A stretch of 64,000 bases of DNA from Cyanosarcina radialis HA8281-LM2 (GTDB taxonomy: Bacteria > Cyanobacteriota > Cyanobacteriia > Cyanobacteriales > CCAP-1448). Where the stretch lies: NCBI GenBank assembly GCA_019359615.1, contig JAHHHA010000033.1, positions 1-64,000 on the forward strand, given 5' to 3'. Numbering within the stretch: position 1 is the first letter of the stretch; the number at the start of each line of letters is the position of its first letter. Both the position numbers and the translations under genes were made by a program. Shown here in pieces: positions 1 through 64,000 of the stretch. The notes beneath the pieces were generated by a model that ran no database searches, was not told where the DNA came from, and saw nothing but the letters and a program-made list of their open reading frames with translations.

Positions 1-105
1 ATTTGTCAAGAATTAGTCACCGAACTAATGAAATTAAATCGCAATAAATGGAAGTATTACCAACAAGGTCTAAGAGCTATGAAGCTGATTGAATCTGTAT
101 TCTAG
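1..105 (+). CDS. 3' end of an unrecognised gene (partial)
   Basis: Frame 1 is open from the window edge to a TAG at 103-105 and gives 34 residues, ending MKLIESVF. The stretch is rich in Lys, Asn and Tyr. The start lies outside the window and I do not recognise the family. Its stop codon directly abuts the stop codon of the truncated vapC on the other strand (106-108), so this gene end may sit at the rearrangement junction that cut vapC. Confidence 0.45.
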   Translation: MCQELVTELMKLNRNKWKYYQQGLRAMKLIESVF

Positions 106-273
106 CTAATTTCGTCTCCCCTTCAGGGTGTAAAGCTCATCTAGCACATAATTTGTCGTAATGAGAGTAATGCCTCTGACTGTATGATTAAATTCCACTG
201 CTTTGGTATGATTATCATCTTTACTATCAGCTAAGGCAGCGAAAGCACTAGTATCTACAAATATTCTCTTCAT
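106..273 (-). pseudogene. Truncated VapC-type PIN-domain toxin (N-terminal 55 residues)
   Basis: The frame starts MKRIFVDTSAFAAL, the classic first strand of a PIN ribonuclease with its first acidic residue (D7), and continues to NYVLDELYTL with the conserved acidic pair D45/E46. It then stops after only 55 codons. PIN toxins are normally about 125-145 residues, so the C-terminal half with the remaining catalytic acids is missing. The ATG overlaps the TGA of the upstream antitoxin gene (ATGA at 270-273), the usual coupling of a toxin-antitoxin pair. It is expected to be inactive. The break falls near position 106-120, next to the end of the plus-strand gene fragment. Confidence 0.75.
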
Positions 274-593
274 TCAGCTTTGGAATAGAGATACCGATCG
301 TGGTTAACAGATGGATTTTCTAAATTACCAGGAATGGCATCATCCCCTAGCGATCGCCAAACTTCCCAAGCTTCTTCGTCAATTGGTACTTGGCTGGGTG
401 CAACAGTAGAGGTCATCTCTGACTGTTTTAAAGGTTCTTCAGTTGGTTGTGCCTCGGTTGCTAGTAAATTAATCCTCTCTATCAGAAGTTTCTGCTCTGC
501 CTTGGGTAAGGCTCGAACTACCTGGATAATGGAGTCAACTAGCTGGGCGTTCATATTTTTGTCTCTCATTGATTTCACTACAGTTGGTTCCAT
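270..593 (-). CDS. Antitoxin-like protein upstream of a broken vapC
   Basis: This 107-residue hydrophilic protein has a helical N-terminal part (VDSIIQVVRALPKAEQKLLIERI) and an acidic, disordered C-terminal half ending DRYLYSKAE. The layout, with a small first gene overlapping a PIN gene by ATGA, is that of a type II antitoxin. The C-terminal tail would be the toxin-binding part. No DNA-binding fold is obvious, so the family is not named. An alternative start is the Met at residue 14 (MNAQLV). Since its toxin is truncated, it is now probably a solitary antitoxin. Confidence 0.6.
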   Translation of the reverse strand: MEPTVVKSMRDKNMNAQLVDSIIQVVRALPKAEQKLLIERINLLATEAQPTEEPLKQSEMTSTVAPSQVPIDEEAWEVWRSLGDDAIPGNLENPSVNHDRYLYSKAE

Positions 594-740
594 AAGTTTA
601 TTGTCTGGATCTTAACGCTAGTTATTTTAGGCGATCGCCAAACTCAATAATCGACTTGGTAGACTGGGTTAAACGAAGTGAAACACAGCTAAAACTCTCA
701 TCTGATGTTTGTTAAGGCTGGAAACCTAATTTTTGTAGTC

Positions 741-1277
741 ATGATGAATTCACTTACAACTACCCCACTATTAGAATTTCTGGCTCAACCCAATATTGAA
801 ACATCTCCAGCTTGGGAGTTAATTAGCGGACATCCGATCCAAAAGCCAATGCCAACCCTGTTTCATTCGCGCCTGCAACGCAATCTAGTAAATTTCATCA
901 ACGATCGCACCGATCGCTTTGAGGCGGTGCAAGAGTTACGCTGTATCGTGCCTCCCTACTCTCCTGTACCTGATATTTCCGTGGTGGCGATCGATCGCCT
1001 TCCGGCTGAAGACGGCCCGCTGAATGGTGCGCCAGACAGGTTAATTGAAATTCGATCGCCCGACCAAAGCACCCTGGATCTGCAAAACAAAATCCTTCAT
1101 TGTTTGAGTAACGGCACTCAATTAGCCTGGTTAATCGATCCAAACAGCCAGCAAATCTGGGTTTGGCAGCGAGACGAGTTGCCGATAATTTGTTCGAGAA
1201 CGGACGTTTTGCCCAGTTTGGGCGATCTGCCAGAACTTACGGTTGATGCTGTCATGGCTATGACAGGGCGACAATAA
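741..1277 (+). CDS. Uma2-family (DUF820) putative endonuclease
   Basis: The protein belongs to the very common cyanobacterial Uma2/DUF820 family, which has a PD-(D/E)xK nuclease fold and no well-established role; members often travel with mobile DNA. Visible family landmarks are the N-terminal WELISGHPIQKPMP segment, PVPDISVVAI (the PD motif), the catalytic-type LIEIRSPDQS, and HCLSNGTQLAWLIDP near the C-terminus. The length of about 178 residues is normal, so it looks intact. I start at the ATGATG at 741; an in-frame ATG at 705 would add twelve hydrophobic residues that the family does not need. It stands alone, with about 70 bases to the kinase gene. Confidence 0.8.
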   Translation: MMNSLTTTPLLEFLAQPNIETSPAWELISGHPIQKPMPTLFHSRLQRNLVNFINDRTDRFEAVQELRCIVPPYSPVPDISVVAIDRLPAEDGPLNGAPDRLIEIRSPDQSTLDLQNKILHCLSNGTQLAWLIDPNSQQIWVWQRDELPIICSRTDVLPSLGDLPELTVDAVMAMTGRQ

Positions 1278-1343
1278 AGCTAAAGTCTAGATTTGGCAAT
1301 ATAAAATGCTTCATTATAGATTTAAATTTCCCTGCACTACCCT

Positions 1344-3152
1344 ATGAGCTATTGTCTCAACCCCAACTGCCAAAAAAACGAAAACCCACCTAGCAGAAAA
1401 TATTGCCAAAACTGTGGTTCAAAACTATTGCTGCGAGAACGTTACCGCGCTATCAAAGTTATTGGACAAGGCGGTTTCGGCAAAACCTTCCTCGCAACTG
1501 ATGAAGATAAACCCTCCAAACCTCAATGTGTAATTAAACAGTTTTACCCCCAGGCCCAAGGCACAGATAACGCTCAAAAAGCGGCTGAACTCTTCGAGCG
1601 AGAAGCCGTGCGCTTAGATGATTTGGGCAACCATCCGCAGATCCCCGAACTGTTAGCGCACTTTACCGAAGATAACCAGCAGTATTTGGTGCAACAATTG
1701 ATTGATGGACAAAATTTAGCCCAGATATTAAAAACAGAAGGCACTTTCAATGAAGCCCAAATTCGTCATCTGTTAATTAGTTTATTGCCAATATTAGAAT
1801 TTATTCACTCACATCATGTTATTCATCGAGATATCAAGCCAGAAAACATTATTCTTCGTTCCATATCCCCCTTTGTTAAGGGGGGTTGGGGGGATCTAGT
1901 CTTAGTAGATTTTGGCGCAGCTAAATATGCGACTGGAACGGCGTTTATTAAAACTGGAACAGTAATTGGAACTGCGGAATATATTGCCCCGGAACAAAGC
2001 AGAGGCAAAGCGGTTTTTGCTAGCGATTTATATAGCTTAGGGGTAACTTGCATTTATTTACTCACCGGAATCTCGCCGTTTGAACTATTTGATGTTGCTG
2101 AAAATGCTTGGGTGTGGCGACAATTTTTAGTCGATAACCCAGTAAGCGATGAATTGGGTAAAATTCTTGACAAATTGATTGATAATGCTACTAATCATCG
2201 CTATCAATTTGCTCGACAAACAATTATAGATCTAAGCTCTAAAAGAATAATTGTTACCCCACCTGACTCAAGCGGACAAGAGACTGAAATTGCTCCTAAA
2301 ATCAGTATTTCTTTTTCTGAAAATACTCCTATAAAAACTAAAAATACTGAATTAAGGCGTTTTGAATTTGAAATGGTAAATTTAAGTGTTACAGGTAGAA
2401 TAATTAGAAAAATTCATGGACGGGCGGAATTTTTTGCTGAAGATTTAGGAGCAGGAGTAATTTTAGAAATGGTATCGATTCCTGGTGGCACGTTTATCAT
2501 GGGTTCATCAGATAAAGAGGAAGGACGAGCCGATTCTGAAAAACCACAGCATCAAGTAACCCTACCACCATTTTTCGTGGGTAAGTATCCAGTAACTCAA
2601 GAACAATGGGAAGCCTTGATAGGTGACAAGCCATCTCATTTTAGTGGGAATAAAAGACCTGTAGAAAACATTTTGTGGTATGATGCCGATGATTTTTGTC
2701 AAATCCTCTCACAAAAAACCGGAAAAAATTACCGATTGCCAACAGAAGCTGAGTGGGAATACGCTTGTAGAGCCGGAACAACGACACCTTTCTACTTTGG
2801 GCAAACAATTAGCACAGAAGTAGCCAACTACAACGGGGATCGTTATGAATTAGCACCACAAGGAATTAATCGCCAAGAAACAACCCCTGTATGCAGTTTT
2901 CCTGCTAACGCTTTTGGACTGTACGATCTTCACGGAAATGTCTGGGAATGGTGTGCCGATCCTTGGCATGAAAATTACCAAGGTGCGCCTTCAGATGGAA
3001 GTGTCTGGGAATCTAAAGAAGATGAGAAACACTACTTGTTACGTGGTGGTTCGTGGAAAGTCAATCCTCGTGAGTGCCGTTGCGCGTTTCGGAGAAAACA
3101 TAATCGACGCGAGAAGGAACAAGATATTGGTTTTCGGGTTGTTCTCTCCTGA
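1344..3152 (+). CDS. Ser/Thr protein kinase fused to an FGE-sulfatase domain
   Basis: This is a two-domain protein of 602 residues. An N-terminal zinc-ribbon-like motif (C4, C9, C21, C24) precedes a Hanks-type kinase: Gly loop GQGGFG at 41-46, VIK lysine K65, catalytic HRD at 161-163, DFG at 189-191 and APEQ further on. Residues about 374-602 form a formylglycine-generating-enzyme-like (FGE-sulfatase) domain with MVSIPGGTFIMGS, RLPTEAEWEYACRAG and a C-terminal RGGSW and IGFRVVLS. Such kinase-FGE fusions are known in cyanobacteria; the FGE part is probably a binding or sensor domain, not a true FGE. Unusually, the segment between HRDIKPEN and DFG carries a repeat-encoded SPFVKGGWGD insertion (see the repeat entry). 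Transcription is likely monocistronic. Confidence 0.88.
   Translation: MSYCLNPNCQKNENPPSRKYCQNCGSKLLLRERYRAIKVIGQGGFGKTFLATDEDKPSKPQCVIKQFYPQAQGTDNAQKAAELFEREAVRLDDLGNHPQIPELLAHFTEDNQQYLVQQLIDGQNLAQILKTEGTFNEAQIRHLLISLLPILEFIHSHHVIHRDIKPENIILRSISPFVKGGWGDLVLVDFGAAKYATGTAFIKTGTVIGTAEYIAPEQSRGKAVFASDLYSLGVTCIYLLTGISPFELFDVAENAWVWRQFLVDNPVSDELGKILDKLIDNATNHRYQFARQTIIDLSSKRIIVTPPDSSGQETEIAPKISISFSENTPIKTKNTELRRFEFEMVNLSVTGRIIRKIHGRAEFFAEDLGAGVILEMVSIPGGTFIMGSSDKEEGRADSEKPQHQVTLPPFFVGKYPVTQEQWEALIGDKPSHFSGNKRPVENILWYDADDFCQILSQKTGKNYRLPTEAEWEYACRAGTTTPFYFGQTISTEVANYNGDRYELAPQGINRQETTPVCSFPANAFGLYDLHGNVWEWCADPWHENYQGAPSDGSVWESKEDEKHYLLRGGSWKVNPRECRCAFRRKHNRREKEQDIGFRVVLS
1862..1898 (+). repeat. Dispersed G/C-run repeat captured in frame in the kinase gene
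   Basis: The stretch is CATATCCCCCTTTGTTAAG followed by a G-rich half GGGGGTTGGGGGGATC. It is a variant of a common cyanobacterial spacer repeat; a second copy lies between genes at 6345-6378. Here it is read as SPFVKGGWGD between the catalytic loop and DFG of the kinase. In the second kinase of this window the same interval is seven residues shorter. Confidence 0.8.
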
Positions 3153-3181
3153 ATCAGAACTCTTGATATCGAATATAACTC

Positions 3182-6100
3182 CTAACCTTGGAGTTGCCGC
3201 AAGCGATCGCGCAAAATTTCGGCTTGTTTTTCTAACTCGGCTAAAGCATCTCTAGCGCCTTGAACTACTTCTGGTGCAGCTTTGCCGACAAAGTTGGGAT
3301 TTTCCAATCGGGCTTGCAAAGATTTAATTTCGGCTTCGATTTTGCTCAACTTTTTCTCTAATTTGGCGCGTAAAGCTGTTATATCTACTACCCCTGTAAG
3401 CGGAACTAAAACTTGTACCGTGCCAATGACGCTAGCGATCGTTTGTTCTGGTTCTTGTTCTAAAGTTTGGGTAATAGTTAGTCGATCGACTTTACCCAAA
3501 TCAGTAATGTAAGACTCCCCAGTATTGAGAATTTCCCGTTCCTTGTCGTTTTCAGTTTGCAAAATTGCCGCTATTTTTACCCCTGGTTTGATGTCAGCTT
3601 CCGATCGCAAGTTGCGAATAGTACGAATTGTGCCAATTAGCAATTCAAAGTCCTGTTCTAAATCGGGAGAAATCAAATTTAAATCTGCTTCTGGATAACT
3701 TTGTAATGCCAGGGTTTCATTGTCTCCAGCCTGTGCTAAAGTTTGCCAGATTTCTTCGGTGATGTGAGGCATAAAGGGATGGAGTAATTTCAAAATCCCT
3801 TCCAACACGTAAGCTAAAGTTTGTTGTGCCACTTGCCGCGACGTTGGATCTGCGTCTTTTTGCAGGCGAGATTTCACCAGTTCGATGTACCAATCGCAAA
3901 AATCTCCCCAGATGAACTCGTAAAGTCCTTTAGCGGCTTCGCCGAGTCCGTAGGCTTCGATGTATTTGCTGGTTTGTTGCACCACCTGATGGTAGCGAGA
4001 CAGAATCCAGCGATCGCACAATTGTAATTGTAGAGACGTTCCATGGAACGTCTCCCCCAATTGTTTTGGAGTTTTACCATCCAGATTCATCATCACAAAC
4101 CGAGAAGCATTCCACAGCTTGTTGGTGAAGTTGCGAGATGCTTCTACAGATTCCGACAAAGGTTCTCGTTCCTGAAAAACTGTTTCTAAGCGATCGAGCT
4201 TTTCTGACAAGGCTTTTTGCCACTCAGTCGCAGGTTGCTTGGAGGCAGCTTTTAGCTCTTTTTCTAACGTCTTAATCAACTCCGAAAAAGACAAAGATTG
4301 ATTCTGCGAGGCTTTCGCTTTTAGTCGATCGACCTTATTTTTTAACTCCTTGAGTTCTTTGTTTAATTTTTCCAGCAAATCTGAAGAGGGTGTAGACTCG
4401 ATCGCCTTTCGCAGCAAATTCAACTCATAAATTGCCCGATTTAACCTAAAGCTAATATCTTGCCCGGCCCCAGCTACTTCTCTAACTAACGTGTAGCGCA
4501 AAGCATCGGTGCCGTATTTGTCCATCATTAACAGCGGATCGATGCCATTGCCAGCAGTTTTAGACATTTTTTTGCCGTTTTCATCTAACACCAAACCGTG
4601 GATGTAGACATCTTTAAACGGCATTCTCTCGGTGAAATGTCCCGCCATCATAGTCATCCGCGCTACCCAGAAAAAGATGATGTCAAATCCGGTAACTAGA
4701 GTAGTTGTAGGATAATAAGCCTCTAAATCGCGGGTGGTTTCCGGCCAGCCTAAAGTCGAAAACGGCCACAATCCCGAAGAAAACCAGGTATCGAGTACGT
4801 CTTCATCTTGCTTTAATTTGACCTGTTTGCCGAATTTAGCGATCGCTTTCTCTTTAGCCTCAGCCTCATTTCTCCCCACTACGAACGGCGTTTCCTCAGT
4901 AATCTCTCCCCCAGTTTCGCTGACGGCGTACCAAGCCGGGATTTGATGTCCCCACCACAGTTGGCGCGAGATGCACCAATCTTTTAATTTCACCAACCAG
5001 TCGCGATAAACCTTCGTCCAGCGGTGGGGGACGAACTGCGGTGAATTCTTCCCGTCTAGGAATTGCAGGGCAGTTTTTGCCAAAGATTCAATCTTGACGA
5101 ACCATTGCGTAGATAGTAGAGGTTCGATCGGTACTTTACCGCGATCGCTGTAGGGTACAGAATGCTGGTAGTCTTCTATTTTTACCAAGAAACCGTCGGC
5201 TTCCAACCGCTGCACCACCCCCTCGCGGGCGACAAATCGATCTTGTCCGACAAACGGTCCGGCATTTTCGTTTAACGTGCCGTCCTTATTCATAATGTTG
5301 ATGAAGGGCAACTGATGGCGATTGCCCATCTCGAAGTCGTTCGGATCGTGGGCAGGTGTCACTTTGACGCAACCCGTACCGAATTCTGGATCGACCAGTT
5401 CGTCAGCAATTATTGGGATTTCCCGATTCATAATCGGCAGAGTTACCGTTTTCCCCACCAATTTTTGATAGCGCGGATCTTTGGGATTCACCGCCACGGC
5501 TGTATCGCCCAACATGGTTTCGGGGCGAGTAGTTGCTACTTCGACGTAGCCCGAACGATCGGTCAAGGGATAGCGGAAATGCCATAGATGCCCGTTGGTG
5601 GGACGATCTTCTACTTCTAAATCTGAAACTGCCGACTGAGAAGCCGGACACCAATTCACCAAGTATTTACCCCGATAAATTAACCCCTCGTCGGACATCC
5701 TGACAAAGGCTTCCCGCACTGCCTCGGACAAGCCCTCATCCATGGTGAAGCGTTCCCGCGACCAATCTACCGACAATCCCAACCGCCGCATCTGACCGAC
5801 AATTGTGCCCTCAGAATCTTGCTTCCACTGCCAAGCGCGTTCTAAGAATTTCTCTCGTCCCAATTGGTAGCGGGTCTTACCCTCTTTTTGCAACTCCTTT
5901 TCCAGCATGGTATGAACGGCAATACTGGCATGATCGGTTCCGGGCAACCACATAGTGTTCAATCCCTTCATCCGGTGATAGCGGACGAGGATATCCATGA
6001 TCGTATGTCCCAAAGCGTGACCCATGTGCAAGCTGCCCGTAACGTTAGGCGGCGGAATCACCATACTGTAAGGTTCGCCGCCCCGTTCTGGATCGGCTTT

Positions 6101-6193
6101 GAAAGCTTGGCTCTCTTCCCATTGCTTTTGCCACTTAGCTTCGGTGGTAAAGGGGTCGTATTGGGTTGGCAGGTTGGGGGTGCTTGAAGTCAT
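3182..6193 (-). CDS. valS: Valyl-tRNA synthetase
   Basis: A class I aminoacyl-tRNA synthetase of 1003 residues, which charges tRNA-Val in the cytoplasm. Seen in the sequence: [17 protein letters not shown] (the HIGH region) near residue 50, editing-domain segments ([32 protein letters not shown]), [20 protein letters not shown] (KMSKS) near 540, the anticodon-binding part with [12 protein letters not shown], and a C-terminal coiled-coil tRNA-binding arm ending at RDRLRQLQG. Two things are odd. About 95 charged residues rich in Lys, Glu and Leu (roughly 585-681) separate the catalytic core from [13 protein letters not shown] palindromic repeat is read as GETFHGTS near 712-720. The frame is intact, so it should be functional. 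Confidence 0.97.
4033..4054. repeat. 22-bp perfect palindrome inside valS
   Basis: The sequence is GAGACGTTCCA followed immediately by its exact reverse complement. It belongs to the GTAGAGAC...GTCTCTAC palindrome family found between genes at 15201, 38760, 50588 and 56659. Here it lies within the coding frame of valS and contributes residues reading ETFHGTS just before [11 protein letters not shown]. Confidence 0.85.
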
Positions 6194-6525
6194 GGAAAAG
6201 TCAGCAGTGAATTCCTTCTAACATCTTGCCACAGCCCCAGCCGTGAATTTAGCAGCAGAGCGATCGCCTGATGGTTATCTCTGCGTCATATGGAATCGGT
6301 TTAATTAGTTGCAGCTTGCACCAAGCAAGGGGAAACATTCTCAAAGCCCCCCTTTTTAAGGGGGATTTAGGGGGATCTGGATGTCGAGTGGCATAACCGA
6401 TAACTCGTGTATGCACCATAGCCTTGCAGGATAGAGTAAGGTGAAGGCAAAAAGTTAGTAGATAATCGGATCTGGGCAAGTTAATAATTAACTGTTAGCA
6501 AAATTCTAGCGATCGCCTTCAACTT
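6194..6525. other. valS-manC divergent spacer with a dispersed repeat
   Basis: No gene is visible in this 332-base region between two divergently transcribed genes. It must hold both promoters. Its one recognisable element is a spacer repeat at about 6345-6378: a run of Cs, CTTTTTAAG, then GGGGGATTTAGGGGGATC. This is the same family as the copy embedded in the kinase gene at 1862. A HIP1-like GCGATCGC lies at 6259 and another just before manC. Confidence 0.6.
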
Positions 6526-7605
6526 ATGACTAACTCGTTAATCCCCGTAATTCTGGCTGGTGGCAAAGGAGAACGTTTTTGGCCTCTAAGCCGCCAACAC
6601 CAGCCCAAACAGTTTTTATGTCTGGATGGCACTGGTAAGAGTTTATTGCAAGCTACAGCCGATCGCTTGCTCCCCCTAGCTGGAGGCTGGGAACAGTTAT
6701 GGGTGGTGACATCTGCCCGTTTAGCCGCACAAGTGCGATCGCACCTGCCCCAACTTCCAGAAACTAACTTACTTCTAGAACCAGAAGGCAAAGATACTGC
6801 TCCAGCGGTGGCGTGGACTTCCATAGAAATAGCCCGACGTTATGGAGAAGAAGCCGCGATCGGATTTTTCCCTGCCGATCATTGGATTGGTGACGAGCCA
6901 GCTTTTCAAAATACCCTCAAAGCAGCAGTAGAACTGGCAACCACCCAACCAGCGATCGTCACCTTGGGAATTACCCCTAGCTATCCTTCCACGGGCTACG
7001 GATACATCGAACAAGGAGATCGGGCGGGCACTTTCAGAGATTTGCCAGCTTATCGAGTCAACTGTTTTCGCGAAAAACCAGATATGGACACGGCAGAAAA
7101 GTTTCTCGCCACCAAAGACAGCAGCGGCTGTTGTCCTTATACCTGGAATAGCGGGATGTTTGTTTTTCGCGCTGGTGTGGTGTTAGCCGAATTACGCACC
7201 CATGCCCCCGAAATTGTCGCCCCCTTAGCCGAAAAGGGAGTCGCTGCTTATAGCGAGTTGTCGAAAAAGAGTATCGACTACGCTTTGATGGAAAAGACTC
7301 AACTAGCCTACGTCCTCCCGGCTTCCTTCGGTTGGGACGATTTGGGAGACTGGAACGCTCTAGAACGGCTGTTGAATCGGGATGCTCCCAATGTCGAACT
7401 AGCTAACCATTTAGGACTAGATACCACCGGATCGATTTTCTACGCTGTCGATAAGGAAGAAGCGATCTGCACTATTGGGTTAGAAGATGTAGTAGTAGTA
7501 CGCGATCGCCATGTCACCCTAATCGTCAACAAACACCGCACCCAGGACATCAAACAACTGCTAAAAATGCTGCAAGATCGTCCCGATTTTCACAAATTAC
7601 TATAA
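6526..7605 (+). CDS. manC: Mannose-1-phosphate guanylyltransferase
   Basis: A nucleotidyltransferase of 359 residues that makes GDP-mannose from mannose-1-phosphate and GTP, feeding exopolysaccharide, LPS and glycan synthesis. The N-terminus has the pyrophosphorylase signature LAGGKGERFWPLSR followed by PKQF, and further family landmarks are FFPADHWI, GITPSYPSTGYGYIEQG, FREKPD, WNSGMFVFRA and the C-terminal SFGWDDLGDWNAL. It lacks the C-terminal phosphomannose isomerase domain of bifunctional AlgA-type enzymes, so it is the short form. No partner sugar genes adjoin it. Confidence 0.93.
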   Translation: MTNSLIPVILAGGKGERFWPLSRQHQPKQFLCLDGTGKSLLQATADRLLPLAGGWEQLWVVTSARLAAQVRSHLPQLPETNLLLEPEGKDTAPAVAWTSIEIARRYGEEAAIGFFPADHWIGDEPAFQNTLKAAVELATTQPAIVTLGITPSYPSTGYGYIEQGDRAGTFRDLPAYRVNCFREKPDMDTAEKFLATKDSSGCCPYTWNSGMFVFRAGVVLAELRTHAPEIVAPLAEKGVAAYSELSKKSIDYALMEKTQLAYVLPASFGWDDLGDWNALERLLNRDAPNVELANHLGLDTTGSIFYAVDKEEAICTIGLEDVVVVRDRHVTLIVNKHRTQDIKQLLKMLQDRPDFHKLL

Positions 7606-7751
7606 GTTTAGGATTGAGGACGCTTTCCCAAAGCCGAGGTAGACATTGCAGCTAACAGAGTAAGAGATCTCGATGAAATCCTTCGCCACGGGTGATTTCT
7701 TTCTATATGCGATCGCTCCACACTTTCTTTTGAGTCACATCGATCGCAATA

Positions 7752-7823
7752 TCGATTCGGGAAGGGTTAGCAACACCGATCGAAAAGTGCGATCGCCAGT
7801 TTTCAGGAGATTGTGAGCCGTGA
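7752..7823 (+). pseudogene. 3' fragment of a Phd/YefM-type antitoxin gene
   Basis: The frame reads SIREGLATPIEKCDRQF before running into a stop. Its 48 bases at 7752-7799 match 9451-9498, the 3' end of the intact antitoxin gene at 9274-9510, with only three differences. Nothing upstream in frame resembles the rest of the gene. This is therefore a decayed duplicate end of the same antitoxin, about 1.7 kb away. Confidence 0.75.
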
Positions 7824-7868
7824 ATTGTAAGCTAAGATCGGAGAAATTATTGTTGCTGGATAACTGAT

Positions 7869-8093
7869 ATGACAACCGCAGCACGTGTTATTCATAGCGA
7901 CCCTGATATTCTGGGAGGAACCACTGTTTTTGTGGGAACTCGCGTACCAATAAAAACTTTGCTCGATTATCTCGAAGCTGGCGATTCACTAGATATATTC
8001 TTGGATCGTTTTCCCAGTGTTAGCCGCGAGCAAGCGATCGCGGCTTTGGAATTAGCTAAGGAAATGCTAACAACCTATGCGAATTCTGCTTGA
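7869..8093 (+). CDS. DUF433 antitoxin
   Basis: This 74-residue protein has the DUF433 pattern: ARVIHSDPDILGGTTVFVGTRVPIKTLLDYLEAGDSLDIFLDRFPSV followed by EQAIAALELA. DUF433 proteins carry a winged-helix-like fold and act as antitoxins, usually directly upstream of a DUF5615 PIN-like toxin. Here the DUF5615 start codon lies inside the gene end (overlap 8077-8093), but that toxin is cut short. The antitoxin itself looks complete. Confidence 0.82.
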   Translation: MTTAARVIHSDPDILGGTTVFVGTRVPIKTLLDYLEAGDSLDIFLDRFPSVSREQAIAALELAKEMLTTYANSA

Positions 8094-8160
8094 TGAATGC
8101 GCCCCGCGACTTTTAAATTCTGAGTGCAAAATATCAAACAGTAAACTACGATTGAAGTAA
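8077..8160 (+). pseudogene. Truncated DUF5615 PIN-like toxin
   Basis: It begins MRILLDECAPRLLNSE, the hallmark N-terminus of DUF5615 toxins with the first acidic pair (D6, E7). The frame then loses similarity and stops after 27 codons; intact members have about 110-120. The start overlaps the DUF433 antitoxin gene by 17 bases, as in intact modules. Almost all of the nuclease is missing, so no toxin activity is expected. Confidence 0.7.
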
Positions 8161-8189
8161 GACTTGAGTTGAAATGAGGTCGATCGCCA

Positions 8190-8402
8190 ATGCCTGAACG
8201 GTTAGAAGAACGGGTAGCAAATTTAGAAGCTGAAGTTGCACGGCTGAGAAACAAGTTAGAAAACGATTCATCCTCCAAATCGTGGTGGCAGAAAATTGCT
8301 GTAACATTTGCTGACAACTCAGCTTATGATGAGGCGATGCGGCTGGGACGCGAGTATCGCGATTCTCTCCGGCAAAGTTCTACAGAGCCATCTGATGAGT
8401 AG
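8190..8402 (+). CDS. Coiled-coil antitoxin of a PIN toxin module (toxin broken)
   Basis: The 70-residue protein has an N-terminal coiled coil (MPERLEERVANLEAEVARLRNKLE), then SWWQKIAVTF and an acidic tail (YDEAMRLGREYRDSL). The same design is seen in the gene at 53493-53738, where the downstream PIN toxin is intact. Here the stop codon abuts the ATG of a PIN gene cut to 21 codons. It is probably a retained antitoxin. Confidence 0.7.
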   Translation: MPERLEERVANLEAEVARLRNKLENDSSSKSWWQKIAVTFADNSAYDEAMRLGREYRDSLRQSSTEPSDE

Positions 8403-8468
8403 ATGTATATTCTCGATACCGACCATCTTAGCGTTCTAGATAGTGTTGGATTAAAATGTGAAAAGTAA
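8403..8468 (+). pseudogene. N-terminal remnant of a PIN-domain toxin
   Basis: Starting directly at the base after the antitoxin stop, the frame reads MYILDTDHLSVLDSV and ends after 21 codons. MYILDTDH is the conserved first strand of PIN toxins and matches the start of the intact toxin at 53059-53481 (MSLYILDTDHISL). The remaining roughly 115 residues are gone. Confidence 0.7.
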
Positions 8469-8501
8469 CGATCGTGCCTATTTCAACTGATATTCATTTC
8501 T

Positions 8502-8738
8502 ATGCAAATTACCCTTGATGTTGATGAATCGCTTCTCAAGGAAGCCTTACAACTTAGTAACCTTACTACCCAACAAGAACTGGTGAATCTGGCTTTGCAA
8601 GAACTCGTGCGATCGCGAAGTGGTTCCTCGATCGCATCGGGCCGCAAAAATAATCTTCTCGACCTCGCGGGACAAATTCAGTTGGCTCCAGACTTTGACT
8701 ACAAAGCCATGCGCGAAACTCGTCATGTTGCTGATTGA
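8502..8738 (+). CDS. vapB: VapB-type antitoxin
   Basis: A 78-residue protein with an N-terminal ribbon-helix-helix-like segment (MQITLDVDESLLKEALQLSNLTTQQELVNLALQEL), typical of DUF2191/VapB antitoxins that bind the operon promoter as dimers. The C-terminal part (LLDLAGQIQLAPDFDYKAMRE) contains the LxxLxG...D(Y) pattern that wraps around the toxin. The gene overlaps vapC by 14 bases (8725-8738), so the pair is cotranscribed and probably autoregulated. Confidence 0.88.
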   Translation: MQITLDVDESLLKEALQLSNLTTQQELVNLALQELVRSRSGSSIASGRKNNLLDLAGQIQLAPDFDYKAMRETRHVAD

Positions 8739-9123
8739 TACATCTGTTTGGATCGGCGTGTTCCGCGATCGCAGCGGTCAAGTTCGCCAGCAGCTTGAAA
8801 CTATAATTGCCGATCGAAACGTTCTACTCACCCGATTCACTCAACTTGAATTGCTTCAAGGTAGCCTCAACGAGCAAGAATGGACTCTCCTTTCTACTTA
8901 CTTGGAAAACCAAGATTACGTCGAACTGACGATTCACTCTTGGCAAGCAGCCGCTCGCATCTACTATGAATTGCGTCGGCAAGGGCTTACCGTTCGCAGT
9001 CCGATCGATTGTTGTATTGCTCAAGCCGCACTGGAAAATAACTTACTTTTGATTCACAACGATCGCGATTTTGAAGCTATTGCCCAAGTGCGATCGCTTC
9101 AACACCTTCGCTTTCAACCTTGA
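8725..9123 (+). CDS. vapC: VapC-type PIN ribonuclease toxin
   Basis: A complete PIN-domain toxin of 132 residues. It starts MLLIDTSVWIGVFRD with acid D5. Other landmarks are LLTRFTQLELLQG with the conserved Glu, the RSPIDCCIAQAA segment with the third acid, and LIHNDRDFEAIA with the last Asp. I chose the ATG at 8725 because it begins the fold exactly and overlaps the vapB end; upstream in-frame starts would only translate vapB in another frame. This is the only intact toxin in the 7.7-9.5 kb cluster. Confidence 0.88.
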   Translation: MLLIDTSVWIGVFRDRSGQVRQQLETIIADRNVLLTRFTQLELLQGSLNEQEWTLLSTYLENQDYVELTIHSWQAAARIYYELRRQGLTVRSPIDCCIAQAALENNLLLIHNDRDFEAIAQVRSLQHLRFQP

Positions 9124-9154
9124 GTTTTTTAGGAAAAACGCTGTATTAGATATA

Positions 9155-9187
9155 GCGATACGTGCTACGCACAGGCTACGCCAACGC
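9155..9187. repeat. Dispersed spacer repeat GCGATACGTGCTAC...
   Basis: This 33-bp element, GCGATACGTGCTACGCACAGG then CTACGCCAACGC, recurs at 26256-26290 with two single-C insertions (CTACC in both halves). It belongs to the family of short GC-rich repeats with CTACG/CGTAG cores scattered in cyanobacterial spacers. Confidence 0.75.
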
Positions 9188-9273
9188 ACTTTCTCTACAT
9201 GAGCGATCGCCTCAGAAATTGCCAACAACCACTGGAGATCGGCTAGAATAGCAGGTCGAAGCGGATAGAGAAT

Positions 9274-9510
9274 ATGATTCCAGTTAATGAAGCTCAACAG
9301 CAGTTGCAGGATTTAATCGATGCAGTGAGCCAGTCGCATCAACCGATCGTTATTGTAGAAAAAGGTAGCAATGCGGTGTTGTTATCTGAAACTGACTGGG
9401 CATCGGTGCAAGAAACGCTTTATCTGCTATCAGTGCCAGGAATGCGAGAATCGATTCGGGAAGGATTGGCAACACCGATCGAAGAGTGCGATCGCCAGCT
9501 AGAGTGGTGA
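9274..9510 (+). CDS. Phd/YefM-family antitoxin
   Basis: A 78-residue protein with the Phd/YefM layout: MIPVNEAQQQLQDLIDAVSQSHQPIVIVEKGSNAVLLSETDWASVQETLYLL, then SVPGMRESIREG and the toxin-binding tail ECDRQLEW. This family pairs with RelE/YoeB mRNA interferases. The stop codon overlaps a GTG start (GTGA at 9507-9510) of a toxin that survives only as nine codons. A fragment of a second copy lies at 7752. Confidence 0.85.
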   Translation: MIPVNEAQQQLQDLIDAVSQSHQPIVIVEKGSNAVLLSETDWASVQETLYLLSVPGMRESIREGLATPIEECDRQLEW

Positions 9511-9536
9511 GTTGGAATCTGGTTTATACTAAGTAG
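9507..9536 (+). pseudogene. Nine-codon remnant of a RelE/YoeB-type toxin
   Basis: The frame opened by the GTG in the GTGA overlap reads (M)SWNLVYTK and then stops. SW-x-(V/L)VYTK is the characteristic beginning of YoeB/Txe-like toxins that follow Phd antitoxins in cyanobacteria. The rest of the roughly 85-residue toxin is absent. The call rests on a very short match plus its exact position. Confidence 0.55.
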
Positions 9537-9594
9537 GCATAGAAAAATGCGGAAAACTTCAGTCTAATTACATAGTTAGCCGACTACGCAAGTC

Positions 9595-10020
9595 ATGCAC
9601 ACAAGCCTTCAGCCAAAGACAAACATCAGACTGCTGGTGATTTGGAGCGTTGTTGCGCTTTCTGTAGCAGTCGTTGCGTCACCGACTCCGTGGCTGTTTC
9701 TCGGCAGCGGCATGGTGCTGGGAGCTTGCGCTGGCATCATTCAGCTTCGTGCTTTGCGAGAGTCGTCGCGAGCTTTGCTCGCTGCTCAGTCCACGATCGA
9801 GGTTCGCCGTGCTTTGAGTTCATCTCGCAGTGGGCGGTATTACATCTACACGTTTTGGTTCAGCATGGCAGTGCTATTAGCGTTGGCGTTCTACGTTTTC
9901 CGAGGTCGCGCTTTCGTTGGCTTGCTCGCAGGCTACTCTGCCTTTGCATTCATGCGTGAGTTACTGACCTTGCGCGGCACATTTGAGTTGCACAGACTTT
10001 CGACGGAGCAGCGAGAATGA
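9595..10020 (+). CDS. Small integral membrane protein, foreign-looking
   Basis: The 141-residue product shows four probable membrane helices: about 13-31 (LLVIWSVVALSVAVVA), 33-50 (WLFLGSGMVLGACAGII), 84-101 (YIYTFWFSMAVLLALAFYVF) and 104-121. A conserved-looking charged loop (RALRESSRALLAAQSTIEVRRALSSSRSGRYY) lies between pairs. I do not recognise the family. The DNA is more GC-rich than its neighbours, has no HIP1 site, and is followed by a GC-rich segment ending GTTAGGT, so it may be a captured integron cassette (see findings). No operon partners. Confidence 0.65.
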   Translation: MHTSLQPKTNIRLLVIWSVVALSVAVVASPTPWLFLGSGMVLGACAGIIQLRALRESSRALLAAQSTIEVRRALSSSRSGRYYIYTFWFSMAVLLALAFYVFRGRAFVGLLAGYSAFAFMRELLTLRGTFELHRLSTEQRE

Positions 10021-10110
10021 CCCTGCAACCTTTCAGCAAACGGTAGCGGGCCGTCGTGGTTGCAATCAGCACGTCTCGTGGCCGCCGTCGCGGAGCTTGG
10101 GCCGTTAGGT
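10021..10110. other. GC-rich spacer ending in an attC-like GTTAGGT
   Basis: Ninety bases between the membrane-protein gene and the TPR gene are very GC-rich (GTGGCCGCCGTCGCGGAGC) and end in GGGCCGTTAGGT at 10099-10110. GTTAGGT fits the integron R' core consensus GTTRRRY. A partner site, GTTAGCC, lies just before the gene near 9575 but misses one consensus position. I could not fold a convincing attC stem, so this remains a suspicion. Confidence 0.3.
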
Positions 10111-12048
10111 CGATCGCCCCTCTTCTAACAACTGCGGTAAATGGTCGTAGCCATCAACCCCAATCACGGGAATAATTTCAGGGCGTAGCTGCGCCAATAA
10201 TTGCTGAAAAGCTTCTACGCCCATTTGTCCTTGCAAAACTGTTAACAAACCTGCGGGTTGATGCCACTCGCTAGCGGCAATTTGTTCTAAGATATACATC
10301 CCCAAACAGGCATAATAAATCGCTGCTTTTTGGTCTTGCAGGCTGTAGTAAGCTTCCGCTTGGTAGGTAAAGTTCAAACCTTGCAGGTAGCGATCGCCTA
10401 ACAACTGCACCGCTTTTGCTCCTTTCTTCAACTCTGGTAGCGCCGCTTGAGGATCTCCGGCAACTACGTGGGCAATTCCCAGACTGTTGCTACAGAGGAC
10501 TTGACTTTGATTATCCCCCAATCTTTCCGACAAATTTAGACCTTGTTGCAAATAGGCGATCGCCCGTTCGTAAACCTCTGGTTCGATCCGTTCGAGTTGC
10601 CGGGCCGAGAACACTTCGCTATAACCCAAGGTTGCTAGGGCGTTGGCTTCTCCTAACTTATCGCCTGTCTGGCGAGCTAAAATTAATGCCCGCTGACTGT
10701 AGTTAATTGCCCGATCGTAATTTTTTTGCGCCACTTCAATTCGGCTGAGGTGGTTGAAATTGGCAATTTCGCAAGGGCGATCGCCATCTCTTTGGGCAAT
10801 CTCCAACGCTTCTTGATGGAACGTTCTAGCCGATTCGTATTGCCCGACTACCCGCTGCGAATACCCCAATAAAGTCAAAATTCGCGCCTTTTCCTGCGTC
10901 CCCTCAGCTTGTCGCAGCGGTGCATCTAGATAGTTGAGGGCATCCCGCAGATAGTTGTCGCCAAACAAGGCAAAAAATCCGCCGTAAAGAGGGAAATACG
11001 ATCGCCGCGCAAACGTCCGTAAAATCTGTAAAGCGATCTGAAAACACCCCTGAGCCAAGACTTCTCGATTCGTGGAGTTAATCGCGACAGCTTGCTGGCA
11101 ACCAGCCGATAGCTGACACCAAATACTTGTAAAAGCTAAAAAAGTCGCACTAGAAGCAGAAGTTCCCCATTGAGAGTTGTAAGGCTGTTGTTCAAACCAT
11201 GCCACTAAGCCGCCTTGCAAGCTTTGGAGGATGACGGCTAACTCTACCCAAGCACTCAAACCTAAATTGGGTTGACGAGCGATCGCCTCAACTACTGAAC
11301 CATCGCCCGCCAAGGTAGCAAACACTATCTGCGGTAGGGGACTCGTTACCTGTTTGGCCCACATCGCCCAAGGATTTCGCCCGTCGGATGCCGCATTGCC
11401 AAATCCCAACTCTTGCCTGCTGCTATCTTCGTAGATCCAGCGCACCAAATGCCCTTCTAATTGCTGACAAGATACTAAACCGCGATCGAGGCCCGCAGCT
11501 AGTGCCTGCATTTCTCGATTCAGTTCCTCATCCCCGCTGGATTCCACTGCCGCTTTTAAAGCTCGAGCCAGTTGTTGCAACTGACTGAAGCTAAAAACCT
11601 GTTGTTGGTTGGGATCGATCGCTCGTAACAAAGCCGTAAATCGATCGCCTTCCGGTGCAGTCATAACTTGTCGAACTGCTGCGGCGATCGCCCCTTGGAG
11701 TCGATTTTGCTGCTGCCAGCGCTCCCATTGTTTCTCGATTTCTCGCAAAGCTCTCTGCGATCGCTCGAAGCGAGCTTGCTTTATCTCTGGACTTTCTCTT
11801 TGAAACAACTGTCCGGGATTTTTGAGGTTATCGAGATCTGCTTGTACGGCATTGAGGCGATCGCTCAAACAGCGTTCAAAGATTTCCCCCGTCCCCAGTT
11901 GTACGTCTGCCACCAGCATTTGATAGATCTGCTCTTGCGAGCGGATTTTACCTTTCAAGATCGTATCTGTAATGCGATCGATTACCTCTAGATAGCGATC
12001 GTGTAGGGGTGGTAAATCTGCTGGGCGATCGTTGCTGTCCATGAACAA
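10105..12048 (-). CDS. TPR-repeat protein
   Basis: A cytoplasmic-looking protein of 647 residues. The N-terminal part is a helical region (PPLHDRYLEVIDRITDTILKGKIRSQEQIYQML...) that is common at the start of long cyanobacterial TPR proteins. From about residue 380 to 620 there are tandem tetratricopeptide repeats, e.g. ARILTLLGYSQRVVGQYESARTFHQEALEIAQRDGD, ANALATLGYSEVF and NSLGIAHVVAGDPQAALPELKKG. TPR arrays serve as protein-binding scaffolds; the partner is unknown. The stop codon lies within the GTTAGGT at the edge of the GC-rich insert, so the original C-terminus could have been different. Confidence 0.8.
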   Translation of the reverse strand: MFMDSNDRPADLPPLHDRYLEVIDRITDTILKGKIRSQEQIYQMLVADVQLGTGEIFERCLSDRLNAVQADLDNLKNPGQLFQRESPEIKQARFERSQRALREIEKQWERWQQQNRLQGAIAAAVRQVMTAPEGDRFTALLRAIDPNQQQVFSFSQLQQLARALKAAVESSGDEELNREMQALAAGLDRGLVSCQQLEGHLVRWIYEDSSRQELGFGNAASDGRNPWAMWAKQVTSPLPQIVFATLAGDGSVVEAIARQPNLGLSAWVELAVILQSLQGGLVAWFEQQPYNSQWGTSASSATFLAFTSIWCQLSAGCQQAVAINSTNREVLAQGCFQIALQILRTFARRSYFPLYGGFFALFGDNYLRDALNYLDAPLRQAEGTQEKARILTLLGYSQRVVGQYESARTFHQEALEIAQRDGDRPCEIANFNHLSRIEVAQKNYDRAINYSQRALILARQTGDKLGEANALATLGYSEVFSARQLERIEPEVYERAIAYLQQGLNLSERLGDNQSQVLCSNSLGIAHVVAGDPQAALPELKKGAKAVQLLGDRYLQGLNFTYQAEAYYSLQDQKAAIYYACLGMYILEQIAASEWHQPAGLLTVLQGQMGVEAFQQLLAQLRPEIIPVIGVDGYDHLPQLLEEGRST

Positions 12049-12351
12049 ATTGTTGGTAAGGTTGGCAATTAATAGCGATCGAGTCGTTCGACTATAGCCA
12101 TCCTAAACCAGGAGGAATATTTCTGGTTCCCCTCTCCCACCTTTCAAGGGTATGTTTTTGAGATTTGGGGTGGTTCTGGAGCAGGGGATGTAGTGGATGC
12201 AGAGGGAGCAGGGGAAGAAAAGCCATTGTTTTCGTCGTCTACTCATCGCTCACAGAGCCAATTTTTAAAAACATACACCTGTAAGGGCGTTGAGGGTGAG
12301 GGCTGGATTCAAGACTGTGGAAATCTGATTTGATATAACTGTGATTTAGTA
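12049..12351. other. Spacer without a gene
   Basis: This region upstream of the TPR gene holds low-complexity pieces common in this genome: C/T-rich CCCCTCTCCCACCTTTC and, near 12288-12305, GTTGAGGGTGAGGGCTGG, which recurs around 15413-15430. No open frame or RNA gene was recognised. Confidence 0.4.
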
Positions 12352-13491
12352 TCAATTTCTCAACAAGCCGATATAGCCATACTTACCTCCAATTTCTACT
12401 GGTGCTAGCCCTTCAGAAAAGCTGCCAGCATCACTAAATTGGGGTGCGATAACAAACTTGCCACTTTTGTTAATATAGCCCCAATTATCGGCAGGATACC
12501 AACCGCCTGCATCTCTACCGCCACCACCCGTGGCCACTGCTGCTAAACCTTCAGAAAAAGTTTGTGCTCCAGTATAATCCGATCGATCTTCACGATCTTC
12601 AGGAGATTGAATGACTGCTTTTCCCGCTTTACTGATATAGCTGTAACCGCAGTAGTTCGCAGCAGAACACGCTCCACCGTTTAGCTCTACGACTGCCAAT
12701 CCAGATGAGAAGCCTCCAACAGAATAGGTATCTAGTCTTTCATTTCTAATGACAAACTTACCTTTTTTATTAATATAACCTTTGGTTTTACCAGAGGTAG
12801 ATTCTGCTGCGGCTAATCCTTCAGAGAAACTTTTAGCTGTAGAGAACTTTAAAGGAATAGCCAGCTTGCCTTTTTTGTCGATATAACCGTACTTAGATCC
12901 ATAAGGATTATCTGAATTTCGAGTATTCTTTCCTACTACTGCCAGTCCTTCAGCAAATCGATCGGCATCATCAAACTGAGGCGAAATAATTACCTTGCCT
13001 TGTTTGTTAATATATCCCCACTTAGTATTAATTTTTACTGGCGCTAATCCCTCAGAAAAGTTCCCTGCATCATCAAATTGCGGCTGAATTACAGTTTTTC
13101 CAGTTTTATCTATATAGCCATAGCCATCAGTGCTACCGTCACCATTAGAATCAACTACAACTGCGGCTAACCCTTCAGAAAAATCTCCTGCTCGTGGGAA
13201 TTGAAAAGGAATTACTAATTTTCCGGTTTTGTCGATGTAGCCATATTTATCGATATTTTTATAACCGTAACCGGGATCTCTGGGCTGTCCAATTCCGACT
13301 CTGGCTAAACCTTGAGAAAAAGGGCCAGCGTCATGAAATTGAGGTTCGATCGCAATTTTCCAATTCGGCTGCTGCTGCGCCACTAAATTAGTAGCTGGAG
13401 TTGAATTAATCGGGGTACTGGCCCCTAGAGTCCCCAAAATTGCGATCGAGGCGATCGCCCAATTTAATTGACTGAATTTTTTGGTAAGCAT
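12352..13491 (-). CDS. Secreted WG-repeat protein
   Basis: 379 residues with an N-terminal export signal (hydrophobic stretch about 11-25, then ASTPINSTPA). The rest is a tandem array of about seven WG/KWG-type beta repeats with the pattern GYIDKTGKLVI-P-F--A--FSEGLA-V, e.g. YGYIDKTGKLVIPFQF and WGYINKQGKVIISPQFDDA. WG repeats are found in bacterial surface and secreted proteins and probably form a beta-structured binding surface. The function is unknown. The array runs to the last residues (KYGYIGLLRN), so it ends in a partial unit. Confidence 0.88.
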   Translation of the reverse strand: MLTKKFSQLNWAIASIAILGTLGASTPINSTPATNLVAQQQPNWKIAIEPQFHDAGPFSQGLARVGIGQPRDPGYGYKNIDKYGYIDKTGKLVIPFQFPRAGDFSEGLAAVVVDSNGDGSTDGYGYIDKTGKTVIQPQFDDAGNFSEGLAPVKINTKWGYINKQGKVIISPQFDDADRFAEGLAVVGKNTRNSDNPYGSKYGYIDKKGKLAIPLKFSTAKSFSEGLAAAESTSGKTKGYINKKGKFVIRNERLDTYSVGGFSSGLAVVELNGGACSAANYCGYSYISKAGKAVIQSPEDREDRSDYTGAQTFSEGLAAVATGGGGRDAGGWYPADNWGYINKSGKFVIAPQFSDAGSFSEGLAPVEIGGKYGYIGLLRN

Positions 13492-13548
13492 TTACTTTAT
13501 GACTTTCGATCGAAATAATTAGGTAAAATGAGGCATTATGGTTGGGGT

Positions 13549-13580
13549 CGTTGGGTTTCCTAACGTCAACCCAACCTACG
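13549..13580. repeat. Dispersed repeat TTGGGTTTC...CAACCCAACCTAC
   Basis: One of three copies in the window of a common cyanobacterial spacer element with half-sites GTTGGGTTTC and TCAACCCAACCTACG. The others are at 38012-38064 (with an extra hairpin) and 49902-49932 (opposite orientation). It lies upstream of the WG-repeat gene. Confidence 0.75.
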
Positions 13581-13617
13581 ACTTAATTGCGAATTGCGAA
13601 TTGAAAACTGCAAATTG

Positions 13618-14856
13618 TTAAGGCGGTGGTGCCCAAAAGCCCTGTCTGACAAATCGGACATTATTGCCAGTGAGATTGACGTGATAGGTATGCGATTCAG
13701 TTTGCAGGCTAGAGTTATTACTAACTTTCCCACTTAACACCAAAACCTCCCATCCCGGTTGAATGCCTTGGCGACAGTTGAGTTTTTGGTTATCGACATT
13801 GAGGCAGCGATCGAACAGTTTCGCCTCTACCCACTCAACCCTTAGCTGCGATGGGGAAACTCCCGTCCTTTTAGCTGTATCGGCTAGCGCTGCTTGTCGC
13901 ACTTCTAAAGGTACGCTTTGGAGTCCGTCAGGAGTAGGAATGAAGTCAGCAGACTCAACCGAGTTCTTTTCGAGGTAGTAAACCCACCGAATCGGACCGC
14001 CTATCACTACCATCTGCCAACCCGATACGCTACCTACAGGACAAGCGCCCACAGGTCGAAGACTGGGACGATCTGGCCCGCCGCCGCAGTAACTCCAGGT
14101 AATGGGTTTGATGCTTTCGACTCGCAAGTTAGGGGGCAAAAAGTTCAATCGATCGCGCACGTCTCGGATGACTGCATCCCCTGCTGCTGGGGGCAGTTGT
14201 GCCATCTTCTGAGGCAAGAAACTTTTCAAGCTTCTCTGAGTGAGATTTTGCCCGGTCAAACTGAGGTGGTAAAGATGATACACCTGCGCTTGTCCTCGAA
14301 CCAAGAGCCGCCACCCCAAACGATAGCCGCTGGCACAGGAATTCCGTGACTGACAGCGATCGATCTCAGATGTCGGTTCGGCAGCTAAAATTTCCCAATT
14401 GGGAATTGGTAGTTTTTGGACTAAGGTATCTTTAACTAGCGAACTCAGGCTGGCAGGACTATCGAGAGTAATTTGCCCGTCAGTAGTGACGTAATAGATC
14501 CAGTTTTGTCCTTTTGCCGCTACAGTCGCACGCCATCCCGCACGGGAGACTGCTTGGCAAGGTTCTAAGGGCGCGACACCAGAACTATCGAGCAAGCAAT
14601 CTTGCCAGGTAGCAGGTTCCACTTTGGCAACTTTGAACTTTGTTTGGGGTAAACCTGTCAAGCTGCTGAGATTTTGCAGGACAGCAGTTGCTAGAGGTTT
14701 CGGTAAAATGGTAGAGGTTCGATTTTTAGAGGCAATAGGTTTAGCAGCACTGGCTCCCACGATTAGAGCTAGGCCGAGATAGATGAGAGGGTAGGAGAAG
14801 ACACGCACGATCGAGTTCAATTCGCAGTTAATTGATGGATGAAATGGCAAGCCCAA
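13618..14856 (-). CDS. Exported protein with four Cys-pair repeats (unrecognised)
   Basis: 412 residues. A hydrophobic segment at about 20-38 (YPLIYLGLALIVGASA) looks like a signal peptide; an alternative GTG start at residue 17 would place it properly at the N-terminus. The mature part is four modules of about 85-95 residues. Each has a Val/Leu-rich helix, then a Cys, a second Cys, a conserved Gly-Trp and a Tyr-containing strand. Cys pairs: 87/100, 168/174, 257/272 and 351/361. GW: 107, 181, 279 and 368. The paired cysteines in an exported protein suggest one disulfide per module. I do not recognise the family. The gene is divergent from smtA and faces the SmtB-type operator. Confidence 0.7.
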   Translation of the reverse strand: MGLPFHPSINCELNSIVRVFSYPLIYLGLALIVGASAAKPIASKNRTSTILPKPLATAVLQNLSSLTGLPQTKFKVAKVEPATWQDCLLDSSGVAPLEPCQAVSRAGWRATVAAKGQNWIYYVTTDGQITLDSPASLSSLVKDTLVQKLPIPNWEILAAEPTSEIDRCQSRNSCASGYRLGWRLLVRGQAQVYHLYHLSLTGQNLTQRSLKSFLPQKMAQLPPAAGDAVIRDVRDRLNFLPPNLRVESIKPITWSYCGGGPDRPSLRPVGACPVGSVSGWQMVVIGGPIRWVYYLEKNSVESADFIPTPDGLQSVPLEVRQAALADTAKRTGVSPSQLRVEWVEAKLFDRCLNVDNQKLNCRQGIQPGWEVLVLSGKVSNNSSLQTESHTYHVNLTGNNVRFVRQGFWAPPP

Positions 14857-14962
14857 TATCCCCAGTTTTTCATCCTTCGGACTGTTGTGTTTGACGTAGA
14901 AAAGGTGTAAGAAGTTGCCGTATTGTGCCTCAAGGGCGATCGTAAAGATTTATAATAACTGA

Positions 14963-14995
14963 ATATCTGAATTGCTGTTCAGGTATTAATATAAT
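14963..14995 (+). promoter_or_regulatory. SmtB/ZiaR-type operator and -10 box of smtA
   Basis: ATATCTGAA-TTGCTG-TTCAGGTAT (14963-14986) is an inverted repeat with one mismatch and contains the TGAA...TTCA core of SmtB-family operators. A perfect TATAAT follows at 14990-14995, 27 bases before the smtA start. Zinc-free SmtB would cover the promoter; Zn binding would release it. The operator also lies 107 bases upstream of the divergent Cys-repeat gene. Confidence 0.85.
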
Positions 14996-15021
14996 AGAGA
15001 AGATTGTTTTGGAGAATTCCC

Positions 15022-15189
15022 ATGACTACAGTGACTCAAATGAAGTGTGCTTGCCCGGATTGCCTTTGCGTCGTGAATTTGAGCGATGCCGTCATGAAAG
15101 ATGGCAAAGCCTACTGCGGGGATGCTTGTGCCAACGGACACGCTGAAGGCTCAGGTTGCGGTCACACGGGCTGCGGTTGTCATTCCTGA
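15022..15189 (+). CDS. smtA: Bacterial metallothionein
   Basis: A 55-residue metal-sequestering protein with nine cysteines (C9, C11, C14, C16, C32, C36, C46, C51, C53) and His 40, 48 and 54, the SmtA layout: KCACPDCLCVV, then YCGDAC, then GCGHTGCGCHS. It binds Zn and Cd in a cluster in the cytoplasm. I chose the ATG at 15022, eight bases after GGAG at 15011-15014; an upstream in-frame ATG at 15004 would add six residues and lies upstream of this RBS. It is controlled by the operator at 14963, and the regulator smtB follows on the same strand about 340 bases downstream. Confidence 0.95.
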   Translation: MTTVTQMKCACPDCLCVVNLSDAVMKDGKAYCGDACANGHAEGSGCGHTGCGCHS

Positions 15190-15528
15190 ACTTCTATGCA
15201 GACGCGAGATCTCGCGTCTCTACTCCTGAATTCTATTCATCATTCAAACGTGTGGCAGGGCGGGTTTGCTTTGATGTTGATGGTGCGATCCCAAATCCGG
15301 TTGCCAAAACCATCTTTCCTGACCCCGCATCTGGCTCCCCTCTCCAGTAAACAAGAAACTTCCTTTTCCCTCCCCTCGTAGGGGAGGGCTAGGGAGAGGT
15401 GGGAGAGGGGTTGGGGGTGAGGGCTGGTTGGTAGAGTATGAGAACCGGATTTAATATGAGGCTAACATCGCTGGCACAACCTGCTCCTACAAATGAACTT
15501 CTGTATTCTTCTTTAATTACCTCTCTAA
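15190..15528. other. smtA-smtB spacer with a palindrome
   Basis: This 339-base spacer holds the perfect 18-bp palindrome GACGCGAG-ATCTCGCGTC at 15201-15218, twelve bases after the smtA stop and followed by TCTAC. It is a member of the GAGACG/CGTCTC family and could end smtA transcription, though no T-run follows. Further on is a G-rich low-complexity run (15375-15430) ending GGGGGTGAGGGCTGG, a repeat also seen near 12290. No gene is visible. Confidence 0.6.
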
Positions 15529-15936
15529 ATGCTCGATCGATCTGCCGAACCCATCTCAGAAATTCCTCAAAATGAAGAAGAATTCTGTTGCGATCTTCCC
15601 CATGCCAGTCATGCTGGCTCTACCGCACTGCTGTCCCAGAAACCACTCAGCAGCGAAAAAGCCCAGCGCATGGCGGAGTTTCTCGGTTTTCTGGCCGATC
15701 CCAATCGACTGCGAATTCTTTCAATTTTGGCAACCCAGGAGATGTGCGTAGGTGACTTGGCAACGGCTGTGGGTATGAATGAATCAGCCGTCTCCCATCA
15801 GTTAAGAATGCTACGGACAATTCGGCTCGTCAGTTCTCGCAAGCAAGGACGGCACGTATTTTACCGCCTGCTAGACCATCACGTACTCAACTTCTATCAG
15901 GCAGTTGTCGAGCATTTAGACGAGCCGATTGCCTAA
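15529..15936 (+). CDS. smtB: ArsR/SmtB-family metal-sensing repressor
   Basis: 135 residues, a winged-helix dimeric repressor. Both classic metal sites are present with exact spacing: the alpha-5 site D116, H118, H129, E132 (LLDHHVLNFYQAVVEHLDE) and the alpha-3N site C73 and D76 (EMCVGDLA), with N-terminal C20, C21, H25 and H28 available. The recognition helix is NESAVSHQLRMLR. This fits a Zn sensor of the SmtB/ZiaR type that releases DNA on Zn binding. Unlike the divergent smtB-smtA arrangement of Synechococcus, here smtB follows smtA in the same direction. No operator of its own was seen. Confidence 0.93.
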   Translation: MLDRSAEPISEIPQNEEEFCCDLPHASHAGSTALLSQKPLSSEKAQRMAEFLGFLADPNRLRILSILATQEMCVGDLATAVGMNESAVSHQLRMLRTIRLVSSRKQGRHVFYRLLDHHVLNFYQAVVEHLDEPIA

Positions 15937-16432
15937 ACGGTTCGTCGTCTACAACCGCTAGGATAAAGCTTTTTATCAAAAAATTATCATAAATAACGGC
16001 TCGATGATTGAGGTTTATCTATTGAAACGATTTAGATAAAATCTCTTTTATCCATTGTATTTTTTCTATGTTTCTTGGCTTAACTACTCGAATATATAGC
16101 CAGTCTAAATTATTCATGAAATTGCGATCTAGCCGTCCCGGCTGTCCCCCAGGCAGGCTTTCCTGACTACCCTACAAGATTGTTCGCCAATGAAATAGAC
16201 TCGCGATAAATGCTCAAAACTCCAGAACAGCAATAAATTAGCTCTTTACTACTAATTTTATTAAGATTATATAAAAAAAAATCAATGGGTAATTAATTAT
16301 TTTTTAATAAAGTCAATAGACTGAAAACTTAATGTCGATTTGCCAAAGACTAAAGTTTAAATGTCTGCATCGAGAATTACTCAAAAGGATTCTCTGTCTC
16401 AGGGATCTCTGTCTCTATATAATTGGCTGGTC
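15937..16432. other. Spacer upstream of bicA with a dispersed repeat
   Basis: The first part is AT-rich without a gene. At about 16130-16204 lies a repeat, TAGCCGTCCCGGCTGTCCC ... CCCTACAAGATTGTTCGCC ... ATAGACTCGC, which recurs in related form at 37838-37935. From 16230 to 16350 the DNA is very AT-rich (TATATAAAAAAAAATC), the likely bicA promoter region. An in-frame ATG at 16361 could extend BicA by 24 residues. Confidence 0.5.
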
Positions 16433-18118
16433 ATGTCAATAACTAATCGTATTGAGTTCAATAACTTGCGCGGCGACCTCTTTGGCGGTGTAACGGCTGC
16501 TATAGTTTCGCTGCCCCTAGCGCTAGCCTTCGGCGTGGCTTCTGGGGCCGGGCCGATCGCAGGTCTTTACGGTGCTGTGTGCGTCGGCTTTTTTGCGGCC
16601 CTATTTGGCGGCACGCCCACTCTGATTTCCGAACCCACCGGGCCGATGACGGTGGTGATGACGGCGATCGTCGCTAACCTCACCGCTGCCAATCCCGAAC
16701 AAGGCTTAGCCATGGCGTTTACCGTCGTCATGCTGGCTGGAATATTTCAAATTGTCTTCGGCATCTTCAAACTGGGGAAATACATCACCCTGATGCCCTA
16801 CAGCGTGATTTCCGGCTTCATGTCGGGAATTGGTGTCATTCTCATCATCTTGCAAATTGCCCCGTTTGTCGGTCAGCCTACGCCCAAAGGTGGGGTGATC
16901 GGTACGGTGCAAAACCTGCCCCAGCTTTTATCTAACATCAATCCCGTCGAAGCCACTTTGGGAGCGATAACGCTGGCAATTCTGTTCTTGATGCCAAAGA
17001 AATTCAAGCGTTTCATCCCACCCCAACTGCTGGCATTAATCGTCGGTACGGTTGTAGCCTTAACAGCTTTTGCTAACTCTGATATCCGCACCATCGGCAC
17101 CGTGGCCCCGATCGCTACTAGTTTGCCCAAGTTGCAACTGCCGACTTTTACTCTCCAGCAAATCACGATTATGGTGGTTGATGGTGCTGTCCTGGGGCTG
17201 CTGGGGTGCATCGATACCTTACTCACCGCCGTCATTGCCGACAGCTTAACCCGTACCGAACACAAATCCGATAAGGAATTAATCGGTCAAGGCATTGGCA
17301 ACCTAGTTTCCGGTTTATTGGGCGGCTTGCCCGGTGCTGGGGCAACGATGGGTACAGTCGTCAATATCCAAACTGGTGCTAGCACTGCTTTATCTGGCTT
17401 GACTCGCGCCTTAATTTTGTTAGTCGTGGTTTTAGGGGCGGCTAACCTGACTCAAAGCATTCCGATGGCGGTACTAGCGGGGATTGCCCTCAAAGTCGGG
17501 ATCGACATTCTCGATTGGAGTTTCCTCAAGCGATCGCATAAAGTTTCCGCTAAAGGGTCGCTGATCATGTACGGCGTGTTGCTGCTGACGGTATTTGTCG
17601 ATCTGATCGTGGCAGTTGGTATAGGAGTATTTATCGCCAATATCCTCACCATCGAACGTTTGAGCAACCTTCAGTCTAAGGAAGTCAAAACCATTACCGA
17701 TGCTGACGATGAAATTACCTTGAATGACGAAGAAAAGCGGCTGCTAGACCAAGCCAAGGGACGAGTGCTGCTGTTCTACCTCAGCGGGCCGATGATCTTT
17801 GGGGTATCGAAAGCGATCGCTCGCGAACACGCAGCGATTAAAAATACTGATGCCCTAGTCCTCGATCTGAGTGACGTTCCCCTCTTAGGGGTGACGGCTT
17901 CTCTAGAAATCGAGAATGCAATTAAGGAAGCGTGCGATCGAGGAGTTGACGTGTTTATCGTCGGGGCGGCAGGTAAAATCAAGCAGCGGTTAGAACGCTT
18001 GGGCGTGTTCGCTAAGATTCCAGGCGATCGCCTCCTGATGGATCGAACCGAGGCCTTGCGGCAAGCCGTCGCCCTAGTTGCAAACCGCCAAGAGAGTGCG
18101 GCTGCACTTAGCCGTTAG
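16433..18118 (+). CDS. bicA: SulP-family bicarbonate transporter BicA
   Basis: A membrane transporter of 561 residues from the ATG at 16433. The N-terminus MSITNRIEFNNLRGDLFGGVTAAIVSLPLALAFG and the GGTPTLISEPTGPMTVVMTAI segment are those of BicA, the low-affinity, high-flux Na+-dependent HCO3- transporter of the plasma membrane that feeds the CO2-concentrating mechanism. About 10-14 helices are followed by a C-terminal cytoplasmic STAS domain (from about 440: GRVLLFYLSGPMIFGVSKAI, ALVLDLSDVPLLGVTASLEIENA). The neighbouring Na+/H+ antiporter gene fits its Na+ dependence. The start at 16433 matches the usual BicA N-terminus; a longer form from 16361 is possible. Confidence 0.88.
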   Translation: MSITNRIEFNNLRGDLFGGVTAAIVSLPLALAFGVASGAGPIAGLYGAVCVGFFAALFGGTPTLISEPTGPMTVVMTAIVANLTAANPEQGLAMAFTVVMLAGIFQIVFGIFKLGKYITLMPYSVISGFMSGIGVILIILQIAPFVGQPTPKGGVIGTVQNLPQLLSNINPVEATLGAITLAILFLMPKKFKRFIPPQLLALIVGTVVALTAFANSDIRTIGTVAPIATSLPKLQLPTFTLQQITIMVVDGAVLGLLGCIDTLLTAVIADSLTRTEHKSDKELIGQGIGNLVSGLLGGLPGAGATMGTVVNIQTGASTALSGLTRALILLVVVLGAANLTQSIPMAVLAGIALKVGIDILDWSFLKRSHKVSAKGSLIMYGVLLLTVFVDLIVAVGIGVFIANILTIERLSNLQSKEVKTITDADDEITLNDEEKRLLDQAKGRVLLFYLSGPMIFGVSKAIAREHAAIKNTDALVLDLSDVPLLGVTASLEIENAIKEACDRGVDVFIVGAAGKIKQRLERLGVFAKIPGDRLLMDRTEALRQAVALVANRQESAAALSR

Positions 18119-18371
18119 TGACACATCCAAAACGGTGCTCCTGCGACGGACTGTTGAATTGAAGTCAGGATCGAGGTTGTCGCCGTCTAACACACCCTAC
18201 CGTAATTCAACTTGGACTAGGCTAAAGAATGCCCCATGCCCTATGCCCTATGCCCCATAACCAGTCTAAACTTTCCACCGATCGAAGAGAAAGGTAAATA
18301 GCGATCGCTTTATCAACTGCAAATCGAGCGAAACTGAAAAGACGATCGTTTCAAAACAGTAACCGAATTCA

Positions 18372-19766
18372 ATGACTTGGATATCTTCACTAACATTTCC
18401 TTTCCAGTTGCCCCTGCTGGCAACTGCTGAGGCTCAATACGCCCCCATCGTGCTAACTGGGGTGCTGCTGAGTTTAGTCATTATCTACATCGCTAGTAAA
18501 GTTGGAGCCGAAATTTCCAGGATGCTAGACTTTCCTCCAGTTTTAGGAGAGTTGATTGCTGGTGTGGTGGTGGGAATTTCTGCCTTGCATCTCGTCGTTT
18601 TTCCCGAAAGCGGCGCTACTGCTTCTGATTCAGTAGTGATGTGGATCTTGCAAGCGATCGACGATCTTACCCCTGAAGCGGTAACGTCCATCTTTGATTC
18701 TCAAAGCGAGATCGTCTCGTTGCTAGCCGAACTGGGTGTCATCATCTTGTTATTTGAAATCGGTCTGGAATCCGACGTTAAAGAACTGCAAAAAGTTGGC
18801 TGGCAAGCGACTATAGTAGCTTGCGTGGGGGTAACAGTTCCATTTGGCGCAGGGACGGCGGGTTTAATGTGGTTCTTCCACGTTCCAGCCATTCCGGCGA
18901 TTTTTGCTGGCGCGGCGCTAACGGCTACCAGTATCGGCATTACCTCCAAAGTGTTATCAGAACTCGGACAACTCAAATCGGCGGAAGGTCAGATTATTGT
19001 CGGTGCTGCCGTAATCGACGATATCATTGGCATCGTGGTTTTGGCAGTGGTAGCCAGCCTCGCTAAAACTGGTGAAGTAGATATTGGCAATGTCATCTAT
19101 TTAATTGTCAGTGCGACAGTTTTTCTAGTTGGTGCAATTCTCCTGGGCAATTTATTTAATAAAGCCTTTGTCAAGGCTACTGAGATCTTGAAAACTAGGG
19201 GGAATTTGATCGTTCCAGCGATGATATTTGCCTTCTTCATGGCTTTTATCGGCAACGCCATTCATTTAGAAGCAATCTTGGGTTCGTTTGCGGCTGGTTT
19301 GGTTTTAGATGAAACCGACGAGCGCAACGAACTCGACGAACAAATCATGCCGATCGCTGATATTTTAGTCCCAATTTTCTTTGTCACGGTAGGTGCTAAA
19401 GCCGATATCGGGGTTCTCAATCCGATTAATCCAGAAAATCGGGCCGGTTTAATCATTGCCTCCTTCTTGATTGTCGTCGCCATTTTGGGCAAAGTCGTCA
19501 CTGGGTGGTCAGTATTCGGTCAACCTGGAATTAACCGCTTGGCGATCGGCATCGGCATGATTCCGCGAGGTGAAGTCGGGCTAGTATTTGCAGCTATTGG
19601 GACGGCTAGCGGGGTTCTCGATAAACCCTTACAAGTAGCGATTATCGTCATGGTGATTCTGACAACTTTCTTAGCTCCGCCGCTGTTACGAGTTGTATTT
19701 GGCGAACCTGTATCTTTAGAAGGGGAGCCAGAAGGAGTGATGGAAAAAGTCGATGCGGTTAAGTAA
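18372..19766 (+). CDS. Na+/H+ antiporter, CPA2/NhaS3-like
   Basis: 464 residues with about twelve membrane helices, in the KefB/CPA2 group and resembling cyanobacterial NhaS3. Landmarks are FPPVLGELIAGVVVGIS, ILLFEIGLESDVKEL, TATSIGITSKVLSELG, the ion-binding AAVIDDIIGIVVLAVV with the Asp-Asp pair, and PRGEVGLVFAAIG. There is no C-terminal NAD-binding TrkA-N domain. It would exchange Na+ for H+ across the plasma or thylakoid membrane. The gene follows bicA on the same strand after about 250 bases and could recycle the Na+ imported with bicarbonate; this link is inference. Confidence 0.88.
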   Translation: MTWISSLTFPFQLPLLATAEAQYAPIVLTGVLLSLVIIYIASKVGAEISRMLDFPPVLGELIAGVVVGISALHLVVFPESGATASDSVVMWILQAIDDLTPEAVTSIFDSQSEIVSLLAELGVIILLFEIGLESDVKELQKVGWQATIVACVGVTVPFGAGTAGLMWFFHVPAIPAIFAGAALTATSIGITSKVLSELGQLKSAEGQIIVGAAVIDDIIGIVVLAVVASLAKTGEVDIGNVIYLIVSATVFLVGAILLGNLFNKAFVKATEILKTRGNLIVPAMIFAFFMAFIGNAIHLEAILGSFAAGLVLDETDERNELDEQIMPIADILVPIFFVTVGAKADIGVLNPINPENRAGLIIASFLIVVAILGKVVTGWSVFGQPGINRLAIGIGMIPRGEVGLVFAAIGTASGVLDKPLQVAIIVMVILTTFLAPPLLRVVFGEPVSLEGEPEGVMEKVDAVK

Positions 19767-19795
19767 TAAGTAACAAGTAATAAGTAATAAGTAAG
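19761..19795 (+). repeat. Short tandem repeat of AGTAATA units
   Basis: Five near-perfect copies of a heptamer (AAGTAAT, one with AAGTAAC) follow the antiporter stop codon. The same motif flanks moeA (48450-48475 and 49796-49820). Such heptanucleotide STRRs are typical of filamentous cyanobacterial spacers. Confidence 0.8.
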
Positions 19796-19872
19796 CTGGA
19801 AAATCTTTATCTTGCTTATTACTTACTACTCAGATTACAGTGATATTCAACTTTAAGTCAGTTTAGGTATTT

Positions 19873-20337
19873 ATGCTAAGATCGATAAAAAAACTGCTCG
19901 GAATATTCAACGACGATAATTTTATTTGGGGAATTCACAAAGTTGAAAATTTGGTTTCCAAAGTTTTATCTGTGGCTTTGATAATTGTTATTAGCGTTTC
20001 TCTATTTGATTTAGTGTTAATTCTATGCAAAGATTTATTGGCGACTGAACCATTTGGATTTTTCAATAAAACATTGATTGAAATATTTGGTCTATTTTTA
20101 AACATATTAATCGCTCTGGAGCTACTAGAAAACATCACTGCTTATCTGAAAAAACATATCGTTCAAGTTGAATTGGTTGTGGTGACAGCTTTAATAGCTG
20201 TCGCTCGGAAAATCATTATCTTCGATCCCAAACAATACGACAAAATCGATTTAATTGCTTTAGCGATCGCTAGCTTAGCTCTGTCAGTTAGTTACTGGTT
20301 GATCCGACGGATGAATCAAACTGCAAGCCCAGAATAA
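19873..20337 (+). CDS. PsiE-like membrane protein
   Basis: 154 residues with four hydrophobic helices: about 30-52 (VLSVALIIVISVSLFDLVLIL), 72-88, 98-114 (VELVVVTALIAVARKIII) and 124-144. The layout and the central AVARKIIIFDP motif match the phosphate-starvation-inducible PsiE family. The precise function is not established. Its stop lies six bases before the next gene's ATG, so the two may be cotranscribed. Confidence 0.8.
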   Translation: MLRSIKKLLGIFNDDNFIWGIHKVENLVSKVLSVALIIVISVSLFDLVLILCKDLLATEPFGFFNKTLIEIFGLFLNILIALELLENITAYLKKHIVQVELVVVTALIAVARKIIIFDPKQYDKIDLIALAIASLALSVSYWLIRRMNQTASPE

Positions 20338-20343
20338 CTTTTC

Positions 20344-21201
20344 ATGTCTTCAGATTCATTGTTTGCCGATCGCGCGGCAGTTTTAGCCACTATGCACCGC
20401 AAAGAGCAGGTAATGGCTCCAATTCTAGAAACAGAACTGGGAGTACGAATTCTGCTGCCCGAAAACTTCGATAGCGATCGCTTCGGCACTTTTACTAGAG
20501 ACATTAAGCGTCCTGGCGACCAACAGCAAACCGCCAGAATCAAAGCCGAATCAGCCATGGAGTTAACGGGTCACAGTTTAGCTGTCGCCAACGAAGGCTC
20601 TTTCGGCCCCCATCCCCTGATGCCTTACATTTCCTGTAATCGCGAACTTGCGATCTTGGTCGATCGAGAAAATGATTTAGAAATCGTCGGGCAAGCGTTG
20701 TCTACAGCGACAAATTACAGTCACCAACAGGTGACAACAGTTGCAGAAGCACGATCGTTCGCCGACAAAATTGGTTTTCCCCAGCATGGTTTGGTGGCGA
20801 TGGCAGATCCAGATGCGAGATCGCAAACTGAGATCTTCAAGGGGATCGACACAGAAGATCGACTGATTGAAGTGGTTAACTCGATGTTGGCTAAATTCGA
20901 TCGCGTGCATCTAGAAACTGATATGCGGGCCATGTACAACCCAACGCGGATGCAGGTAATCGCTCAAGCCACTCAAGATTTGGTTAAGGTAGCGAAGCAA
21001 TGTTGCCCTCAGTGTCAGCGTCCGGGATTTGCAGTTATTCGACGACGACAGGGATTGCCTTGCTCCTGGTGCGGTCTGCCGACAGAATTGACTTTAGCTG
21101 ACATCTACCAATGCCAAAAGTGCAATTTTAGCCGAGAAGTCCTTTTCCCAGACGATCGAGAAACTGCCGATCCGGGTCGATGTTTTTACTGCAATCCTTA
21201 G
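20344..21201 (+). CDS. DUF6671-type protein with zinc ribbons
   Basis: 285 residues, apparently cytoplasmic. The N-terminal two thirds contain the conserved ATMHRKEQVMAP and AESAMELTGHSLAVANEGSFGPHP segments of an uncharacterised family (DUF6671, recognised from memory). The C-terminal third has four CxxC knuckles, CPQC, CSWC, CQKC and CFYC, arranged as two zinc ribbons. The reaction is unknown. It lies six bases downstream of the psiE-like gene. Confidence 0.72.
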   Translation: MSSDSLFADRAAVLATMHRKEQVMAPILETELGVRILLPENFDSDRFGTFTRDIKRPGDQQQTARIKAESAMELTGHSLAVANEGSFGPHPLMPYISCNRELAILVDRENDLEIVGQALSTATNYSHQQVTTVAEARSFADKIGFPQHGLVAMADPDARSQTEIFKGIDTEDRLIEVVNSMLAKFDRVHLETDMRAMYNPTRMQVIAQATQDLVKVAKQCCPQCQRPGFAVIRRRQGLPCSWCGLPTELTLADIYQCQKCNFSREVLFPDDRETADPGRCFYCNP

Positions 21202-21358
21202 TTCCTGGTGTGAGATCCAAAAGCCTGATGGCGATCGATCTCGGCTCAAATCAAATTGGGCGATCGACACATCTTGGTAAAATTTCGCAACAAAGGTTTA
21301 CAAATAGTTAATATTTCGTTACACTGTTACAGAAGCTGTCTCACACCAAGAAATCATC

Positions 21359-21919
21359 ATGTTTAGCTCTTTCAATGGTTTGAAACTTTTAGCAGCTACG
21401 ATCGCTCTGGCAAGCGCCAGTCTGCTCGCGAGTGAGGCTGCCTTAGCAGGATCTTGTTCCTCCAGGTCTGCTGGTTCCACAGCTAGTTCTCAAGTTAAAG
21501 GTCAAACAGGACAGCAGACAGTTGTTGACATTGCTGCTTCGCAAGGCTCCTTCAAAACTCTTACCGCCGCTTTGAAAGCCGCTGGCTTAGAAGAGGTACT
21601 GCAAGGAAAAGGACCTTTTACCGTTTTTGCCCCTACCGATGAGGCTTTTGCGGCTCTACCGGAAGGCACGGTAGAAGAGTTACTCAAGCCAGAAAATAAA
21701 GACAAACTGGTCAAGATTTTGACCTATCACGTCGTTCCGGGTGCTGTCACCTCCACTAGCTTAAAAGCAGGTGAAGTGGCTACCGTTGAAGGCAATCCAG
21801 TGACCATCCAGTTAGGCGAGTCGGTGAAAGTCAATGATGCTCGCGTTGTCACCCCTGATATCAAAGCTAGCAACGGAGTCATCCATGTCATCGATAAAGT
21901 TATCCTGCCGCCGAATTAG
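21359..21919 (+). CDS. Secreted fasciclin (FAS1) domain protein
   Basis: 186 residues with a signal peptide (about 1-30, ending SEAALAG) and one FAS1 domain: [63 protein letters not shown] and the C-terminal [19 protein letters not shown]1 proteins are extracellular or periplasmic adhesion-type proteins, common in cyanobacteria. The length is normal for the single-domain form. Monocistronic. Confidence 0.93.
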
Positions 21920-21937
21920 GTAGATTAGCTCTGCGAT

Positions 21938-22227
21938 CGACATCTCCAGAAATTAAACTAAAGGGCAGGCAAGATGCCATTGCTGTCAAGTTAACGGTCA
22001 AAGCCTTCATCCGTCAGGGGTTCAAAACCCCTGCCTCATAGTTAAAGTCCTCTAAAGAGGACTCAATTCCAGTAAACCTAGTCCACTGAGCGTGGACTTG
22101 TGCTATTAGCCAGAGGTTTTCAACCTCTGGCGTGCCGTTGAAGATCGAGGTACAGCAATGGCTCTAGCCCTAAGTTGACACCAATGGCTTTCCTGCCTAC
22201 CTCACAAGAATCCTTGAAGATGTCTAA
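21938..22227. mobile_element. MITE-like element with internal hairpin array
   Basis: The ends are GACATCTCCAGAAATTAA and (complement of) TTGAAGATGTCTAATC, matching the terminal sequences of the smaller copies at 27504 and 42847, with the shared GGGCAGGCAAGATGCC inside. This copy is expanded by about 200 bases that hold four successive perfect hairpins: CAGGGGTT/AACCCCTG (22015-22033), GTCCTCT/AGAGGAC (22047-22062), GTCCAC/GTGGAC (22081-22097) and CCAGAGGTT/AACCTCTGG (22110-22130). No open frame was seen. Confidence 0.65.
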
Positions 22228-22349
22228 TCGACTCAAGATCGAACAGACAAGGGGGAATTTTTGCAGATGCAGATCTTCCTCCTTGTCTTTTTTTGCCAGC
22301 TAGTAGGCAATACTACATTTGGTATCGATCGAACGAGTCGAAGTTTGAA

Positions 22350-22853
22350 ATGATTTACTTCACTTTTTACGAGAGTCCGATTCAATCTTTGCGGCTGGTT
22401 TCTGATGGGCGATCGCTCCTCGGACTGTATATGATGTCTGAGAAGCATTATCTAATTCCTCAAACCGATTGGGTGGAAGATGACTCGGTTGCTCCCTTCC
22501 CAGAAACCAAGCAACAACTGACGGCATATTTTGCAGGCACTTTGGCTGAATTCGATCTGTCTTTACAGATGCAAGGAACGGCTTTTCAGCAGAAAGTTTG
22601 GCAAGCGCTCAAAACCATTCCTTACGGCACTACCTTGTCCTACGGAGAGTTAGCCCGACAAATCGGACAACCTCAAGCTTCTCGTGCGGTGGGACTAGCC
22701 AACGGCCGAAACCCGATTTCGATTATCGTTCCCTGCCATCGCGTCATTGGAGCCAACGGCAAGTTAACCGGATATGGCGGCGGGATCGATCGCAAACAAT
22801 GGTTGCTCAATCATGAGTCCTTAATGCGGATGAAACACGATACCAGCCAATAA
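22350..22853 (+). CDS. ogt: Methylated-DNA-[protein]-cysteine methyltransferase
   Basis: Removes alkyl groups from O6-alkylguanine by transfer to its own cysteine. From the ATG at 22350 it is 167 residues. The catalytic motif is IVPCHRVIG with C129; other family marks are GTAFQQKVWQAL, PYGTTLSYGELA, ASRAVGLANGRNP and YGGGIDRKQWLLNHE. An in-frame upstream ATG at 22293 would add 19 residues not expected in this family (the protein usually starts close to the beta-sheet segment YFTFYESPI). Confidence 0.93.
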   Translation: MIYFTFYESPIQSLRLVSDGRSLLGLYMMSEKHYLIPQTDWVEDDSVAPFPETKQQLTAYFAGTLAEFDLSLQMQGTAFQQKVWQALKTIPYGTTLSYGELARQIGQPQASRAVGLANGRNPISIIVPCHRVIGANGKLTGYGGGIDRKQWLLNHESLMRMKHDTSQ

Positions 22854-22985
22854 AACTTATATTCCTATTTGATGGAATCTTTAACAGATGCAGCAGTCAT
22901 TGATGCTTTAAGATCTAGTCTTCTCAGGCAACTGGACGAATAGAAGCGATCGCCGATCGAACTCTACTAAAAATACTTTATTAAT

Positions 22986-23795
22986 ATGACTAAAATTAAA
23001 AGTCCGCTGCGATACCCAGGCGGTAAATCAAAAGCGATCGGTCAAATAATTCCCCACCTACCTCTAAACTTTACTGAATACCGCGAACCTTTTGTTGGGG
23101 GTGGTTCGGTTTTTCTGGCAGTAAAACAGCTATTTAATAATCGAGTAAAATCCTACCGAATAAACGATCTAAATTACGATTTGTATTGTTTTTGGAAATA
23201 TGCTAGAGACGAAATCGAATTACTTGTCGATCGCATTACAGAAATCAAACAAAAATATCTAGATGGTAGAGAGTTATTCAACTACTTTACCCGCCACGAT
23301 TTAAAGTTGAGTGAATTCGAGCGAGCCGTAAGATTTTTTATCCTCAATCGCATCACTTTTTCTGGGACTGTTGATTCGGGCGGCTACTCTCAACAGGCTT
23401 TCGAGCGCAGGTTTACAGATTCATCGATCGATCGCTTGCGGCAACTTTCTCCGTTACTATTATCTGTTGACATTACCAATAAAGATTACGAAGAGCTATT
23501 GCTTCAAGATGGAGAGGGAGTTTTAATTTTTCTCGATCCACCCTATTTTAGTGCTACCAAATCCCGACTTTATGGCGTAAAAGGAACGTTACACACTGCT
23601 TTTGACCACGATCGCTTTGCTGCAAATATGCGTAAATGCCAACACAGATGGTTAATTACTTACGATGATTCTGTGGAAATTAGGAAGTTATTTAACTTTG
23701 CCAACATCACCGAATGGACTCTGCAATACGGCATGAACAACTACAAACAAGAATTTGCTGCCACTGGCAAAGAACTAATAATCAAGAATTACTAG
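22986..23795 (+). CDS. dam: DNA adenine methylase (Dam/D12 class)
   Basis: 269 residues, N6-adenine methyltransferase of the alpha (D12) class. RYPGGK at 9-14, the SAM-binding EPFVGGGS at 34-41, and catalytic DPPY at 184-187 appear in the order of the class. GATC is the usual target of such enzymes, and GATC forms the centre of the HIP1 octamer that saturates this genome, so a housekeeping role like that of DmtA is plausible. No restriction gene adjoins it, so it is an orphan. The gene is more AT-rich than its surroundings. Confidence 0.9.
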   Translation: MTKIKSPLRYPGGKSKAIGQIIPHLPLNFTEYREPFVGGGSVFLAVKQLFNNRVKSYRINDLNYDLYCFWKYARDEIELLVDRITEIKQKYLDGRELFNYFTRHDLKLSEFERAVRFFILNRITFSGTVDSGGYSQQAFERRFTDSSIDRLRQLSPLLLSVDITNKDYEELLLQDGEGVLIFLDPPYFSATKSRLYGVKGTLHTAFDHDRFAANMRKCQHRWLITYDDSVEIRKLFNFANITEWTLQYGMNNYKQEFAATGKELIIKNY

Positions 23796-23809
23796 CGAGG
23801 AAGCGATCG

Positions 23810-23920
23810 CTATTTGTCTCCCATCCCTCGGACTCCATTCAACAGCATCAGCAATCCGCCTATCAGAATTGATAGGGCTAAACCTCCAAAAATCCAATCT
23901 AGTAGCGTATTACTCTCCAT
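23810..23920 (-). CDS. Tiny membrane protein co-encoded with the lipase
   Basis: An ORF of 36 codons reads MESNTLLDWIFGGLALSILIGG then LLMLLNGVRGMGDK. It has one clear hydrophobic helix (about 8-28) with a positively charged C-terminal side. Its ATG lies inside the last codons of the lipase gene (overlap 23910-23920), so it would be translationally coupled to it. It is not a known photosystem subunit that I recognise. The helix, its length and the coupling support a real gene, but there is no homology evidence. Confidence 0.5.
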   Translation of the reverse strand: MESNTLLDWIFGGLALSILIGGLLMLLNGVRGMGDK

Positions 23921-25259
23921 GTTTTTTGTTCCTTTCTTTTCTTTTATTTTTTTCTAGAGCACCACAATAAGTGCGAGTCATATTGTGATTATCTCCCACA
24001 GTCGCAGTAGATTCTAGCTCACTACCATTTTTTGTTCTCCGAGCTTGATGAGTAAAATAAATAGGTATTCCTATATGTTGATAATCTGTCTCAAAAACTC
24101 CTCGTGTAAGTGTATTAAATAAAGAGCGGATTCTCTTTAATATTAATCTCCTATCTAAATCGATACCGAGCTTAAACCATACAGGCAAAGGAATTTTAGT
24201 AACTAAATCTTCACTATTGGCAAATCTAAAAGACTCAATCTTACCGTCAGACATAAATTCATTAAACTTATCAGCAAATTTATTATCACCCACTCTTGGA
24301 GAAGCAAAGGTATAAAGTCCGATTGGACTCTTTAGCTTATTTTTTCCGGCAATATCCAATTGTCTGGCAATATCCAAAGCAGCAATAGTAGCCAAAGCAC
24401 CTCCGAGACTATGCCCAGCTATATAAACGTTGGCACGATCGAGATTCTGGTTTGAAACATAATCATTTATCGCCTGATAAATAGATTGATTTTTAAGTTT
24501 GAATTTGCTTTTTTTCCATAAAAATTGTCTGATTACACTATCAATCTTGATTGAAATTTTATTGATGTAATTATCTCCGATTATAATTCCCGGCCGAAAA
24601 TCAGTATACATTTTATTAAATCCCAAACTGATTTTACCAAAATCTTCAGTTTCCTTATTTTCAGTTTTCTTCAGTTCGAGAACGGTTCTTGTCAAAAAAT
24701 TTAGTTGCTTAAACTGAGCATTGCTAAACCATTCCGCTGGCTCCAGCGTACCTCTGAAAATCACAAAAACAAACTTATCCTTTCTTTCTTGTCTTTCGGC
24801 AATAAAGCCAAATCTATCGATATCAACTATCTTCTTATTAAGAAAATAATTGATAGGATAATAAGATGTATATTCATAAGTTTTAAGGATTTTATATTTA
24901 TAATAGTCACTGTCAGGAAATTTACTGGCTATATTTTCATTTTTTAAGTCTTCTTCATTGAGAAGATAGTATTCAGTCAAAGGACTTGACTCGATCTCTT
25001 TCTTGGCATAAATCCAATTATTATTAAATTCTATATTTTCTAATCGTCTGTTTGCTTCTAGAGTAAACTCTTGAGGTTCTTTTTTCGTTTCAAACCAGTT
25101 ATTAAAACATCCGTGGTCGGCATAGGAGATCCGAACCAAATTGGCAAGCTCCCAAGCTATTTCAGGATCGATTTCAGGGTATTTCTCTAATTGAATCGGT
25201 TTTTCCGGTTGGGATATTTTGTCTTCGTTTGCATCGGTTGAAATCTTAATCTCTTTCAT
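23910..25259 (-). CDS. Class 3 lipase-family alpha/beta hydrolase
   Basis: 449 residues, no signal peptide. The nucleophile elbow is GHSLGGALATIAALDIA (Gly-His-Ser-Leu-Gly), preceded by VFVIFRGTLEPAEW (oxyanion region) and followed by YTFASPRVGDNKFA, the Asp region NSEDLVTKIP, and a His region (YQHIG), the order of fungal-type Lipase_3 enzymes. It probably hydrolyses acylglycerols or membrane lipids. The Lys- and Asn-rich composition and low GC differ from neighbouring genes, suggesting transfer. A 36-residue membrane ORF overlaps its 3' end. Confidence 0.85.
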   Translation of the reverse strand: MKEIKISTDANEDKISQPEKPIQLEKYPEIDPEIAWELANLVRISYADHGCFNNWFETKKEPQEFTLEANRRLENIEFNNNWIYAKKEIESSPLTEYYLLNEEDLKNENIASKFPDSDYYKYKILKTYEYTSYYPINYFLNKKIVDIDRFGFIAERQERKDKFVFVIFRGTLEPAEWFSNAQFKQLNFLTRTVLELKKTENKETEDFGKISLGFNKMYTDFRPGIIIGDNYINKISIKIDSVIRQFLWKKSKFKLKNQSIYQAINDYVSNQNLDRANVYIAGHSLGGALATIAALDIARQLDIAGKNKLKSPIGLYTFASPRVGDNKFADKFNEFMSDGKIESFRFANSEDLVTKIPLPVWFKLGIDLDRRLILKRIRSLFNTLTRGVFETDYQHIGIPIYFTHQARRTKNGSELESTATVGDNHNMTRTYCGALEKNKRKERNKKHGE

Positions 25260-25544
25260 CTGCTATTTTGGTATTTAATTATTCGTGTCTGTAGATTAAC
25301 ATCTGTCAAGCCATAAACTCATGTATTTTTTTTATTTCTTAACTATGTGGTTTCAACTGCCATGGTAAATTATCCAGCCCTCACCTTTCCTACTGGCGAA
25401 GAGTGTCTGCGAGAACGGGGTGTGAGTTAAATAGCATAACCTAACGAGATTTGACATCAGAAAACGATCGCTCTTGCAACCAGCTAGCCGATCGAATTGG
25501 CTAAAATAGCGATAAATTCTTTTTTTCATCTAAAAGGAAAGTTT

Positions 25545-26234
25545 ATGGTTACAGTTGCTCAGTCTCGACCGAGCGAACGCGCGGTGTTTATCCAACGCAC
25601 CTACACTCATTTAGCTGGAGCGGTGGGCGCGTTCATCCTCGTTGAGTTTTTGCTGTTTCAACTAGGTATTGCCGAGGCCATGTTCCACTTTATCGCCAGC
25701 AGTCGATTTACCTGGCTGGCAATTCTCGGAGGCTTCGCCCTCTTGGGATGGCTGGCGCGATCGCTAACTGCCAAGGCTGACTCGGTTCAAACTCAGTACG
25801 CCGGACTCGGAATTTATGTCATAGCTGAGGCGCTGATCTTTGCTCCCATACTATATATCGCCGCCTTTTTCTCCGATGGCAACGCGATCCCTACCGCTGG
25901 CATCTTGACGCTATTTCTCTTTGGCGGACTGACTACGGTAGCATTTACCACTCGCAAAGATTTCTCATTTCTAGGTAGCATTCTCAAAATCGCTGCTTTT
26001 GTGGCGCTGGGATTGATTGTCTGTAGCGTTATCTTTAACTTCTCGTTAGGGTTGATTTTCTCGGCGGCAATGGTCGTTTTTGCCGCAGCGGCTATTTTAT
26101 ACGACACCTCTAACGTCATCCATCACTATTCCACCAATCAATACGTGGCAGCATCGCTAGAACTATTTGCCTCAGTCGCATTGCTGTTCTGGTACGTTTT
26201 GCAAATCGTGATGTCGTTATCATCCCGCAATTAA
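25545..26234 (+). CDS. Bax inhibitor-1/YccA-family membrane protein
   Basis: 229 residues with about seven membrane helices. Family marks include RTYTHLAGAVGAFILVEFLLF at the N-terminus and the C-terminal AAILYDTSNVIHHYSTNQYVAASLELFASVALLFWYVL with the conserved Asp of the presumed pH-gated Ca2+/H+ pathway. The ATG at 25545 is preceded by AAAAGGAAAG, a good ribosome-binding site, which decides the start over the upstream ATG at 25497. Monocistronic. Confidence 0.93.
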   Translation: MVTVAQSRPSERAVFIQRTYTHLAGAVGAFILVEFLLFQLGIAEAMFHFIASSRFTWLAILGGFALLGWLARSLTAKADSVQTQYAGLGIYVIAEALIFAPILYIAAFFSDGNAIPTAGILTLFLFGGLTTVAFTTRKDFSFLGSILKIAAFVALGLIVCSVIFNFSLGLIFSAAMVVFAAAAILYDTSNVIHHYSTNQYVAASLELFASVALLFWYVLQIVMSLSSRN

Positions 26235-26255
26235 AGCTAGATAATCGGTATTTGG

Positions 26256-26290
26256 GCGATACGTGCTACCGCACAGGCTACCGCCAACGC
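26256..26290. repeat. Second copy of the GCGATACGTGCTAC repeat
   Basis: Matches 9155-9187 except for one added C in each half (GTGCTACC and GGCTACC). It sits between the Bax inhibitor gene and the flavin reductase gene. Confidence 0.75.
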
Positions 26291-26455
26291 TTTGGTAACT
26301 CCTGAAGCGATCGCTTTTTGTTGTAGATGGACTGCTACCTAGCAGACAAATTTAATTCCACTAGGACATTTTCTAAATAGAATTCTCGTTTGCGCTTGCG
26401 CATAGCAGCGAGAGAATGTCACACTTAAGCACTATAGTCGCGATCCAGTAGAACC

Positions 26456-26938
26456 TTGCTAGACGAACAAGCAAAAAAGACCATTCTGCGAAAAATTCCC
26501 CACGGACTCTACATCTGTGGAGTTAAAGACGGTGAAGAAGTCAATGGCTTCACCGCTAGTTGGGTAATGCAGTCATCCTTTGTCCCTCCTCTAATCGTCA
26601 ATTGCGTGCGCCAAGACTCTAAATCTCACGCCATGATTAAGAGCAGCGGGGTATTTGCACTCACCTTTTTGGGCGCAGAACAAAAAGACCTAGCCCAAAA
26701 ATTCTTCAAACCCCAGCGTCGAGTTGGAGACAAATTTGAGGATGTGGAGTTTTATCTCGGTAACGAAACTGGCTGTCCGATTATCTCCGACTCGCTCGGT
26801 TACATAGAATGCCGAGTCATCGGGGCCGTAGAGCATGGGGATCATACAGTTTACGTGGGCGAAGTCATCGGCGCTGGAGTTCACCGCGAAGGCGAACCTT
26901 TACTGCTCGAAACCACTGGCTGGCAATATGGCGGCTGA
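26456..26938 (+). CDS. Flavin reductase-like FMN-binding protein
   Basis: 160 residues of the flavin reductase-like split-barrel family: KIPHGLYICGVKDGEEVNGFTASWVMQSSFVPPLIVNCV (FMN-binding strand and loop), SHAMIKSSGVFALTFLG, and DHTVYVGEVIGAGV. It probably binds FMN and reduces it, or acts as a diflavin-related domain partner. The start must be TTG at 26456, because an in-frame TAG lies 21 bases upstream and no ATG or GTG intervenes; the family N-terminus (LDEQAKKTILRKIPHGLY) begins directly there. Confidence 0.85.
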   Translation: MLDEQAKKTILRKIPHGLYICGVKDGEEVNGFTASWVMQSSFVPPLIVNCVRQDSKSHAMIKSSGVFALTFLGAEQKDLAQKFFKPQRRVGDKFEDVEFYLGNETGCPIISDSLGYIECRVIGAVEHGDHTVYVGEVIGAGVHREGEPLLLETTGWQYGG

Positions 26939-27117
26939 TCGAAACAATTGTCAATTCGCAATTCACAATTCGCAATTTGGTTCGATCTCAAGTGTCAAGC
27001 GTCGATCGAATAGGGCTGAGTTTAGCTAAAAAGCTTAGAACATTACAAAACCGGCCCTTTGGAGCTACAAGCTGCCTCCTAAACTTCTGAATTTCTGAAC
27101 TTCTGAACTCCTCAATC

Positions 27118-27471
27118 ATGCCTTTAATAAAAGTTCAAACATCGATTGCCAATCTCGATCGCCCTACAGTGGAAGGATTGCTCAAAAATCTCTCAGCTAA
27201 ATTGGCCAAACATACGGGCAAACCAGAGTCTTACGTGATGACGGCTTTGGAGCCAGACGTGCCGATGAGCTTTGGGGGCAAATTCGATCCAGTTTGCTAC
27301 ATTGAGGTCAAAAATGTTGGGAGCATGACCTCATCTCAAACTCAAGCCATGAGCCAAGACTTTTGCCAGCAGATCGAGCAGGCTTTGGGAATTTCCCCCA
27401 ATCGGATATATATTGAGTTTAATGATGCTAAAGGTTATATGTGGGGTTGGAACGGTTCGACCTTTGGTTGA
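27118..27471 (+). CDS. Phenylpyruvate tautomerase/MIF-like protein
   Basis: 117 residues of the macrophage migration inhibitory factor family. The catalytic N-terminal proline follows the initiator (MPLIKVQTSI), and other family segments are LSAKLAKHTGKPESYVMTAL, MSFGG and GISPNRIYIEFNDAKGYMWGWNGSTFG. The N-terminal Pro acts as the base in keto-enol tautomerisation. The physiological substrate in bacteria is unknown. Confidence 0.93.
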   Translation: MPLIKVQTSIANLDRPTVEGLLKNLSAKLAKHTGKPESYVMTALEPDVPMSFGGKFDPVCYIEVKNVGSMTSSQTQAMSQDFCQQIEQALGISPNRIYIEFNDAKGYMWGWNGSTFG

Positions 27472-27503
27472 GCAAAAACCGAGCGATCGAGCAACTCAAA
27501 TAA

Positions 27504-27570
27504 ACATCTCCAGAAATTAAGGTCGAGGGCAGGCAAGATGCCTACCCCACAATAATTGTTGGAGATGTCT
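27504..27570. mobile_element. Compact MITE-like repeat
   Basis: 67 bases bounded by ACATCTCC and GGAGATGT as exact 8-bp inverted ends, with CAGAAATTAA, GGGCAGGCAAGATGCC and TACCCCACAA inside. This is the shortest and most regular copy of the family also found at 21938 and 42847. It cannot encode a protein. Confidence 0.72.
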
Positions 27571-27703
27571 AATTAACAGATAAGGAGATGAAAAAATATT
27601 GCCCTGCACGCTTTGGTAACAACCAGAGTTAGCCTCGTCATTTTTAATGGCGAACCCTGACAATTGCCGCCATCCTATAAATAGAACTGCTTAGTAATAT
27701 GTT

Positions 27704-28204
27704 ATGGTAACGATCGCTATCTATCCTGGGAGTTTCGACCCAGTTACCCTGGGTCATCTCGATATCATCGAGCGAGCTTGTAAGCTCTTCGATCGAGCGA
27801 TCGTTGCCGTCCTTTGCAATCCTCAGAAAACTCCTTTATTTACCGTAGAGGAGCGGATCGAGCAAATTAAAATATCGACGCAACACCTAAAAAACGTAGA
27901 AGTCGATAGCTTTAACGGCCTGACGGTCGAATATGCTAGATCGCAGAATGCCAAAGTGTTGTTGCGCGGTCTGCGAGTGCTTTCCGATTTCGAGAAAGAA
28001 CTTCAGATGGCTCACATGAATAAAACCCTTTCTAATGAAATTGAAACCGTATTTTTGGCAACTTCTACCGAATACGGGTTCTTAAGTAGTAGCGTAGTAA
28101 AAGAGATTGCTAAGTTTGGTGGTTCGATCGAGCATCTAGTCCCCCAACACGTTGCCCTAAAACTATACCAATGTTACGCCCAGACTCCTCCAGGGAATAC
28201 TTAG
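27704..28204 (+). CDS. coaD: Phosphopantetheine adenylyltransferase
   Basis: 166 residues, the penultimate step of coenzyme A synthesis (phosphopantetheine + ATP to dephospho-CoA). The nucleotidyltransferase motif is [20 protein letters not shown]; other family marks are [39 protein letters not shown] and GGSIEHLVP. The length is normal. The next gene starts inside its 3' end (28171), so the two are probably cotranscribed. Confidence 0.96.
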
Positions 28205-29097
28205 ACTATGAATATGAAGAAGCCAACGAGCCAGACGAATCTGAACCGAAGTCGTCGGCTAGTAATAGCGCGCGGCCGAAAAGCATAGATATTCAGCGAG
28301 AACTCGATCTCTTAGAAGAAATGATTCTAGATAGCCCTAGAGTTCTCAAGCGCACCCTAGTAGACGAAGACAAATTAATCGACAGGCTCGATCTGATTCG
28401 CTTGAATTTGCCCTCAGCATTTCGAGAGGCTGAGGCCATAGTTCGTCACAAGGACGAGATTTTCCGGCAGGCAGAACAATATATCAAGGATACGATCGAG
28501 GCTGCCGAACGTCGAGCCGACGAGATTCTCGACGAATTAGGGATTATCAGACGAACCGAAACTGAAGCCCAGCAAATTCGCCAGCGAGTTCAAGAAGAAT
28601 GCGAGGCTTTGCAAAAACAAACCCTCACCGAAATCGCTGGAATGCGGATTCAAGCCCAGCAAGAAATCGAGCGGATGCACCAAATGGCACTAGCCGAGCG
28701 GGAAGATATTCAGCATCAAGCCGATGAATACGCCGACAGGGTACTGAGAAATATGGAACAGCAACTGAGCGAGATTCTCAGGGTGATTCGCAACGGCAGG
28801 CAGCAATTGCAAAAAGATCGTCCCAGTTGGCGCTCCTCTAATCTCGATATGGGCATCTCAGCCGACACCCCCAGCCCTATCGAACTCGATAATAAGGGAA
28901 GTGGAGTGCAGCAGGATAAAAGCATGAGGAAACCAGGAGACAAAGGAACTCTTGGCAAGAGACGCGACAGCGCCGGACAAGGAAAACCAGCGGACAAGAC
29001 AACAAAGGCACAAGCGAAACCAGCAGACAAGGAGGACAAGGGAGCGGAGGAAGAGAGGGGAGACACGGTGAGGGGAGAGGGGGGACGCGGAGAATAA
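28171..29097 (+). CDS. Coiled-coil protein downstream of coaD (DivIVA/Cdv3-like candidate)
   Basis: 308 residues. After an acidic start ([14 protein letters not shown]), residues about 45-215 form a long coiled coil ([79 protein letters not shown]). The DSPR...[11 protein letters not shown] part resembles cyanobacterial DivIVA-like Cdv3 proteins by layout, but I cannot confirm this. From about 235 onward the protein turns into a Lys/Asp/Gly/Glu-rich tail ([34 protein letters not shown]) read from purine-rich spacer-like DNA. The start overlaps coaD by 34 bases. Confidence 0.7.
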
Positions 29098-29318
29098 TCT
29101 ATGTCCTATGACCCATGCCCCTGAACTCCTGAAATATCAAATCGTTTAATTAGTCATAATTATGTAGTGCGAGCGTCTCGCTCGCGATCGCAATGTATCC
29201 GCTAGCGTGTGCGTTCGGCATACCGATAGGTCGTCCGCAGAACTTACGCAATACTGGTTATTGCAATTGGTTCAGCCGGATTCGATCGCACTCCTGAACT
29301 CCTGAACTCCTGAAATTT

Positions 29319-30719
29319 ATGACTTACGACTACGATTTGTTTGTAATTGGTGCTGGCTCTGGGGGACTAGCAGCTTCTAAGCGTGCAGCTAGTTACGGAG
29401 CCAAAGTCGCGATCGCTGAAGCCGATTTAGTCGGCGGTACGTGCGTGATTCGGGGCTGCGTGCCCAAGAAACTCATGGTGTATGCCTCTAAATTCTCCCA
29501 TCTCTATCAAGATGCAGTTGGCTACGGTTGGAGTCAGGTAGAAAGCTCTTTTGACTGGCAGCATTTAGTAACGGTAGTAGACAAAGAAGTTCGCCGTCTC
29601 AGTCAGTTACATATTAGTTTTTTAGAAAAAGCTGGAGTCGAGTTAATTTCAGGTAAGGCCAGCTTATTAGATCCTCATACCATCCAAGTCGGGGAACGGA
29701 AAATCACCGCCGATAAGATTTTGATTGCCGTGGGCGGAGAAGCTGTCAAGCCGAATTTGCCAGGAATGGAATTTGCTATTACCTCCCGCGAAATGTTTCT
29801 GCTCGAAGAGCAACCAAAACGCTTGGCTGTCCTCGGTGCTGGATATATTGCGGTCGAGTTTGCTGGCATTATGCGCGGCCTTGGCTCTCAAGTAACCCAG
29901 CTAATTCGAGGCGATATGTTCTTAAAAGGATTTGATGAGGATATCCGCAGCGGGGTGTCTGAGGGCATGAAGCAACACGGGATCGAAGTTATTGCCAATG
30001 TCATCGGCCAGAAAATCGAGAAAGTCCCAGAGGGGCTACAGCTAACATTCTCAGAAAAAGGTAAAGATGTCGATTCAACTATTACTGTAGATGCAGTTTT
30101 AGTAGCGATCGGCCGCGCTCCCAATTTAGGAGGGTTAGGCCTAGACAAGGCGGGTGTAAAAGTAGTCAATTGCGAAGACGAAGATCTGCCGAGATTGCAC
30201 GGCTATAGTGTTAGTTGCGCGATCGCAGTCGATGAATACAGCCGCACCAGCCAAGCAAATATTTTTGCCGTGGGCGATTGCACTAACCGGATTAACTTAA
30301 CTCCAGTCGCGATCGGCGAAGGTCGTGCTTTTGCCGATACTGAATTTGGCAACAATCCTCGAATTTTCAGCCACGAAACCGTCCCTTCAGCCGTATTTTC
30401 TCAACCTGAAGCTGCCACTGTAGGTTTAAGCGAGACAGAAGCCAAAGCTAAATTAGGAGATGATGCCGTCCAAATCTATCGCGCCCGCTTTCGCCCGATG
30501 TTTCACAGCTTGACGGGAGCCGAGGAGAAAACGATGGTGAAGTTAGTAATAGATAAACAAAGCGATCGCGTCTTGGGAGCGCACATGACAGGCGAATATG
30601 CTGCCGAAATTATTCAAGGAATGGCGATCGCCGTCAAAATGGGAGCTACTAAAAAAGACTTTGATGCTACCGTTGGCATTCACCCCTCCACCGCCGAAGA
30701 GTTTGTCACTTTGAGATAA
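29319..30719 (+). CDS. gor: Glutathione-disulfide reductase
   Basis: 466 residues, FAD-dependent; reduces GSSG with NADPH. Seen: the FAD-binding GAGSGG near the N-terminus, the redox-active GTCVIRGCVPKK, an NAD(P)-binding GAGYIAVEFAGI, FAVGDCTNRINLTPVAI, and the C-terminal catalytic His region VGIHPSTAEEFVTLR. The VIRGCVPKK form (Ile and Arg in the CxxxxC loop) is typical of cyanobacterial glutathione reductases. It has a spacer with STRR-like CTCCTGAACTCCTGAA just upstream and appears monocistronic. Confidence 0.95.
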   Translation: MTYDYDLFVIGAGSGGLAASKRAASYGAKVAIAEADLVGGTCVIRGCVPKKLMVYASKFSHLYQDAVGYGWSQVESSFDWQHLVTVVDKEVRRLSQLHISFLEKAGVELISGKASLLDPHTIQVGERKITADKILIAVGGEAVKPNLPGMEFAITSREMFLLEEQPKRLAVLGAGYIAVEFAGIMRGLGSQVTQLIRGDMFLKGFDEDIRSGVSEGMKQHGIEVIANVIGQKIEKVPEGLQLTFSEKGKDVDSTITVDAVLVAIGRAPNLGGLGLDKAGVKVVNCEDEDLPRLHGYSVSCAIAVDEYSRTSQANIFAVGDCTNRINLTPVAIGEGRAFADTEFGNNPRIFSHETVPSAVFSQPEAATVGLSETEAKAKLGDDAVQIYRARFRPMFHSLTGAEEKTMVKLVIDKQSDRVLGAHMTGEYAAEIIQGMAIAVKMGATKKDFDATVGIHPSTAEEFVTLR

Positions 30720-30986
30720 TTGAAGAAGAATACAGAAGTTCAGGAATCTTAGGGGCAAAGCATTTGGGCAATAACATACTTGGTTAGACTTAAAAGTTTC
30801 TTACCAAATACTTCGCCCGTAGAGGAGTGTGGAGTGAATAATTCCTTCTTGTCCCCTTGTCTTCCTTGTCTTCCCCCTCACCCTCTCTCTTCAAGAAACT
30901 GGACTTTAGACTAATGGGCAGCAAAAATTGATTCAGCTAGAGGTGAAAGACTGAAAAAGCAGCATCAAAAAGATAATGAGAACGAG
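30720..30986. other. Spacer without a gene
   Basis: No open frame of note. It contains pyrimidine-rich low complexity (CCCCTTGTCTTCCTTGTCTT near 30851) of the kind scattered between genes in this genome. It ends where the transposase remnant begins on the minus strand. Confidence 0.4.
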
Positions 30987-31256
30987 CTAGGCAGACTTGG
31001 GCGGTCGAGATGGGGGAGAATATCGTTTTTTGACCACCGGATATCGAATTTGGGAGCGAGGTTTTTGGTTTTCCGGCCAGCCCGGTGATTTTCCGCGTGG
31101 TTTTGGCAATCGGGCTGGTGTACTAATCACCGCCAAAATGGTGCTAAAAGCTTGAGCTACTCTGCCAGGAGTAAGAGACTCTGCAACGCTCGACCGGGTA
31201 AGGCTCGGAAGAGAAGCCCGCTCTGTAACGCCTAAGCGGTCAGAGTCGGGAGTATG
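30987..31256 (-). pseudogene. C-terminal remnant of a DDE-type transposase
   Basis: On the minus strand, the frame following the lpd stop codon is open for 89 codons and reads ...SLTPGRVAQAFSTILAVI, then STPARLPKPRGKSPGW, RYPVVKK and a stop. LTPGRV...(G/S)TPARxPKPRGKSPGW followed by RxPVVKK is the recognisable tail of a widespread cyanobacterial DDE transposase family. No transposase core or inverted ends are present. It is in the same frame as lpd, separated from it only by that TGA. Confidence 0.7.
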
Positions 31257-32687
31257 TCACTGACCTACAGCGCGTTTGTAAGCATCGTCGAGGACTTCTG
31301 AGAGGGTGGGATGGGTGTGTACCAGGTAAGCCAGAGAGTTAATCGATTCCCGGTTGGCGATCGCACTGGCGGCTTCATGAATTAAATCGGAGGCGTGCAA
31401 GCCGATGATATGTACTCCTAAAACTTCGCCCGTATCTTTGCGGTAGACGACTTTGGCCATACCGTCGGCTTCGCCTTCAGCGATCGCTTTGGAATTGCCT
31501 TTAAAGTAACTCCGGCTGACTGCCACTTCAAACCCTTCTGCTTGGCCCAATTCTTTCGCCGCTGGCTCGGTCAAGCCGACAAAGCTAATTTCGGGATGGG
31601 TGAAAGCGGCACCGGGAATGCTGCGATAATCTACCGTGCGGGGGCGATCGCAAATATTCTCTACAGCTACAATTCCTTGAGCGGAAGCCGCATGAGCTAA
31701 CATCATTTTGCCAGTTGCATCCCCGATCGCCCACAGATGAGGAACGGGTTCGCCGCCCGATAGAACTGCCATGCGATCGTCTACTGTAATGAAGCCTCTG
31801 CGGTCTGTCTCGACCCCGACGGTTTCCAAACCGAGGTTTTTGGTATCGGGAATCCGACCCGTGGCGACGAGGCAAGCATCGACCTCTAAGACCTCAATTA
31901 GTTCCTTGGTTTGGGCATCTGCCAGTTCGATGACTACTGGCGATCCGGGGGTCACTTTTCGGGCCAAAACCCCAACGTAGGTTTCGATATCGCGGGGAGT
32001 AATTAAGATCCGCTGGGCCAGTTTGGCAATATCTGGATCGAACCCTGGCATGAGTTGAGGTAACGCCTCGATCGTCGTCACTTCGCAACCCAAGGCGCTA
32101 TAGACATCAGAAAATTCCAAACCGATGTAACCGCTGCCGATAATCGCTACCCAATCCGGCAACCACTCTAGTCTCACCGCATCGTCGCTGGTAAAAACCG
32201 TTTTACCGTCGATTTCAATCCCTGGAGGAACGAAAGGAATAGAGCCAGAGGCAATCATGATATCTTTAGCCGTGACGATCTTTTCCCCTTGTTCGGTAGC
32301 GATCGAGACTTTTTGCAATCCCGCCACTTGGCCTCGACCTGGGATGATATCTACATTCAATCTTTTGAGGCTGTTAGTTAAATCGCCGCGAATCTTGCTT
32401 ACCAAGTTATTCGCATGGCCTGCGATCGCACCTCGATCGAATTCTACCCCAGCTACTTGAATTCCCAACGCCTTGAGGTGATGGGCGTTGCGTAACTCCC
32501 GCACTTTCCCCGTAGCTGCCAGCAAAGCTTTTGAGGGAATACAACCGCGATTGACGCAAGTTCCGCCCATATCGGCGGCTTCGATAATGGCAGTTTTTAA
32601 CCCACAACTGACGGCGTGGAGTGCTGCACCATGTCCGCCTACGCCCGCACCAATAATTACCAAATCGTAATCAAATCCTTGGCTCAC
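31257..32687 (-). CDS. lpdA: Dihydrolipoyl dehydrogenase
   Basis: A FAD-dependent E3 enzyme of 476 residues from the GTG at 32687. It reoxidises dihydrolipoamide of pyruvate dehydrogenase and the glycine cleavage system. Seen: [22 protein letters not shown], redox-active [35 protein letters not shown] and the C-terminal [16 protein letters not shown] with the catalytic His-Glu pair. The GTG is preceded by GGGAG at an 8-base spacing and gives the usual SQGFDYDLV start; the upstream ATG at 32726 would add 13 atypical residues. A transposase remnant follows directly. Confidence 0.95.
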
Positions 32688-32859
32688 GTTACTCACTCCC
32701 AGTCTGCCATCTATGTTTAAATACATTACTTCATTTTATCTAGAGGCGATCGTCTTAGGGCGAGCGATCGGAATCTGCATCGTGGTTGTGTTACCGTCTA
32801 TTTGCTTTAAAATGCAGAATACAGCGCCATCCCTAATCAACTAGGGAGTGTATTCTGGC

Positions 32860-34485
32860 ATGAAGGTGTTTCCTAAGCGAGGCATTTCTGTGAGAAACCA
32901 AGACGATCGCACCACTCCCCTACCTCAAAATCAATTGTGCTGGCGCGAGTTTTGGGGAGAAGCCCGCACTCGAATTCTAGTTTGGTATGTCGTGATTTTG
33001 GTACTGACATTTGGCATTGCCATTCCAGCCTTTCGCCAGCTTTTGTTTGCCCGTGTTGATGCCCGTGTTCGTCAGGACATGCTGGGAGAAGTCGAAGATT
33101 TCAGAGAATTGTTGGCAGGCAGAGTTAACCTCGAAAGATTAGAGAATAATCGAATGAGAGACAACGACGAAGCTGCAACTAGGGAAGCACAGCCCATCAG
33201 TTCTTCTGAAAAGGCACTCATGAGGGACCTGAGGATGCCTACAACCGAACAAGAAATGAAGCGGTTCTTTGAAGCGTACTTAAAGGTTGAAATTCCAGAA
33301 GACAATATTTTTCTGATTGCATTTGTTAATGGAACATTCTATGAATCTAGTCCCAAAGCATTACCGAAGGATCTCAAGCCAGATACTGCTCTAATGCGAC
33401 AATGGGCAACTCAGGCTGAACCAGGACAGGGGGAACAGGTTAGCCAAAATCAGGATATTAACCGCATTTTCTACTTTGTTGAACCTATTAAAACGAACGG
33501 AAAACACCTCGGAACGTTAGTCATTGCCCATAGTGCAGAAGAACATGCTGAAATCCTGGAAGCAGTGATTGCAATTGCCCAGGTTGCTCTGGCAGTGCTG
33601 TCGATCGCGCTGCTTTTGGTATGGTTTGCTGCGGGACGGATTCTGCAACCGCTAGGGACGTTGGCGACAACTGCTCAATCGATTAGCGGAACCGATTTAA
33701 CACAGCGCATTCCAGTACGGGGTAAAGGAGAACTGGCAAAACTTGCAGTAACATTCAACAAGATGATGGATCGATTGGAAAGTTCGTTTATTAGCCAGCG
33801 TAACTTTGTGAACGATGCTGGACATGAACTGCGAACTCCCATCACCATCATTCGCGGACACCTGGAATTGATGGGTAACGATCTGGGCGATCGGCAGGCA
33901 AGTCTAGCAGTCGTTATGGATGAGCTAGATCGGATGAGTGGCTTTGTAGAGGATTTAATTTTGCTAGCAAGGGCAGAACGTCCAAATTTTTTACAGATCG
34001 AAACTGTTGATGCTGGGGCAATGACTCAGGAGATATTTGATAAGGTGCAGGTGTTGGCAAGGCGAAACTGGCAGCTAGAGGCAGTAGCGACGGGAAAAAT
34101 TGCCGTAGATCGCCAGCGAATTATCCAGGCGGTTATAAATTTGGCAGATAATGCCGCGCAGCATACTGAAACAACAGATGCGATCCTAATTGGCTCTAGG
34201 ATTTGCAAAAGCAACGTTTACTTTTGGGTGCAAGATAGCGGAGAAGGGATTGCTCTCGATAACCAGCAGCGAATCTTCGATCGTTTCGCCAGATCCCCTA
34301 ACCATCGTCGCCGTTCAGAAGGGGCTGGATTGGGGCTATCCATTGTTAAGGCAATTGCTGAAGCTCACAGCGGACAGGTGACTCTTCAAAGCCAGGTCGG
34401 TGTAGGCTCAACTTTTACGATCGTTTTGCCACTAGATGCTGTTCGATCTGTACCCAAAACCAGACGTAAACCAAGCGAGCACTAG
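32860..34485 (+). CDS. Sensor histidine kinase
   Basis: A membrane-bound two-component sensor of 541 residues. TM1 is about 39-60 (ILVWYVVILVLTFGIAIPAF), then an extracytoplasmic domain of about 180 residues, TM2 about 240-260, a HAMP linker (GRILQPLGTLATTAQSISGTDLTQRI), the HisKA box NDAGHELRTPITIIRGHLELM with phospho-acceptor H322, and a HATPase domain (NLADNAAQHT, DSGEGI, GAGLGLSIVKAIAEAHSG). The ligand is unknown. No response regulator is next to it, so it is an orphan kinase. AGGGAG at 32843-32848 lies 11 bases before the ATG; a GTG at 32848 is an alternative start. Confidence 0.92.
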   Translation: MKVFPKRGISVRNQDDRTTPLPQNQLCWREFWGEARTRILVWYVVILVLTFGIAIPAFRQLLFARVDARVRQDMLGEVEDFRELLAGRVNLERLENNRMRDNDEAATREAQPISSSEKALMRDLRMPTTEQEMKRFFEAYLKVEIPEDNIFLIAFVNGTFYESSPKALPKDLKPDTALMRQWATQAEPGQGEQVSQNQDINRIFYFVEPIKTNGKHLGTLVIAHSAEEHAEILEAVIAIAQVALAVLSIALLLVWFAAGRILQPLGTLATTAQSISGTDLTQRIPVRGKGELAKLAVTFNKMMDRLESSFISQRNFVNDAGHELRTPITIIRGHLELMGNDLGDRQASLAVVMDELDRMSGFVEDLILLARAERPNFLQIETVDAGAMTQEIFDKVQVLARRNWQLEAVATGKIAVDRQRIIQAVINLADNAAQHTETTDAILIGSRICKSNVYFWVQDSGEGIALDNQQRIFDRFARSPNHRRRSEGAGLGLSIVKAIAEAHSGQVTLQSQVGVGSTFTIVLPLDAVRSVPKTRRKPSEH

Positions 34486-34532
34486 AGGATTGCAATAGAC
34501 CTCCGGCGAAAATCCAAAATTTGGCTATATAA

Positions 34533-34571
34533 CGCAGATAAACAGCAGATAAACAGCAGATAAACGCAGAT
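34533..34571 (+). repeat. Tandem GCAGATAAACA repeat
   Basis: Three and a half units of an 11-mer (GCAGATAAACA, with a final GCAGATAAACGCAGAT) follow the histidine kinase gene. This is a low-complexity element common in cyanobacterial spacers. Confidence 0.75.
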
Positions 34572-34617
34572 GATTTTGATGGATTATCGACTTATGCAAG
34601 AGGTCTATTATAAGGTT

Positions 34618-37600
34618 CTAATTTCTCACCTGGACTACAGCTTGAACTTGAATCGGTAGGGGAATTTGCGGATATTGTTGGTGAATTTTTAACATAATCT
34701 GGATAGATTTAGCCTTGTCACCAATAGCAATAGTTGCAGATTGTCTGGTGAGAATTTCTGCTACAACTCTAGCAGCAGTTTCACTTTTTAATGCTTCTTG
34801 CTCCAGAAAGGCAAAAACTCGCCGCTTGGCAACTCCACCTTTATTAACCCTCGACAGCACGGTGACGAAATAAGGAGTCAAATCTTGTAGTCTTTGGGGA
34901 TTATTTACCGCATAGCTTTCTAAATAGTTAGTCACAAATAGCTGCATATCAGTTGAGGGATGCTCGCTAAATTTCAGTAGATACTCGTCACCATAGCTTT
35001 GTTGGAAATTGCGCGTTACTAAATCCCGACCGAATTGCCGCACGTCTTCCTTAATGCTGTCGCAAATACTAATTAAAATTTCGGGAGGGAAATCTTCAGG
35101 AGCGAATTCCGTCCGAAAAATGCGATCGGCAAATTCTCTCGAATCATCCCATTTGGCTTCCAGTATCCTTACTGCTGCTAGCAATTCGGCTGAATCCGTG
35201 CGGAAAATATTCAATCTTTGCAAAAACATTTGCCGCGCTGCTTCCCGCACTGAAAAGATTTCATGACTGGCAAGTTTGACGATTTCTGAAGTATCGAAAT
35301 GTTGGGTCCAATGCTCCTGATTGGCAATTAATACTAATCCTCCTAATTCTTGGGCGGCGGTGGATTGTGCTTTTAACAACCGCATGGCTGTCTCTCTACT
35401 CACCCCAGACATCCATCCGACTAAATCTAATTTCAGCAGATGCAAGATATCGCTATGAACTCCTTCATGTCTTTCTTTCAGCATCAACAGATGAATTAGT
35501 TCGCCAGCCATCATGGCGGCAAAATCCGGGTGTTCCCCTCCCAGGCGGCGAATCACAGGACGAATCGAACTCCGCATATCCGGTAGTTCGTGAACTGACA
35601 TGGCTAAGAGTAATTCGTAGCGCCGTAACAAGATTTCATCGGGTAATTGTCCGAAAATTCTTACGCCAATGCCGCGCACGTTTTCAAAAGGCGAATTGAG
35701 TAAAGATTCAATTAGTTCGTTGGGCAACTCAACCGCTGGGATTTCGTGATTGAGTAGAATTCGCGCCCCTAATTCTTGAACTTCTGGTAGCTGATGTCCT
35801 AACAAGTCGAGGATGACGCTAAAACCTATGCTGCGCAGTTGGGGGGTAAAGCTGACTAATAAGGTTTCGCCTATTTCTTTGGCCGAGTCCGCTTCGGTGG
35901 GTTCCAGTGACAACAAAATGGCAATAATGCGGCCGATTAATACTTTGGCGGTAGTATCGCTCAAAATTGACGAACTGAGGAGGCGGCGGGCAAATTGGCG
36001 GGTGTCGGCGTGCTGGCTGGTAACTAAGAATGCGATCGCATTACTATCTACTACAAAACGTTCCCGTTGTTCTTCAATCCATCGAAAAGCCTGATTTCGC
36101 GCTGGTTCGGAGAGGCAATTAGCCAAGGCGAGAATTAATTCTAAGTTAGGTTCGGCCCGATTGTATTTTTGCACTGCCAGTTCAAACCCGAATTGGGCAG
36201 TAGCCTCATACGGTTTATTTACTAGGGTAATAATTGTGGGGATATCGATTCCCGCACAGAAACTTTGACAGGCTTTAATAGCTTTAACCGCAAACTGATG
36301 AACCGGACCGCATTGACTTTCTAATAGTAATTGCAGCAAGATTTCTGGGTGTTGCTCCCAAAGTTGGGGAAATGCTTCTTCCCGTACAGATGGTTCTGGA
36401 TCTCCAGGCTTATAGCTTTCCTTGCACCGCCACGCTTGGGAATTTGTCATCAGCACGTAGCGCGGACTGTTTTCGTAGAGGATGTGGTTAAAAGTTATGT
36501 AAGCAGCATAAGCATCCCAGTCGCGGTTGTATGAGAGGCGTTGCCAGTTGGGAGTGTAGCGAAAAAGGGTTGTTTGTCTGGCCTGTTCGGCATCGGCATC
36601 GCTATATTGTTTGAGAACCCCCGCTGCCATGGTGACATACTGAGGATCGCCTTCTTCGCCGAGTTGTTTTAGGGTCCGCCACGATCGCCGTTTGAAATAG
36701 TCGTGAGTCTTATTGTTATAGGCAACTCTAGCATCAGGGCGTTTCTTTTCGCGATCGAACTCTGGGTTATCAAAACTTTCCCATCTCCGAGTTTGAGGAT
36801 TTTGCCTGTATTCATACCTCGCGATATTCAAGACCCCAGGAACGTGGATCTGATAAGAATTGCTGCGGTACATCGCCTCTTCTTTCTCAAACCGATAGGC
36901 GAGGATACCAAAGACTTCAGCATCGTGGCGATATTCAGCCATTTTGTAGATGTGGCGAATCCGCTGGAAGTAATTGGGGCGGAAGGGGGCAGTTTTGATA
37001 ATCTCTATTAGGGCTGGGCGGACGTATTCGTTATCGATTTGATAGATCCGATCCAAAATGGCAAAAGTTGGGTAATCACCGCCTTCTAGATAGGGATGGA
37101 GGGCACTAGTAAAGGCTTCAGGGGGGCCGCTGCGGGCTAACTCTTGCAGTTGTGACGGTAATTCTTTGAGCATTGGCGATTCTCCTGCGGAGACGCTACG
37201 CGAACGCAGTGCTACCTTAGTTTCTGGATCTGCTAGTTTCAGCAGGGCTTCCCAGGCAATCCGGCGGACGAATTCTGGCGTTGAAGAATTTTGATATAGG
37301 CGATTGAGGGCGGCAATAGCTTCATCTCCCCCGCACCAACCTAACGACCAAGCAATGCAGTAATCTCTTAAAGCATTCCCAGTTCCCAGTAGGGAAATCA
37401 GCAAGGGTGTGGCTTCGGCAATTTTGAGTTCTCCAGCCCGCCAAATCGCCCGTTCCAGATTCCACTTGCCAGGACTGGTGTTAGCCAATCGGTTGAGGAT
37501 TGCTTGTTGGCGAGAACTGGGACGATCTTCTCGTCTTTCTCTCTTTGCTGCTGCTGTCGGCGTGGTAGCGACATCGCGGTAGCCGCTATCGACTTTGGAG

Positions 37601-37806
37601 GCAACTAGCTTGTCAAAAACTCTTCTAGCTTCGGCTTCTGAGACGGGTTGAGTGGTTTTGGTTCCTTCTTTGAGGCTAGCGCCGCGCTTGCCATAGCGGA
37701 AGTTGACGACATAGCGACCTTGACTTACTTCACATAGATCGACTTCGTAAACTTTGTCGGAAGTACCTTCTCGGTAATGTAGGGTAGTGCGGTGAATTAG
37801 TTGCAT
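34618..37806 (-). CDS. Large WGR-domain/HEAT-repeat protein
   Basis: 1062 residues. The N-terminus (1-79) is a WGR domain: MQLIHRTTLHYREGTSDKVYEVDL then YVVNFRYGKRGASLKEGTKT. WGR domains bind nucleic acids and are found in PARPs and MolR-like proteins. The rest, from about 100 on, is mostly helical HEAT-like repeats (e.g. LRDYCIAWSLGWCGGDEAIAALNRL, LGARILLNHEIPAVELPNELIESLL, NVRGIGVRIFGQLPDEILL). There is no PARP catalytic domain. It could be a DNA-associated scaffold, but the function is unknown. Residues 199-210 (ALRSRSVSAGES) are encoded by an inserted dispersed repeat. Confidence 0.8.
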   Translation of the reverse strand: MQLIHRTTLHYREGTSDKVYEVDLCEVSQGRYVVNFRYGKRGASLKEGTKTTQPVSEAEARRVFDKLVASKVDSGYRDVATTPTAAAKRERREDRPSSRQQAILNRLANTSPGKWNLERAIWRAGELKIAEATPLLISLLGTGNALRDYCIAWSLGWCGGDEAIAALNRLYQNSSTPEFVRRIAWEALLKLADPETKVALRSRSVSAGESPMLKELPSQLQELARSGPPEAFTSALHPYLEGGDYPTFAILDRIYQIDNEYVRPALIEIIKTAPFRPNYFQRIRHIYKMAEYRHDAEVFGILAYRFEKEEAMYRSNSYQIHVPGVLNIARYEYRQNPQTRRWESFDNPEFDREKKRPDARVAYNNKTHDYFKRRSWRTLKQLGEEGDPQYVTMAAGVLKQYSDADAEQARQTTLFRYTPNWQRLSYNRDWDAYAAYITFNHILYENSPRYVLMTNSQAWRCKESYKPGDPEPSVREEAFPQLWEQHPEILLQLLLESQCGPVHQFAVKAIKACQSFCAGIDIPTIITLVNKPYEATAQFGFELAVQKYNRAEPNLELILALANCLSEPARNQAFRWIEEQRERFVVDSNAIAFLVTSQHADTRQFARRLLSSSILSDTTAKVLIGRIIAILLSLEPTEADSAKEIGETLLVSFTPQLRSIGFSVILDLLGHQLPEVQELGARILLNHEIPAVELPNELIESLLNSPFENVRGIGVRIFGQLPDEILLRRYELLLAMSVHELPDMRSSIRPVIRRLGGEHPDFAAMMAGELIHLLMLKERHEGVHSDILHLLKLDLVGWMSGVSRETAMRLLKAQSTAAQELGGLVLIANQEHWTQHFDTSEIVKLASHEIFSVREAARQMFLQRLNIFRTDSAELLAAVRILEAKWDDSREFADRIFRTEFAPEDFPPEILISICDSIKEDVRQFGRDLVTRNFQQSYGDEYLLKFSEHPSTDMQLFVTNYLESYAVNNPQRLQDLTPYFVTVLSRVNKGGVAKRRVFAFLEQEALKSETAARVVAEILTRQSATIAIGDKAKSIQIMLKIHQQYPQIPLPIQVQAVVQVRN
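37183..37207. repeat. TCCTGCGGAGACGCTACGCG repeat inside the WGR gene
   Basis: This 25-bp unit (TCCTGCGGAGACGCTACGCG plus AACGC) is a well-known type of cyanobacterial dispersed repeat. Here it is read in frame on the minus strand as LRSRSVSAGE within the WGR/HEAT protein. Confidence 0.8.
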
Positions 37807-37837
37807 AGTTATAGCCTTTCTCTCATGACTTGTGGGA

Positions 37838-37935
37838 TAGCCATCCCGGCTGTCCCAGTGGGCAAGCTGGAAGCCTACAGTTCAACAAGCTCACCGCAAG
37901 CCCCACAAGATTCTTCGCCAATGATTTAGACTCGC
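37838..37935. repeat. TAGCCATCCCGGCTGTCCC repeat
   Basis: A copy of the element seen at 16130-16204: TAGCCATCCCGGCTGTCCC, a middle part CAGTTCAACAAGCTCACCGC shared with the MITE-like copy at 42847, then CCCACAAGATTCTTCGCC and TTAGACTCGC. It sits upstream of the WGR gene. Confidence 0.7.
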
Positions 37936-38011
37936 TATATTACCCCTTAGCAATAACTGTAATTTAACGGTTAAAAGCTCAATCCGCTAAGGGTTCAAAA
38001 CCTACTTTTCA

Positions 38012-38064
38012 GAAACCCAACGCTCGATGAGTGTTGGGTTTCGCGATGCTCAACCCAACCTACG
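38012..38064. repeat. GAAACCCAAC/GTTGGGTTTC hairpin repeat
   Basis: A perfect 10-bp stem (GAAACCCAAC ... GTTGGGTTTC) is followed by CTCAACCCAACCTACG. It is a relative of the copies at 13549 and 49902. It lies just downstream of rplY on the minus strand and may help end that transcript. Confidence 0.7.
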
Positions 38065-38089
38065 AAATCTCCGCACTCCGAACTCTTTA

Positions 38090-38686
38090 TCAGGCGGATT
38101 CTTCTGTTGCTGTTTCGGTTTCTGTGCTTAGCTGAGGAGCCAAAATATGGACGACGGTTTGCTCTGCGTCGTTCAGGGCTGTGACTCCCGATGGTAAGCC
38201 GATTTCTTTGACTAGCAACTGCTCCCCGATTTGCAAAGCCGAGACATCGATATCGATCGATTCGGGAATGCTATCTGGCTTGCATTTGACGTGGAGTTGG
38301 GTCAGGATCGGATCTAAGATGCCGCCTTGAGTCTTCACCCCAACAGCATCGCCGACAAAATGCAAAGGGAGTTCTACCTCGACGCTATCTTGAGATGAAA
38401 TCGCAAAGAAGCTGAGGTGATATGGATAGTTTTTGTAGGGATGTTTCTGCACTTCCCGCAGTAACGTCTTGCCGGTCCAGGAAATATCGGTAATATTTAA
38501 ATCGATCGGGGTATTGTTAACCGCAGCCTTTTTGAGCAGAGTTTCTACTGTTTTAGCAGCTATAGTCAGAGAAATCGATTCAGCGCCCTTATGACCGTAT
38601 AAGACCGCAGGGATTAAACCCTCTCGCCGCAAGGCATTGGGGGTGCTATTTGGTTGCCGCTGTTGGCATTCAACTGTAATTTGCAT
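38090..38686 (-). CDS. rplY: 50S ribosomal protein L25 (Ctc form)
   Basis: 198 residues from the Met at 38686, with the N-terminal 5S-rRNA-binding L25 domain ([54 protein letters not shown]) and the C-terminal TL5/Ctc domain ([38 protein letters not shown]) plus an acidic tail. It is a ribosomal protein of the general-stress Ctc type. Ten extra residues from an ATG at 38716 are possible but unlike the family. A group of minus-strand genes lies upstream. Confidence 0.93.
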
Positions 38687-38759
38687 ACGATCGGATTTGA
38701 TGGGAGAGCATTTCAAATCCTATCAAATCTTCAGGGTATCGCGCCAAACTAGTTCGACT

Positions 38760-38792
38760 TTGTAGAGGCGTAGCAGGGCTACGCCTCTACAA
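38760..38792. terminator. 15-bp perfect inverted repeat after the yidD-like gene
   Basis: TTGTAGAGGCGTAGC-AGG-GCTACGCCTCTACAA ends exactly at the yidD stop codon and lies before rplY. It is a GTAGAGGC variant of the GTAGAGAC palindrome family. The stem is long enough to act as a terminator or transcript stabiliser on the minus strand, but there is no T-run. Confidence 0.6.
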
Positions 38793-39080
38793 TTAAATCG
38801 GGATACAGCAGGGAATAATCAGACAGCCGCTACCAGGTGTAGCCTTAAGAGTCTCCCTGGCTGCATTGCAATCTTGGAAGCGTCGAACTGATGTTTGAAT
38901 AGCTGAAAGCAAATTTTGCTCGCCCAATACCTGTTTGATGTATGTCGAACAAGATTCGCCGCCGTGCAATAAGCGATGGGGACAAGCAAAGCCTTTACGA
39001 GGCGAAATGTAAGTTTGATATCCGCCAATAGAAGCGATCGCCATTTGTCTGGCGATCGTGTCAATGGTATTGGTAGTCAT
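38793..39080 (-). CDS. yidD: YidD-like membrane protein insertion factor
   Basis: 95 residues with the YidD family core: IASIGGYQTYISPRKGFACPHRLLHGGESCSTYIKQVL. YidD is a small amphipathic inner-membrane-associated protein that helps YidC insert membrane proteins. The two cysteines around the HRLLHGGESC segment match the cyanobacterial version. The C-terminus ends with a short Cys-containing tail (GCLIIPCCIPI). A second, frameshifted paralogue lies at 58818-59295. The gene stands with a minus-strand cluster. Confidence 0.85.
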   Translation of the reverse strand: MTTNTIDTIARQMAIASIGGYQTYISPRKGFACPHRLLHGGESCSTYIKQVLGEQNLLSAIQTSVRRFQDCNAARETLKATPGSGCLIIPCCIPI

Positions 39081-39189
39081 AAAGTTCGCCGAACTAGAAG
39101 TAATTGTTATTTTTTAGCTCAGGCGAAAGTTGTATATCTCTCTCCAAGGTTATAAATTCGGTTACTAATTTCTGTTCGATCGCACTGTC

Positions 39190-40068
39190 TTATCCGATAG
39201 GTTGTGACTGCCTCTTATCAAATACCCGCGTCAGCAATGCCCCTAAGCCAACTAGGTTGGCGACGGACAAAATCAACCCTCCCAGGAACGGAACCAAGCC
39301 AATTAAAGCCAGGACGAGAATCCCCACGAAAAACTGAGACATCAGCGCCCGTCGTGGTTGCGTTCTTTCTCCTATCCACAGTGCCACGCCCAAAGTTCCC
39401 AGCAAAACAGCAATAGCCACCCCTATACCCAGTAAGGGTAATAAAGGAATACCAAATAGACTAATTGTTAACAAAATCCCTAGTAAGATCGCGGCTGCTA
39501 CGCCACCTAATCCCCAAAATAGGCATTGCAATGGAGCTTGGCGGACGGTGGCTGCTAGGTTTGGTAAGAAATCGGGCCGCCAGCGCAGGATTAGTACCCC
39601 AACAATCGCACTTAGCAATACCGTCAGCAGATGAGAGACGATCTTAGATATGTAGTAAAAGCCAAAACCATCAACTCCTCTCCTCCTAGCACCGTGCATT
39701 CCCCATCGGCCGTCTTCAGTAAAGGTGCGAGATCCTCCCAAAATAGTTGCGCCTTCAGCGGCGATAATTTCGCCTCCGACAGCATAAGCATCACCATCTA
39801 CGCGAGCGTCCCGTTCGAGAATAACATCTCCCCCAAGGGCGATCGCCGTTTGGGTAGCTCTAGCTTCCTCCTCTAGGATGACATCTCCTCCAATCGCCAC
39901 GGCATTCTCTACTGTTCGATTGGGAGCCACTGTGACATCTCCTCCCACTCGTACCAGATTCCGATCGCTAATGTCGATCTCTGTTTGTGCCCAAACGGTA
40001 GTCGATAACAAAAGTGCCGTCAGGGTAGCTGCAAAGATCGAAATCAATCGCTTTAGAGGCTTCTTCAT
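39190..40068 (-). CDS. Exported bactofilin-like beta-repeat protein with C-terminal membrane helices
   Basis: 292 residues. A signal peptide (about 1-27, STTVWAQ) is followed by short beta-helix-type repeats of the polymer-forming/bactofilin style: NLVRVGGDVTVAPNRTVENAVAIGGDVILEEEARATQTAIALGGDVILERDARVDGDAYAVGGEI. After a GR-rich linker (ARRRGVDGFGF) come four hydrophobic segments (about 150-166, 187-212, 214-232 and 248-270). The probable role is an envelope-anchored scaffold. It is cotranscribed in direction with its two DUF2382 neighbours. Confidence 0.72.
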   Translation of the reverse strand: MKKPLKRLISIFAATLTALLLSTTVWAQTEIDISDRNLVRVGGDVTVAPNRTVENAVAIGGDVILEEEARATQTAIALGGDVILERDARVDGDAYAVGGEIIAAEGATILGGSRTFTEDGRWGMHGARRRGVDGFGFYYISKIVSHLLTVLLSAIVGVLILRWRPDFLPNLAATVRQAPLQCLFWGLGGVAAAILLGILLTISLFGIPLLPLLGIGVAIAVLLGTLGVALWIGERTQPRRALMSQFFVGILVLALIGLVPFLGGLILSVANLVGLGALLTRVFDKRQSQPIG

Positions 40069-40095
40069 GGCATCCTCTCGATCGCAGCTTTTGGG

Positions 40096-40785
40096 TTAGA
40101 TTCTCGTTTCTTCTACTCTCACTTCTACTGGAGATGGCGATCGCCTGCTAGTAGCGTAATTCTGCAACCACTGCTGATAAACTTCTAGCAAACGGGGATC
40201 TGACAGCACTAAATTAACTCGAACTTTTTGGCTGCTCAGATCTGGGTAACTGGCAATCGCTTGTAAAAATTGACTGGCTTCATAGGCTGAAGCAAACTCG
40301 CCCGTTACAGTCGATCGATCGGTATCAAAGTCAGAACGAACCAGATCGTAATTTGTTTCTGGCAGCGCCACTGATGCTAGTTGTTTCGGTTCGGGACTTA
40401 GCTGTTCGACAATCAATTTTTCCCGCCGTACTGGCACTTGAATCGTGTGGACTTCGATCTCTTTGCGAACGATTATTTCCCCGATCTTGCGGCGGTGATA
40501 GTCAACAGCTAATCGTTCTGCCAGCAGGGGGATTGCTGCCCGCTCCACTACTTCTGAAGGTTTTGCTACGTTGCTAGCTATCGGTTGTGGCGTTTCTCTG
40601 GCAATAGTCGGTTGAGAAACTAAATGTTGCTGTCCTGCTACAGAGGAAGTAACTTGCCTAAAAGATTCTAAAGGTGCAGATTCTTCTAAAGGTAGAGATG
40701 CTTCTAGAGGCACTTCAGATTCAAAATCTTCTCGCGAAGAATCTTCCGGGTGGCGATCTCGATCGAGAAATTTAGGTCTTTTCAT
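40096..40785 (-). CDS. DUF2382 (YsnF/AvaK-like) protein
   Basis: 229 residues. After an acidic disordered N-terminus (RDRHPEDSSREDFESEVPLEASLPLEE), the DUF2382 core appears: IPLLAERLAVDYHRRKIGEIIVRKEIEVHTIQVPVRREKLIVEQL. The family is linked to stress resistance (YsnF in Bacillus) and often occurs with PRC-barrel proteins, as next door. The C-terminal part (SEFASAYEASQFLQAIASYPDLSSQKVRVNLVLSD) is less familiar. Function unknown. Confidence 0.78.
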   Translation of the reverse strand: MKRPKFLDRDRHPEDSSREDFESEVPLEASLPLEESAPLESFRQVTSSVAGQQHLVSQPTIARETPQPIASNVAKPSEVVERAAIPLLAERLAVDYHRRKIGEIIVRKEIEVHTIQVPVRREKLIVEQLSPEPKQLASVALPETNYDLVRSDFDTDRSTVTGEFASAYEASQFLQAIASYPDLSSQKVRVNLVLSDPRLLEVYQQWLQNYATSRRSPSPVEVRVEETRI

Positions 40786-40995
40786 GTCTGTTTTTCCAAA
40801 GTTAGATCGAATCGAGTTTTAAAACCTAGCCATCCAGCCCTCACACCCAACCCCTCTCCCGCGGGAGAGGGGAGCCGTAGGCGGGATGAGGGCAAACCAA
40901 ATCGTGCCAAGCCGATTTCGTCTTAAACGCGATCGCTCGGCAAGAATGCAGAAGTTCAGAACACAAGCGCTCTTCTGAACTTCTGAACTCCTTAC

Positions 40996-41838
40996 TTATA
41001 ATCTGTTGCCTGGATTAGAGTCTCGATCGATAATCTGTTGGCCTTCGGAATTAACCTCTAGCTCTTCTCGACGCAGACGCTCTTCAGCCGTAACCGATTC
41101 CTGTTGTGTTTCTTTGCGCACGTTGACTTCTTCCCGCAGCACGGTTTCTTTGCGGATATCGGGAACTTCTTCGTAAACCTCTATCCGAGCTACTTCTCCT
41201 TCTTGGAATGCCCGTTCGCCCGTACCTACAGCCGTACCAGCATTAGTTGGAGTCGTGCGCTCGATTACTACCCGCTCTTTTTCTAGAGGGACTTCTACCC
41301 GCGCTGTCTCGGTTTCGACTCGCTTGCCCACAGTAACTTCTCCAGCGGCGCGACGGGTTTTACTGGCTTTCAGTCGCTCTTCATAGAGTTTAATCGTCGC
41401 CCGATCTCGATCGTTGGGGTTATATAATGCCGCATCGCGATCGTAGTTATAAGTATCGCGATCGTAAGCTGTTGATGTCATCCCCATGGCAGGACGATGT
41501 ACGCCTCTTACGCTCTCTTCGTAGTCGTAATCGACGGTCATATCGTCGTTATACTCTGGCAGATTTTCTACTTCTTGCCGAGTCAAGCCGTTAACGTAAA
41601 CGCGGCGATCGTTGTTGTTATAAATCCGCGCCCGACCCATTGGCAGTAAAACTTTCTTGCCAAAAATCCACACGCCCGTATTTACCACTAAATAGCGAAA
41701 TTCGCCTTCTTCGTCTACTAAAACATCATCCACAGAACCTACTTTGTCGTTGTCGCTGTACACATCGAAACCGATGATGTCATCGTTCAAATAATCGCGA
41801 TAATCTGGATCGAAGTCTTTAATTTTATGTAAAGCCAT
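40996..41838 (-). CDS. PRC-barrel/DUF2382 protein (AvaK-like)
   Basis: 280 residues with an N-terminal PRC-barrel (about 15-85: LNDDIIGFDVYSDNDKVGSVDDVLVDEEGEFRYLVVNTGVWIFGKKVLLPMG) and a C-terminal DUF2382 domain (RRAAGEVTVGKRVETETARVEVPLEKERVVIERTT, IEVYEEVPDIRKETVLREEVNVRKE). The same order is found in Anabaena AvaK, an akinete-associated protein. It is probably a cytoplasmic stress protein. It is the first gene of the minus-strand cluster that runs down to rplY. Confidence 0.85.
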   Translation of the reverse strand: MALHKIKDFDPDYRDYLNDDIIGFDVYSDNDKVGSVDDVLVDEEGEFRYLVVNTGVWIFGKKVLLPMGRARIYNNNDRRVYVNGLTRQEVENLPEYNDDMTVDYDYEESVRGVHRPAMGMTSTAYDRDTYNYDRDAALYNPNDRDRATIKLYEERLKASKTRRAAGEVTVGKRVETETARVEVPLEKERVVIERTTPTNAGTAVGTGERAFQEGEVARIEVYEEVPDIRKETVLREEVNVRKETQQESVTAEERLRREELEVNSEGQQIIDRDSNPGNRL

Positions 41839-42161
41839 TGTTTCATCTCTCCATTAATTTTTACCTTAGTTACAATCCTAAGTTTCTGTCACTTTTTATC
41901 GATCGCTCTATTGACATAAAAACCGCTCAATCATAAGAATGATTTGTCCTCTGTCATGGGAGTAGAATATTATTTGTCAATAAATTTATTAAATTAAGTT
42001 AAGTTCGCCATCAAACTGACGAGATTCAATGGCGATCGAGGTTATGAGTACCGCTGTGTTGAGTCGATCGCATATTTAGAACCGCAGCCCATATATATTA
42101 ATATTTGACAAGCGATATTATTTCCCTCGTAGTTACAAGCGATCGCTCTAAAAAACTGAAG

Positions 42162-42824
42162 ATGAATGCAGATTTCTCAATAGTTATTCCTGCCGATGCG
42201 ATCGAACAGATCGATGAGTGTTGGGGCGATGGCAGCAAGAAATCGGCTTTCTACTACGTCGGCAACGAAAAAGTAGGTTATCGCTGGTGGGACGAAGCCG
42301 GAAATCTGGCCATGGAGTACGGACTTAAAGATAACCTAATGCACGGGAGTTTTCGGACGTGGCACGATAATGGCAAGTTGTGCGAAGAGTCTTACTACAT
42401 CGCAGGCAAAGAGGATGGCATCGCTAAACAGTACGATGAGGACGGCAGCCTCATTGGCACTTATGAAATGGATCGCGGTACTGGAGTCGATCTTTGGTAT
42501 CAAGGCCAAGGAATCTTAGCAGAAGAGCGATCGCTCCAAGATGGCAATTTACACGGATACGAACGCTGGTGGAATAGCGATAACCAAACTATTTGCCGAG
42601 AACAGCATTTCCAATCTGGAATCGAACACGGAATCTATCGCGAGTGGGATCGGTACGGGCGGTTGCGGCGACGATTTCCGCAATATTTTGTTAAGGGTCA
42701 GAAAACCAGCAAGCGCCGATATTTACGGGCGTGCCAGCAAGATGAATCCTTGCCCAAGTATATTGCCGCAGAGAATTCTTGGGAGCGGCCGTTGCCGTCA
42801 AAGATCGTGGCAATAGCCATCTAG
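42162..42824 (+). CDS. MORN-type repeat protein (toxin-antitoxin YwqK-like)
   Basis: 220 residues from the ATG at 42162. It consists of MORN_2/YwqK-like repeats of the type GKLCEESYYIAGKEDGIAKQYDEDGSLIGTYEMDRGTG, and HGSFRTWHDNGK, HGYERWWNSDNQ, HGIYREWDRYGR. Such repeats form a beta-solenoid binding surface; in YwqK they are in antitoxin-like proteins. The role here is unknown. A longer reading from a TTG at 42105 is possible, but the extension is not repeat-like. Confidence 0.7.
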   Translation: MNADFSIVIPADAIEQIDECWGDGSKKSAFYYVGNEKVGYRWWDEAGNLAMEYGLKDNLMHGSFRTWHDNGKLCEESYYIAGKEDGIAKQYDEDGSLIGTYEMDRGTGVDLWYQGQGILAEERSLQDGNLHGYERWWNSDNQTICREQHFQSGIEHGIYREWDRYGRLRRRFPQYFVKGQKTSKRRYLRACQQDESLPKYIAAENSWERPLPSKIVAIAI

Positions 42825-42846
42825 GATTGGTTGTTCCCAACCGAAT

Positions 42847-42939
42847 TAGATATGTTCAACAATTCCTGTGGGGCTTGTAGTGAGCTTGTCGAACTGTAAG
42901 CATCCTGCCTGCTCTCAATAGTAATTTCTGGAGATGTCT
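42847..42939. mobile_element. MITE-like repeat (reverse orientation)
   Basis: Read on the minus strand: TAGACATCTCCAGAAATTA, GCAGGCAGGATGC, TTACAGTTCGACAAGCTCAC, GCCCCACAGGAATTGTTG, ending AACATATCTAATTC. One end matches the copies at 21938 and 27504 exactly; the other is degenerate. The stop codon of the downstream diguanylate cyclase gene is the TAG of this element, so that gene ends in it. Confidence 0.7.
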
Positions 42940-44014
42940 ATTCTACTTTTTCTCCCATCAAGCGATCGCGCCCTTCTTTTTTAGCTCGATATAGTGCCCG
43001 ATCCGCCGCCGTCACTAAAATGTTGGCATTTAGATCCAATGTCGGGATCGTACCTGCAATTCCCAAGCTCAAAGTGATATATTGGCTTACTTGCGAGTCG
43101 GGATGAAGTAACTTCATTTGCCTGACTATCGCCTGGATTTCCTCAGCGACGCGTACGCCCCCTTGAGGTGGGGTATTGGGTAGAATCACAGCAAATTCTT
43201 CCCCCCCATAGCGGGCAACTAAATCTCCTGGACGTTTAGCAGCGGCGGCAATGGCTTTGGCCACTTGATAAAGACATTCATCTCCAGCTTGATGGCCGTA
43301 AGTATCGTTGTAGTGCTTAAAAAAATCGATATCGCAGAGAATCAAGGATAGAGGTTGCTGCTCTCGCGTCATTCTTCGCCACTCTTGGGTCAAATATTCA
43401 TCAAACCAACGACGATTGGCCACTTGAGTTAAGCTATCAACAATTGCCAGTTTTTGTAACTCTAGATTGGCAGCTTGCAAAGCCGCTTCAGCGATCTTAC
43501 GTTCGACAATTTCTAACTCTAGTTCTCTAGTTCGTGATTCTACCTCTTGCTGGAGAGTTTGGTAATATTCGGCTAGCATTTTTTCGGCTTGCTTGCGTTC
43601 GCGAAGCGCGGCTTGCCGTTCGCTAATGTCCTGAATTACCACCATTGCATAAATAATATTTCCTTGAGGATCGTATATCGGTGTGGCTCTCACTTCTATG
43701 GGAATAACCTTTTCCTGAAAGCGAATTTCTACGTTTTCTATGACCGCGCTTTTACCGCTCAATGCTTGAGAATATGCTATTTCGTCGGCAGGGTATAGTC
43801 GATCGCTTCCAGGGAAATAGAGCCGATCTGTCAAGGTAACTAGCGACCAAGAATCCTCCGGCATTGCTTCTATCCCAAACAATTGCCGTGCTATCTGGTT
43901 CAAGTAATAAACTGTGCCATCAGGATTGCGAATAACTACTCCTAAAGGCACAGATTCCAAAAACTGTCTGATGCGAGTTTCGCCGGACAATAGAGCTTCA
44001 TTGAAGGTCTTCAT
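42938..44014 (-). CDS. PAS-GGDEF diguanylate cyclase
   Basis: 358 residues. An N-terminal PAS domain (about 13-130: RIRQFLESVPLGVVIRNPDGTVYYLNQIARQLFG, then VEIRFQEKVIPIEVRATPIYDPQGNIIYAMVVIQDI) joins through a coiled coil (about 135-180) to a GGDEF domain with the active site GGEEF at 270-274, FKHYNDTYGHQAGDECL and the substrate-binding segments. It should make cyclic-di-GMP. No transmembrane part is visible, so it is a soluble sensor; the signal bound by PAS is unknown. No I-site RxxD is obvious before GGEEF. Confidence 0.9.
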   Translation of the reverse strand: MKTFNEALLSGETRIRQFLESVPLGVVIRNPDGTVYYLNQIARQLFGIEAMPEDSWSLVTLTDRLYFPGSDRLYPADEIAYSQALSGKSAVIENVEIRFQEKVIPIEVRATPIYDPQGNIIYAMVVIQDISERQAALRERKQAEKMLAEYYQTLQQEVESRTRELELEIVERKIAEAALQAANLELQKLAIVDSLTQVANRRWFDEYLTQEWRRMTREQQPLSLILCDIDFFKHYNDTYGHQAGDECLYQVAKAIAAAAKRPGDLVARYGGEEFAVILPNTPPQGGVRVAEEIQAIVRQMKLLHPDSQVSQYITLSLGIAGTIPTLDLNANILVTAADRALYRAKKEGRDRLMGEKVE

Positions 44015-44035
44015 CTTTAGAATATACAGGAGTTT

Positions 44036-44082
44036 AGAAGTCAGAAGTCAGAAGTCAGAAGTCAGAAGTCAGAAGTCAGAAG
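44036..44082. repeat. Heptanucleotide tandem run (GAAGTCA)
   Basis: Six to seven perfect copies of AGAAGTC lie between the diguanylate cyclase and GH3 genes. A related complementary run is at 45935-45983. This is a typical cyanobacterial short tandem repeat; the copy number probably varies between strains. Confidence 0.85.
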
Positions 44083-44152
44083 TTTGGAATTAATAATTCT
44101 TTCCACGTCAGCAGCCTTTGCTCCTCTAGCCCTTCTGCCTCTCTACTCCTCC

Positions 44153-45835
44153 TTAATAGTCTTCTAGTAATTTTACTTCCTTTTGTACTACTAAATCTTT
44201 GAGGAAATAGCGATCTTCGGTAATATGAGGGAACTTGAGTTGAGAATCTGGAATGCCTTTTTGTAACTGCCGTTGACGAATAACTGCAAAGCTACCAGGA
44301 GATAAAATTCGTAGTCTGGGAGGTGGAATAGCATCTCGACGACTGATTTCATAATGAGTATTAACTTCCTGTAACTTGCGATCGCAACTAGCCAAAAAAG
44401 CTTGTGGGTTTTCTAGAGGATAGTCGGGCAGTAATTCAATATTAACCAGATAGCGAGCCGGAAAATCGTTATCCGATAACAAAAAGCAAAAATCTTCTAA
44501 AGGCAAGTTAAATTCTTGCTGCACGGCTTGCATGACCTGAGTAACGTGAAATTCAGTAGTTTTCTCTGTAGTCGAAGAAATAAAACCACCTCGACGGTAG
44601 CGAAATACTAGCAAGGGAGCAGTTTCATAAAAACCCGTTACTTCCACTACATCGCCAATATCGTAACGATAAAACCCAGAATAGTTAGTAATCAAAATCC
44701 GATAGCGTTCTCCGACTTTAACTTCTGTAGAAAGGAGAGTTTTTGGCTGTTCTACTTCCCATTGGTCTTCAGGAATAAACTCAAAAAAGCAGCTTTCAAC
44801 AGCTAGCACGCTGCTATCGGTATTAATGTCGGGGTAAATACTAAATATGCCTTCAGCCGATGAATAAACTGCACCAAATATAGGCGTATCTTCAAAATAA
44901 GCCGGAAACCTTTCAAAATAAAAATCTGAAGTTCCACCTCTAGCCGTAGCGACAAAGGAAAAATCAGACCACGCTAGTTTAGGAGTTAATTTACCTTCAG
45001 ATTTGAAGATAGCTTTTAATTCCGCAGCGCGGCGAGGAAAAGCCGAAAATTGCGATTGCAATCGATCGCGAAGTCCTGGATCTAATTCTAGCCAGGGGGC
45101 GATTTCGCCCGTTTCTAAATCTCGAATCAAATCTGGAGCATAACGCTCTAAATAATTGCAGGTGCGCAAAATTAGCATCGGGAAGTTAGCGATCGTTCCT
45201 CGCGTAGATCGATCGCGCAAAGCAAACAGCAAACACAGGTAATGACGCGCCAGACTATCTGCCGCTTGAAGAGTTTCGTAAGGATTAGCAAAAAGTTGTT
45301 TGTAGAGCAACTTATCCATCCGCAAAACTCCAGCACTAGAAGGGCCGTAGTCAATTCCGCCTTGAGTTCTTCCCCAGGTTTGCGCCGAATTAGCGAGCAG
45401 TATTTTGCCAAATTGAAGATTTTGCTGGCGTAAGGCCGTACTCAAGAAACCAATGCTAGTTAAAGTAGCTTGACGGACGATATTTTGCGATCGCCTAGTC
45501 GTCGGTATCAGTTTTTTCTTGCCAGTCGAACCGCTAGTCAGAGTCAGATAGACCACTGGGTCGGCAGTCAAGAGGTTGGGTTCGCCATTAGCAATGCGAT
45601 CGCAATAGGGTTCGTAACTGCTGTAGGGTAGAATCGGCACGCGATCGCGAAATCCATCGATCGTGTTAATCTCGTGCAAATGATATTGGCGACCGTATTC
45701 TGTATCTTGATGCGATCGCAGCACTCCCTGTAAAAATTGCGCTTGCACCGACTCAGTATGGCGAATCTTCTGCTCGAAATTAGTTTTAGCGCGTCGAGCT
45801 ACAGCAGTTAAAATCGGTAACAACAAATTTGCCAT
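44153..45835 (-). CDS. GH3-family acyl-adenylate amido synthetase-like enzyme
   Basis: 560 residues from the ATG at 45835, which has GAGG five bases upstream. The GH3 fold is seen in the ATP-binding TLTSGSTGKKKLIPTT, VYSSAEGIFSI, EFIPEDQW, FYRYDIGDVVEVTGFYETAPLLVFRYR and a C-terminal KFPHITEDRYFLKDLV. Plant GH3s conjugate hormones to amino acids; bacterial members are barely studied and probably adenylate a carboxylate for amide formation. No obvious biosynthetic cluster surrounds it. An ATG at 45889 would add 18 residues. Confidence 0.88.
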   Translation of the reverse strand: MANLLLPILTAVARRAKTNFEQKIRHTESVQAQFLQGVLRSHQDTEYGRQYHLHEINTIDGFRDRVPILPYSSYEPYCDRIANGEPNLLTADPVVYLTLTSGSTGKKKLIPTTRRSQNIVRQATLTSIGFLSTALRQQNLQFGKILLANSAQTWGRTQGGIDYGPSSAGVLRMDKLLYKQLFANPYETLQAADSLARHYLCLLFALRDRSTRGTIANFPMLILRTCNYLERYAPDLIRDLETGEIAPWLELDPGLRDRLQSQFSAFPRRAAELKAIFKSEGKLTPKLAWSDFSFVATARGGTSDFYFERFPAYFEDTPIFGAVYSSAEGIFSIYPDINTDSSVLAVESCFFEFIPEDQWEVEQPKTLLSTEVKVGERYRILITNYSGFYRYDIGDVVEVTGFYETAPLLVFRYRRGGFISSTTEKTTEFHVTQVMQAVQQEFNLPLEDFCFLLSDNDFPARYLVNIELLPDYPLENPQAFLASCDRKLQEVNTHYEISRRDAIPPPRLRILSPGSFAVIRQRQLQKGIPDSQLKFPHITEDRYFLKDLVVQKEVKLLEDY

Positions 45836-45934
45836 TGCACCCTCACGATATCTGGTCAGCATATTATCAGCAGCGAGCCTGAGAAGCAAAAGAGAGGGGG
45901 GAATGGGGAGATGGGGAGATGGGGAGGAAATTAA

Positions 45935-45983
45935 CTCCTGACTCCTGACTTCTGACTTCTGACTCCTGACTTCTGACTCCTGT
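45935..45983. repeat. Heptanucleotide tandem run (CTCCTGA/CTTCTGA)
   Basis: Seven units of TGACTCC/TGACTTC stand upstream of GH3. They are complementary in sense to the AGAAGTC run on the other side of the gene, so GH3 is flanked by inverted STRRs. Confidence 0.8.
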
Positions 45984-46072
45984 AGTATCTGCCATCACCA
46001 CGCGATCTGCTGCTAAACTGTACGGTGTATTTTACTTAATATTTAGATCGAGCTTCTCGGATGGGAGATTTT

Positions 46073-46576
46073 ATGATTTCGCCTACCAAGATCTACATAG
46101 GACTTGCTTGTTTTGCCATTGCCTTCGTGCTGGCAAGCTTAGTTGAATATTGGTTGCATCGGCTGATGCACGTCTCCCCTCGCGTTGGAGAACGCCACCG
46201 CGACCATCACCGTCGTAATGAAGGACAAGGCGTGCTGTGGGAATTTAGAGACTATGTTAGAGGCAGCATAGTCGTAATGATTGCCATGTTCTTATACTCT
46301 TGGGCAGCGGGAATTGGTTGGTTTCTGGGCGGACTATCTTTTGCGGCCTTTTCTGCCTATGCCCATCAGCTACAGCACGAAAATCCGACCAAGTGCTTTT
46401 GGATGAAGATGCCAGTACATTACGTCCATCACAAGTATGGAATGTGGCATCATAACTTTGGGCTAGCAGTTGATTGGTGGGATCGGGTGTTTGGCACGTA
46501 CAAGCCCGTGGAATGGCTGACCGAAGAAGAACTCGATCGACCAGAACAAGGCTACTTTCAACTTCGTTGGTGGTAA
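46073..46576 (+). CDS. Fatty acid hydroxylase/carotene hydroxylase-like membrane enzyme
   Basis: 167 residues of the di-iron sterol desaturase/fatty acid hydroxylase superfamily. Its His clusters are HRLMH, HRDHH, HYVHH and HHNFG, with about three or four membrane helices (TKIYIGLACFAIAFVLASLV, SIVVMIAMFLYSWAAGIGWFLGG). The substrate is not certain; short members in cyanobacteria are annotated as fatty acid hydroxylases or beta-carotene hydroxylase relatives. I start at 46073 because GGGAG lies five bases ahead; the ATG at 46061 contains that site. Confidence 0.85.
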   Translation: MISPTKIYIGLACFAIAFVLASLVEYWLHRLMHVSPRVGERHRDHHRRNEGQGVLWEFRDYVRGSIVVMIAMFLYSWAAGIGWFLGGLSFAAFSAYAHQLQHENPTKCFWMKMPVHYVHHKYGMWHHNFGLAVDWWDRVFGTYKPVEWLTEEELDRPEQGYFQLRWW

Positions 46577-46857
46577 TAAAGGAAGTGTGAAGTGTTGAGT
46601 GTTGAGTGTTGAGTTAAAAATCCTCCTCTGCTCCCCCTGCTCCCCTTCTTCCCCCTCTTCCCCTCTTCCCCAGAGGGCGCTGGTGATTTTTCGCGATCGA
46701 ATTTAATCTCTCAGGCTGTTCGTAGAGTAATCTGATGTCAGAAAGGGAATAATTAGCAAAGGAGCGATCTACTTAAGTAGCAGACCCCCTGCGAGCAAAG
46801 AAAAGGGTTAAAATCTTTCGTTGCCAACCTTAAAGCCTTTCATCGGATGACGCTCTC
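46577..46857. other. Spacer with low-complexity repeats
   Basis: After the hydroxylase there is a TGTTGAG heptamer run (46588-46614) and a C/T-rich stretch CCTCTTCCCCTCTTCCCC (46650-46670). The rest, before the kinase, shows no gene. The kinase promoter is presumably here. Confidence 0.4.
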
Positions 46858-48450
46858 ATGAGCTACTGCCTCAATCCAGCTTGCCCTCAACCCAAAAATC
46901 CGAGCCACGTCAACGTCTGTCAAGCGTGTGGTTCTAAGCTGCGGCTGCACGATCGATATCAAGTAGTAAAAGCGATCGCTCAAGGTGGATTTGGCGCTAC
47001 ATTTGTCGCGGCTGACATGAGCCACCCAGAACGCCATATTTGCGTGATCAAGCAATTGCGGCCGGTGGCCACAGCACCTGAAGTGCTAAAAATGGCCAGA
47101 GATTTGTTCGACAGAGAAGCTAAAACCCTAAAATTAATCGGCGATCATCCCCAAATTCCCCAACTGCTCGACTATTTTGAAGAAAGCAACCAGTTTTATG
47201 TAGTGCAGGAATACGTCAAAGGCTGGACGCTTCAGCAAGAAGTGAAGAAAAACGGTCCCTTTAGCGAAGCTGGCGTGAAGCAATTCTTGAGCGAAATTTT
47301 GCCAGTCTTGCATTACATTCACGGGCGCAGAGTAATTCATCGCGACATCAAACCTGCCAACATCATTCGCCGCCAAGAAGATCGAAAGTTAGTGCTGATC
47401 GATTTTGGTGCGGTTAAAAATCAAGTCAGCCATACTGTCTTGATGAGCAGTTCCGAAAATACAGCTTTAACTTCTTATGCCATTGGCACTCCAGGATACG
47501 CACCGGCCGAACAGCTAGCTATGCGACCAGTTTATGCCAGCGACATTTATGCTTTGGGCATGACTTGCATTTATTTGCTGACTGGTAAACCTCCTAAAGA
47601 TTTGGATTATCACCCTACGACTGGTGAAACGATCTGGCAAAAAGGCTTGCACCTGAGCGAAAGTTTCACTGAAGTTCTGAAGAAAATGCTAGAGGTTTCG
47701 GTTCGCCACCGCTATCAATCGGCTGAGGAGGCTTTGAAAGCCTTGGATATGGCACCTTATATGGATAGCCTGGCCCAAGGTTTGACAGCTAAACCTAGCA
47801 AACCTGTTTCCTCCTCACCAGAACGTACTGGTAGGATGTCATATACGTCCCCATCTGGCTTCAATCGCAGAGAAGTTCAACCCGAAAGGTTTTCCACCAC
47901 CAGAAGCTCACCGCCTAATCTGAATAAAGGAAAAGAGTCTGGAGTTCGGAGCTTTGCTGACAGATCTCATACTGCTTCTCAATCTCAAACTAATAGTTAT
48001 TCCACACCGAAAAAGACTACTAGGTGGACGGCTGTAGCTGTCCTGACTGCCTACAAGCAAAACAAGCGAGACTTTGGCGAAGAAAATCTAAGTCACCTTA
48101 ACCTGCAACAAGCCGATCTATCGGGGGTAAGTTTTTATCGAGCTAACTTGGTGCAAGCTAACTTTTCTAGAGCTAATCTTTCTCAAACTAACTTTGGTGG
48201 GGCTAACTTACATAGCTCAGTCCTCCGAGATAGCAATCTAGTTAGAGCTTATTTCGGTTACGCCGATTTAGAAGGAGCCGATTTGCGCGGAGCAGACTTG
48301 AGTTATGGGTATTTCAACTATGCCAATCTGCGCGGAGCCAATTTGTGCGGTGCTAATCTCACTGGAGCCAAAATTAGCGAAGAGCAAATAGCACAAGCCA
48401 AAACTAATTGGTCAACAGTATTACCTAGTGGGAAAAGAGGATTTTGGTAA
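46858..48450 (+). CDS. SpkB-like Ser/Thr kinase with pentapeptide repeats
   Basis: 530 residues. It has an N-terminal Cys motif (C4, C9, C21, C24, CLNPACPQP ... CQACGSKL), a Hanks kinase domain about 34-300 (AQGGFGATF, CVIKQL, HRDIKPAN, DFGAVKNQ, GTPGYAPAEQ), a Ser/Thr/Pro-rich linker about 310-395, and C-terminal pentapeptide repeats A(D/N)LxX about 410-510. This is the SpkB architecture of Synechocystis; SpkB has been tied to oxidative stress resistance. The Cys motif may be a redox or zinc switch. The N-terminal finger is nearly identical in design to that of the kinase at 1344. Confidence 0.9.
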   Translation: MSYCLNPACPQPKNPSHVNVCQACGSKLRLHDRYQVVKAIAQGGFGATFVAADMSHPERHICVIKQLRPVATAPEVLKMARDLFDREAKTLKLIGDHPQIPQLLDYFEESNQFYVVQEYVKGWTLQQEVKKNGPFSEAGVKQFLSEILPVLHYIHGRRVIHRDIKPANIIRRQEDRKLVLIDFGAVKNQVSHTVLMSSSENTALTSYAIGTPGYAPAEQLAMRPVYASDIYALGMTCIYLLTGKPPKDLDYHPTTGETIWQKGLHLSESFTEVLKKMLEVSVRHRYQSAEEALKALDMAPYMDSLAQGLTAKPSKPVSSSPERTGRMSYTSPSGFNRREVQPERFSTTRSSPPNLNKGKESGVRSFADRSHTASQSQTNSYSTPKKTTRWTAVAVLTAYKQNKRDFGEENLSHLNLQQADLSGVSFYRANLVQANFSRANLSQTNFGGANLHSSVLRDSNLVRAYFGYADLEGADLRGADLSYGYFNYANLRGANLCGANLTGAKISEEQIAQAKTNWSTVLPSGKRGFW

Positions 48451-48486
48451 TAAGGAATAAGTAATAAGTAACAGGTAAATCGTTTA

Positions 48487-49794
48487 TTATTTGATGGCCA
48501 AAACTCGTACTGGTTCGCCAGCAGCGATCGAGGTTTGACCGACTGGTAAAACTGCCATTCCGTTGGTTTGGGCGAGGTTGATTAAGTTTCCCGAACTGTG
48601 GCTACCCCCAGCTAACTCGAACTCGAACTCGCCATCTACTAATCGCAGCTTTCCCCAAAGGTATGTTTCTCGCTTGCCGTCAGAGCGCAAATCTTGAAGC
48701 GATCGCGCCCTTACAAACGTCGGTTCCCAGCCATCGGCCAGACCAGATAGTTTCCTCAAAGCTGGTTGCACGAATCGCCAACAACTAACCAAAGCCGAAA
48801 CCGGATTTCCTGGCAACCCAAAATACAGAGTCGAGTTCGGAGTATGCGCCGAGCGCAGGCCGCGCCAACGGAGTTCGGAGTTCGGAATTAATAATTCTCC
48901 CTCTCCCCCTCTCTCCCTCTCTCCCTCAAAAGTAGCCACCGTCAGCGGTTTACCTGGTTTCACGGCCACCGATCGAATGTGAATTTTAGCCTCCAGTTCC
49001 GCCAAAATCTGCTCCACATAATCGTAGTCACCAACGGAAACCCCACCGCTGGAAAGTACCACATCGGCTGAAGTCACGGCTCGTTCGATCGCAGTTTTCA
49101 ATTCCTCTGGGCGATCGCGAACTATGCCCAACGAGATTGGAATTGCTCCCATTTGGGTGACAAAGACGCTTAAAGCGTAATTATTCGAGTCTACGATTTG
49201 ACCCGGTTGCAAAACTCGATCGGGCGTGACTAGTTCGTCTCCCGTGGAAAAAATGGCGACGCGAGGGCGGCGATACACTGACAATTGCTGACACTGGAGC
49301 GCTGCTAGGACGGCAATTTCTGCTGCGTTGAGAGCGATTCCCGCTGGTAGTAAGGTTGTACCAGCTTGGTAAAAAGATCCTCGATGTCTGACGAAATCTC
49401 CTAACGATGATGGGGCGGCCAAGATGGCAATGCGATCTGCTTCCTTCCTGGTTTGCTCTTGCATGACCACCGTATCTGCACCCGCTGGCATACAAGCCCC
49501 GGTAAAAATTCGCGCCGCTTGTCCGGCTTGAACGGTGAGTTGCGGTCGGTCGCCAGCCGGAATTTCTTCTATTACCGATAGCACGGCCGGTTGCGTTTCG
49601 CTGCAATTTTGCACGTCGGCAAATCGGACGGCGTATCCATCCATTGCCGAGTTATCCCAATGAGGAAAATCTAACTCGCTGGTGACTGGGGCGGCCAGAA
49701 TGCGACCCGCAGCAGATGATAAATCTACCGTTTCCACATCTAGAGTTGGGACCAACCCTAAAATAATTTCTTCTGCTTGTTTGACCGACAGCAT
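48487..49794 (-). CDS. moeA: Molybdopterin molybdenumtransferase
   Basis: 435 residues. Inserts molybdate into adenylated molybdopterin to make the Mo cofactor. Family marks are WDNSAMDGYAVRFAD, IFTGACMPAGADTVVMQE, IFSTGDELVTP, LSSGGVSVGDYDYV, KPGKPLTVA and GLPGNPVSALVS. Between KPGKPLTVATFE and LYFGLPGNPV there are about 33 extra residues (290-322, GERERGGEGELLIPNS... HTPNST) read from spacer-type repeat DNA. The core motifs remain, so it may still work if the loop is tolerated. It is convergent with the kinase gene. Confidence 0.93.
   Translation of the reverse strand: MLSVKQAEEIILGLVPTLDVETVDLSSAAGRILAAPVTSELDFPHWDNSAMDGYAVRFADVQNCSETQPAVLSVIEEIPAGDRPQLTVQAGQAARIFTGACMPAGADTVVMQEQTRKEADRIAILAAPSSLGDFVRHRGSFYQAGTTLLPAGIALNAAEIAVLAALQCQQLSVYRRPRVAIFSTGDELVTPDRVLQPGQIVDSNNYALSVFVTQMGAIPISLGIVRDRPEELKTAIERAVTSADVVLSSGGVSVGDYDYVEQILAELEAKIHIRSVAVKPGKPLTVATFEGERERGGEGELLIPNSELRWRGLRSAHTPNSTLYFGLPGNPVSALVSCWRFVQPALRKLSGLADGWEPTFVRARSLQDLRSDGKRETYLWGKLRLVDGEFEFELAGGSHSSGNLINLAQTNGMAVLPVGQTSIAAGEPVRVLAIK
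48829..48927. repeat. Spacer-type repeat DNA captured inside moeA
   Basis: The insert includes the palindromic GCGCCGAGCGCAGGCCGCGC, the GGAGTTCGGAGTTCGGA repeat and a pyrimidine run CTCCCTCTCCCCCTCTCTCC. These are normally found between genes in this genome (compare the C/T-rich runs near 46650). The insert keeps the moeA frame and adds about 33 codons. Confidence 0.75.
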
Positions 49795-49855
49795 AGAGAA
49801 TAAGTAATAAGTAACAGGTAATGCCCTTGCCTCGATTTAAACGATCGATTTGGAT

Positions 49856-49903
49856 TACCCGCTCATTTATCCATCTTCAACCACCCAAATACACGATCGA
49901 CTG
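49856..49903 (-). pseudogene. 3' fragment of a Uma2 gene
   Basis: On the minus strand the piece reads TVDRVFGWLKMDK and a stop. It is a duplicate of the 3' end of the neighbouring truncated Uma2 gene (compare 49964-50000), which has a one-base deletion at GGTGG and therefore ends at FGG. It is cut off by a dispersed repeat at 49902-49932. Confidence 0.6.
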
Positions 49904-49932
49904 TAGGTTGGGTTGACGGCAGGAAACCCAAC
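49902..49932. repeat. GTAGGTTGGGTTGA...GAAACCCAAC repeat
   Basis: Reverse-orientation copy of the element at 13549 and 38012. It separates the two Uma2 remnants. Confidence 0.75.
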
Positions 49933-49970
49933 TAACTCAACCATAATGCCTCTGCTTAATCTATCCATTT

Positions 49971-50228
49971 TTAACCACCAAATACGCGATCGACAGTTAG
50001 TGCCAGTTCGATTTCTGGTAAAACAGGTAGAGAATCGCTGCCCTGAAACAGGATCGGCTGTTGCTTTTGGTTAACAGCCCCGCATAGTTTACCTGGCAAA
50101 CGGCTGTGTCTTCCTTTAGGCATCGGCTTCTGCACGATCTGGCCGTTGATGTACTCACTGGCTGGTTTGGTTTCTGGGAGGCAAATAAATTCGTTTAAAC
50201 TTAGAGGTGTAGCAGTAACAGCAGCCAT
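49971..50228 (-). pseudogene. Internally deleted Uma2 gene
   Basis: The 85 codons begin like a normal Uma2 protein (LSLNEFICLPETKPASEYINGQIVQKPMPKGRHSRLPGKLC) and end like one (LPVLPEIELALTVDRVFG), but about 90-100 central residues with the PD and E-x-x nuclease motifs are missing. The 3' end has also lost one base, so the protein ends at FGG instead of FGWLKMDK. The nuclease must be inactive. Confidence 0.78.
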
Positions 50229-50396
50229 GACAGCTAGAGCTTAGTGTCTTGAGGGTTCTTCTGAGTCTAGCAGAAACAGTTAAGGTCGATTGGTTGCCAA
50301 GGCGATCGCTAGTCTTGCTGAAGCTGTCGATCGTATGGAATAATAGTAATTTGTGTCTAAATTTACTGTCAAACTAATTTAGTAGAATTTGGAGCT

Positions 50397-50591
50397 ATGG
50401 CAGCTAAAAAGGGTGTCCGGATTGTTATTACGCTTGAATGCACCGAATGTCGAACCAATCCCGACAAGCGATCGCCTGGTGTTTCTCGCTATACGACCAG
50501 CAAAAATCGTCGCAACGTCACTGGCAGACTAGAATTGAAAAAATTCTGCACTCACTGCAACAAGCACACCGTCCACAAAGAAATCAAGTAG
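50397..50591 (+). CDS. rpmG: 50S ribosomal protein L33
   Basis: 64 residues: [64 protein letters not shown]. The two CxxC pairs (CTEC and CTHC) show the zinc-binding form. It is followed by rpsR, the order conserved in plastid genomes. Confidence 0.97.
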
Positions 50592-50616
50592 AGACTTAGC
50601 AGTGCTAAGTCTCTAC
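50588..50616. repeat. 13-bp perfect inverted repeat between rpmG and rpsR
   Basis: GTAGAGACTTAGC-AGT-GCTAAGTCTCTAC starts within the rpmG stop codon. It is a member of the GTAGAGAC palindrome family (also at 4033, 15201, 38760 and 56659). It could attenuate transcription between the two ribosomal genes; no T-run follows. Confidence 0.8.
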
Positions 50617-50646
50617 AAATCGACCACCGATCGCTAACCAATATCT

Positions 50647-50862
50647 ATGGCTTACTATCAAAGACGACTTTCACCGATCAAACCCGACGAAATTATCGAC
50701 TACAAAGATGTCGATTTGCTGCGCAAATTCATTACCGAACGCGGTAAAATCTTGCCTCGCCGGATTACTGGATTGACAGCCAAACAACAAAGAGACTTGA
50801 CCGTAGCTATCAAGCGGTCTAGAATCATCGCCTTGTTACCCTTCATCAACCCAGAAGGATAA
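50647..50862 (+). CDS. rpsR: 30S ribosomal protein S18
   Basis: 71 residues, with [64 protein letters not shown], the full-length S18 fold. Located 55 bases after rpmG with a palindrome between them; RNase R-like gene follows after about 155 bases. Confidence 0.97.
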
Positions 50863-51018
50863 ATTAGAATGCAGGAGTTCAGAAGTTCAGGAGTTCAGAA
50901 TTAATTTTTGACTTTTGACTTTTGACTTTTCTCCGCCCCTCTCTCTTGTCCGAGTATTATTGCCCAAATGGATAAGCTACATTATAGTAGTTGGATCTGA
51001 ATATGGCGATCGAAACGG

Positions 51019-53031
51019 GTGGAGAAAGGAACGCTAGTCGAATTTTGGCACAATGGAGAACGCCATCTGGCTGTAGCTGACCGTCCAGAAGGCAAAAAAC
51101 ACTGGATTGCGATCGATGCTAACGGGCAATCCTTTACCCTCCATCCCCGACAAATTAGCTACGAGGTAAGTGGGGAAACCTACAAACCGTCTGAAGTTGA
51201 GAAATTTCAGACAGAAATCCAGCCTTACTTAGACCCAGATAGCTTGGAAGTAGCCTGGGAAATTCTGACAGAAATGGGCGAAACAGCAGATCCGGCCGAG
51301 ATGGCTAACTTGCTGTTTTCCGATCGCCGTCCGGCTTTATGCTACGCTGCTTATTACCTGCTATCGGAAGATAAGGTCTATTTTAAGAATAAGGGCGATC
51401 GCTACGAACCCCGCTCGGCTGCGCAAGTGGCAGAATTAAAACATCAAATCGCCCAACAAGAGCAAAAGCAGCGAGAGCAACAAGAATTTTTGACCCGCAT
51501 CCAGCAACGCCTAGCTGGAGAGCCAGCAGAATGGCAGCCGAGCGATCGCCAGCGATTGGAAGCATTTGAACGCTGCGCCATGCAACCAGAGTTTAATTCT
51601 CGCCCCGTTTTAGAAACTCTGGCAGCTTTAGGACGACCGCAAACCGCAGAAGGTAGCTTTAACTTCTTAGTAGAAATCGGTTGGTGGAGTCCTCACGAAA
51701 ATTTGTTTCTGCGGAGATCGTCCATTCCCGTGCAGTTTCCCCATAAGGTGGTAGAAGTGGCAGTAGCTCTGGTTGATTCCCCGCCGATCGATCGAGATGT
51801 CAATCGCTTGGATTTGACTCATCTCAAGGTTTACACCATTGACGATGAAAGTACCCAAGAAATTGACGATGGGTTGAGCGTAGAACCGCTACCCGATGGC
51901 AGTTATAAATTGTGGATTCACATTGCCGATCCCACTAGATTGCTCTCTCCTGGCGACGATTTAGACTTAGAAGCCCGTCGCCGTTCCACGACGCTGTATT
52001 TGCCCACTGGTATGATTCCGATGTTTCCGCCTCAACTGGCCACCGGGCCGATGAGCTTGATTCAAGGAAACCTTTGTTCGGCGTTGAGTTTTGGGGTGGT
52101 ATTAGATGCCGAGGGGGCAGTACGAGACTACAGCATTCACGCCAGCACGATTAAGCCCACCTATCGCCTCACCTACGAAGATGTCGATGAGATGCTGTCC
52201 CTGGGACTGCAATCGGAAGCCGAAATCGCCGCGATCGCGGATCTGTCTAAACTCCGCCAACAGTGGCGATCGGCTCAAGGCTCGATTAACATTCATATGC
52301 CGGAAGCTTCGATTAAGGTTAATGGCGATGAAATTACCATCAACTTGCTAGAAGACTCGCGATCGCGCCACCTAGTGGCAGAAATGATGATTTTAGCTGG
52401 CGAGGTGGCAGCGCGTTACGGTCAAGAACATAAAATTCCTCTGCCGTTTCGATCGCAGCCGCAACCGGAATTGCCCCCAGAAACGGAATTATTGCAAATT
52501 CCCGCCGGACCTCCTAGAGCTTGTGCCATGCGGCGGTGTATGCCCAAGAGCGAAATGGGAATTAAACCCGCTAGACACGCGGGCTTGGGGCTGGAAACCT
52601 ATACTCAAGTAACATCTCCGATCCGCCGTTACAGCGATTTGCTCGCCCACTTTCAAATCAAAGCTCACCTGCGAGGCGAGGAGTTACCCTTTTCTGCCCA
52701 CCAGTTAGAAGAAATCGTCCAGAGCGTCAGCAGCGCCGCTGCCGAAGCCACTTTAGTAGAGCGTCAAACCAACCGCTATTGGGGGCTGGAATATTTGCGC
52801 CGCCATAGCGAACAGGTATGGCAAGCACTAGTGTTACGCTGGTTGCGAGAAGATGAAGCTTTAGCGTTAATTTTGTTGGAAGAGTTGGGTTTAGAGCTAG
52901 CGATGCGTTGCCAGCGGGCGATCTTTCCAGGCGATCGCTTAGAAGTGCGGGTCAGCCACTCCGATCCGCGTCAAGATGTCATTCATTTGCGAGAAATGGC
53001 TGCTTCTCAACCCCAAGCTGCTGCTACCTAA
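51019..53031 (+). CDS. rnr: RNase II/R-family exoribonuclease
   Basis: 670 residues, a 3'-5' exoribonuclease. The RNB domain (from about 270) has TIDDESTQEIDDGLSVEPLPDGSYKLWIHIADPTRLLSPGDDLDLEARRR with the metal-binding Asp residues, and YTQVTSPIRRYSDLLAHFQIKAHL near the C-terminus. The N-terminal part is shorter than in E. coli RNase R. The only in-frame start fitting the family N-terminus is GTG at 51019 (GTGGAGAAAGGAACG). It follows rpsR in the same direction, an arrangement seen in other cyanobacteria. Confidence 0.92.
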   Translation: MEKGTLVEFWHNGERHLAVADRPEGKKHWIAIDANGQSFTLHPRQISYEVSGETYKPSEVEKFQTEIQPYLDPDSLEVAWEILTEMGETADPAEMANLLFSDRRPALCYAAYYLLSEDKVYFKNKGDRYEPRSAAQVAELKHQIAQQEQKQREQQEFLTRIQQRLAGEPAEWQPSDRQRLEAFERCAMQPEFNSRPVLETLAALGRPQTAEGSFNFLVEIGWWSPHENLFLRRSSIPVQFPHKVVEVAVALVDSPPIDRDVNRLDLTHLKVYTIDDESTQEIDDGLSVEPLPDGSYKLWIHIADPTRLLSPGDDLDLEARRRSTTLYLPTGMIPMFPPQLATGPMSLIQGNLCSALSFGVVLDAEGAVRDYSIHASTIKPTYRLTYEDVDEMLSLGLQSEAEIAAIADLSKLRQQWRSAQGSINIHMPEASIKVNGDEITINLLEDSRSRHLVAEMMILAGEVAARYGQEHKIPLPFRSQPQPELPPETELLQIPAGPPRACAMRRCMPKSEMGIKPARHAGLGLETYTQVTSPIRRYSDLLAHFQIKAHLRGEELPFSAHQLEEIVQSVSSAAAEATLVERQTNRYWGLEYLRRHSEQVWQALVLRWLREDEALALILLEELGLELAMRCQRAIFPGDRLEVRVSHSDPRQDVIHLREMAASQPQAAAT

Positions 53032-53058
53032 TCCTATATCGTATATCGTAATCTTTGA

Positions 53059-53481
53059 TTACAGCGTCCAATCTGCGATCGCCAGTGCGGGGACTAGCCC
53101 AAAATCTCGTTGGTTGCGGGTAACAACTGTAGCATTGAGAGATAAGGCGATCGCTGCTATTCGCATATCTTTTTGCAAGCGATTTTTCCGCAAGGGAGGA
53201 TTCTCTTTCAGCAAGTGCTTGAGACACTCATCAGCTTCTGGTGTGAAGTTCAGTATTTCAACCGTCTGGAAATATTTGACTGTTGTCCAAAGTTTTGAGT
53301 ACAGTGCGAGAAGATTATGCACTGCCGATGGATCGTTGATTTTGCCCATCCAGCCGTTGAAAAGTTCTTGAACCGTAATTACAGTAACAGCAATTTCATG
53401 TAAGGAAGCGTTGGCGACTACTTTGGCATGGTTGTTAAGAATTAGTGAAATATGGTCGGTATCGAGAATGTAGAGAGACAC
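53059..53481 (-). CDS. PIN-domain toxin (VapC-like)
   Basis: 140 residues, complete: MSLYILDTDHISLIL with the first Asp, ISLHEIAVTVITVQELFNG with the conserved Glu, LPLRKNRLQKDMRIAAIALSLNATVVTRNQRDFGLVP with the last Asp residues. It is expected to be an RNase inhibited by the small protein encoded just upstream at 53493-53738, and it is the intact relative of the broken toxin at 8403. Confidence 0.88.
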   Translation of the reverse strand: MSLYILDTDHISLILNNHAKVVANASLHEIAVTVITVQELFNGWMGKINDPSAVHNLLALYSKLWTTVKYFQTVEILNFTPEADECLKHLLKENPPLRKNRLQKDMRIAAIALSLNATVVTRNQRDFGLVPALAIADWTL

Positions 53482-53492
53482 TCAAGCCACCT

Positions 53493-53738
53493 CTACAAGT
53501 AGTATGACTGGTCAACTTCACTGTCATCGTCTGAGGTTCGCTCTGCTCTAATTTCATCCATAATTTCCTGAAAATCTGGATCGTCTTGAAAAACACCAGC
53601 AAATTCCATCCAGCTAGATCGATCGTTTTTTGGTTGCTGCCAATTCATTGGCTGAAAAATCGCAATTTGCTTCTGCAACCGGGCAATCGCTGCTTCTGCT
53701 GCTGCCATCCGTTCTTCTAAAGAAGTATTTGTTTTCAT
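53493..53738 (-). CDS. Coiled-coil antitoxin of the PIN toxin
   Basis: 81 residues: MKTNTSLEERMAAAEAAIARLQKQIAIF (coiled coil), then SWMEFAGVFQDDPDFQEIMDEIRAERTSDD and an acidic C-terminus. The layout equals that of the antitoxin at 8190-8402. The toxin gene follows after eleven bases, so the pair forms one operon. No DNA-binding fold is obvious. Confidence 0.8.
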   Translation of the reverse strand: MKTNTSLEERMAAAEAAIARLQKQIAIFQPMNWQQPKNDRSSWMEFAGVFQDDPDFQEIMDEIRAERTSDDDSEVDQSYYL

Positions 53739-53788
53739 TTGAGTTGCCGTTAATTAAACTAAAGCAGAATAAATAATTATGGTTGTAG

Positions 53789-53810
53789 CCAGGGGTTTTG
53801 AACCCCCTGG
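53789..53810. terminator. CCAGGGGTT/AACCCCCTGG hairpin downstream of the M16 protease
   Basis: CCAGGGGTTTTGAACCCCCTGG forms a nine-base stem with one bulged C and a short loop. It lies 11 bases beyond the protease stop (minus strand) and matches in style the hairpin CCAGAGGTT/AACCTCTGG at 22110. It could be a terminator or a repeat; no T-run follows on the minus strand. Confidence 0.5.
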
Positions 53811-53821
53811 CGATCGCTATC

Positions 53822-56623
53822 TCAAACCGGAGGTCCGGCTGTCACTACTACCAGACGATCGGGATGCAACAACTCTTTAGCCGCTTGATTTACTTGCTCT
53901 GGAGTCACTGCTTGAATCTTACTGGTAAAGTTGCGAATCTCCTCTTTACTGAGTCCGTAAACTCGATCGAGCAGAATCTGAGACACCAAATTATCCGGGT
54001 CTGCTAGCCCGACGTTAAAGCCACTAGCAAGAGAGGCTTTAGCACTATCGATTTCCTCAACAGTCAAACCTCGATCGCGGACTTCCTTTAAAACCCCAAT
54101 GGCGCTAGCGATCGCTTTTTGGGCATCTTGGGGTGCGGTTTGCATGGAAATGAAAAATGGCCCCTCATATCTGCCAGCGGCAAAGACGCTGTAGACCCCG
54201 TAAGTGAGTCCCTGTTCGTCGCGGAGTTTGGTTCCTAAGCGACTCGATAGAGTACCGCCGCCTAACACGTCATTAAGAACTAAAGCCCTGTAGAAGTTAG
54301 GATCTGTCCGCTTGATGCCGTAATAGCCAATGTAAGTCACTGACTGGGTTTTTCCAGGCAAGGCGGGATTGAGTTGCACTATCTTTTCTGGCAGTTTCAC
54401 GGTTGGGTAGTTGGGAACCGTGGCTTTGCCAGCGTTTTTCCAAGTTTCCAACTGGGTTTTCAACAGACTCCGCACTTCTTTAGGATCGAAGTCTCCCACG
54501 ATCGCCAGGGTAGTATTCTGAGGCTGATAGTATTGCTGGCAAAACTTCACCAGATCTTCGCGAGTAATCGCCTTGAGACTCTCTTGAGTGGGGAAGTTAT
54601 AGAAAGGATGATTTTTCGGGTAAACAGCCTGCTGAAACACCCGCCGCCCCAAACGGCGCGGATCGTCTAATTCCACTTTCAAGCCAGTGAGAGCGCGTCC
54701 GCGACTGAGTTCAAACTCGTTTTCGGGAAAAGTAGCGTTTTGGGCGACATCGGCTAACACCTCGACCACAATAGGTAAGTCGGCAGATAAAGCCTTACCA
54801 GAAACCACTACTCCCTCGCGGTTGGCGCTGAAAGACAACCCCGCACCTCGATCGGCTAGAGTTTTAGCGATCGTCAAAGCATCTTTGGTTTCGGTTCCAT
54901 TCATCAAGTTATCTGCCGTCAAACTGGCCAGCCCAGCTTTAGCCGTAGAATCAAATTCCGTCCCGGCTTTGATATATCCCGCCAAAGCTACAGTAGGAGA
55001 GGAGCGATCGGGCAACAACAACACTTTTAAGCCATTGGCCAAACCGATCTCCTCTGGCAATGCTTGAGTGGGCGAACTCGTTTCCGAGTCGAATTTCGGC
55101 AGATATTTGGCCACTTCTGCCGGATCTACAGGCGGCCCGGCATTGAAACCCTCTGTAGTTTGAGTCGGTGCTTTTCCCTCACCGCCAGGTTTCCCAGTAA
55201 TTTGAGTCGGTTCAAAAAAGCCGACAGTGCGCTTTGACTCTGGCAGGTAAGTTTTGGCTACCCGTTGCACGTCAGCAGCTTTTACTTTTTGCACCGCTGC
55301 CAAATAGCGATCGGTAAACCGATAATCGCCAGTAGTGATGAAATCGTTACCTAGCTGTCTGGCTTGGCTGGCAATGTCGCGGCTAGAGAGAATGACGATC
55401 GATTTAACTTGAGCTTGGGCGCGTTTTACCTCTTCGGAAGTCACGCCTTTAGCTTGCAGGTTGGCAATCTCTTTTAAAACCGTGCGATCGATCTCGGCTA
55501 ATTCTTTTCCAGGAACGGCGGTTGCATCTAATTCGTACCACCCGCCAGCCATCAAGTTAGCCGCGCCCCCATCGACATCGCTGGTTAATCCCGATTCGAC
55601 TAAGGCTTGATAAAGCCTAGAACTGCGGCCTTGAGTCAAAATAAAGTTCATCACGTCCAAAGCCGCCACGTCGGGATGCAGAATATCTGGGGCGGGGTAA
55701 ATCGCTTGAAATAAGGAGGCGCTTCCCGGTTCTTTCAACACGATCGGTTTAGAGGTAGAAGGACGACTATCGAGAGTTGATTTCTGGGGCTTATCTCCCG
55801 TGCTGCCCCTCTCTCCTTCTACATTCGGAACTTTGCCGAATAAGTCTTTTACTGTCTTCAGCGTCGGTTCCGTCTCAAAATCTCCCACCACGATCAGCGT
55901 GGCATTTTTAGGGCTGTAGTAGTTGCGGTAGTAACTAGTTACCTGTTCGACCGTAAACTTTTCTACATCTGCCTTAGTTCCTCCTACCGTCAAGCCATAA
56001 GGGTGATCGGGAAATGATGCCCGTTTAACCGCCCGACTCAACCGATAGCCAGGGCTATTTTCATATCCCTGTAACTCCGAAATTACTACCCGCTTTTCGC
56101 TTTCTAGCTTTTCAGCATCGATCGTCGAATTTTGCATTCGATCGGCTTCTAGTTCCAGCAAGGCATTGAGCTTGTTGCGCTCTACCGTGCCGTAGTAGGC
56201 GGTCATGTCGTAGCTAGTGAAAGCATTGGACTCACTACCTAAAGCACTAAACAAGCGTCCGAATTGAATCGGGCGAGTTTTAGTCCCTTTAAAGAGCATA
56301 TGTTCCAGTTGGTGGGCGATACCGTTGACTCCGGGGGCTTCATCGCGGGAACCGATTTTGTACCACACTTGGACGCTGACGACTGGGGCTGTATGTACTT
56401 CTTTCGTCAGTACGGTCATCCCGTTTGAGAGGACGTTTTTTTGTACCCCTTGAGTTAAAGAGATAGATGTTGGTGGTGCTTGAGAATTGACTTCGCGGGC
56501 AAAAGCTGGAATCAACGAGTTATTGCCAGCAAAAACCAATAAAGCGCTTAAAAGCACCGAAAAAAGAAATTTAAAAGCGCGATTTCGGCGCTTGAATGTT
56601 TTCTCGATCGACAATCTTGGCAT
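53822..56623 (-). CDS. Exported M16-family zinc peptidase (two domains)
   Basis: About 933 residues from the Met at 56623, with an export signal (about 10-40: FKFLFSVLLSALLVFAGNNSLIPAFA). The first M16 domain carries the inverted zinc motif HQLEH (IAHQLEHMLFKGT) and the distal Glu (LLELEADRMQN). The second, C-terminal M16 domain lacks the motif, as is usual in one-chain pitrilysin-like pairs. It probably degrades peptides in the periplasm. Downstream genes are not coupled. The start at 56674 would place 17 residues before the signal peptide. Confidence 0.92.
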   Translation of the reverse strand: MPRLSIEKTFKRRNRAFKFLFSVLLSALLVFAGNNSLIPAFAREVNSQAPPTSISLTQGVQKNVLSNGMTVLTKEVHTAPVVSVQVWYKIGSRDEAPGVNGIAHQLEHMLFKGTKTRPIQFGRLFSALGSESNAFTSYDMTAYYGTVERNKLNALLELEADRMQNSTIDAEKLESEKRVVISELQGYENSPGYRLSRAVKRASFPDHPYGLTVGGTKADVEKFTVEQVTSYYRNYYSPKNATLIVVGDFETEPTLKTVKDLFGKVPNVEGERGSTGDKPQKSTLDSRPSTSKPIVLKEPGSASLFQAIYPAPDILHPDVAALDVMNFILTQGRSSRLYQALVESGLTSDVDGGAANLMAGGWYELDATAVPGKELAEIDRTVLKEIANLQAKGVTSEEVKRAQAQVKSIVILSSRDIASQARQLGNDFITTGDYRFTDRYLAAVQKVKAADVQRVAKTYLPESKRTVGFFEPTQITGKPGGEGKAPTQTTEGFNAGPPVDPAEVAKYLPKFDSETSSPTQALPEEIGLANGLKVLLLPDRSSPTVALAGYIKAGTEFDSTAKAGLASLTADNLMNGTETKDALTIAKTLADRGAGLSFSANREGVVVSGKALSADLPIVVEVLADVAQNATFPENEFELSRGRALTGLKVELDDPRRLGRRVFQQAVYPKNHPFYNFPTQESLKAITREDLVKFCQQYYQPQNTTLAIVGDFDPKEVRSLLKTQLETWKNAGKATVPNYPTVKLPEKIVQLNPALPGKTQSVTYIGYYGIKRTDPNFYRALVLNDVLGGGTLSSRLGTKLRDEQGLTYGVYSVFAAGRYEGPFFISMQTAPQDAQKAIASAIGVLKEVRDRGLTVEEIDSAKASLASGFNVGLADPDNLVSQILLDRVYGLSKEEIRNFTSKIQAVTPEQVNQAAKELLHPDRLVVVTAGPPV

Positions 56624-56658
56624 AGTTTCAATTTTGTTTAGCGATCGCGCGAATGCTA

Positions 56659-56684
56659 GTAGAGACGCGAACAAACGTCTCTAC
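56659..56684 (+). repeat. GTAGAGACG ... CGTCTCTAC hairpin with T-run
   Basis: A nine-base stem, GTAGAGACG-CGAACAAA-CGTCTCTAC, followed by TTTTTT (56685-56690). It resembles a Rho-independent terminator read on the plus strand, but there is no plus-strand gene upstream. It belongs to the same family as the palindromes at 15201 and 50588. Confidence 0.7.
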
Positions 56685-56737
56685 TTTTTTATAACTTATC
56701 TGCGATCGCCTAACATTCCACCGAGAGCGCCCGAATT

Positions 56738-57409
56738 CTAAGCTGCTAGTTGGAAGCTATTTCTAGAATTAGATCTGGTGACACTATTGGCATAAATGGC
56801 TAGCTGGGCGCGGTTCTTGAGATTGAGGCGATCGAACAAGTGCGTGACGTGGGTTTTAACCGTTCCTTCTGAAATGTAAAGTCGAGCGGCGATTTCTCGG
56901 TTGGTTAAACCCAAACCGATCGAATGCAATACCTCTTGTTCTCTGGGAGTTAGTTGACTCAGGGTTTGCGAAATAGTCTCTGATTCTGACTCTTCTGGAA
57001 CTTTAGCCATTAACTTTTCTACCAGTCCCGGCCCGAATTGGGCATAACCGCGATCGATCGATCGAATTGCTTGGGCCAACTCTTCGGGAGGCATATCCTT
57101 GAGTAAATAGCCTTTGGCTCCGGCTTGCATGGCATCGGCTACATAGCGATCGTCATCAAAGGTACTTAAAACTAAAACTTTAATCGCAGGAAATTGCTGG
57201 CAGATGGCACGAGTTGCGGCTCTACCATCCATGACGGGCATCCGCACGTCCATCAACACTACATCGGGTTGCAAAGCCTCCACCTGCTGGAGAGCAGCTT
57301 CTCCATTCTCAGCCGTTCCCACGACTTGCAAATCTGCCTCTACCGACAGCATCGCCTTCAGTCCTTGGCAAATTAGAGCTTGGTCGTCTACTAGCAACAG
57401 GCGAATCAT
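56738..57409 (-). CDS. NarL/FixJ-type response regulator
   Basis: 223 residues: receiver domain 1-120 with D8-D9, phospho-acceptor D54 (VLMDVRMPVMDG), KLLS-like LVLSTFDDDRYV and K (AGAKGYLLKDM); C-terminal LuxR-type HTH about 150-210 (LTPREQEVLHSIGLGLTNREIAARLYISEGTVKTHVTHLFDRLNLKNRAQLAIYA). A transcription factor activated by phosphorylation. No kinase is adjacent, so it is an orphan regulator; the orphan kinase at 32860 is too far for a call. Confidence 0.95.
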   Translation of the reverse strand: MIRLLLVDDQALICQGLKAMLSVEADLQVVGTAENGEAALQQVEALQPDVVLMDVRMPVMDGRAATRAICQQFPAIKVLVLSTFDDDRYVADAMQAGAKGYLLKDMPPEELAQAIRSIDRGYAQFGPGLVEKLMAKVPEESESETISQTLSQLTPREQEVLHSIGLGLTNREIAARLYISEGTVKTHVTHLFDRLNLKNRAQLAIYANSVTRSNSRNSFQLAA

Positions 57410-57540
57410 ATTAAAACCCTCGATTTAAAACTTTGGTTGGTATCCCACTATTCAAAATTTAAGTTAACCTTTCAACTTTTACAGCCAGAAAAAGTAAGAA
57501 AAAGTAAGAAGTTGAGAAGAGGAGTTCAGAAGTACCCTAC

Positions 57541-57580
57541 TCTTCGAGAAGCATATCGGCTACGGGAAGGCTTCGCCTAC
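57541..57580. repeat. GCTACGGGAAGGCTTCGCCTAC repeat region
   Basis: CTTCGAGAAGC followed by GGCTACGGGAAGGC and TTCGCCTACAGG, a member of the GC-rich palindromic spacer repeats (AGGC/GCCT, GTAGCC/GGCTAC). Near the ribbon-helix-helix gene. Confidence 0.6.
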
Positions 57581-57678
57581 AGGAGTTCAGGAGGCTCTAT
57601 GCGTGCAATGTGCGTATCCTCTGAGTATAATATGCGTATAATTTACTCAAAAATTAAGTAATTATCAGGAAAATTTTA

Positions 57679-57882
57679 ATGTCTCGCGTGAATTTTGATG
57701 TTTCGCCAGAACTAGACGAGACGATTAACAAGCTAGTCAAACTTACAGGAAGTGCCTCTAAAAGTGAGTTACTTCGGAGGGCGATCGCTTTGATGAAGGT
57801 TGCGGTAGAAGCTAAGTACGAAGGCAGGAAGATAGTCATCGCCGAGAAGGACAGAACTCCTGTGGCAGAAGTCATAATTTGA
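57679..57882 (+). CDS. Ribbon-helix-helix protein (CopG-like antitoxin)
   Basis: 67 residues: MSRVNFDVSPELDETINKLVKLTGSASKSELLRRAIALMKVAVEAKYEGRKIVIAEKDRTPVAEVII. The first strand (SRVNFDVS) and the helices with SKSELLRRAIAL are an RHH DNA-binding domain; the tail is short. It resembles antitoxins of type II modules, but no toxin gene follows, only the start of a lipoprotein gene on the other strand. It may be a solitary antitoxin or a regulator. Confidence 0.75.
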   Translation: MSRVNFDVSPELDETINKLVKLTGSASKSELLRRAIALMKVAVEAKYEGRKIVIAEKDRTPVAEVII

Positions 57883-57924
57883 ACCGATGACAAATCCTCC
57901 TCAGCCATCCAAAGCAGTAGAAAC

Positions 57925-58320
57925 CTAACCTTGAACTTGGGAAAATTGTTGTAGCTTTCCAGTGGCATCAAATATCAAACGGAACTCATCGATGTCGATC
58001 GAGTATCCACAGCGCCCCAAAGCATATCCAAGAGTCCGCTCCTGTTTCAGAGTGAAATCAGGTTTACCCAAGATCTCGATGACTTCATCCTCGCTCATTC
58101 CTATACGCAGATGATTTTTCATCAGATCTTCGACCATGTTACATCGAGGCCCGTTGCCTTTCTCGTCTAAGGTAGCCTGTTTCCAAGTCTGCGATCGAAA
58201 TGTGGCATTGCTGCTTTGAGCGCCGTTAAAGAACTGACATCCTGTGGCGATCGTAGTTATTAATGGTACGAGTAAAACAGCAATAATTAACCATTTATTT
58301 AACTGAAAGTTCGATCGCAT
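57925..58320 (-). CDS. Lipoprotein with a BamE/SmpA-like fold
   Basis: 131 residues. A signal peptide of the lipoprotein type (about 10-30, LLVPLITTIATGCQFF) with C28 as the lipidated cysteine, then MSEDEVIEILGKPDFTLKQERTLGYALGRCGYSIDIDEFRLIFDATGKLQQFSQVQG, the pattern of the SmpA/OmlA (BamE-like) fold. In other bacteria BamE is part of the outer-membrane assembly complex; here the sequence alone does not show the role. Confidence 0.78.
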   Translation of the reverse strand: MRSNFQLNKWLIIAVLLVPLITTIATGCQFFNGAQSSNATFRSQTWKQATLDEKGNGPRCNMVEDLMKNHLRIGMSEDEVIEILGKPDFTLKQERTLGYALGRCGYSIDIDEFRLIFDATGKLQQFSQVQG

Positions 58321-58379
58321 TTTTAGTTAATGTTTAGTTTAGTTACTGGGCAGGCATTGCCTAATCTCAATATTAACTA

Positions 58380-58736
58380 TTAAGCCTTTCCACTTCTAAT
58401 GAGCCAACCAATTACGCCCCCGATCGTACCGCTGAAAATCGAACTGATGACACCAGTAACAAAAATTAAGCCAATTTGCTTCCAGTTTTTTAACTCTCCT
58501 ACTTTCTCTGCTAGCTCGGGCATTTTTTGAATTAAAGGTTCGAGAGTAGTTAGCTTGGTCTTTACTTCCATCATCTCCATCTGTAAGGTTTGCTGCCCAG
58601 CTTGTAAGGTTTGCTGCCCAGCTTGTAAGGTTTGCTGCCCAGTTTCAAGAACTTTTATTCGGTCTTCAACAGCATCGAACCGCTTGTTAATGATATCTTC
58701 TAACCTTTTCAGGTCGCTTCCAGTAATAGCCGCCAT
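58380..58736 (-). CDS. Coiled-coil membrane protein with a tandem-repeat core
   Basis: 118 residues. A coiled-coil N-terminus (LKRLEDIINKRFDAVEDRIKVLE) leads into GQQTLQAGQQTLQAGQQTLQ (three units of seven residues from a 21-bp DNA repeat) and then a second coiled coil. Near the C-terminus is one hydrophobic helix (about 88-112: IGLIFVTGVISSIFSGTIGGVIGWLI). A tail-anchored coiled-coil protein of unknown function. Confidence 0.65.
   Translation of the reverse strand: MAAITGSDLKRLEDIINKRFDAVEDRIKVLETGQQTLQAGQQTLQAGQQTLQMEMMEVKTKLTTLEPLIQKMPELAEKVGELKNWKQIGLIFVTGVISSIFSGTIGGVIGWLIRSGKA
58583..58642. repeat. 21-bp tandem repeat within the coiled-coil gene
   Basis: Nearly three identical copies of a 21-bp unit (TGTAAGGTTTGCTGCCCAGC plus T). 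They are read as the heptads AGQQTLQ. Since 21 bp is a multiple of three, changes in copy number would keep the frame and lengthen or shorten the coiled coil by one heptad. Confidence 0.9.
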
Positions 58737-58817
58737 AGTCTAATTTGCTTAGATATAAAATCTTTAACTCGGATCTTAACTCCTCTGCTAGGAGATTAGT
58801 TTTATTATCCCTAATAA

Positions 58818-59295
58818 CTACCAGCTACAGCCACTACAATCGAGTCCGCTGCAATCTAAGCCCGAACAAGCATCAGCACCGCCGCAATCGATCGCGCTGC
58901 AATCTAAAGCAGAGGCGCAGTGAGCGCAATCGGCACTACCACAGGCGCAACAGCTGCAAGAATCGGCTATAGTATTGCCGTTCGAGTTTGTATTCTCCTG
59001 TCCTTGAGGGTTGGATTCACCATTTTCGGCTGACATTCTGCTATATCTGGTCCTCAGAATTTGATTTGCTCTCTTACAGGCTGCAAACCGCTGGACAGAA
59101 GCTGCGATCGCTCCCAATAATCCTTTTTTGGCGATCGCCCCTTTGACGTACTGAGAGCAAGATTGACCCCCGTACAGCAAGCGATGAGCGCAAGAAAAGC
59201 CCTTGCGGGGTGAAGGGTGAAATGTACTTCTGATAGCCTCCGATCGCAGTTGTTGCTATTTGCCCCAGTCCAGAATCTAACCAATTGACTTGCAT
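58818..59295 (-). pseudogene. Frameshifted YidD-like gene with Cys-rich tail
   Basis: The start reads MQVNWLDSGLGQIATTAIGGYQKYISP. It then shifts, and continues in another frame with CAHRLLYGGQSCSQYVKGAIAKKGLLGAIAASVQRF, the rest of a YidD-like protein (compare yidD at 38793). At the break the DNA has two direct copies of TTCACCC (plus strand GGGTGAA, 59208-59214 and 59215-59221); deleting one restores a 156-residue protein. The C-terminal 45 residues carry twelve cysteines in a DCSxxDC rhythm (CSGLDCSGLDCSGCSW). It is either a recent pseudogene or a phase-variable gene. Confidence 0.85.
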
Positions 59296-59517
59296 CAGGT
59301 AATAAATATTTCTCTATTTTGTATTAAATACACCTTGTCTAACATTAATTCCGTTGGTGACAGCTAAAAAACTTCGCCCTCTTCGCCCTCTCGCCAAATC
59401 TGTAGATATATTAAGGTCTGTTGCATTTGCTTCAAATCTACAAAACGTCATACCAAAGAGAGTAAAAGTCCGTGATAACATCACAGTTTGTAACCGTAAG
59501 CGATCGGGAGAAAAACT

Positions 59518-60741
59518 TTGGTACTAAGGGTGGCTGTTGTTGGTGGCGGTCCAGCGGGTTCCTCTGCTGCTGAGACGCTTGCCAAAGCTGGAATTGAAAC
59601 TTACCTGTTTGAACGCAAGTTAGATAATGCCAAACCTTGCGGTGGTGCCATACCGCTGTGTATGGTGAGTGAATTCGATCTGCCAGATCGGATTATCGAT
59701 CGCAAAGTGCGGAAAATGAAGATGATTTCGCCTTCCAACGTCGAAGTCAATATCGGTCAGACCTTAAAATCAGAAGAATATATCGGGATGTGTCGCCGGG
59801 AAGTCTTAGATGGCTTCATGCGCGATCGAGCGATCGAATTGGGTGCAAAGATAATTAACGGCACCGTTTACCAACTAGATATTCCCCAAAATAGTACGGA
59901 ACCCTATACCCTTCACTACGCCGACCACTCAGATGGTAGCGCCGAAGGGGTAATGAAAAGCTTGAAAGCCGACTTAGTAATTGGGGCAGATGGGGCAAAT
60001 TCTCGGATTGCCAAAGCGATCGATGCGGGAGATTACAACTACGCGATCGCCTTTCAAGAACGGATTCGCTTGCCCGCCGACAAAATGGCGTATTACGAAG
60101 ACCTGGCCGAAATGTACGTCGGCAACGATGTCTCGCCAGATTTCTACGCTTGGGTATTTCCCAAATACGACCACGTAGCCGTCGGTACGGGGACGATGAA
60201 GGTTAACAAAGCCATCATCAAGCAACTACAAGCTGGAATTAGGACGCGGGCGGCCCACAGGTTAGCTGGTGGCGAGATTATCAAAGTCGAAGCCCATCCC
60301 ATTCCCGAACATCCCAGACCGCGCCGCGTCGTCGGTCGCGTGGCCCTGGTGGGAGATGCAGCGGGGACAGTCACCAAGTCATCGGGCGAAGGGATTTACT
60401 TTGCGGCTCAATCTGCCCGGATGTGCGCCGAAACCATCGTCGAATTTGCCAATGGAGGCGATCGCATCCCCACGGAAAACGACCTCAAAGTCTATCTGAA
60501 GCGTTGGGATAAGAAGTACGGCATGACCTACAAGGTACTAGACCTGTTGCAAACCGTCTTCTACCGTTCTGATGCCACCCGCGAAGCCTTTGTAGAGATG
60601 TGTTCTGACATCGACGTGCAAAAGCTGACGTTTGACAGCTATCTCTACAAAACCGTAGTTCCAGCGAATCCTTTAATTCAGTTAAAGATTACGGCGAAAA
60701 CTATCGGTAGCCTGTTGCGTGGCAACGCCTTAGCTCCCTAA
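59518..60741 (+). CDS. chlP: Geranylgeranyl reductase
   Basis: 407 residues. Reduces geranylgeranyl (diphosphate or chlorophyll-bound) to phytyl for chlorophyll a and tocopherol. N-terminal FAD motif VAVVGGGPAGSSAAETLAKAGIETYLFERK, then KPCGGAIPLCMV, and RVVGRVALVGDAAGTVTKSSGEGIYFAAQSARMCAE. The start is TTG at 59518: GGGAG lies seven bases ahead and the family N-terminus (V-L-R-V-A-V-V-G) begins there. A perfect inverted repeat follows the gene. Confidence 0.95.
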   Translation: MVLRVAVVGGGPAGSSAAETLAKAGIETYLFERKLDNAKPCGGAIPLCMVSEFDLPDRIIDRKVRKMKMISPSNVEVNIGQTLKSEEYIGMCRREVLDGFMRDRAIELGAKIINGTVYQLDIPQNSTEPYTLHYADHSDGSAEGVMKSLKADLVIGADGANSRIAKAIDAGDYNYAIAFQERIRLPADKMAYYEDLAEMYVGNDVSPDFYAWVFPKYDHVAVGTGTMKVNKAIIKQLQAGIRTRAAHRLAGGEIIKVEAHPIPEHPRPRRVVGRVALVGDAAGTVTKSSGEGIYFAAQSARMCAETIVEFANGGDRIPTENDLKVYLKRWDKKYGMTYKVLDLLQTVFYRSDATREAFVEMCSDIDVQKLTFDSYLYKTVVPANPLIQLKITAKTIGSLLRGNALAP

Positions 60742-60762
60742 AGAGGAGTTCAGCAAACATCT

Positions 60763-60795
60763 CCGAAATATTATCGTTCTATGATAATATTTCGG
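60763..60795 (+). terminator. Terminator-like inverted repeat after chlP
   Basis: CCGAAATATTATC-GTTCTAT-GATAATATTTCGG, a perfect 13-bp stem with a 7-base loop, 22 bases after the chlP stop. The stem is AT-rich and no strong T-run follows, so it may be a bidirectional or weak terminator. Confidence 0.6.
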
Positions 60796-60901
60796 ATTAA
60801 TTACTTTGCCAAAAGCCGAAGATATAGTTGATATAAAAAGAACCCTGGATTTCATGTTTAAAGCAGGTGTGATTAATTTTGGTATCTCCTGCTAGCCAAA
60901 T

Positions 60902-60916
60902 ATCCCAAAATAGGAT
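60902..60916 (+). promoter_or_regulatory. Candidate operator ATCCCA-AAA-TAGGAT upstream of the methylase
   Basis: ATCCCA AAA TAGGAT is an imperfect inverted repeat (one mismatch) 43 bases upstream of the methyltransferase start. An almost identical, perfect version stands upstream of the controller gene at 63250-63264. The shared sequence at both arms of the locus suggests a binding site for the controller protein. Confidence 0.55.
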
Positions 60917-60959
60917 AAAGTGGCAGATAGCTAATTTTTGAAGCTATGAAAACCCGTAC

Positions 60960-62048
60960 ATGAATCGATTCAATCTAGAGGAAGGGCTTCCTAAACCACT
61001 CAAACATAAAGCTACTAGTACAGTTGGTCGCGGAAAAGTGGTTAATCTCAATACTAACTTCAACTTCTCTTCCTGGAGCGACGAATATGTGACTCTACAC
61101 TTGGGTGATAGTCTTCAACATTATGACAACTGGGAGCAACCTACTGTCATAATCTCGGATGGAGCTTACGGTGTTCTTGGTTTTGAAGGGGATACTTCAA
61201 GCCATATTGATTTGCCAAATTGGTATGAACCTCACATTGAGACATGGTCAGGAGCCGCAAAGCCATGCACAACACTCTGGTTTTGGAATTCAGAGATTGG
61301 TTGGGCGGTTGTACATCCAGTTTTAGAAAAGTACGGTTGGCGCTACGTCAACTGCAATATTTGGAATAAAGGAAAAAGCCACATTGCAGGGAATGTGAAC
61401 ACAGAAAAAATTCGTAGGTTCCCTGTGGTGACAGAAGTTTGCGTTCAGTATGTGAGGGAAGTTAAAGTCAACGAACTTCCCTTAAAAGCGTGGTTGCTGG
61501 AAGAGTGGAAACGTTCTGGGCTACCATTACGACGAGCGAACGATGCTTGTGGTGTAGTAGATGCTGCCACCAGAAAATATTTCGATCGAGGGCATTTGTG
61601 GTATTTCCCTCCTCCAGAGATGTTTGAAAAACTAGTCAAGTATGCAAACGAGCATGGGAAACCTGAAGGGAAACCTTACTTTTCACTTAATGGCGATCGC
61701 GCTTTGACTGGAGAAGAATGGAGAAAGATGCGATCGAAATTCAAATGTCCTCACGGATTTACCAATGTCTGGGAACGTCAAGCTCTGCGAGATGATGAGC
61801 GGGTTAAGACTTCCTCTGGAAAAGCTTTGCATCTTAATCAGAAGCCTTTAGACTTAATGAAAACTATTATTGAGACATCAAGCGATCCAAGTGATGTAAT
61901 ATGGGAGCCTTTTGGCGGACTATTCAGTGCATCTTTTGCTGCACGTCAACTAAGTCGAAAAGCTTTCTCTTGCGAGCTTGACCCAGATTACTTCTACTAT
62001 GGGGTACAAAGATTTACTCAAGAAGTTCATCAATACTCTCTTCTTTAA
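60960..62048 (+). CDS. DNA methyltransferase (N4-cytosine/N6-adenine class) of a type II R-M system
   Basis: 362 residues. The catalytic motif IV appears as IISDGAYG (S66-D67-G68-A69-Y70), an unusual relative of DPPY/SPPY. Motif X is HLNQKPLDLM, and the SAM motif I is near the C-terminus, VIWEPFGGLFSASFAARQ with EPFGG at 316-320, so the order (IV, then X and I) is that of beta-class enzymes. It should protect the DNA at the site recognised by the neighbouring nuclease. It is convergent with that gene (35-base overlap of ends). It lies downstream of a candidate controller operator at 60902. Confidence 0.82.
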   Translation: MNRFNLEEGLPKPLKHKATSTVGRGKVVNLNTNFNFSSWSDEYVTLHLGDSLQHYDNWEQPTVIISDGAYGVLGFEGDTSSHIDLPNWYEPHIETWSGAAKPCTTLWFWNSEIGWAVVHPVLEKYGWRYVNCNIWNKGKSHIAGNVNTEKIRRFPVVTEVCVQYVREVKVNELPLKAWLLEEWKRSGLPLRRANDACGVVDAATRKYFDRGHLWYFPPPEMFEKLVKYANEHGKPEGKPYFSLNGDRALTGEEWRKMRSKFKCPHGFTNVWERQALRDDERVKTSSGKALHLNQKPLDLMKTIIETSSDPSDVIWEPFGGLFSASFAARQLSRKAFSCELDPDYFYYGVQRFTQEVHQYSLL

Positions 62049-62931
62049 TGCCTAGATACTCCTGCAAGGATTTCCTGAGTTTATCTTCTCGACGGCTTGA
62101 CAAAAGTTTGTTCCATTGTGCGGCAGTCATACCGGAAACGGTAGTGCTGTAGACACGTTGCTTAAAGTCTTCAATCCCTGGGTGTACAATTCTGTCCATC
62201 TTCGCAAAGTTAGTATCCAGTCTGTATTCATACCGCACTCGTAACTCACGCAGAAGACGCTGATATGCTCTAGTTGGCTGATAGATTTTTCCTTCCACTC
62301 CCCATGAATCAACTATCCTCTGAGCTTCTAATAATTCCTCAGCAGAACCTTGAAACTTATAACCACTAGTGTTTGTCTGTTGCAAATTGGCTGTTCTCTG
62401 CGTCGTATCTTCTGGTTCTAAGACAAGGTAGTCTGGTGGATTATGATAATGGGTGTCTCTAGCTACAGCTACGGATAGACCAGAAACAACACACACGTCG
62501 AGAATCCGAGGTTTACCGTAGATGATTCTATCGGGAAGCCAGGCCAAAATAGCAACATAGGTTCGATCGAAGCTGAAATGATTTTGACTGTCTTTAAAGC
62601 GTGCTGTTATTTCTGTCGCCAATGGGAACCATGCCTTAACCTCTAATCCTGGTGTTGGTTGGACACTGCCTATAAAAACTGTATCTGGAAAGCCTGGATC
62701 TTGTCTCTGCCATTTTCCAAATTCAGCAAATTCATCTTTTTTATTCAAAAATTCAACGGTGTTAAATTCAATTAAGTTACCAAGCAGTGGTGAAAGCTTT
62801 GAGATGACCTTGGACAAGTTTATGGCTGCATCCACAGTTACAGGCTTGGAGACATCAAGAACATCAAAAGTGTGACCTGATAAGTCGCTCAAATATTGTG
62901 AGGCAAGTCTGATTACGTCCTGTGTATTCAT
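62014..62931 (-). CDS. Type II restriction endonuclease candidate
   Basis: 305 residues, of a family I cannot name. It has a PD-(D/E)xK signature, DPGFPDTVFIGSV ... GLEVKAW with D83, E97 and K99, and a long hydrophilic C-terminal part. Its position, convergent with the methylase and 4 bases overlapping the controller gene (ATGA at 62928-62931), strongly suggests it is the nuclease of the same R-M system. The recognition site is not deducible from sequence. Confidence 0.75.
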   Translation of the reverse strand: MNTQDVIRLASQYLSDLSGHTFDVLDVSKPVTVDAAINLSKVISKLSPLLGNLIEFNTVEFLNKKDEFAEFGKWQRQDPGFPDTVFIGSVQPTPGLEVKAWFPLATEITARFKDSQNHFSFDRTYVAILAWLPDRIIYGKPRILDVCVVSGLSVAVARDTHYHNPPDYLVLEPEDTTQRTANLQQTNTSGYKFQGSAEELLEAQRIVDSWGVEGKIYQPTRAYQRLLRELRVRYEYRLDTNFAKMDRIVHPGIEDFKQRVYSTTVSGMTAAQWNKLLSSRREDKLRKSLQEYLGIKEESIDELLE

Positions 62932-63191
62932 GCTTTGTCTTCACAGGGCTTTTCAGGCATTTCCTGTTCGACCTCTCTGATAATGTCGCAAGGAGCTATA
63001 CCAATTGCACGGGCAACCAAAATAAACTCGATCGCATCTAAGCGCCGTTCACCACTCTCGTATTTAGCTACGAAAGATTGTGGTTTATTAAGAAATTTAG
63101 CTAATGTTGCTTGAGTTAACTGTGCCTCTTTACGAGCCACAATCATTCGACGACGGAATATGTCATACCCACTGCTAAAGACAGATTTCAT
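62928..63191 (-). CDS. R-M controller protein (XRE-type helix-turn-helix)
   Basis: 87 residues: FRRRMIVARKEAQLTQATLAKFLNKPQSFVAKYESGERRLDAIEFILVARAIGIAP. This is a Cro/C1-type HTH protein of the size and position of C (controller) proteins, which delay nuclease expression until methylation is complete. The nuclease gene begins inside its stop codon region (4-base overlap), so the two are translationally coupled. A perfect ATCCCA-AAA-TGGGAT repeat lies 59 bases upstream. Confidence 0.83.
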   Translation of the reverse strand: MKSVFSSGYDIFRRRMIVARKEAQLTQATLAKFLNKPQSFVAKYESGERRLDAIEFILVARAIGIAPCDIIREVEQEMPEKPCEDKA

Positions 63192-63249
63192 TGTGCTTCG
63201 GACTTAGCACTGCATAATATCTCCAACACAATAAACCTGTTTTCGGATA

Positions 63250-63264
63250 ATCCCAAAATGGGAT
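63250..63264. promoter_or_regulatory. Candidate controller operator ATCCCA-AAA-TGGGAT
   Basis: A perfect 6-3-6 inverted repeat lying upstream of the controller-nuclease operon (minus strand) and shared, with one mismatch, with 60902-60916 ahead of the methylase. The spacing of 59 bases to the ATG is right for a promoter-region site. Confidence 0.6.
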
Positions 63265-63391
63265 ATTGCTGCTGATTAAGTTTAGTAATCACGCAGCCCA
63301 ACAAGTCGATGAAGCAAACGGACGAGAGATCTTGGTGGTGTTGCAGAGTTTATCTGTGTCTGGAGCCTCCCGCGTCCCCTCTCTGGTTGTT

Positions 63392-64000
63392 TCATTTAGC
63401 CAGTACATCCCGCAATGCCCCGATCGCAGGAGCGAAAAAGTAGCCGCCTCCGGTAGGAATTACCCAATCTACAGGAGTTTCAATCTCCTCGATCGAACCA
63501 TCTGTGCCTTTGAATTTCAACTTCCGAGTCCGACTTCCGGCTTGATTTTGCTGGCCGATAATCGGATCGACACCAGCATTAGGCGGATTGGGTGGGGGCT
63601 GATCTGGTTGATTGACCCAAGTTCCCGTCACGAATTCAAACTGTTCTTTAATCGAGGTTTGATAAGAAAGAAACATCAATCCTCGCTCCTCCTGCAACTC
63701 TTCGGGAGTGGGATTGCTGGCATCTTTCATCGGAGAACCAAATACAATCCCACGACGCAGAATTAAGCGAGTCAAGGTTTTATTCCCCGCACCTGACTCG
63801 GTGGCCATATCTCGTGGGTTAACTTTACGAATATGAGCGAAAAAGGGGCAAATATTCCCTAAAGAGTCGCCAGGAGATGAGGGAAAGCGATCGCCTGGAT
63901 AATCTGGAATTGTAACGGCTAGGGGTTCTGGTGTGGAATCGACGTACAGGAAATAATTGTTAGCCACACTGTCTTGTCCTAACGATGCGTTCTCGCTATT
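63392..64000 (-). CDS. DyP-type peroxidase, C-terminal part
   Basis: The frame is open from the window edge and continues beyond it; the visible 202 residues are the C-terminal part of a dye-decolorising peroxidase. Seen: CPFFAHIRKVNPRDM with the proximal heme-ligand His, TLTRLILRRGIVFG, ERGLMFLSYQTSIKEQFEFVTGTWVNQPDQP and GVDPIIGQ. The N-terminal half with the GxxDG motif would be outside the window. The Pro-rich insertion (PPPNPPNAG) is notable. DyPs are heme peroxidases of the cytoplasm or secreted by Tat. Confidence 0.88.
   Translation of the reverse strand, partial: NSENASLGQDSVANNYFLYVDSTPEPLAVTIPDYPGDRFPSSPGDSLGNICPFFAHIRKVNPRDMATESGAGNKTLTRLILRRGIVFGSPMKDASNPTPEELQEERGLMFLSYQTSIKEQFEFVTGTWVNQPDQPPPNPPNAGVDPIIGQQNQAGSRTRKLKFKGTDGSIEEIETPVDWVIPTGGGYFFAPAIGALRDVLAK

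What the first reader, a model, noticed from the sequence alone, without database searches (positions are those of the whole stretch)
7752..9536. Toxin graveyard: antitoxins kept, toxins reduced to stumps
In 1.8 kb there are a DUF433 antitoxin with a 27-codon DUF5615 stump, a coiled-coil antitoxin with a 21-codon PIN stump, an intact VapBC, and a Phd antitoxin with a 9-codon RelE-type stump. All stumps start at the correct position and with the correct motif. The vapC at 106-273 is a fifth module of the same kind. The repeated outcome points to selection to keep antitoxins (as anti-addiction modules) or to one mechanism that removes toxins.
Basis: partly seen in the sequence, partly recalled or inferred. 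Interest (0 to 1): 0.75.

Follow-up and report, generated by a model that had tools for sequence, protein, structure and literature searches.

The report
Decaying toxin-antitoxin genes, toxins lost first
A cyanobacterial chromosome carries a cluster of poison-and-antidote gene pairs in which most poison genes have died while the antidotes survive, an ordinary order of decay that recurs in many related cyanobacteria.

Summary
At 7869-9536 a DUF433, a coiled-coil and a Phd antitoxin are each followed, in the right place and frame, by the dead start of the matching toxin; one VapBC is intact. Corrections: the 27- and 21-codon "stumps" hold only about 13 toxin codons each; the RelE-type "9-codon stump" is a Txe/YoeB gene with in-frame stops, recognisable past them; and one antitoxin has died too (Phd fragment, 7751-7799). 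The lesions differ, so one toxin-removing mechanism is not supported. In relatives the same toxins die at many positions, whereas 53 of 53 full-length Txe/YoeB and PIN toxins examined toxin-first have an open antitoxin gene. Toxins die first, antitoxins later or not at all, as already described for Haemophilus toxTA. Phd antitoxins beside dead toxins stay as conserved as paired ones while toxin remnants relax: modest evidence that some are kept by selection. Anti-addiction could explain it but is untested. One pattern I did not find described: the Txe/YoeB toxin is not intact in 24 of 37 cyanobacterial loci but in 2 of 43 from other phyla. Verdict: real, interpretable, mostly ordinary.

The parts
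7751..7799 (+). Fragment of a Phd antitoxin gene (codons 60-75): a dead antitoxin
   Evidence: 49-bp alignment with 9450-9498; tblastn 3e-6
7869..8093 (+). DUF433 antitoxin, open, 74 aa
   Evidence: PF04255, 1e-16
8077..8117 (+). Start of a DUF5615 (PIN-like) toxin, about 13 codons; the frame runs on to a stop at 8160 in unrelated DNA
8124..8189 (+). Upstream region belonging to the next module, conserved in relatives; marks the right edge of the first junction
8190..8402 (+). Coiled-coil antitoxin partner of a PIN toxin, open, 70 aa; no Pfam family above cut-off
8403..8441 (+). Start of a PIN (VapC-like) toxin, 13 secure codons; the frame runs on to a stop at 8468
8502..8738 (+). VapB antitoxin, intact
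   Evidence: PF09957, 2.3e-15
8725..9123 (+). VapC toxin, intact, 132 aa
   Evidence: (NF047959, 6.6e-40)
9274..9510 (+). Phd/YefM antitoxin, open, 78 aa; none of 38 residues conserved in 14 toxin-intact relatives is changed
9507..9563 (+). Txe/YoeB (RelE superfamily) toxin pseudogene: in-frame stops at codons 10 and 12, recognisable to about codon 16-19
270..593 (-). Small ORF overlapping the vapC remnant, presumed antitoxin; no Pfam or NCBIfam match
106..273 (-). vapC (PIN) cut at 55 codons
   Evidence: PIN 4.8e-4, profile 1-44

Best explanation
These are ordinary chromosomal type II toxin-antitoxin modules in ordered decay. Shown: each antitoxin gene of the cluster is open, each partner toxin except VapC is dead, the lesions differ, and in relatives the toxin is dead with a living antitoxin far more often than the reverse. 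Some orphan antitoxins (here the Phd) then stay under purifying selection for a time, plausibly because they neutralise related toxins of incoming elements or of a paralogue (untested); others decay in turn, like the Phd fragment at 7751-7799.
For: Toxin-first search: 26 of 26 full-length Txe/YoeB and 27 of 27 full-length PIN toxins have an open, homologous antitoxin ORF upstream; 7 of the 60 fetched loci had a non-full-length or stop-bearing toxin and are not in these counts. In this genome all 10 DUF5615 hits lie beside a DUF433 hit, while 10 of 26 DUF433/Phd hits have no apparently intact toxin (read by eye, one of the ten is an antitoxin fragment). In the order, antitoxin open with toxin broken or absent: 21 of 59 Phd loci, 13 of 31 coiled-coil, 7 of 29 DUF433; antitoxin disrupted with toxin intact: 1, 0, 0. 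Lesions vary: stops in otherwise full toxins, frameshifts, internal deletions, truncations. Retained toxin length is 5'-biased: median 24% of the gene in 24 hand-compiled lesions, KS p 0.0008; 21 without the window's rows, p 0.0098. Constraint: in 21 Phd loci with open antitoxin and broken toxin, remnants are changed at 30 of 642 conserved sites against 36 of 1627 in intact toxins (p 0.0032), antitoxins at 10 of 566 against 20 of 957 (p 0.71); window alone 0 of 38 in Phd, 5 of 13 in the toxin remnant, two of them stops. Precedent: Haemophilus toxTA, partial toxin deletions with full-length antitoxin in most strains and none with toxin only (PMC6957337, passages).
Against: Two loci run the other way: L215 (antitoxin frameshift, toxin intact) and L316 (antitoxin stop near its C-terminus, toxin intact). 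L280 has a stop-bearing PIN and no recognisable antitoxin. The constraint test partly selects open antitoxins; over all 39 Phd loci with a lost toxin, antitoxins are changed at 33 of 1032 conserved sites against 20 of 957 (p 0.16), and the toxin-versus-antitoxin contrast over 24 readable loci is only p 0.042. Loci are related and some share a lesion, so the tests are not independent. Modules 1 and 2 keep too little toxin to date their loss. Nothing here shows expression or neutralisation.
Confidence: 0.78

Rival explanations
1. Anti-addiction: orphan antitoxins are actively kept because they protect the cell from plasmids or islands that carry a related toxin.
For: Constraint on Phd antitoxins beside dead toxins; only 3 of 39 Phd antitoxins whose toxin is lost are clearly dead. 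An intact homologue of module 1 occurs on a Synechocystis PCC 6803 plasmid (toxin 78% identical to the relative used as query); four plasmid records carry Txe/YoeB at 60-69%, two of them in Geminocystis and Annamia, cyanobacteria by my recollection. The idea is in print as a possibility (PMC7192599, PMC10790755, passages).
Against: No neutralisation data. Only 18, 6 and 5 of 72,556 plasmid records carry a relative of the three toxins at E 1e-15. Order of loss explains the asymmetry without it.
Confidence: 0.3
2. One mutational mechanism (recombination at a shared motif or a mobile element) repeatedly removes toxins just after their start.
For: Short stumps recur in other genomes (L048 13 codons, L239 14, L205 9, L199 13). 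The dead Phd (ends 7799) and the Phd of G001 both lose homology within a few bases of a GCGATCGC (HIP1-type) octamer.
Against: Lesions are of different kinds and lengths (3 to 121 codons, stops, frameshifts). I saw no sequence shared by the two window junctions (by eye, not tested). GCGATCGC occurs every 780 bp and CGATCG every 239 bp in the window, so proximity may be chance.
Confidence: 0.05
3. Exaptation: the antitoxins now act as DNA-binding regulators of other genes.
For: DUF433, VapB and Phd families contain DNA-binding members (recalled; for DUF433/COG2442 also PMC2701414, passages); constraint persists in Phd.
Against: The roughly 30 bp upstream of Phd are not visibly conserved in an alignment of five loci; no target known.
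Confidence: 0.1
4. Later modules inserted into earlier toxin genes, cutting them, rather than deletions removing the toxins.
For: The DUF5615 remnant is followed within a few bases by the conserved upstream region of the next module.
Against: No displaced 3' part of DUF5615, PIN (module-2 type) or Txe is found in the 64 kb; the Txe gene carries stops.
Confidence: 0.08

Closest known systems
Haemophilus influenzae toxTA with deleted toxT (PMC6957337)
   Same: Toxin gene partly deleted in most strains, antitoxin full length and under purifying selection, no strain with toxin only; anti-addiction discussed.
   Different: There the toxin precedes the antitoxin and two common toxin deletions dominate within one species; here several modules in one cyanobacterial cluster and varied lesions among species.
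Orphan antitoxins of Klebsiella and E. coli (PMC7192599, PMC10790755)
   Same: Abundant antitoxins without an intact partner, explained as degraded modules, possible anti-addiction or regulators.
   Different: The E. coli study also reports abundant orphan toxins; among the full-length toxins I examined toxin-first I saw none.
PIN-COG2442 (DUF433) and PhdYefM-YoeB modules of Synechocystis PCC 6803 (PMC4963859)
   Same: Same antitoxin families and antitoxin-toxin order; stand-alone DUF433 antitoxins are listed there too.
   Different: Most listed pairs have both genes; toxin remnants are not mentioned in the passages I saw.

Membership tests
DUF433-DUF5615 toxin-antitoxin module | DUF433 protein present | tested here: met
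   PF04255 1e-16
DUF433-DUF5615 toxin-antitoxin module | Full-length DUF5615 toxin directly downstream | tested here: not met
   about 13 codons remain; a remnant of such a module, not a working member
Phd/YefM-Txe/YoeB module | Phd/YefM antitoxin | tested here: met
   7.7e-16, TIGR01552
Phd/YefM-Txe/YoeB module | Open Txe/YoeB toxin | tested here: not met
   two in-frame stops within 12 codons; an intact relative scores TIGR02116 1e-28
Coiled-coil antitoxin-PIN module | Antitoxin homologous to the ORF upstream of intact PIN genes | tested here: met
   27 of 27 full-length PIN loci
Coiled-coil antitoxin-PIN module | Full-length PIN toxin | tested here: not met
   13 secure codons
VapBC (8502-9123) | VapB plus open PIN toxin of VapC family | tested here: met
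Anti-addiction module | Antitoxin neutralises a toxin carried by another element | not testable with these tools
   needs expression assays
Orphan antitoxin under selection | Antitoxin constrained after toxin loss | tested here: inconclusive
   supported and by the open antitoxins; weaker when disrupted ones are included

The most novel reading that the evidence does not exclude
Filamentous and related cyanobacteria shed toxins of type II modules on a phylum-wide scale while keeping the antitoxins under purifying selection, so that their chromosomes accumulate a bank of antidotes against plasmid and island addiction; bacteria of other phyla with the same Txe/YoeB module do not do this.
Probability: 0.15. 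Interest if true: 0.6.

Novelty: new member of a known kind. Interest (0 to 1): 0.32.

Why it matters
The locus and its relatives give a natural series of toxin-antitoxin pairs caught at successive stages of decay (stop-bearing toxins, short stumps, orphan antitoxins, dead antitoxins), from which the order of loss can be read. If the cyanobacterial excess of orphan antitoxins holds up, it makes the old anti-addiction proposal testable in a defined group.

Tried and rejected
Rejected: chance matches (alignments run unbroken from antitoxin into stump). Rejected: toxin hidden in another frame or displaced within the window. Rejected: stumps as conserved peptides, since their lengths and ends vary among relatives. 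Not accepted: continuation of the PIN stump to codon 20; BLAST extends it, but neither codons 14-30 nor 95-120 fit better than shuffles. I first suspected that the PIN deletion of the window and of G050 (L048) was one event; the window junction is uninformative. Synteny did not help: in G001 the contig ends about 0.9 kb beyond the 3' end of the manC-like gene (L287), and none of the queries matches in that stretch; G001 carries a DUF433 pair with a near-full toxin (1-106 of 108) and a Phd without toxin elsewhere. Structure prediction was not used.

Dropped rows and corrections: of 100 Phd/Txe loci, 30 were duplicates. On checking I found that misread L189 (its antitoxin was cut by my search window) and counted open antitoxins with a divergent N-terminus as broken; redo the classification and replace those counts. 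The close-clade sets leave out distant antitoxins (below 55, 50 and 70% identity) and drop L202 and L226 (too near a contig end) and L280 (no antitoxin found). The stump-length list was compiled by hand; L087 and L090 were merged and L054, L068, L070 and L272 left out. The Fisher test of antitoxin disruption (7 of 27) is superseded (6 of 27 against 1 of 32, p 0.04). Independence of the other lesions was not tested. The genome census was read by eye; the toxin of L045 is accepted on length only. The mended counts did not change my odds.
Full report
What is there. The window is the first 64 kb of contig C17 of an unnamed 6.5-Mb genome; the closest named relatives of its Phd gene are cyanobacterial. 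Between a mannose-1-phosphate guanylyltransferase-like gene (ending 7605; name recalled) and a 141-aa ORF at 9595 lie four toxin-antitoxin modules on the + strand. DUF433 (7869-8093), VapB (8502-8738) and Phd/YefM (9274-9510) are Pfam matches of 1e-16 to 2e-15. The 70-aa coiled-coil ORF (8190-8402) has no Pfam family above cut-off, but homologues stand upstream of all 27 full-length PIN toxins of its partner family that I examined. VapC (8725-9123) is intact.

The stumps. BLASTN of the cluster against relatives gives alignments that run from each antitoxin into the start of its toxin: 7825-8108 (83%), 8140-8445 (78%), 9272-9550 (83%). The DUF5615 remnant ends near 8117; from about 8121-8128 the DNA is the upstream region of the next module as found in other genomes. 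The PIN remnant is secure for 13 codons. The third is different: relatives have a Txe/YoeB toxin there (NCBIfam TIGR02116, 1e-28), and in the window its reading has in-frame stops at codons 10 and 12 with recognisable toxin sequence beyond them. Identity to 14 intact relatives is 0.64 and 0.72 in codons 9-12 and 13-16, against 0.87 and 0.88 among the intact ones, and is at background by codons 25-28. So this is a stop-bearing, eroded pseudogene, not a 9-codon deletion remnant. The vapC at 273-106 (-) is cut at 55 codons. A second coiled-coil/PIN pair at 53720-53065 (-) looks intact.

How common it is in this genome. DUF433 has 16 hits and Phd 10. From the downstream ORFs (by eye), 16 of these 26 have an apparently intact toxin and 10 do not; one of the ten is an antitoxin fragment. 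Conversely all 10 DUF5615 hits, one of them truncated, lie next to a DUF433 hit. No toxin of the window's Txe/YoeB type was found in the own genome at E 1e-8, against 144 of 388 genomes of the order. Three dead toxins in a cluster of four is above the genome rate (10 of 26) but not extraordinary.

How it looks in relatives. I searched 388, 388 and 373 genomes of the order with the coiled-coil, Phd and DUF433 antitoxins and 388 and 368 with the Txe/YoeB and PIN toxins, and classified fetched loci by tblastn (corrected). In close clades: Phd, 59 loci, toxin intact in 32 (antitoxin open in 31, frameshifted in 1, L215), toxin broken or absent in 27 (antitoxin open in 21, disrupted in 6); coiled-coil, 31 loci, 16 toxin-intact with open antitoxin, 15 toxin-less or broken (13 open, 2 disrupted); DUF433, 29 loci, 22 and 7, all antitoxins open. 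Starting instead from toxins (30 loci each), 26 Txe/YoeB and 27 PIN toxins are full length, and 53 of 53 have an open homologous antitoxin upstream. Outside these sets L316 has an intact toxin beside an antitoxin with a stop near its C-terminus, and L280 a stop-bearing PIN without recognisable antitoxin. Lesions include stops in otherwise full toxins (L084, L086, L145, L294, L296, L306, L310), internal deletions leaving both ends (L048, L199), a frameshift (L103) and truncations of 3 to 121 codons. L087 and L090 share a lesion; whether others do was not tested. This variety speaks against a single mechanism. The retained part is 5'-biased (median 24% of the toxin, 24 lesions), as expected if dead DNA is eroded stepwise up to an edge that is still protected, namely the antitoxin; that reading is an inference.

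Is the antitoxin kept by selection? For the window's Phd, 0 of 38 residues conserved in 14 toxin-intact relatives are changed, against 5 of 13 in toxin codons 2-20 (two of the five are stops; Fisher p 0.0005). The end of toxin homology is fuzzy, so the last two of the five are the least secure. Pooled over 21 cyanobacterial loci with open antitoxin and readable broken toxin, remnants are changed at 30 of 642 conserved sites against 36 of 1627 in intact toxins (p 0.0032), antitoxins at 10 of 566 against 20 of 957 (p 0.71), and remnant against antitoxin gives p 0.0056. Of 39 Phd loci with a lost toxin, 32 antitoxins are open; of the 7 disrupted, 3 lose only their last three to six residues, 1 has a stop in an insertion, and 3 are clearly dead (stops at codon 30 in L095 and L325, a C-terminal fragment in L225). 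Against strong selection: over all 39, antitoxins are changed at 33 of 1032 conserved sites against 20 of 957 (p 0.16), and over 24 readable loci of any antitoxin state the toxin-antitoxin contrast is p 0.042. Pairwise, antitoxins beside lost toxins have pN/pS like paired ones (0.21 and 0.24 Phd; 0.30 and 0.29 coiled-coil; 0.15 and 0.13 DUF433, on the uncorrected classes and open antitoxins only). Related loci make the p-values optimistic. I conclude that antitoxins outlive toxins under some constraint, not always. For the DUF433 and coiled-coil modules of the window the 13 remaining codons show too little decay to say.

A contrast between phyla. Among the best 80 of 498 relatives of the Phd antitoxin in named GTDB genomes, the partner toxin is not intact in 24 of 37 cyanobacterial loci but in 2 of 43 from other phyla (Fisher 5e-9). 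Sixteen of the 37 overlap the order set. The query is itself an orphan and the cyanobacterial loci are closer to it, so ascertainment may exaggerate the contrast; slow removal of dead DNA in these genomes is a simpler possible cause than special selection.

What is known. Decay of chromosomal modules by deletion and nonsense mutation, orphan antitoxins and the anti-addiction idea are in print: PMC7167474, PMC7192599, PMC10790755 and PMC2701414 (passages). The closest precedent is Haemophilus toxTA: 162 of 181 genomes with recognisable, full-length antitoxin, toxin deletions in all but 24 of these, none with toxin only, antitoxin dN/dS 0.037 (PMC6957337, passages). Synechocystis PCC 6803 carries the same families, including stand-alone DUF433 antitoxins (PMC4963859, table passages), and a plasmid-borne DUF433-DUF5615 pair whose toxin is 78% identical to the relative used here. 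My five literature searches (listings only beyond the papers named) did not list a paper on the phylum contrast; only open-licence papers were searched.

Verdict. The finding is real and well seen, with corrected lesions. It is best read as ordered decay of ordinary modules; selection for orphan antitoxins is plausible for the Phd and unproven for the others.

Noticed in passing
window 53720-53065 (-): A second coiled-coil antitoxin and PIN toxin pair, about 30% identical to the module-2 family and apparently intact.
   Followed up: partly
window 7751-7799 and G001 locus L289 3034-3261: Two Phd genes lose homology within a few bases of a GCGATCGC (HIP1-type) octamer near Phd codon 74; possibly chance in a HIP1-rich genome.
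   Followed up: partly
L293-L372: Txe/YoeB toxins beside this Phd are not intact in 24 of 37 cyanobacterial loci but in 2 of 43 loci of other phyla.
   Followed up: partly
L035 (own genome, C16 near 256295): A DUF433 gene whose DUF5615 toxin reads into a long ORF resembling a recombinase after about 22 codons (resemblance recalled, not searched).
   Followed up: no
L115 (own genome, C5 near 28593): A Phd-type antitoxin whose PIN toxin reads on into a 231-codon frame that departs from PIN after about 35 codons (by eye).
   Followed up: no
L120, L121, L126, L129: Phd antitoxins with intact toxins whose first 22-24 residues are replaced within a longer frame (196-197 codons), four genomes: perhaps a domain swap of the antitoxin.
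   Followed up: no
window 9595-10020 (+): 141-aa ORF directly after the decayed toxin, only a weak membrane-protein match (Rnf-Nqr, below cut-off).
   Followed up: no

What the first reader, a model, noticed from the sequence alone, without database searches (positions are those of the whole stretch)
60902..63264. Shared operator at both arms of a restriction-modification locus
ATCCCA-AAA-TGGGAT (63250-63264) and its one-mismatch form (60902-60916) lie upstream of the controller-nuclease operon and the convergent methylase. Such a common site would let one controller protein time both genes, the expected logic of C-protein R-M systems, here with a convergent layout and a sequence I do not know as a C-box.
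Basis: partly seen in the sequence, partly recalled or inferred. Interest (0 to 1): 0.65.

Follow-up and report, generated by a model that had tools for sequence, protein, structure and literature searches.

The report
Shared operators of a restriction-modification controller
In this cyanobacterium, a small regulator of a DNA-cutting defence system has three matching docking sites, two at its own promoter and one at the protective methylase gene; the same protein-and-site pairing recurs in many bacterial groups, so the sites are almost certainly how it sets the balance between cutting and protection.

Summary
They form operator OM (60901-60917) before the methylase and tandem operators OL (63249-63265) and OR (63233-63249) before the controller-nuclease operon. 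The 17-bp family consensus, with at most one mismatch, occurs nowhere else in the 6.5-Mb genome. Homologous cassettes in many phyla keep these sites. A motif trained only on cyanobacteria finds them upstream of 17/19 non-cyanobacterial controller genes versus 0/21 controller-less loci, and upstream of 12/17 versus 1/22 methylases. The same layout occurs in an unrelated R-M system and in a controller-nuclease fusion. Operator sequence covaries with one recognition-helix residue (Thr: TAGTC..GACTA in 7/7; Pro: mostly a CC/GG core). This supports direct control by the 87-residue protein. The logic is that of Esp1396I (convergent; OL, OR, OM), so the layout is known; the operator is not the GACT/AGTC or CTAAG/CTTAG box. 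Inferred promoters put OL on the -35, OR between -35 and -10, and OM in the methylase core promoter, predicting repression at both arms rather than activation-led timing. No binding or expression was tested, and the ten-motif catalogue of C-boxes could not be read.

The parts
60901..60917 (+). Operator OM, TATCCCAAAATAGGATA (perfect outer arms), 42 bp before the methylase ATG
   Evidence: conserved at about the same distance in most cyanobacterial relatives
60893..60921 (+). Inferred methylase core promoter: TAGCCA (60893-60898) - N17 - TAAAGT (60916-60921), OM in the spacer
   Evidence: inference; the same arrangement is clearer in relatives (TTGACA-N17-TAGGAT in L072 and L075; TTGCCA-N17-TATTAT in L151)
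60960..62048 (+). M: beta-class N6/N4 DNA methyltransferase, 362 aa
   Evidence: PF01555 E 5e-16; PADLOC MTase_II
62014..62931 (-). R: type II restriction endonuclease, 305 aa, PD(82-83)...E97-x-K99 invariant in relatives
   Evidence: PADLOC REase_II PDLC03583 E 3e-46; alignments; AlphaFold2 model pLDDT 87, weak fold matches mostly to HincII/SwaI/EcoRV/NlaIV
62928..63191 (-). C: 87-aa XRE/HTH_3 controller, stop overlaps the R start; recognition helix P37-QSFVAKYESGERR
   Evidence: PF01381 E 3e-9; nearest PDB 3f6w, 3eus, 2ef8; C.AhdI 1y7y and C.BclI 2b5a only marginal
63233..63249 (-). Operator OR (weaker), TATCCGAAAACAGGTTT
   Evidence: OL and OR are 15-17 bp apart in all 37 controller promoters examined
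63249..63265 (-).
63228..63256 (-). Inferred controller promoter: -35 TTGGGA (63251-63256, inside OL), N17, -10 TATTGT (63228-63233)
   Evidence: same offsets give TTGGGA-like/TA...-like hexamers in most of 37 loci; in L065, L067, L037 and L079 the C ATG follows the -10 by 6 nt, which suggests a leaderless start

Best explanation
The locus is a three-gene type II R-M cassette under a C-protein-like controller. A controller dimer binds a 17-bp palindrome, consensus TATCC-N7-GGATA with an A/T-rich centre. It has one site in the methylase promoter (OM) and two adjacent sites (OL strong, OR weaker, 16-bp step) in its own promoter, which also transcribes the nuclease. Shown: sequence, positions, genome-wide uniqueness, conservation, dependence on presence of the controller, and covariation with its recognition helix. 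Inferred: the sites lie inside the core promoters (OM in the -35/-10 spacer of M; OL over the -35 and OR in the spacer of C-R). Bound controller would therefore block RNA polymerase at both arms: it turns methylase down once established and caps controller and nuclease by cooperative autorepression. OM has the best palindrome, so M would respond at the lowest controller level. Whether OL also activates before repressing, as in Esp1396I, is open; I put repression only at about 0.6 and an activating step at about 0.3.
For: Only two genome-wide matches to the family consensus at <=1 mismatch, both here. Tandem OL/OR upstream of C in cyanobacterial and non-cyanobacterial relatives. A cyanobacteria-trained motif finds sites upstream of 17/19 non-cyanobacterial C genes versus 0/21 upstream of R in C-less loci (Fisher 2e-9), and upstream of 12/17 versus 1/22 M genes (1.7e-5). 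Same layout in R-M systems whose R does not align to this R: L151 (OL, OR, OM; OM inside TTGCCA-N17-TATTAT) and C-R fusion L153 (OL, OR, OM). Recognition-helix residue 37: Thr with TAGTC..GACTA in 7/7, mostly CC/GG core with Pro; the Thr form occurs in two separate lineages. Promoter hexamers peak at the same offsets from OL in cyanobacteria and others; C ATG 6 nt after the -10 in four relatives.
Against: No binding, footprint, transcript start or expression data. Methylase promoter hexamers in the window are weak (4/6 each), and the -35 of the C promoter is partly dictated by the operator itself. Some controller-bearing relatives lack a recognisable OM (L057, L064, L079, L098, L101; Planktothrix-type L032). 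In cyanobacteria a second downstream -10-like hexamer (TATTAT in the window) would put OR near a -35, the classical activating geometry. The loci are related, so the Fisher values overstate independence.
Confidence: 0.82

Rival explanations
1. Same sites and same controller, but classical activator-then-repressor switching as in Esp1396I and PvuII: OL activates the C-R promoter, OR represses it, OM represses M.
For: Same site set and convergent layout as Esp1396I; OL better than OR as in that system; a TATTAT hexamer downstream in the window could serve a C-dependent promoter with OR near its -35 (sequence).
Against: In PvuII and Esp1396I OR overlaps the -35; here the conserved geometry places OL there and OR in the spacer, and in four relatives the C start codon leaves no room for a second downstream promoter.
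Confidence: 0.3
2. The palindromes are boundary repeats or target-site marks of a mobile R-M cassette rather than operators.
For: They bracket the three genes in the window.
Against: They keep a fixed distance to start codons, not to a junction; there are two on one side; in divergent relatives they lie between M and C (L026-L031); they occur before controllers with no R-M neighbours annotated, such as L165.
Confidence: 0.03
3. The sites belong to an unrelated host regulator that happens to control this locus.
For: None specific.
Against: Only two good sites in the genome, presence tracks the cassette's own controller across phyla, and site sequence covaries with that controller's recognition helix.
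Confidence: 0.03
4. Chance palindromes.
For: The loose 15-mer with 3 mismatches is barely enriched in the window.
Against: Extended motif expected 0.16 strand-matches per window, found 3; conservation and co-occurrence tests.
Confidence: 0.01

Closest known systems
Esp1396I R-M system with controller C.Esp1396I (PMC4041747, PMC3758141)
   Same: Convergent C-R operon and M gene; three operators OL, OR, OM; small HTH controller; M expected to be repressed through OM.
   Different: Its C-box is GAC..GTC around TATA, here TATCC-N7-GGATA; there OR overlaps the -35, here (inferred) OL does and OR lies in the spacer; known C proteins in the PDB (C.AhdI, C.BclI) are only marginal sequence matches.
C.Csp231I / C.EcoO109I class (PMC4321490, PMC4824078)
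   Same: Non-GACT palindromes with an A/T-rich centre, two before the C gene.
   Different: Half-site CTAAG with a 5-bp gap and an 18- or 25-bp spacer between operators; here TATCC with a 7-bp gap and adjacent operators.
Kpn2I (PMC6237814)
   Same: Controller acts negatively, repressing the methylase and limiting itself.
   Different: Kpn2I limits its own gene by an elongation roadblock inside the coding region, with M and C divergent; here the sites are in core promoters.
EcoRV R-M system (described in PMC6237814)
   Same: Divergent relatives L026-L031 share one operator pair between M and C; in EcoRV the high-affinity C site likewise overlaps the M promoter.
   Different: Its operator sequence could not be compared here; the window itself is convergent.
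PvuII-type C-R fusions (PMC3850674)
   Same: Cyanobacterial C-R fusion proteins also occur among the relatives found here (L140, L147).
   Different: Those reported carry PvuII-type C boxes; these carry the TATCC operator.

Membership tests
C-protein-controlled type II R-M system | Small XRE/HTH gene directly upstream of and co-oriented with the REase gene | tested here: met
   C stop overlaps R start; HTH_3 E 3e-9
C-protein-controlled type II R-M system | Type II REase and methylase present together | tested here: met
   PADLOC REase_II E 3e-46, MTase_II E 5e-19; PD..ExK invariant
C-protein-controlled type II R-M system | Paired operators upstream of the C gene | tested here: met
   OL and OR, 16-bp step in the window, 15-17 bp in 37 loci
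C-protein-controlled type II R-M system | Controller binds the operators and alters transcription | not testable with these tools
   only indirect: co-occurrence and covariation
Esp1396I-like organisation | Convergent M with its own single operator OM | tested here: met
   OM 60901-60917, conserved in most relatives
Esp1396I / C.PvuII C-box class | GACT/AGTC-type C-box | tested here: not met
   operator is TATCC-N7-GGATA
Esp1396I / C.PvuII C-box class | OR overlaps the -35 of the C-R promoter | tested here: inconclusive
   inferred promoter puts OL on the -35 but no start site is mapped
C.EcoO109I / C.Csp231I class | CTAAG-N5-CTTAG operators separated by 18-25 bp | tested here: not met
One of the ten C-box motif groups of Sorokin et al. 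2009 | Operator matches one of the published motifs | not tested
   paper not held in the library

The most novel reading that the evidence does not exclude
A C-box class not yet described, TATCC-N7-GGATA (with a TAGTC..GACTA branch), shared by several unrelated R-M families across many phyla, including C-R fusions and a streptococcal phage, whose operators lie inside the core promoters. The controller would then set the methylase/nuclease balance by repression alone, without the activating step of classical C proteins, and one recognition-helix residue (Pro/Thr 37) would switch its target sequence.
Probability: 0.35. Interest if true: 0.65.

Novelty: new variant of a known kind. Interest (0 to 1): 0.48.

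Why it matters
Type II R-M systems must methylate a new host before they cut it, and C proteins are the textbook way of timing this. A widespread controller-operator pair outside the C.PvuII and C.EcoO109I prototype boxes, with operators apparently placed for repression at both arms, would show that the balance can be set without self-activation. It gives a ready set of homologous promoters and natural operator/helix variants in which recognition and timing can be tested.

Tried and rejected
Cassette-boundary or target-site-duplication reading: rejected, sites track start codons and there are three. Chance: rejected by genome count and conservation. A leader hairpin before the C start codon (GTGCT..AGCAC in the window) looked conserved by eye, but consensus folding gave no pairs. 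A first motif test used a null contaminated by the operators themselves and was replaced by shuffles. An automatic palindrome picker chose neighbouring arms in some loci (for example L039, L043, L047, L052, L076, L121); these are picker errors seen. The target sequence of the nuclease was not found: Foldseek matches are weak (best E 5e-3). Attempts to read Sorokin 2009 and the 2003 Esp1396I paper failed.

Full report
OBSERVATION. Counted as a loose 15-mer the motif is unremarkable (14 matches at <=1 mismatch in 6.5 Mb). Extended to 17 bp it is not: TATCC-N7-GGATW gives three strand-matches at two places in the window against 0.16 expected, and the family consensus TATCCYAWWWTRGGATA with <=1 mismatch occurs in the whole genome only at these two places. 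The gene layout is as described: M (+) and C-R (-) converge, with a 35-bp overlap of the M and R ends.

GENES. M has a PF01555 N6/N4 methylase domain. R has no Pfam hit but matches a PADLOC type II REase model (E 3e-46), keeps an invariant PD...ExK signature across 25 aligned sequences, and gives an AlphaFold2 model of pLDDT 87 whose weak Foldseek matches are mostly restriction enzymes. C is an 87-aa HTH_3 protein; its nearest solved relatives are uncharacterised XRE proteins 3f6w and 3eus and the putative transcription factor 2ef8, while C.AhdI and C.BclI are marginal.

A THIRD OPERATOR. Upstream of C the site is double. On the gene strand the sequence is TATCCCATTTTGGGATT followed, 16 bp on, by TATCCGAAAACAGGTTT, that is OL (63249-63265) and OR (63233-63249). 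In 37 controller promoters from cyanobacteria, proteobacteria, Acidobacteria, Chloroflexi, Planctomycetes and others the best pair is 15-17 bp apart. M has one operator, OM, usually about 40 bp before the start codon in cyanobacteria.

IS IT THE CONTROLLER'S SITE? Three tests. First, co-occurrence: a motif trained on cyanobacterial sites only was applied to other phyla. It finds sites (p <= 0.01 against shuffles) upstream of 17 of 19 controller genes but 0 of 21 R genes that lack this controller, and upstream of 12 of 17 versus 1 of 22 methylases. Several controller-less loci carry a different HTH protein before the same R (L068, L070, L089, L100, L107). Second, transfer: relatives of C in other cyanobacterial R-M systems whose nucleases show no similarity to this R have the same arrangement. 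L151 has OL, OR and OM, with OM between TTGCCA and TATTAT; the C-R fusion L153 has OL, OR and OM; the fusion L154 and the system L152 have OL and OR but no convincing OM. Third, covariation: among 83 controller-like proteins the residue aligned to Pro37, at the start of the recognition helix, goes with the half-site. Thr goes with TAGTC..GACTA in 7 of 7 (cyanobacterial divergent R-M systems and Methylosinus plasmids, two separate lineages). Pro goes mostly with a CC/GG core (TATCC, AATCC, AACC), the exceptions including picker errors and a few genuine outliers such as L203. The other recognition-helix difference in the cyanobacterial group (Tyr to Cys) does not track the site, since L149 and L205 have Cys with TATCC.

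HOW IT PROBABLY WORKS. At a fixed offset from OL, most loci have a TTGGGA-like -35 (inside OL) and, 17 bp on, a -10-like hexamer: TATTGT in the window, TATTAT, TATCAT, TATAAA or TATAAC elsewhere. In L065, L067, L037 and L079 the C ATG follows that -10 by 6 nt, which fixes the promoter and suggests a leaderless message, a trait reported for C genes (PMC4824078). OL then covers about -44 to -28 and OR about -28 to -13. In PvuII and Esp1396I it is OR that overlaps the -35, with OL upstream and activating. The one-operator shift argues that binding here blocks polymerase. OM also lies in the core promoter of M (clear in L072, L075 and L151; weak hexamers in the window). I therefore favour repression of both arms, with M most sensitive because OM is the best palindrome. 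This is inference: no start site, binding or expression was measured, and in cyanobacteria a second downstream promoter that would restore the classical geometry cannot be excluded.

COMPARISON AND NOVELTY. The architecture is that of Esp1396I: convergent C-R and M, OL/OR/OM. The convergent layout is therefore known. The operator differs from the GACT/AGTC class and from CTAAG-N5-CTTAG. The main catalogue of predicted C-boxes (Sorokin et al. 2009) was not readable, so I cannot say the motif is unpublished. Relatives of this XRE family also occur outside R-M systems with similar sites (L165) or different ones (L161, L163), so the operator class belongs to an XRE subfamily, of which R-M controllers are a part. 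Overall: a well-supported C-protein operator set, a new variant of a known kind.

Noticed in passing
L068, L070, L089, L100, L107 upstream of R: The same R-M pair is preceded in these loci by a different HTH protein (RTYI..ERG.RNISL-like signature, resembling the C.PvuII type from memory), suggesting the controller has been swapped during evolution.
   Followed up: partly
L140 / L153 (384-1262) and L147 / L154 (404-1273): Controller fused to a C-terminal domain of about 210 aa (putative REase, no family match), with a convergent N6/N4 methylase and TATCC-type operators.
   Followed up: partly
L026-L031: Relatives with about 47-50% identical R mostly have a divergent M / C-R layout with one TAGTC..GACTA operator pair between the genes.
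   Followed up: yes
L167 (Streptococcus phage YS225, record 52531-58743): A phage carries a divergent methylase, a relative of C and an ORF with a PD..ELK motif, with operator-like sites between them: probably a phage-borne R-M system.
   Followed up: partly
L016, L032, L034, L050, L051, L012/L045: Decay series: a Planktothrix-type lineage lost OM and variously C or R; UBA11370 (L012/L045) lost C but keeps OM.
   Followed up: partly
L025/L038 (Nostoc sp. UHCC 0870 plasmid): R gene split, with two transposase-family ORFs lying between its parts; C and M remain.
   Followed up: no
window 63392-64000: Part of a DyP-type peroxidase-like protein (PF20628, weak) running off the window end.
   Followed up: no
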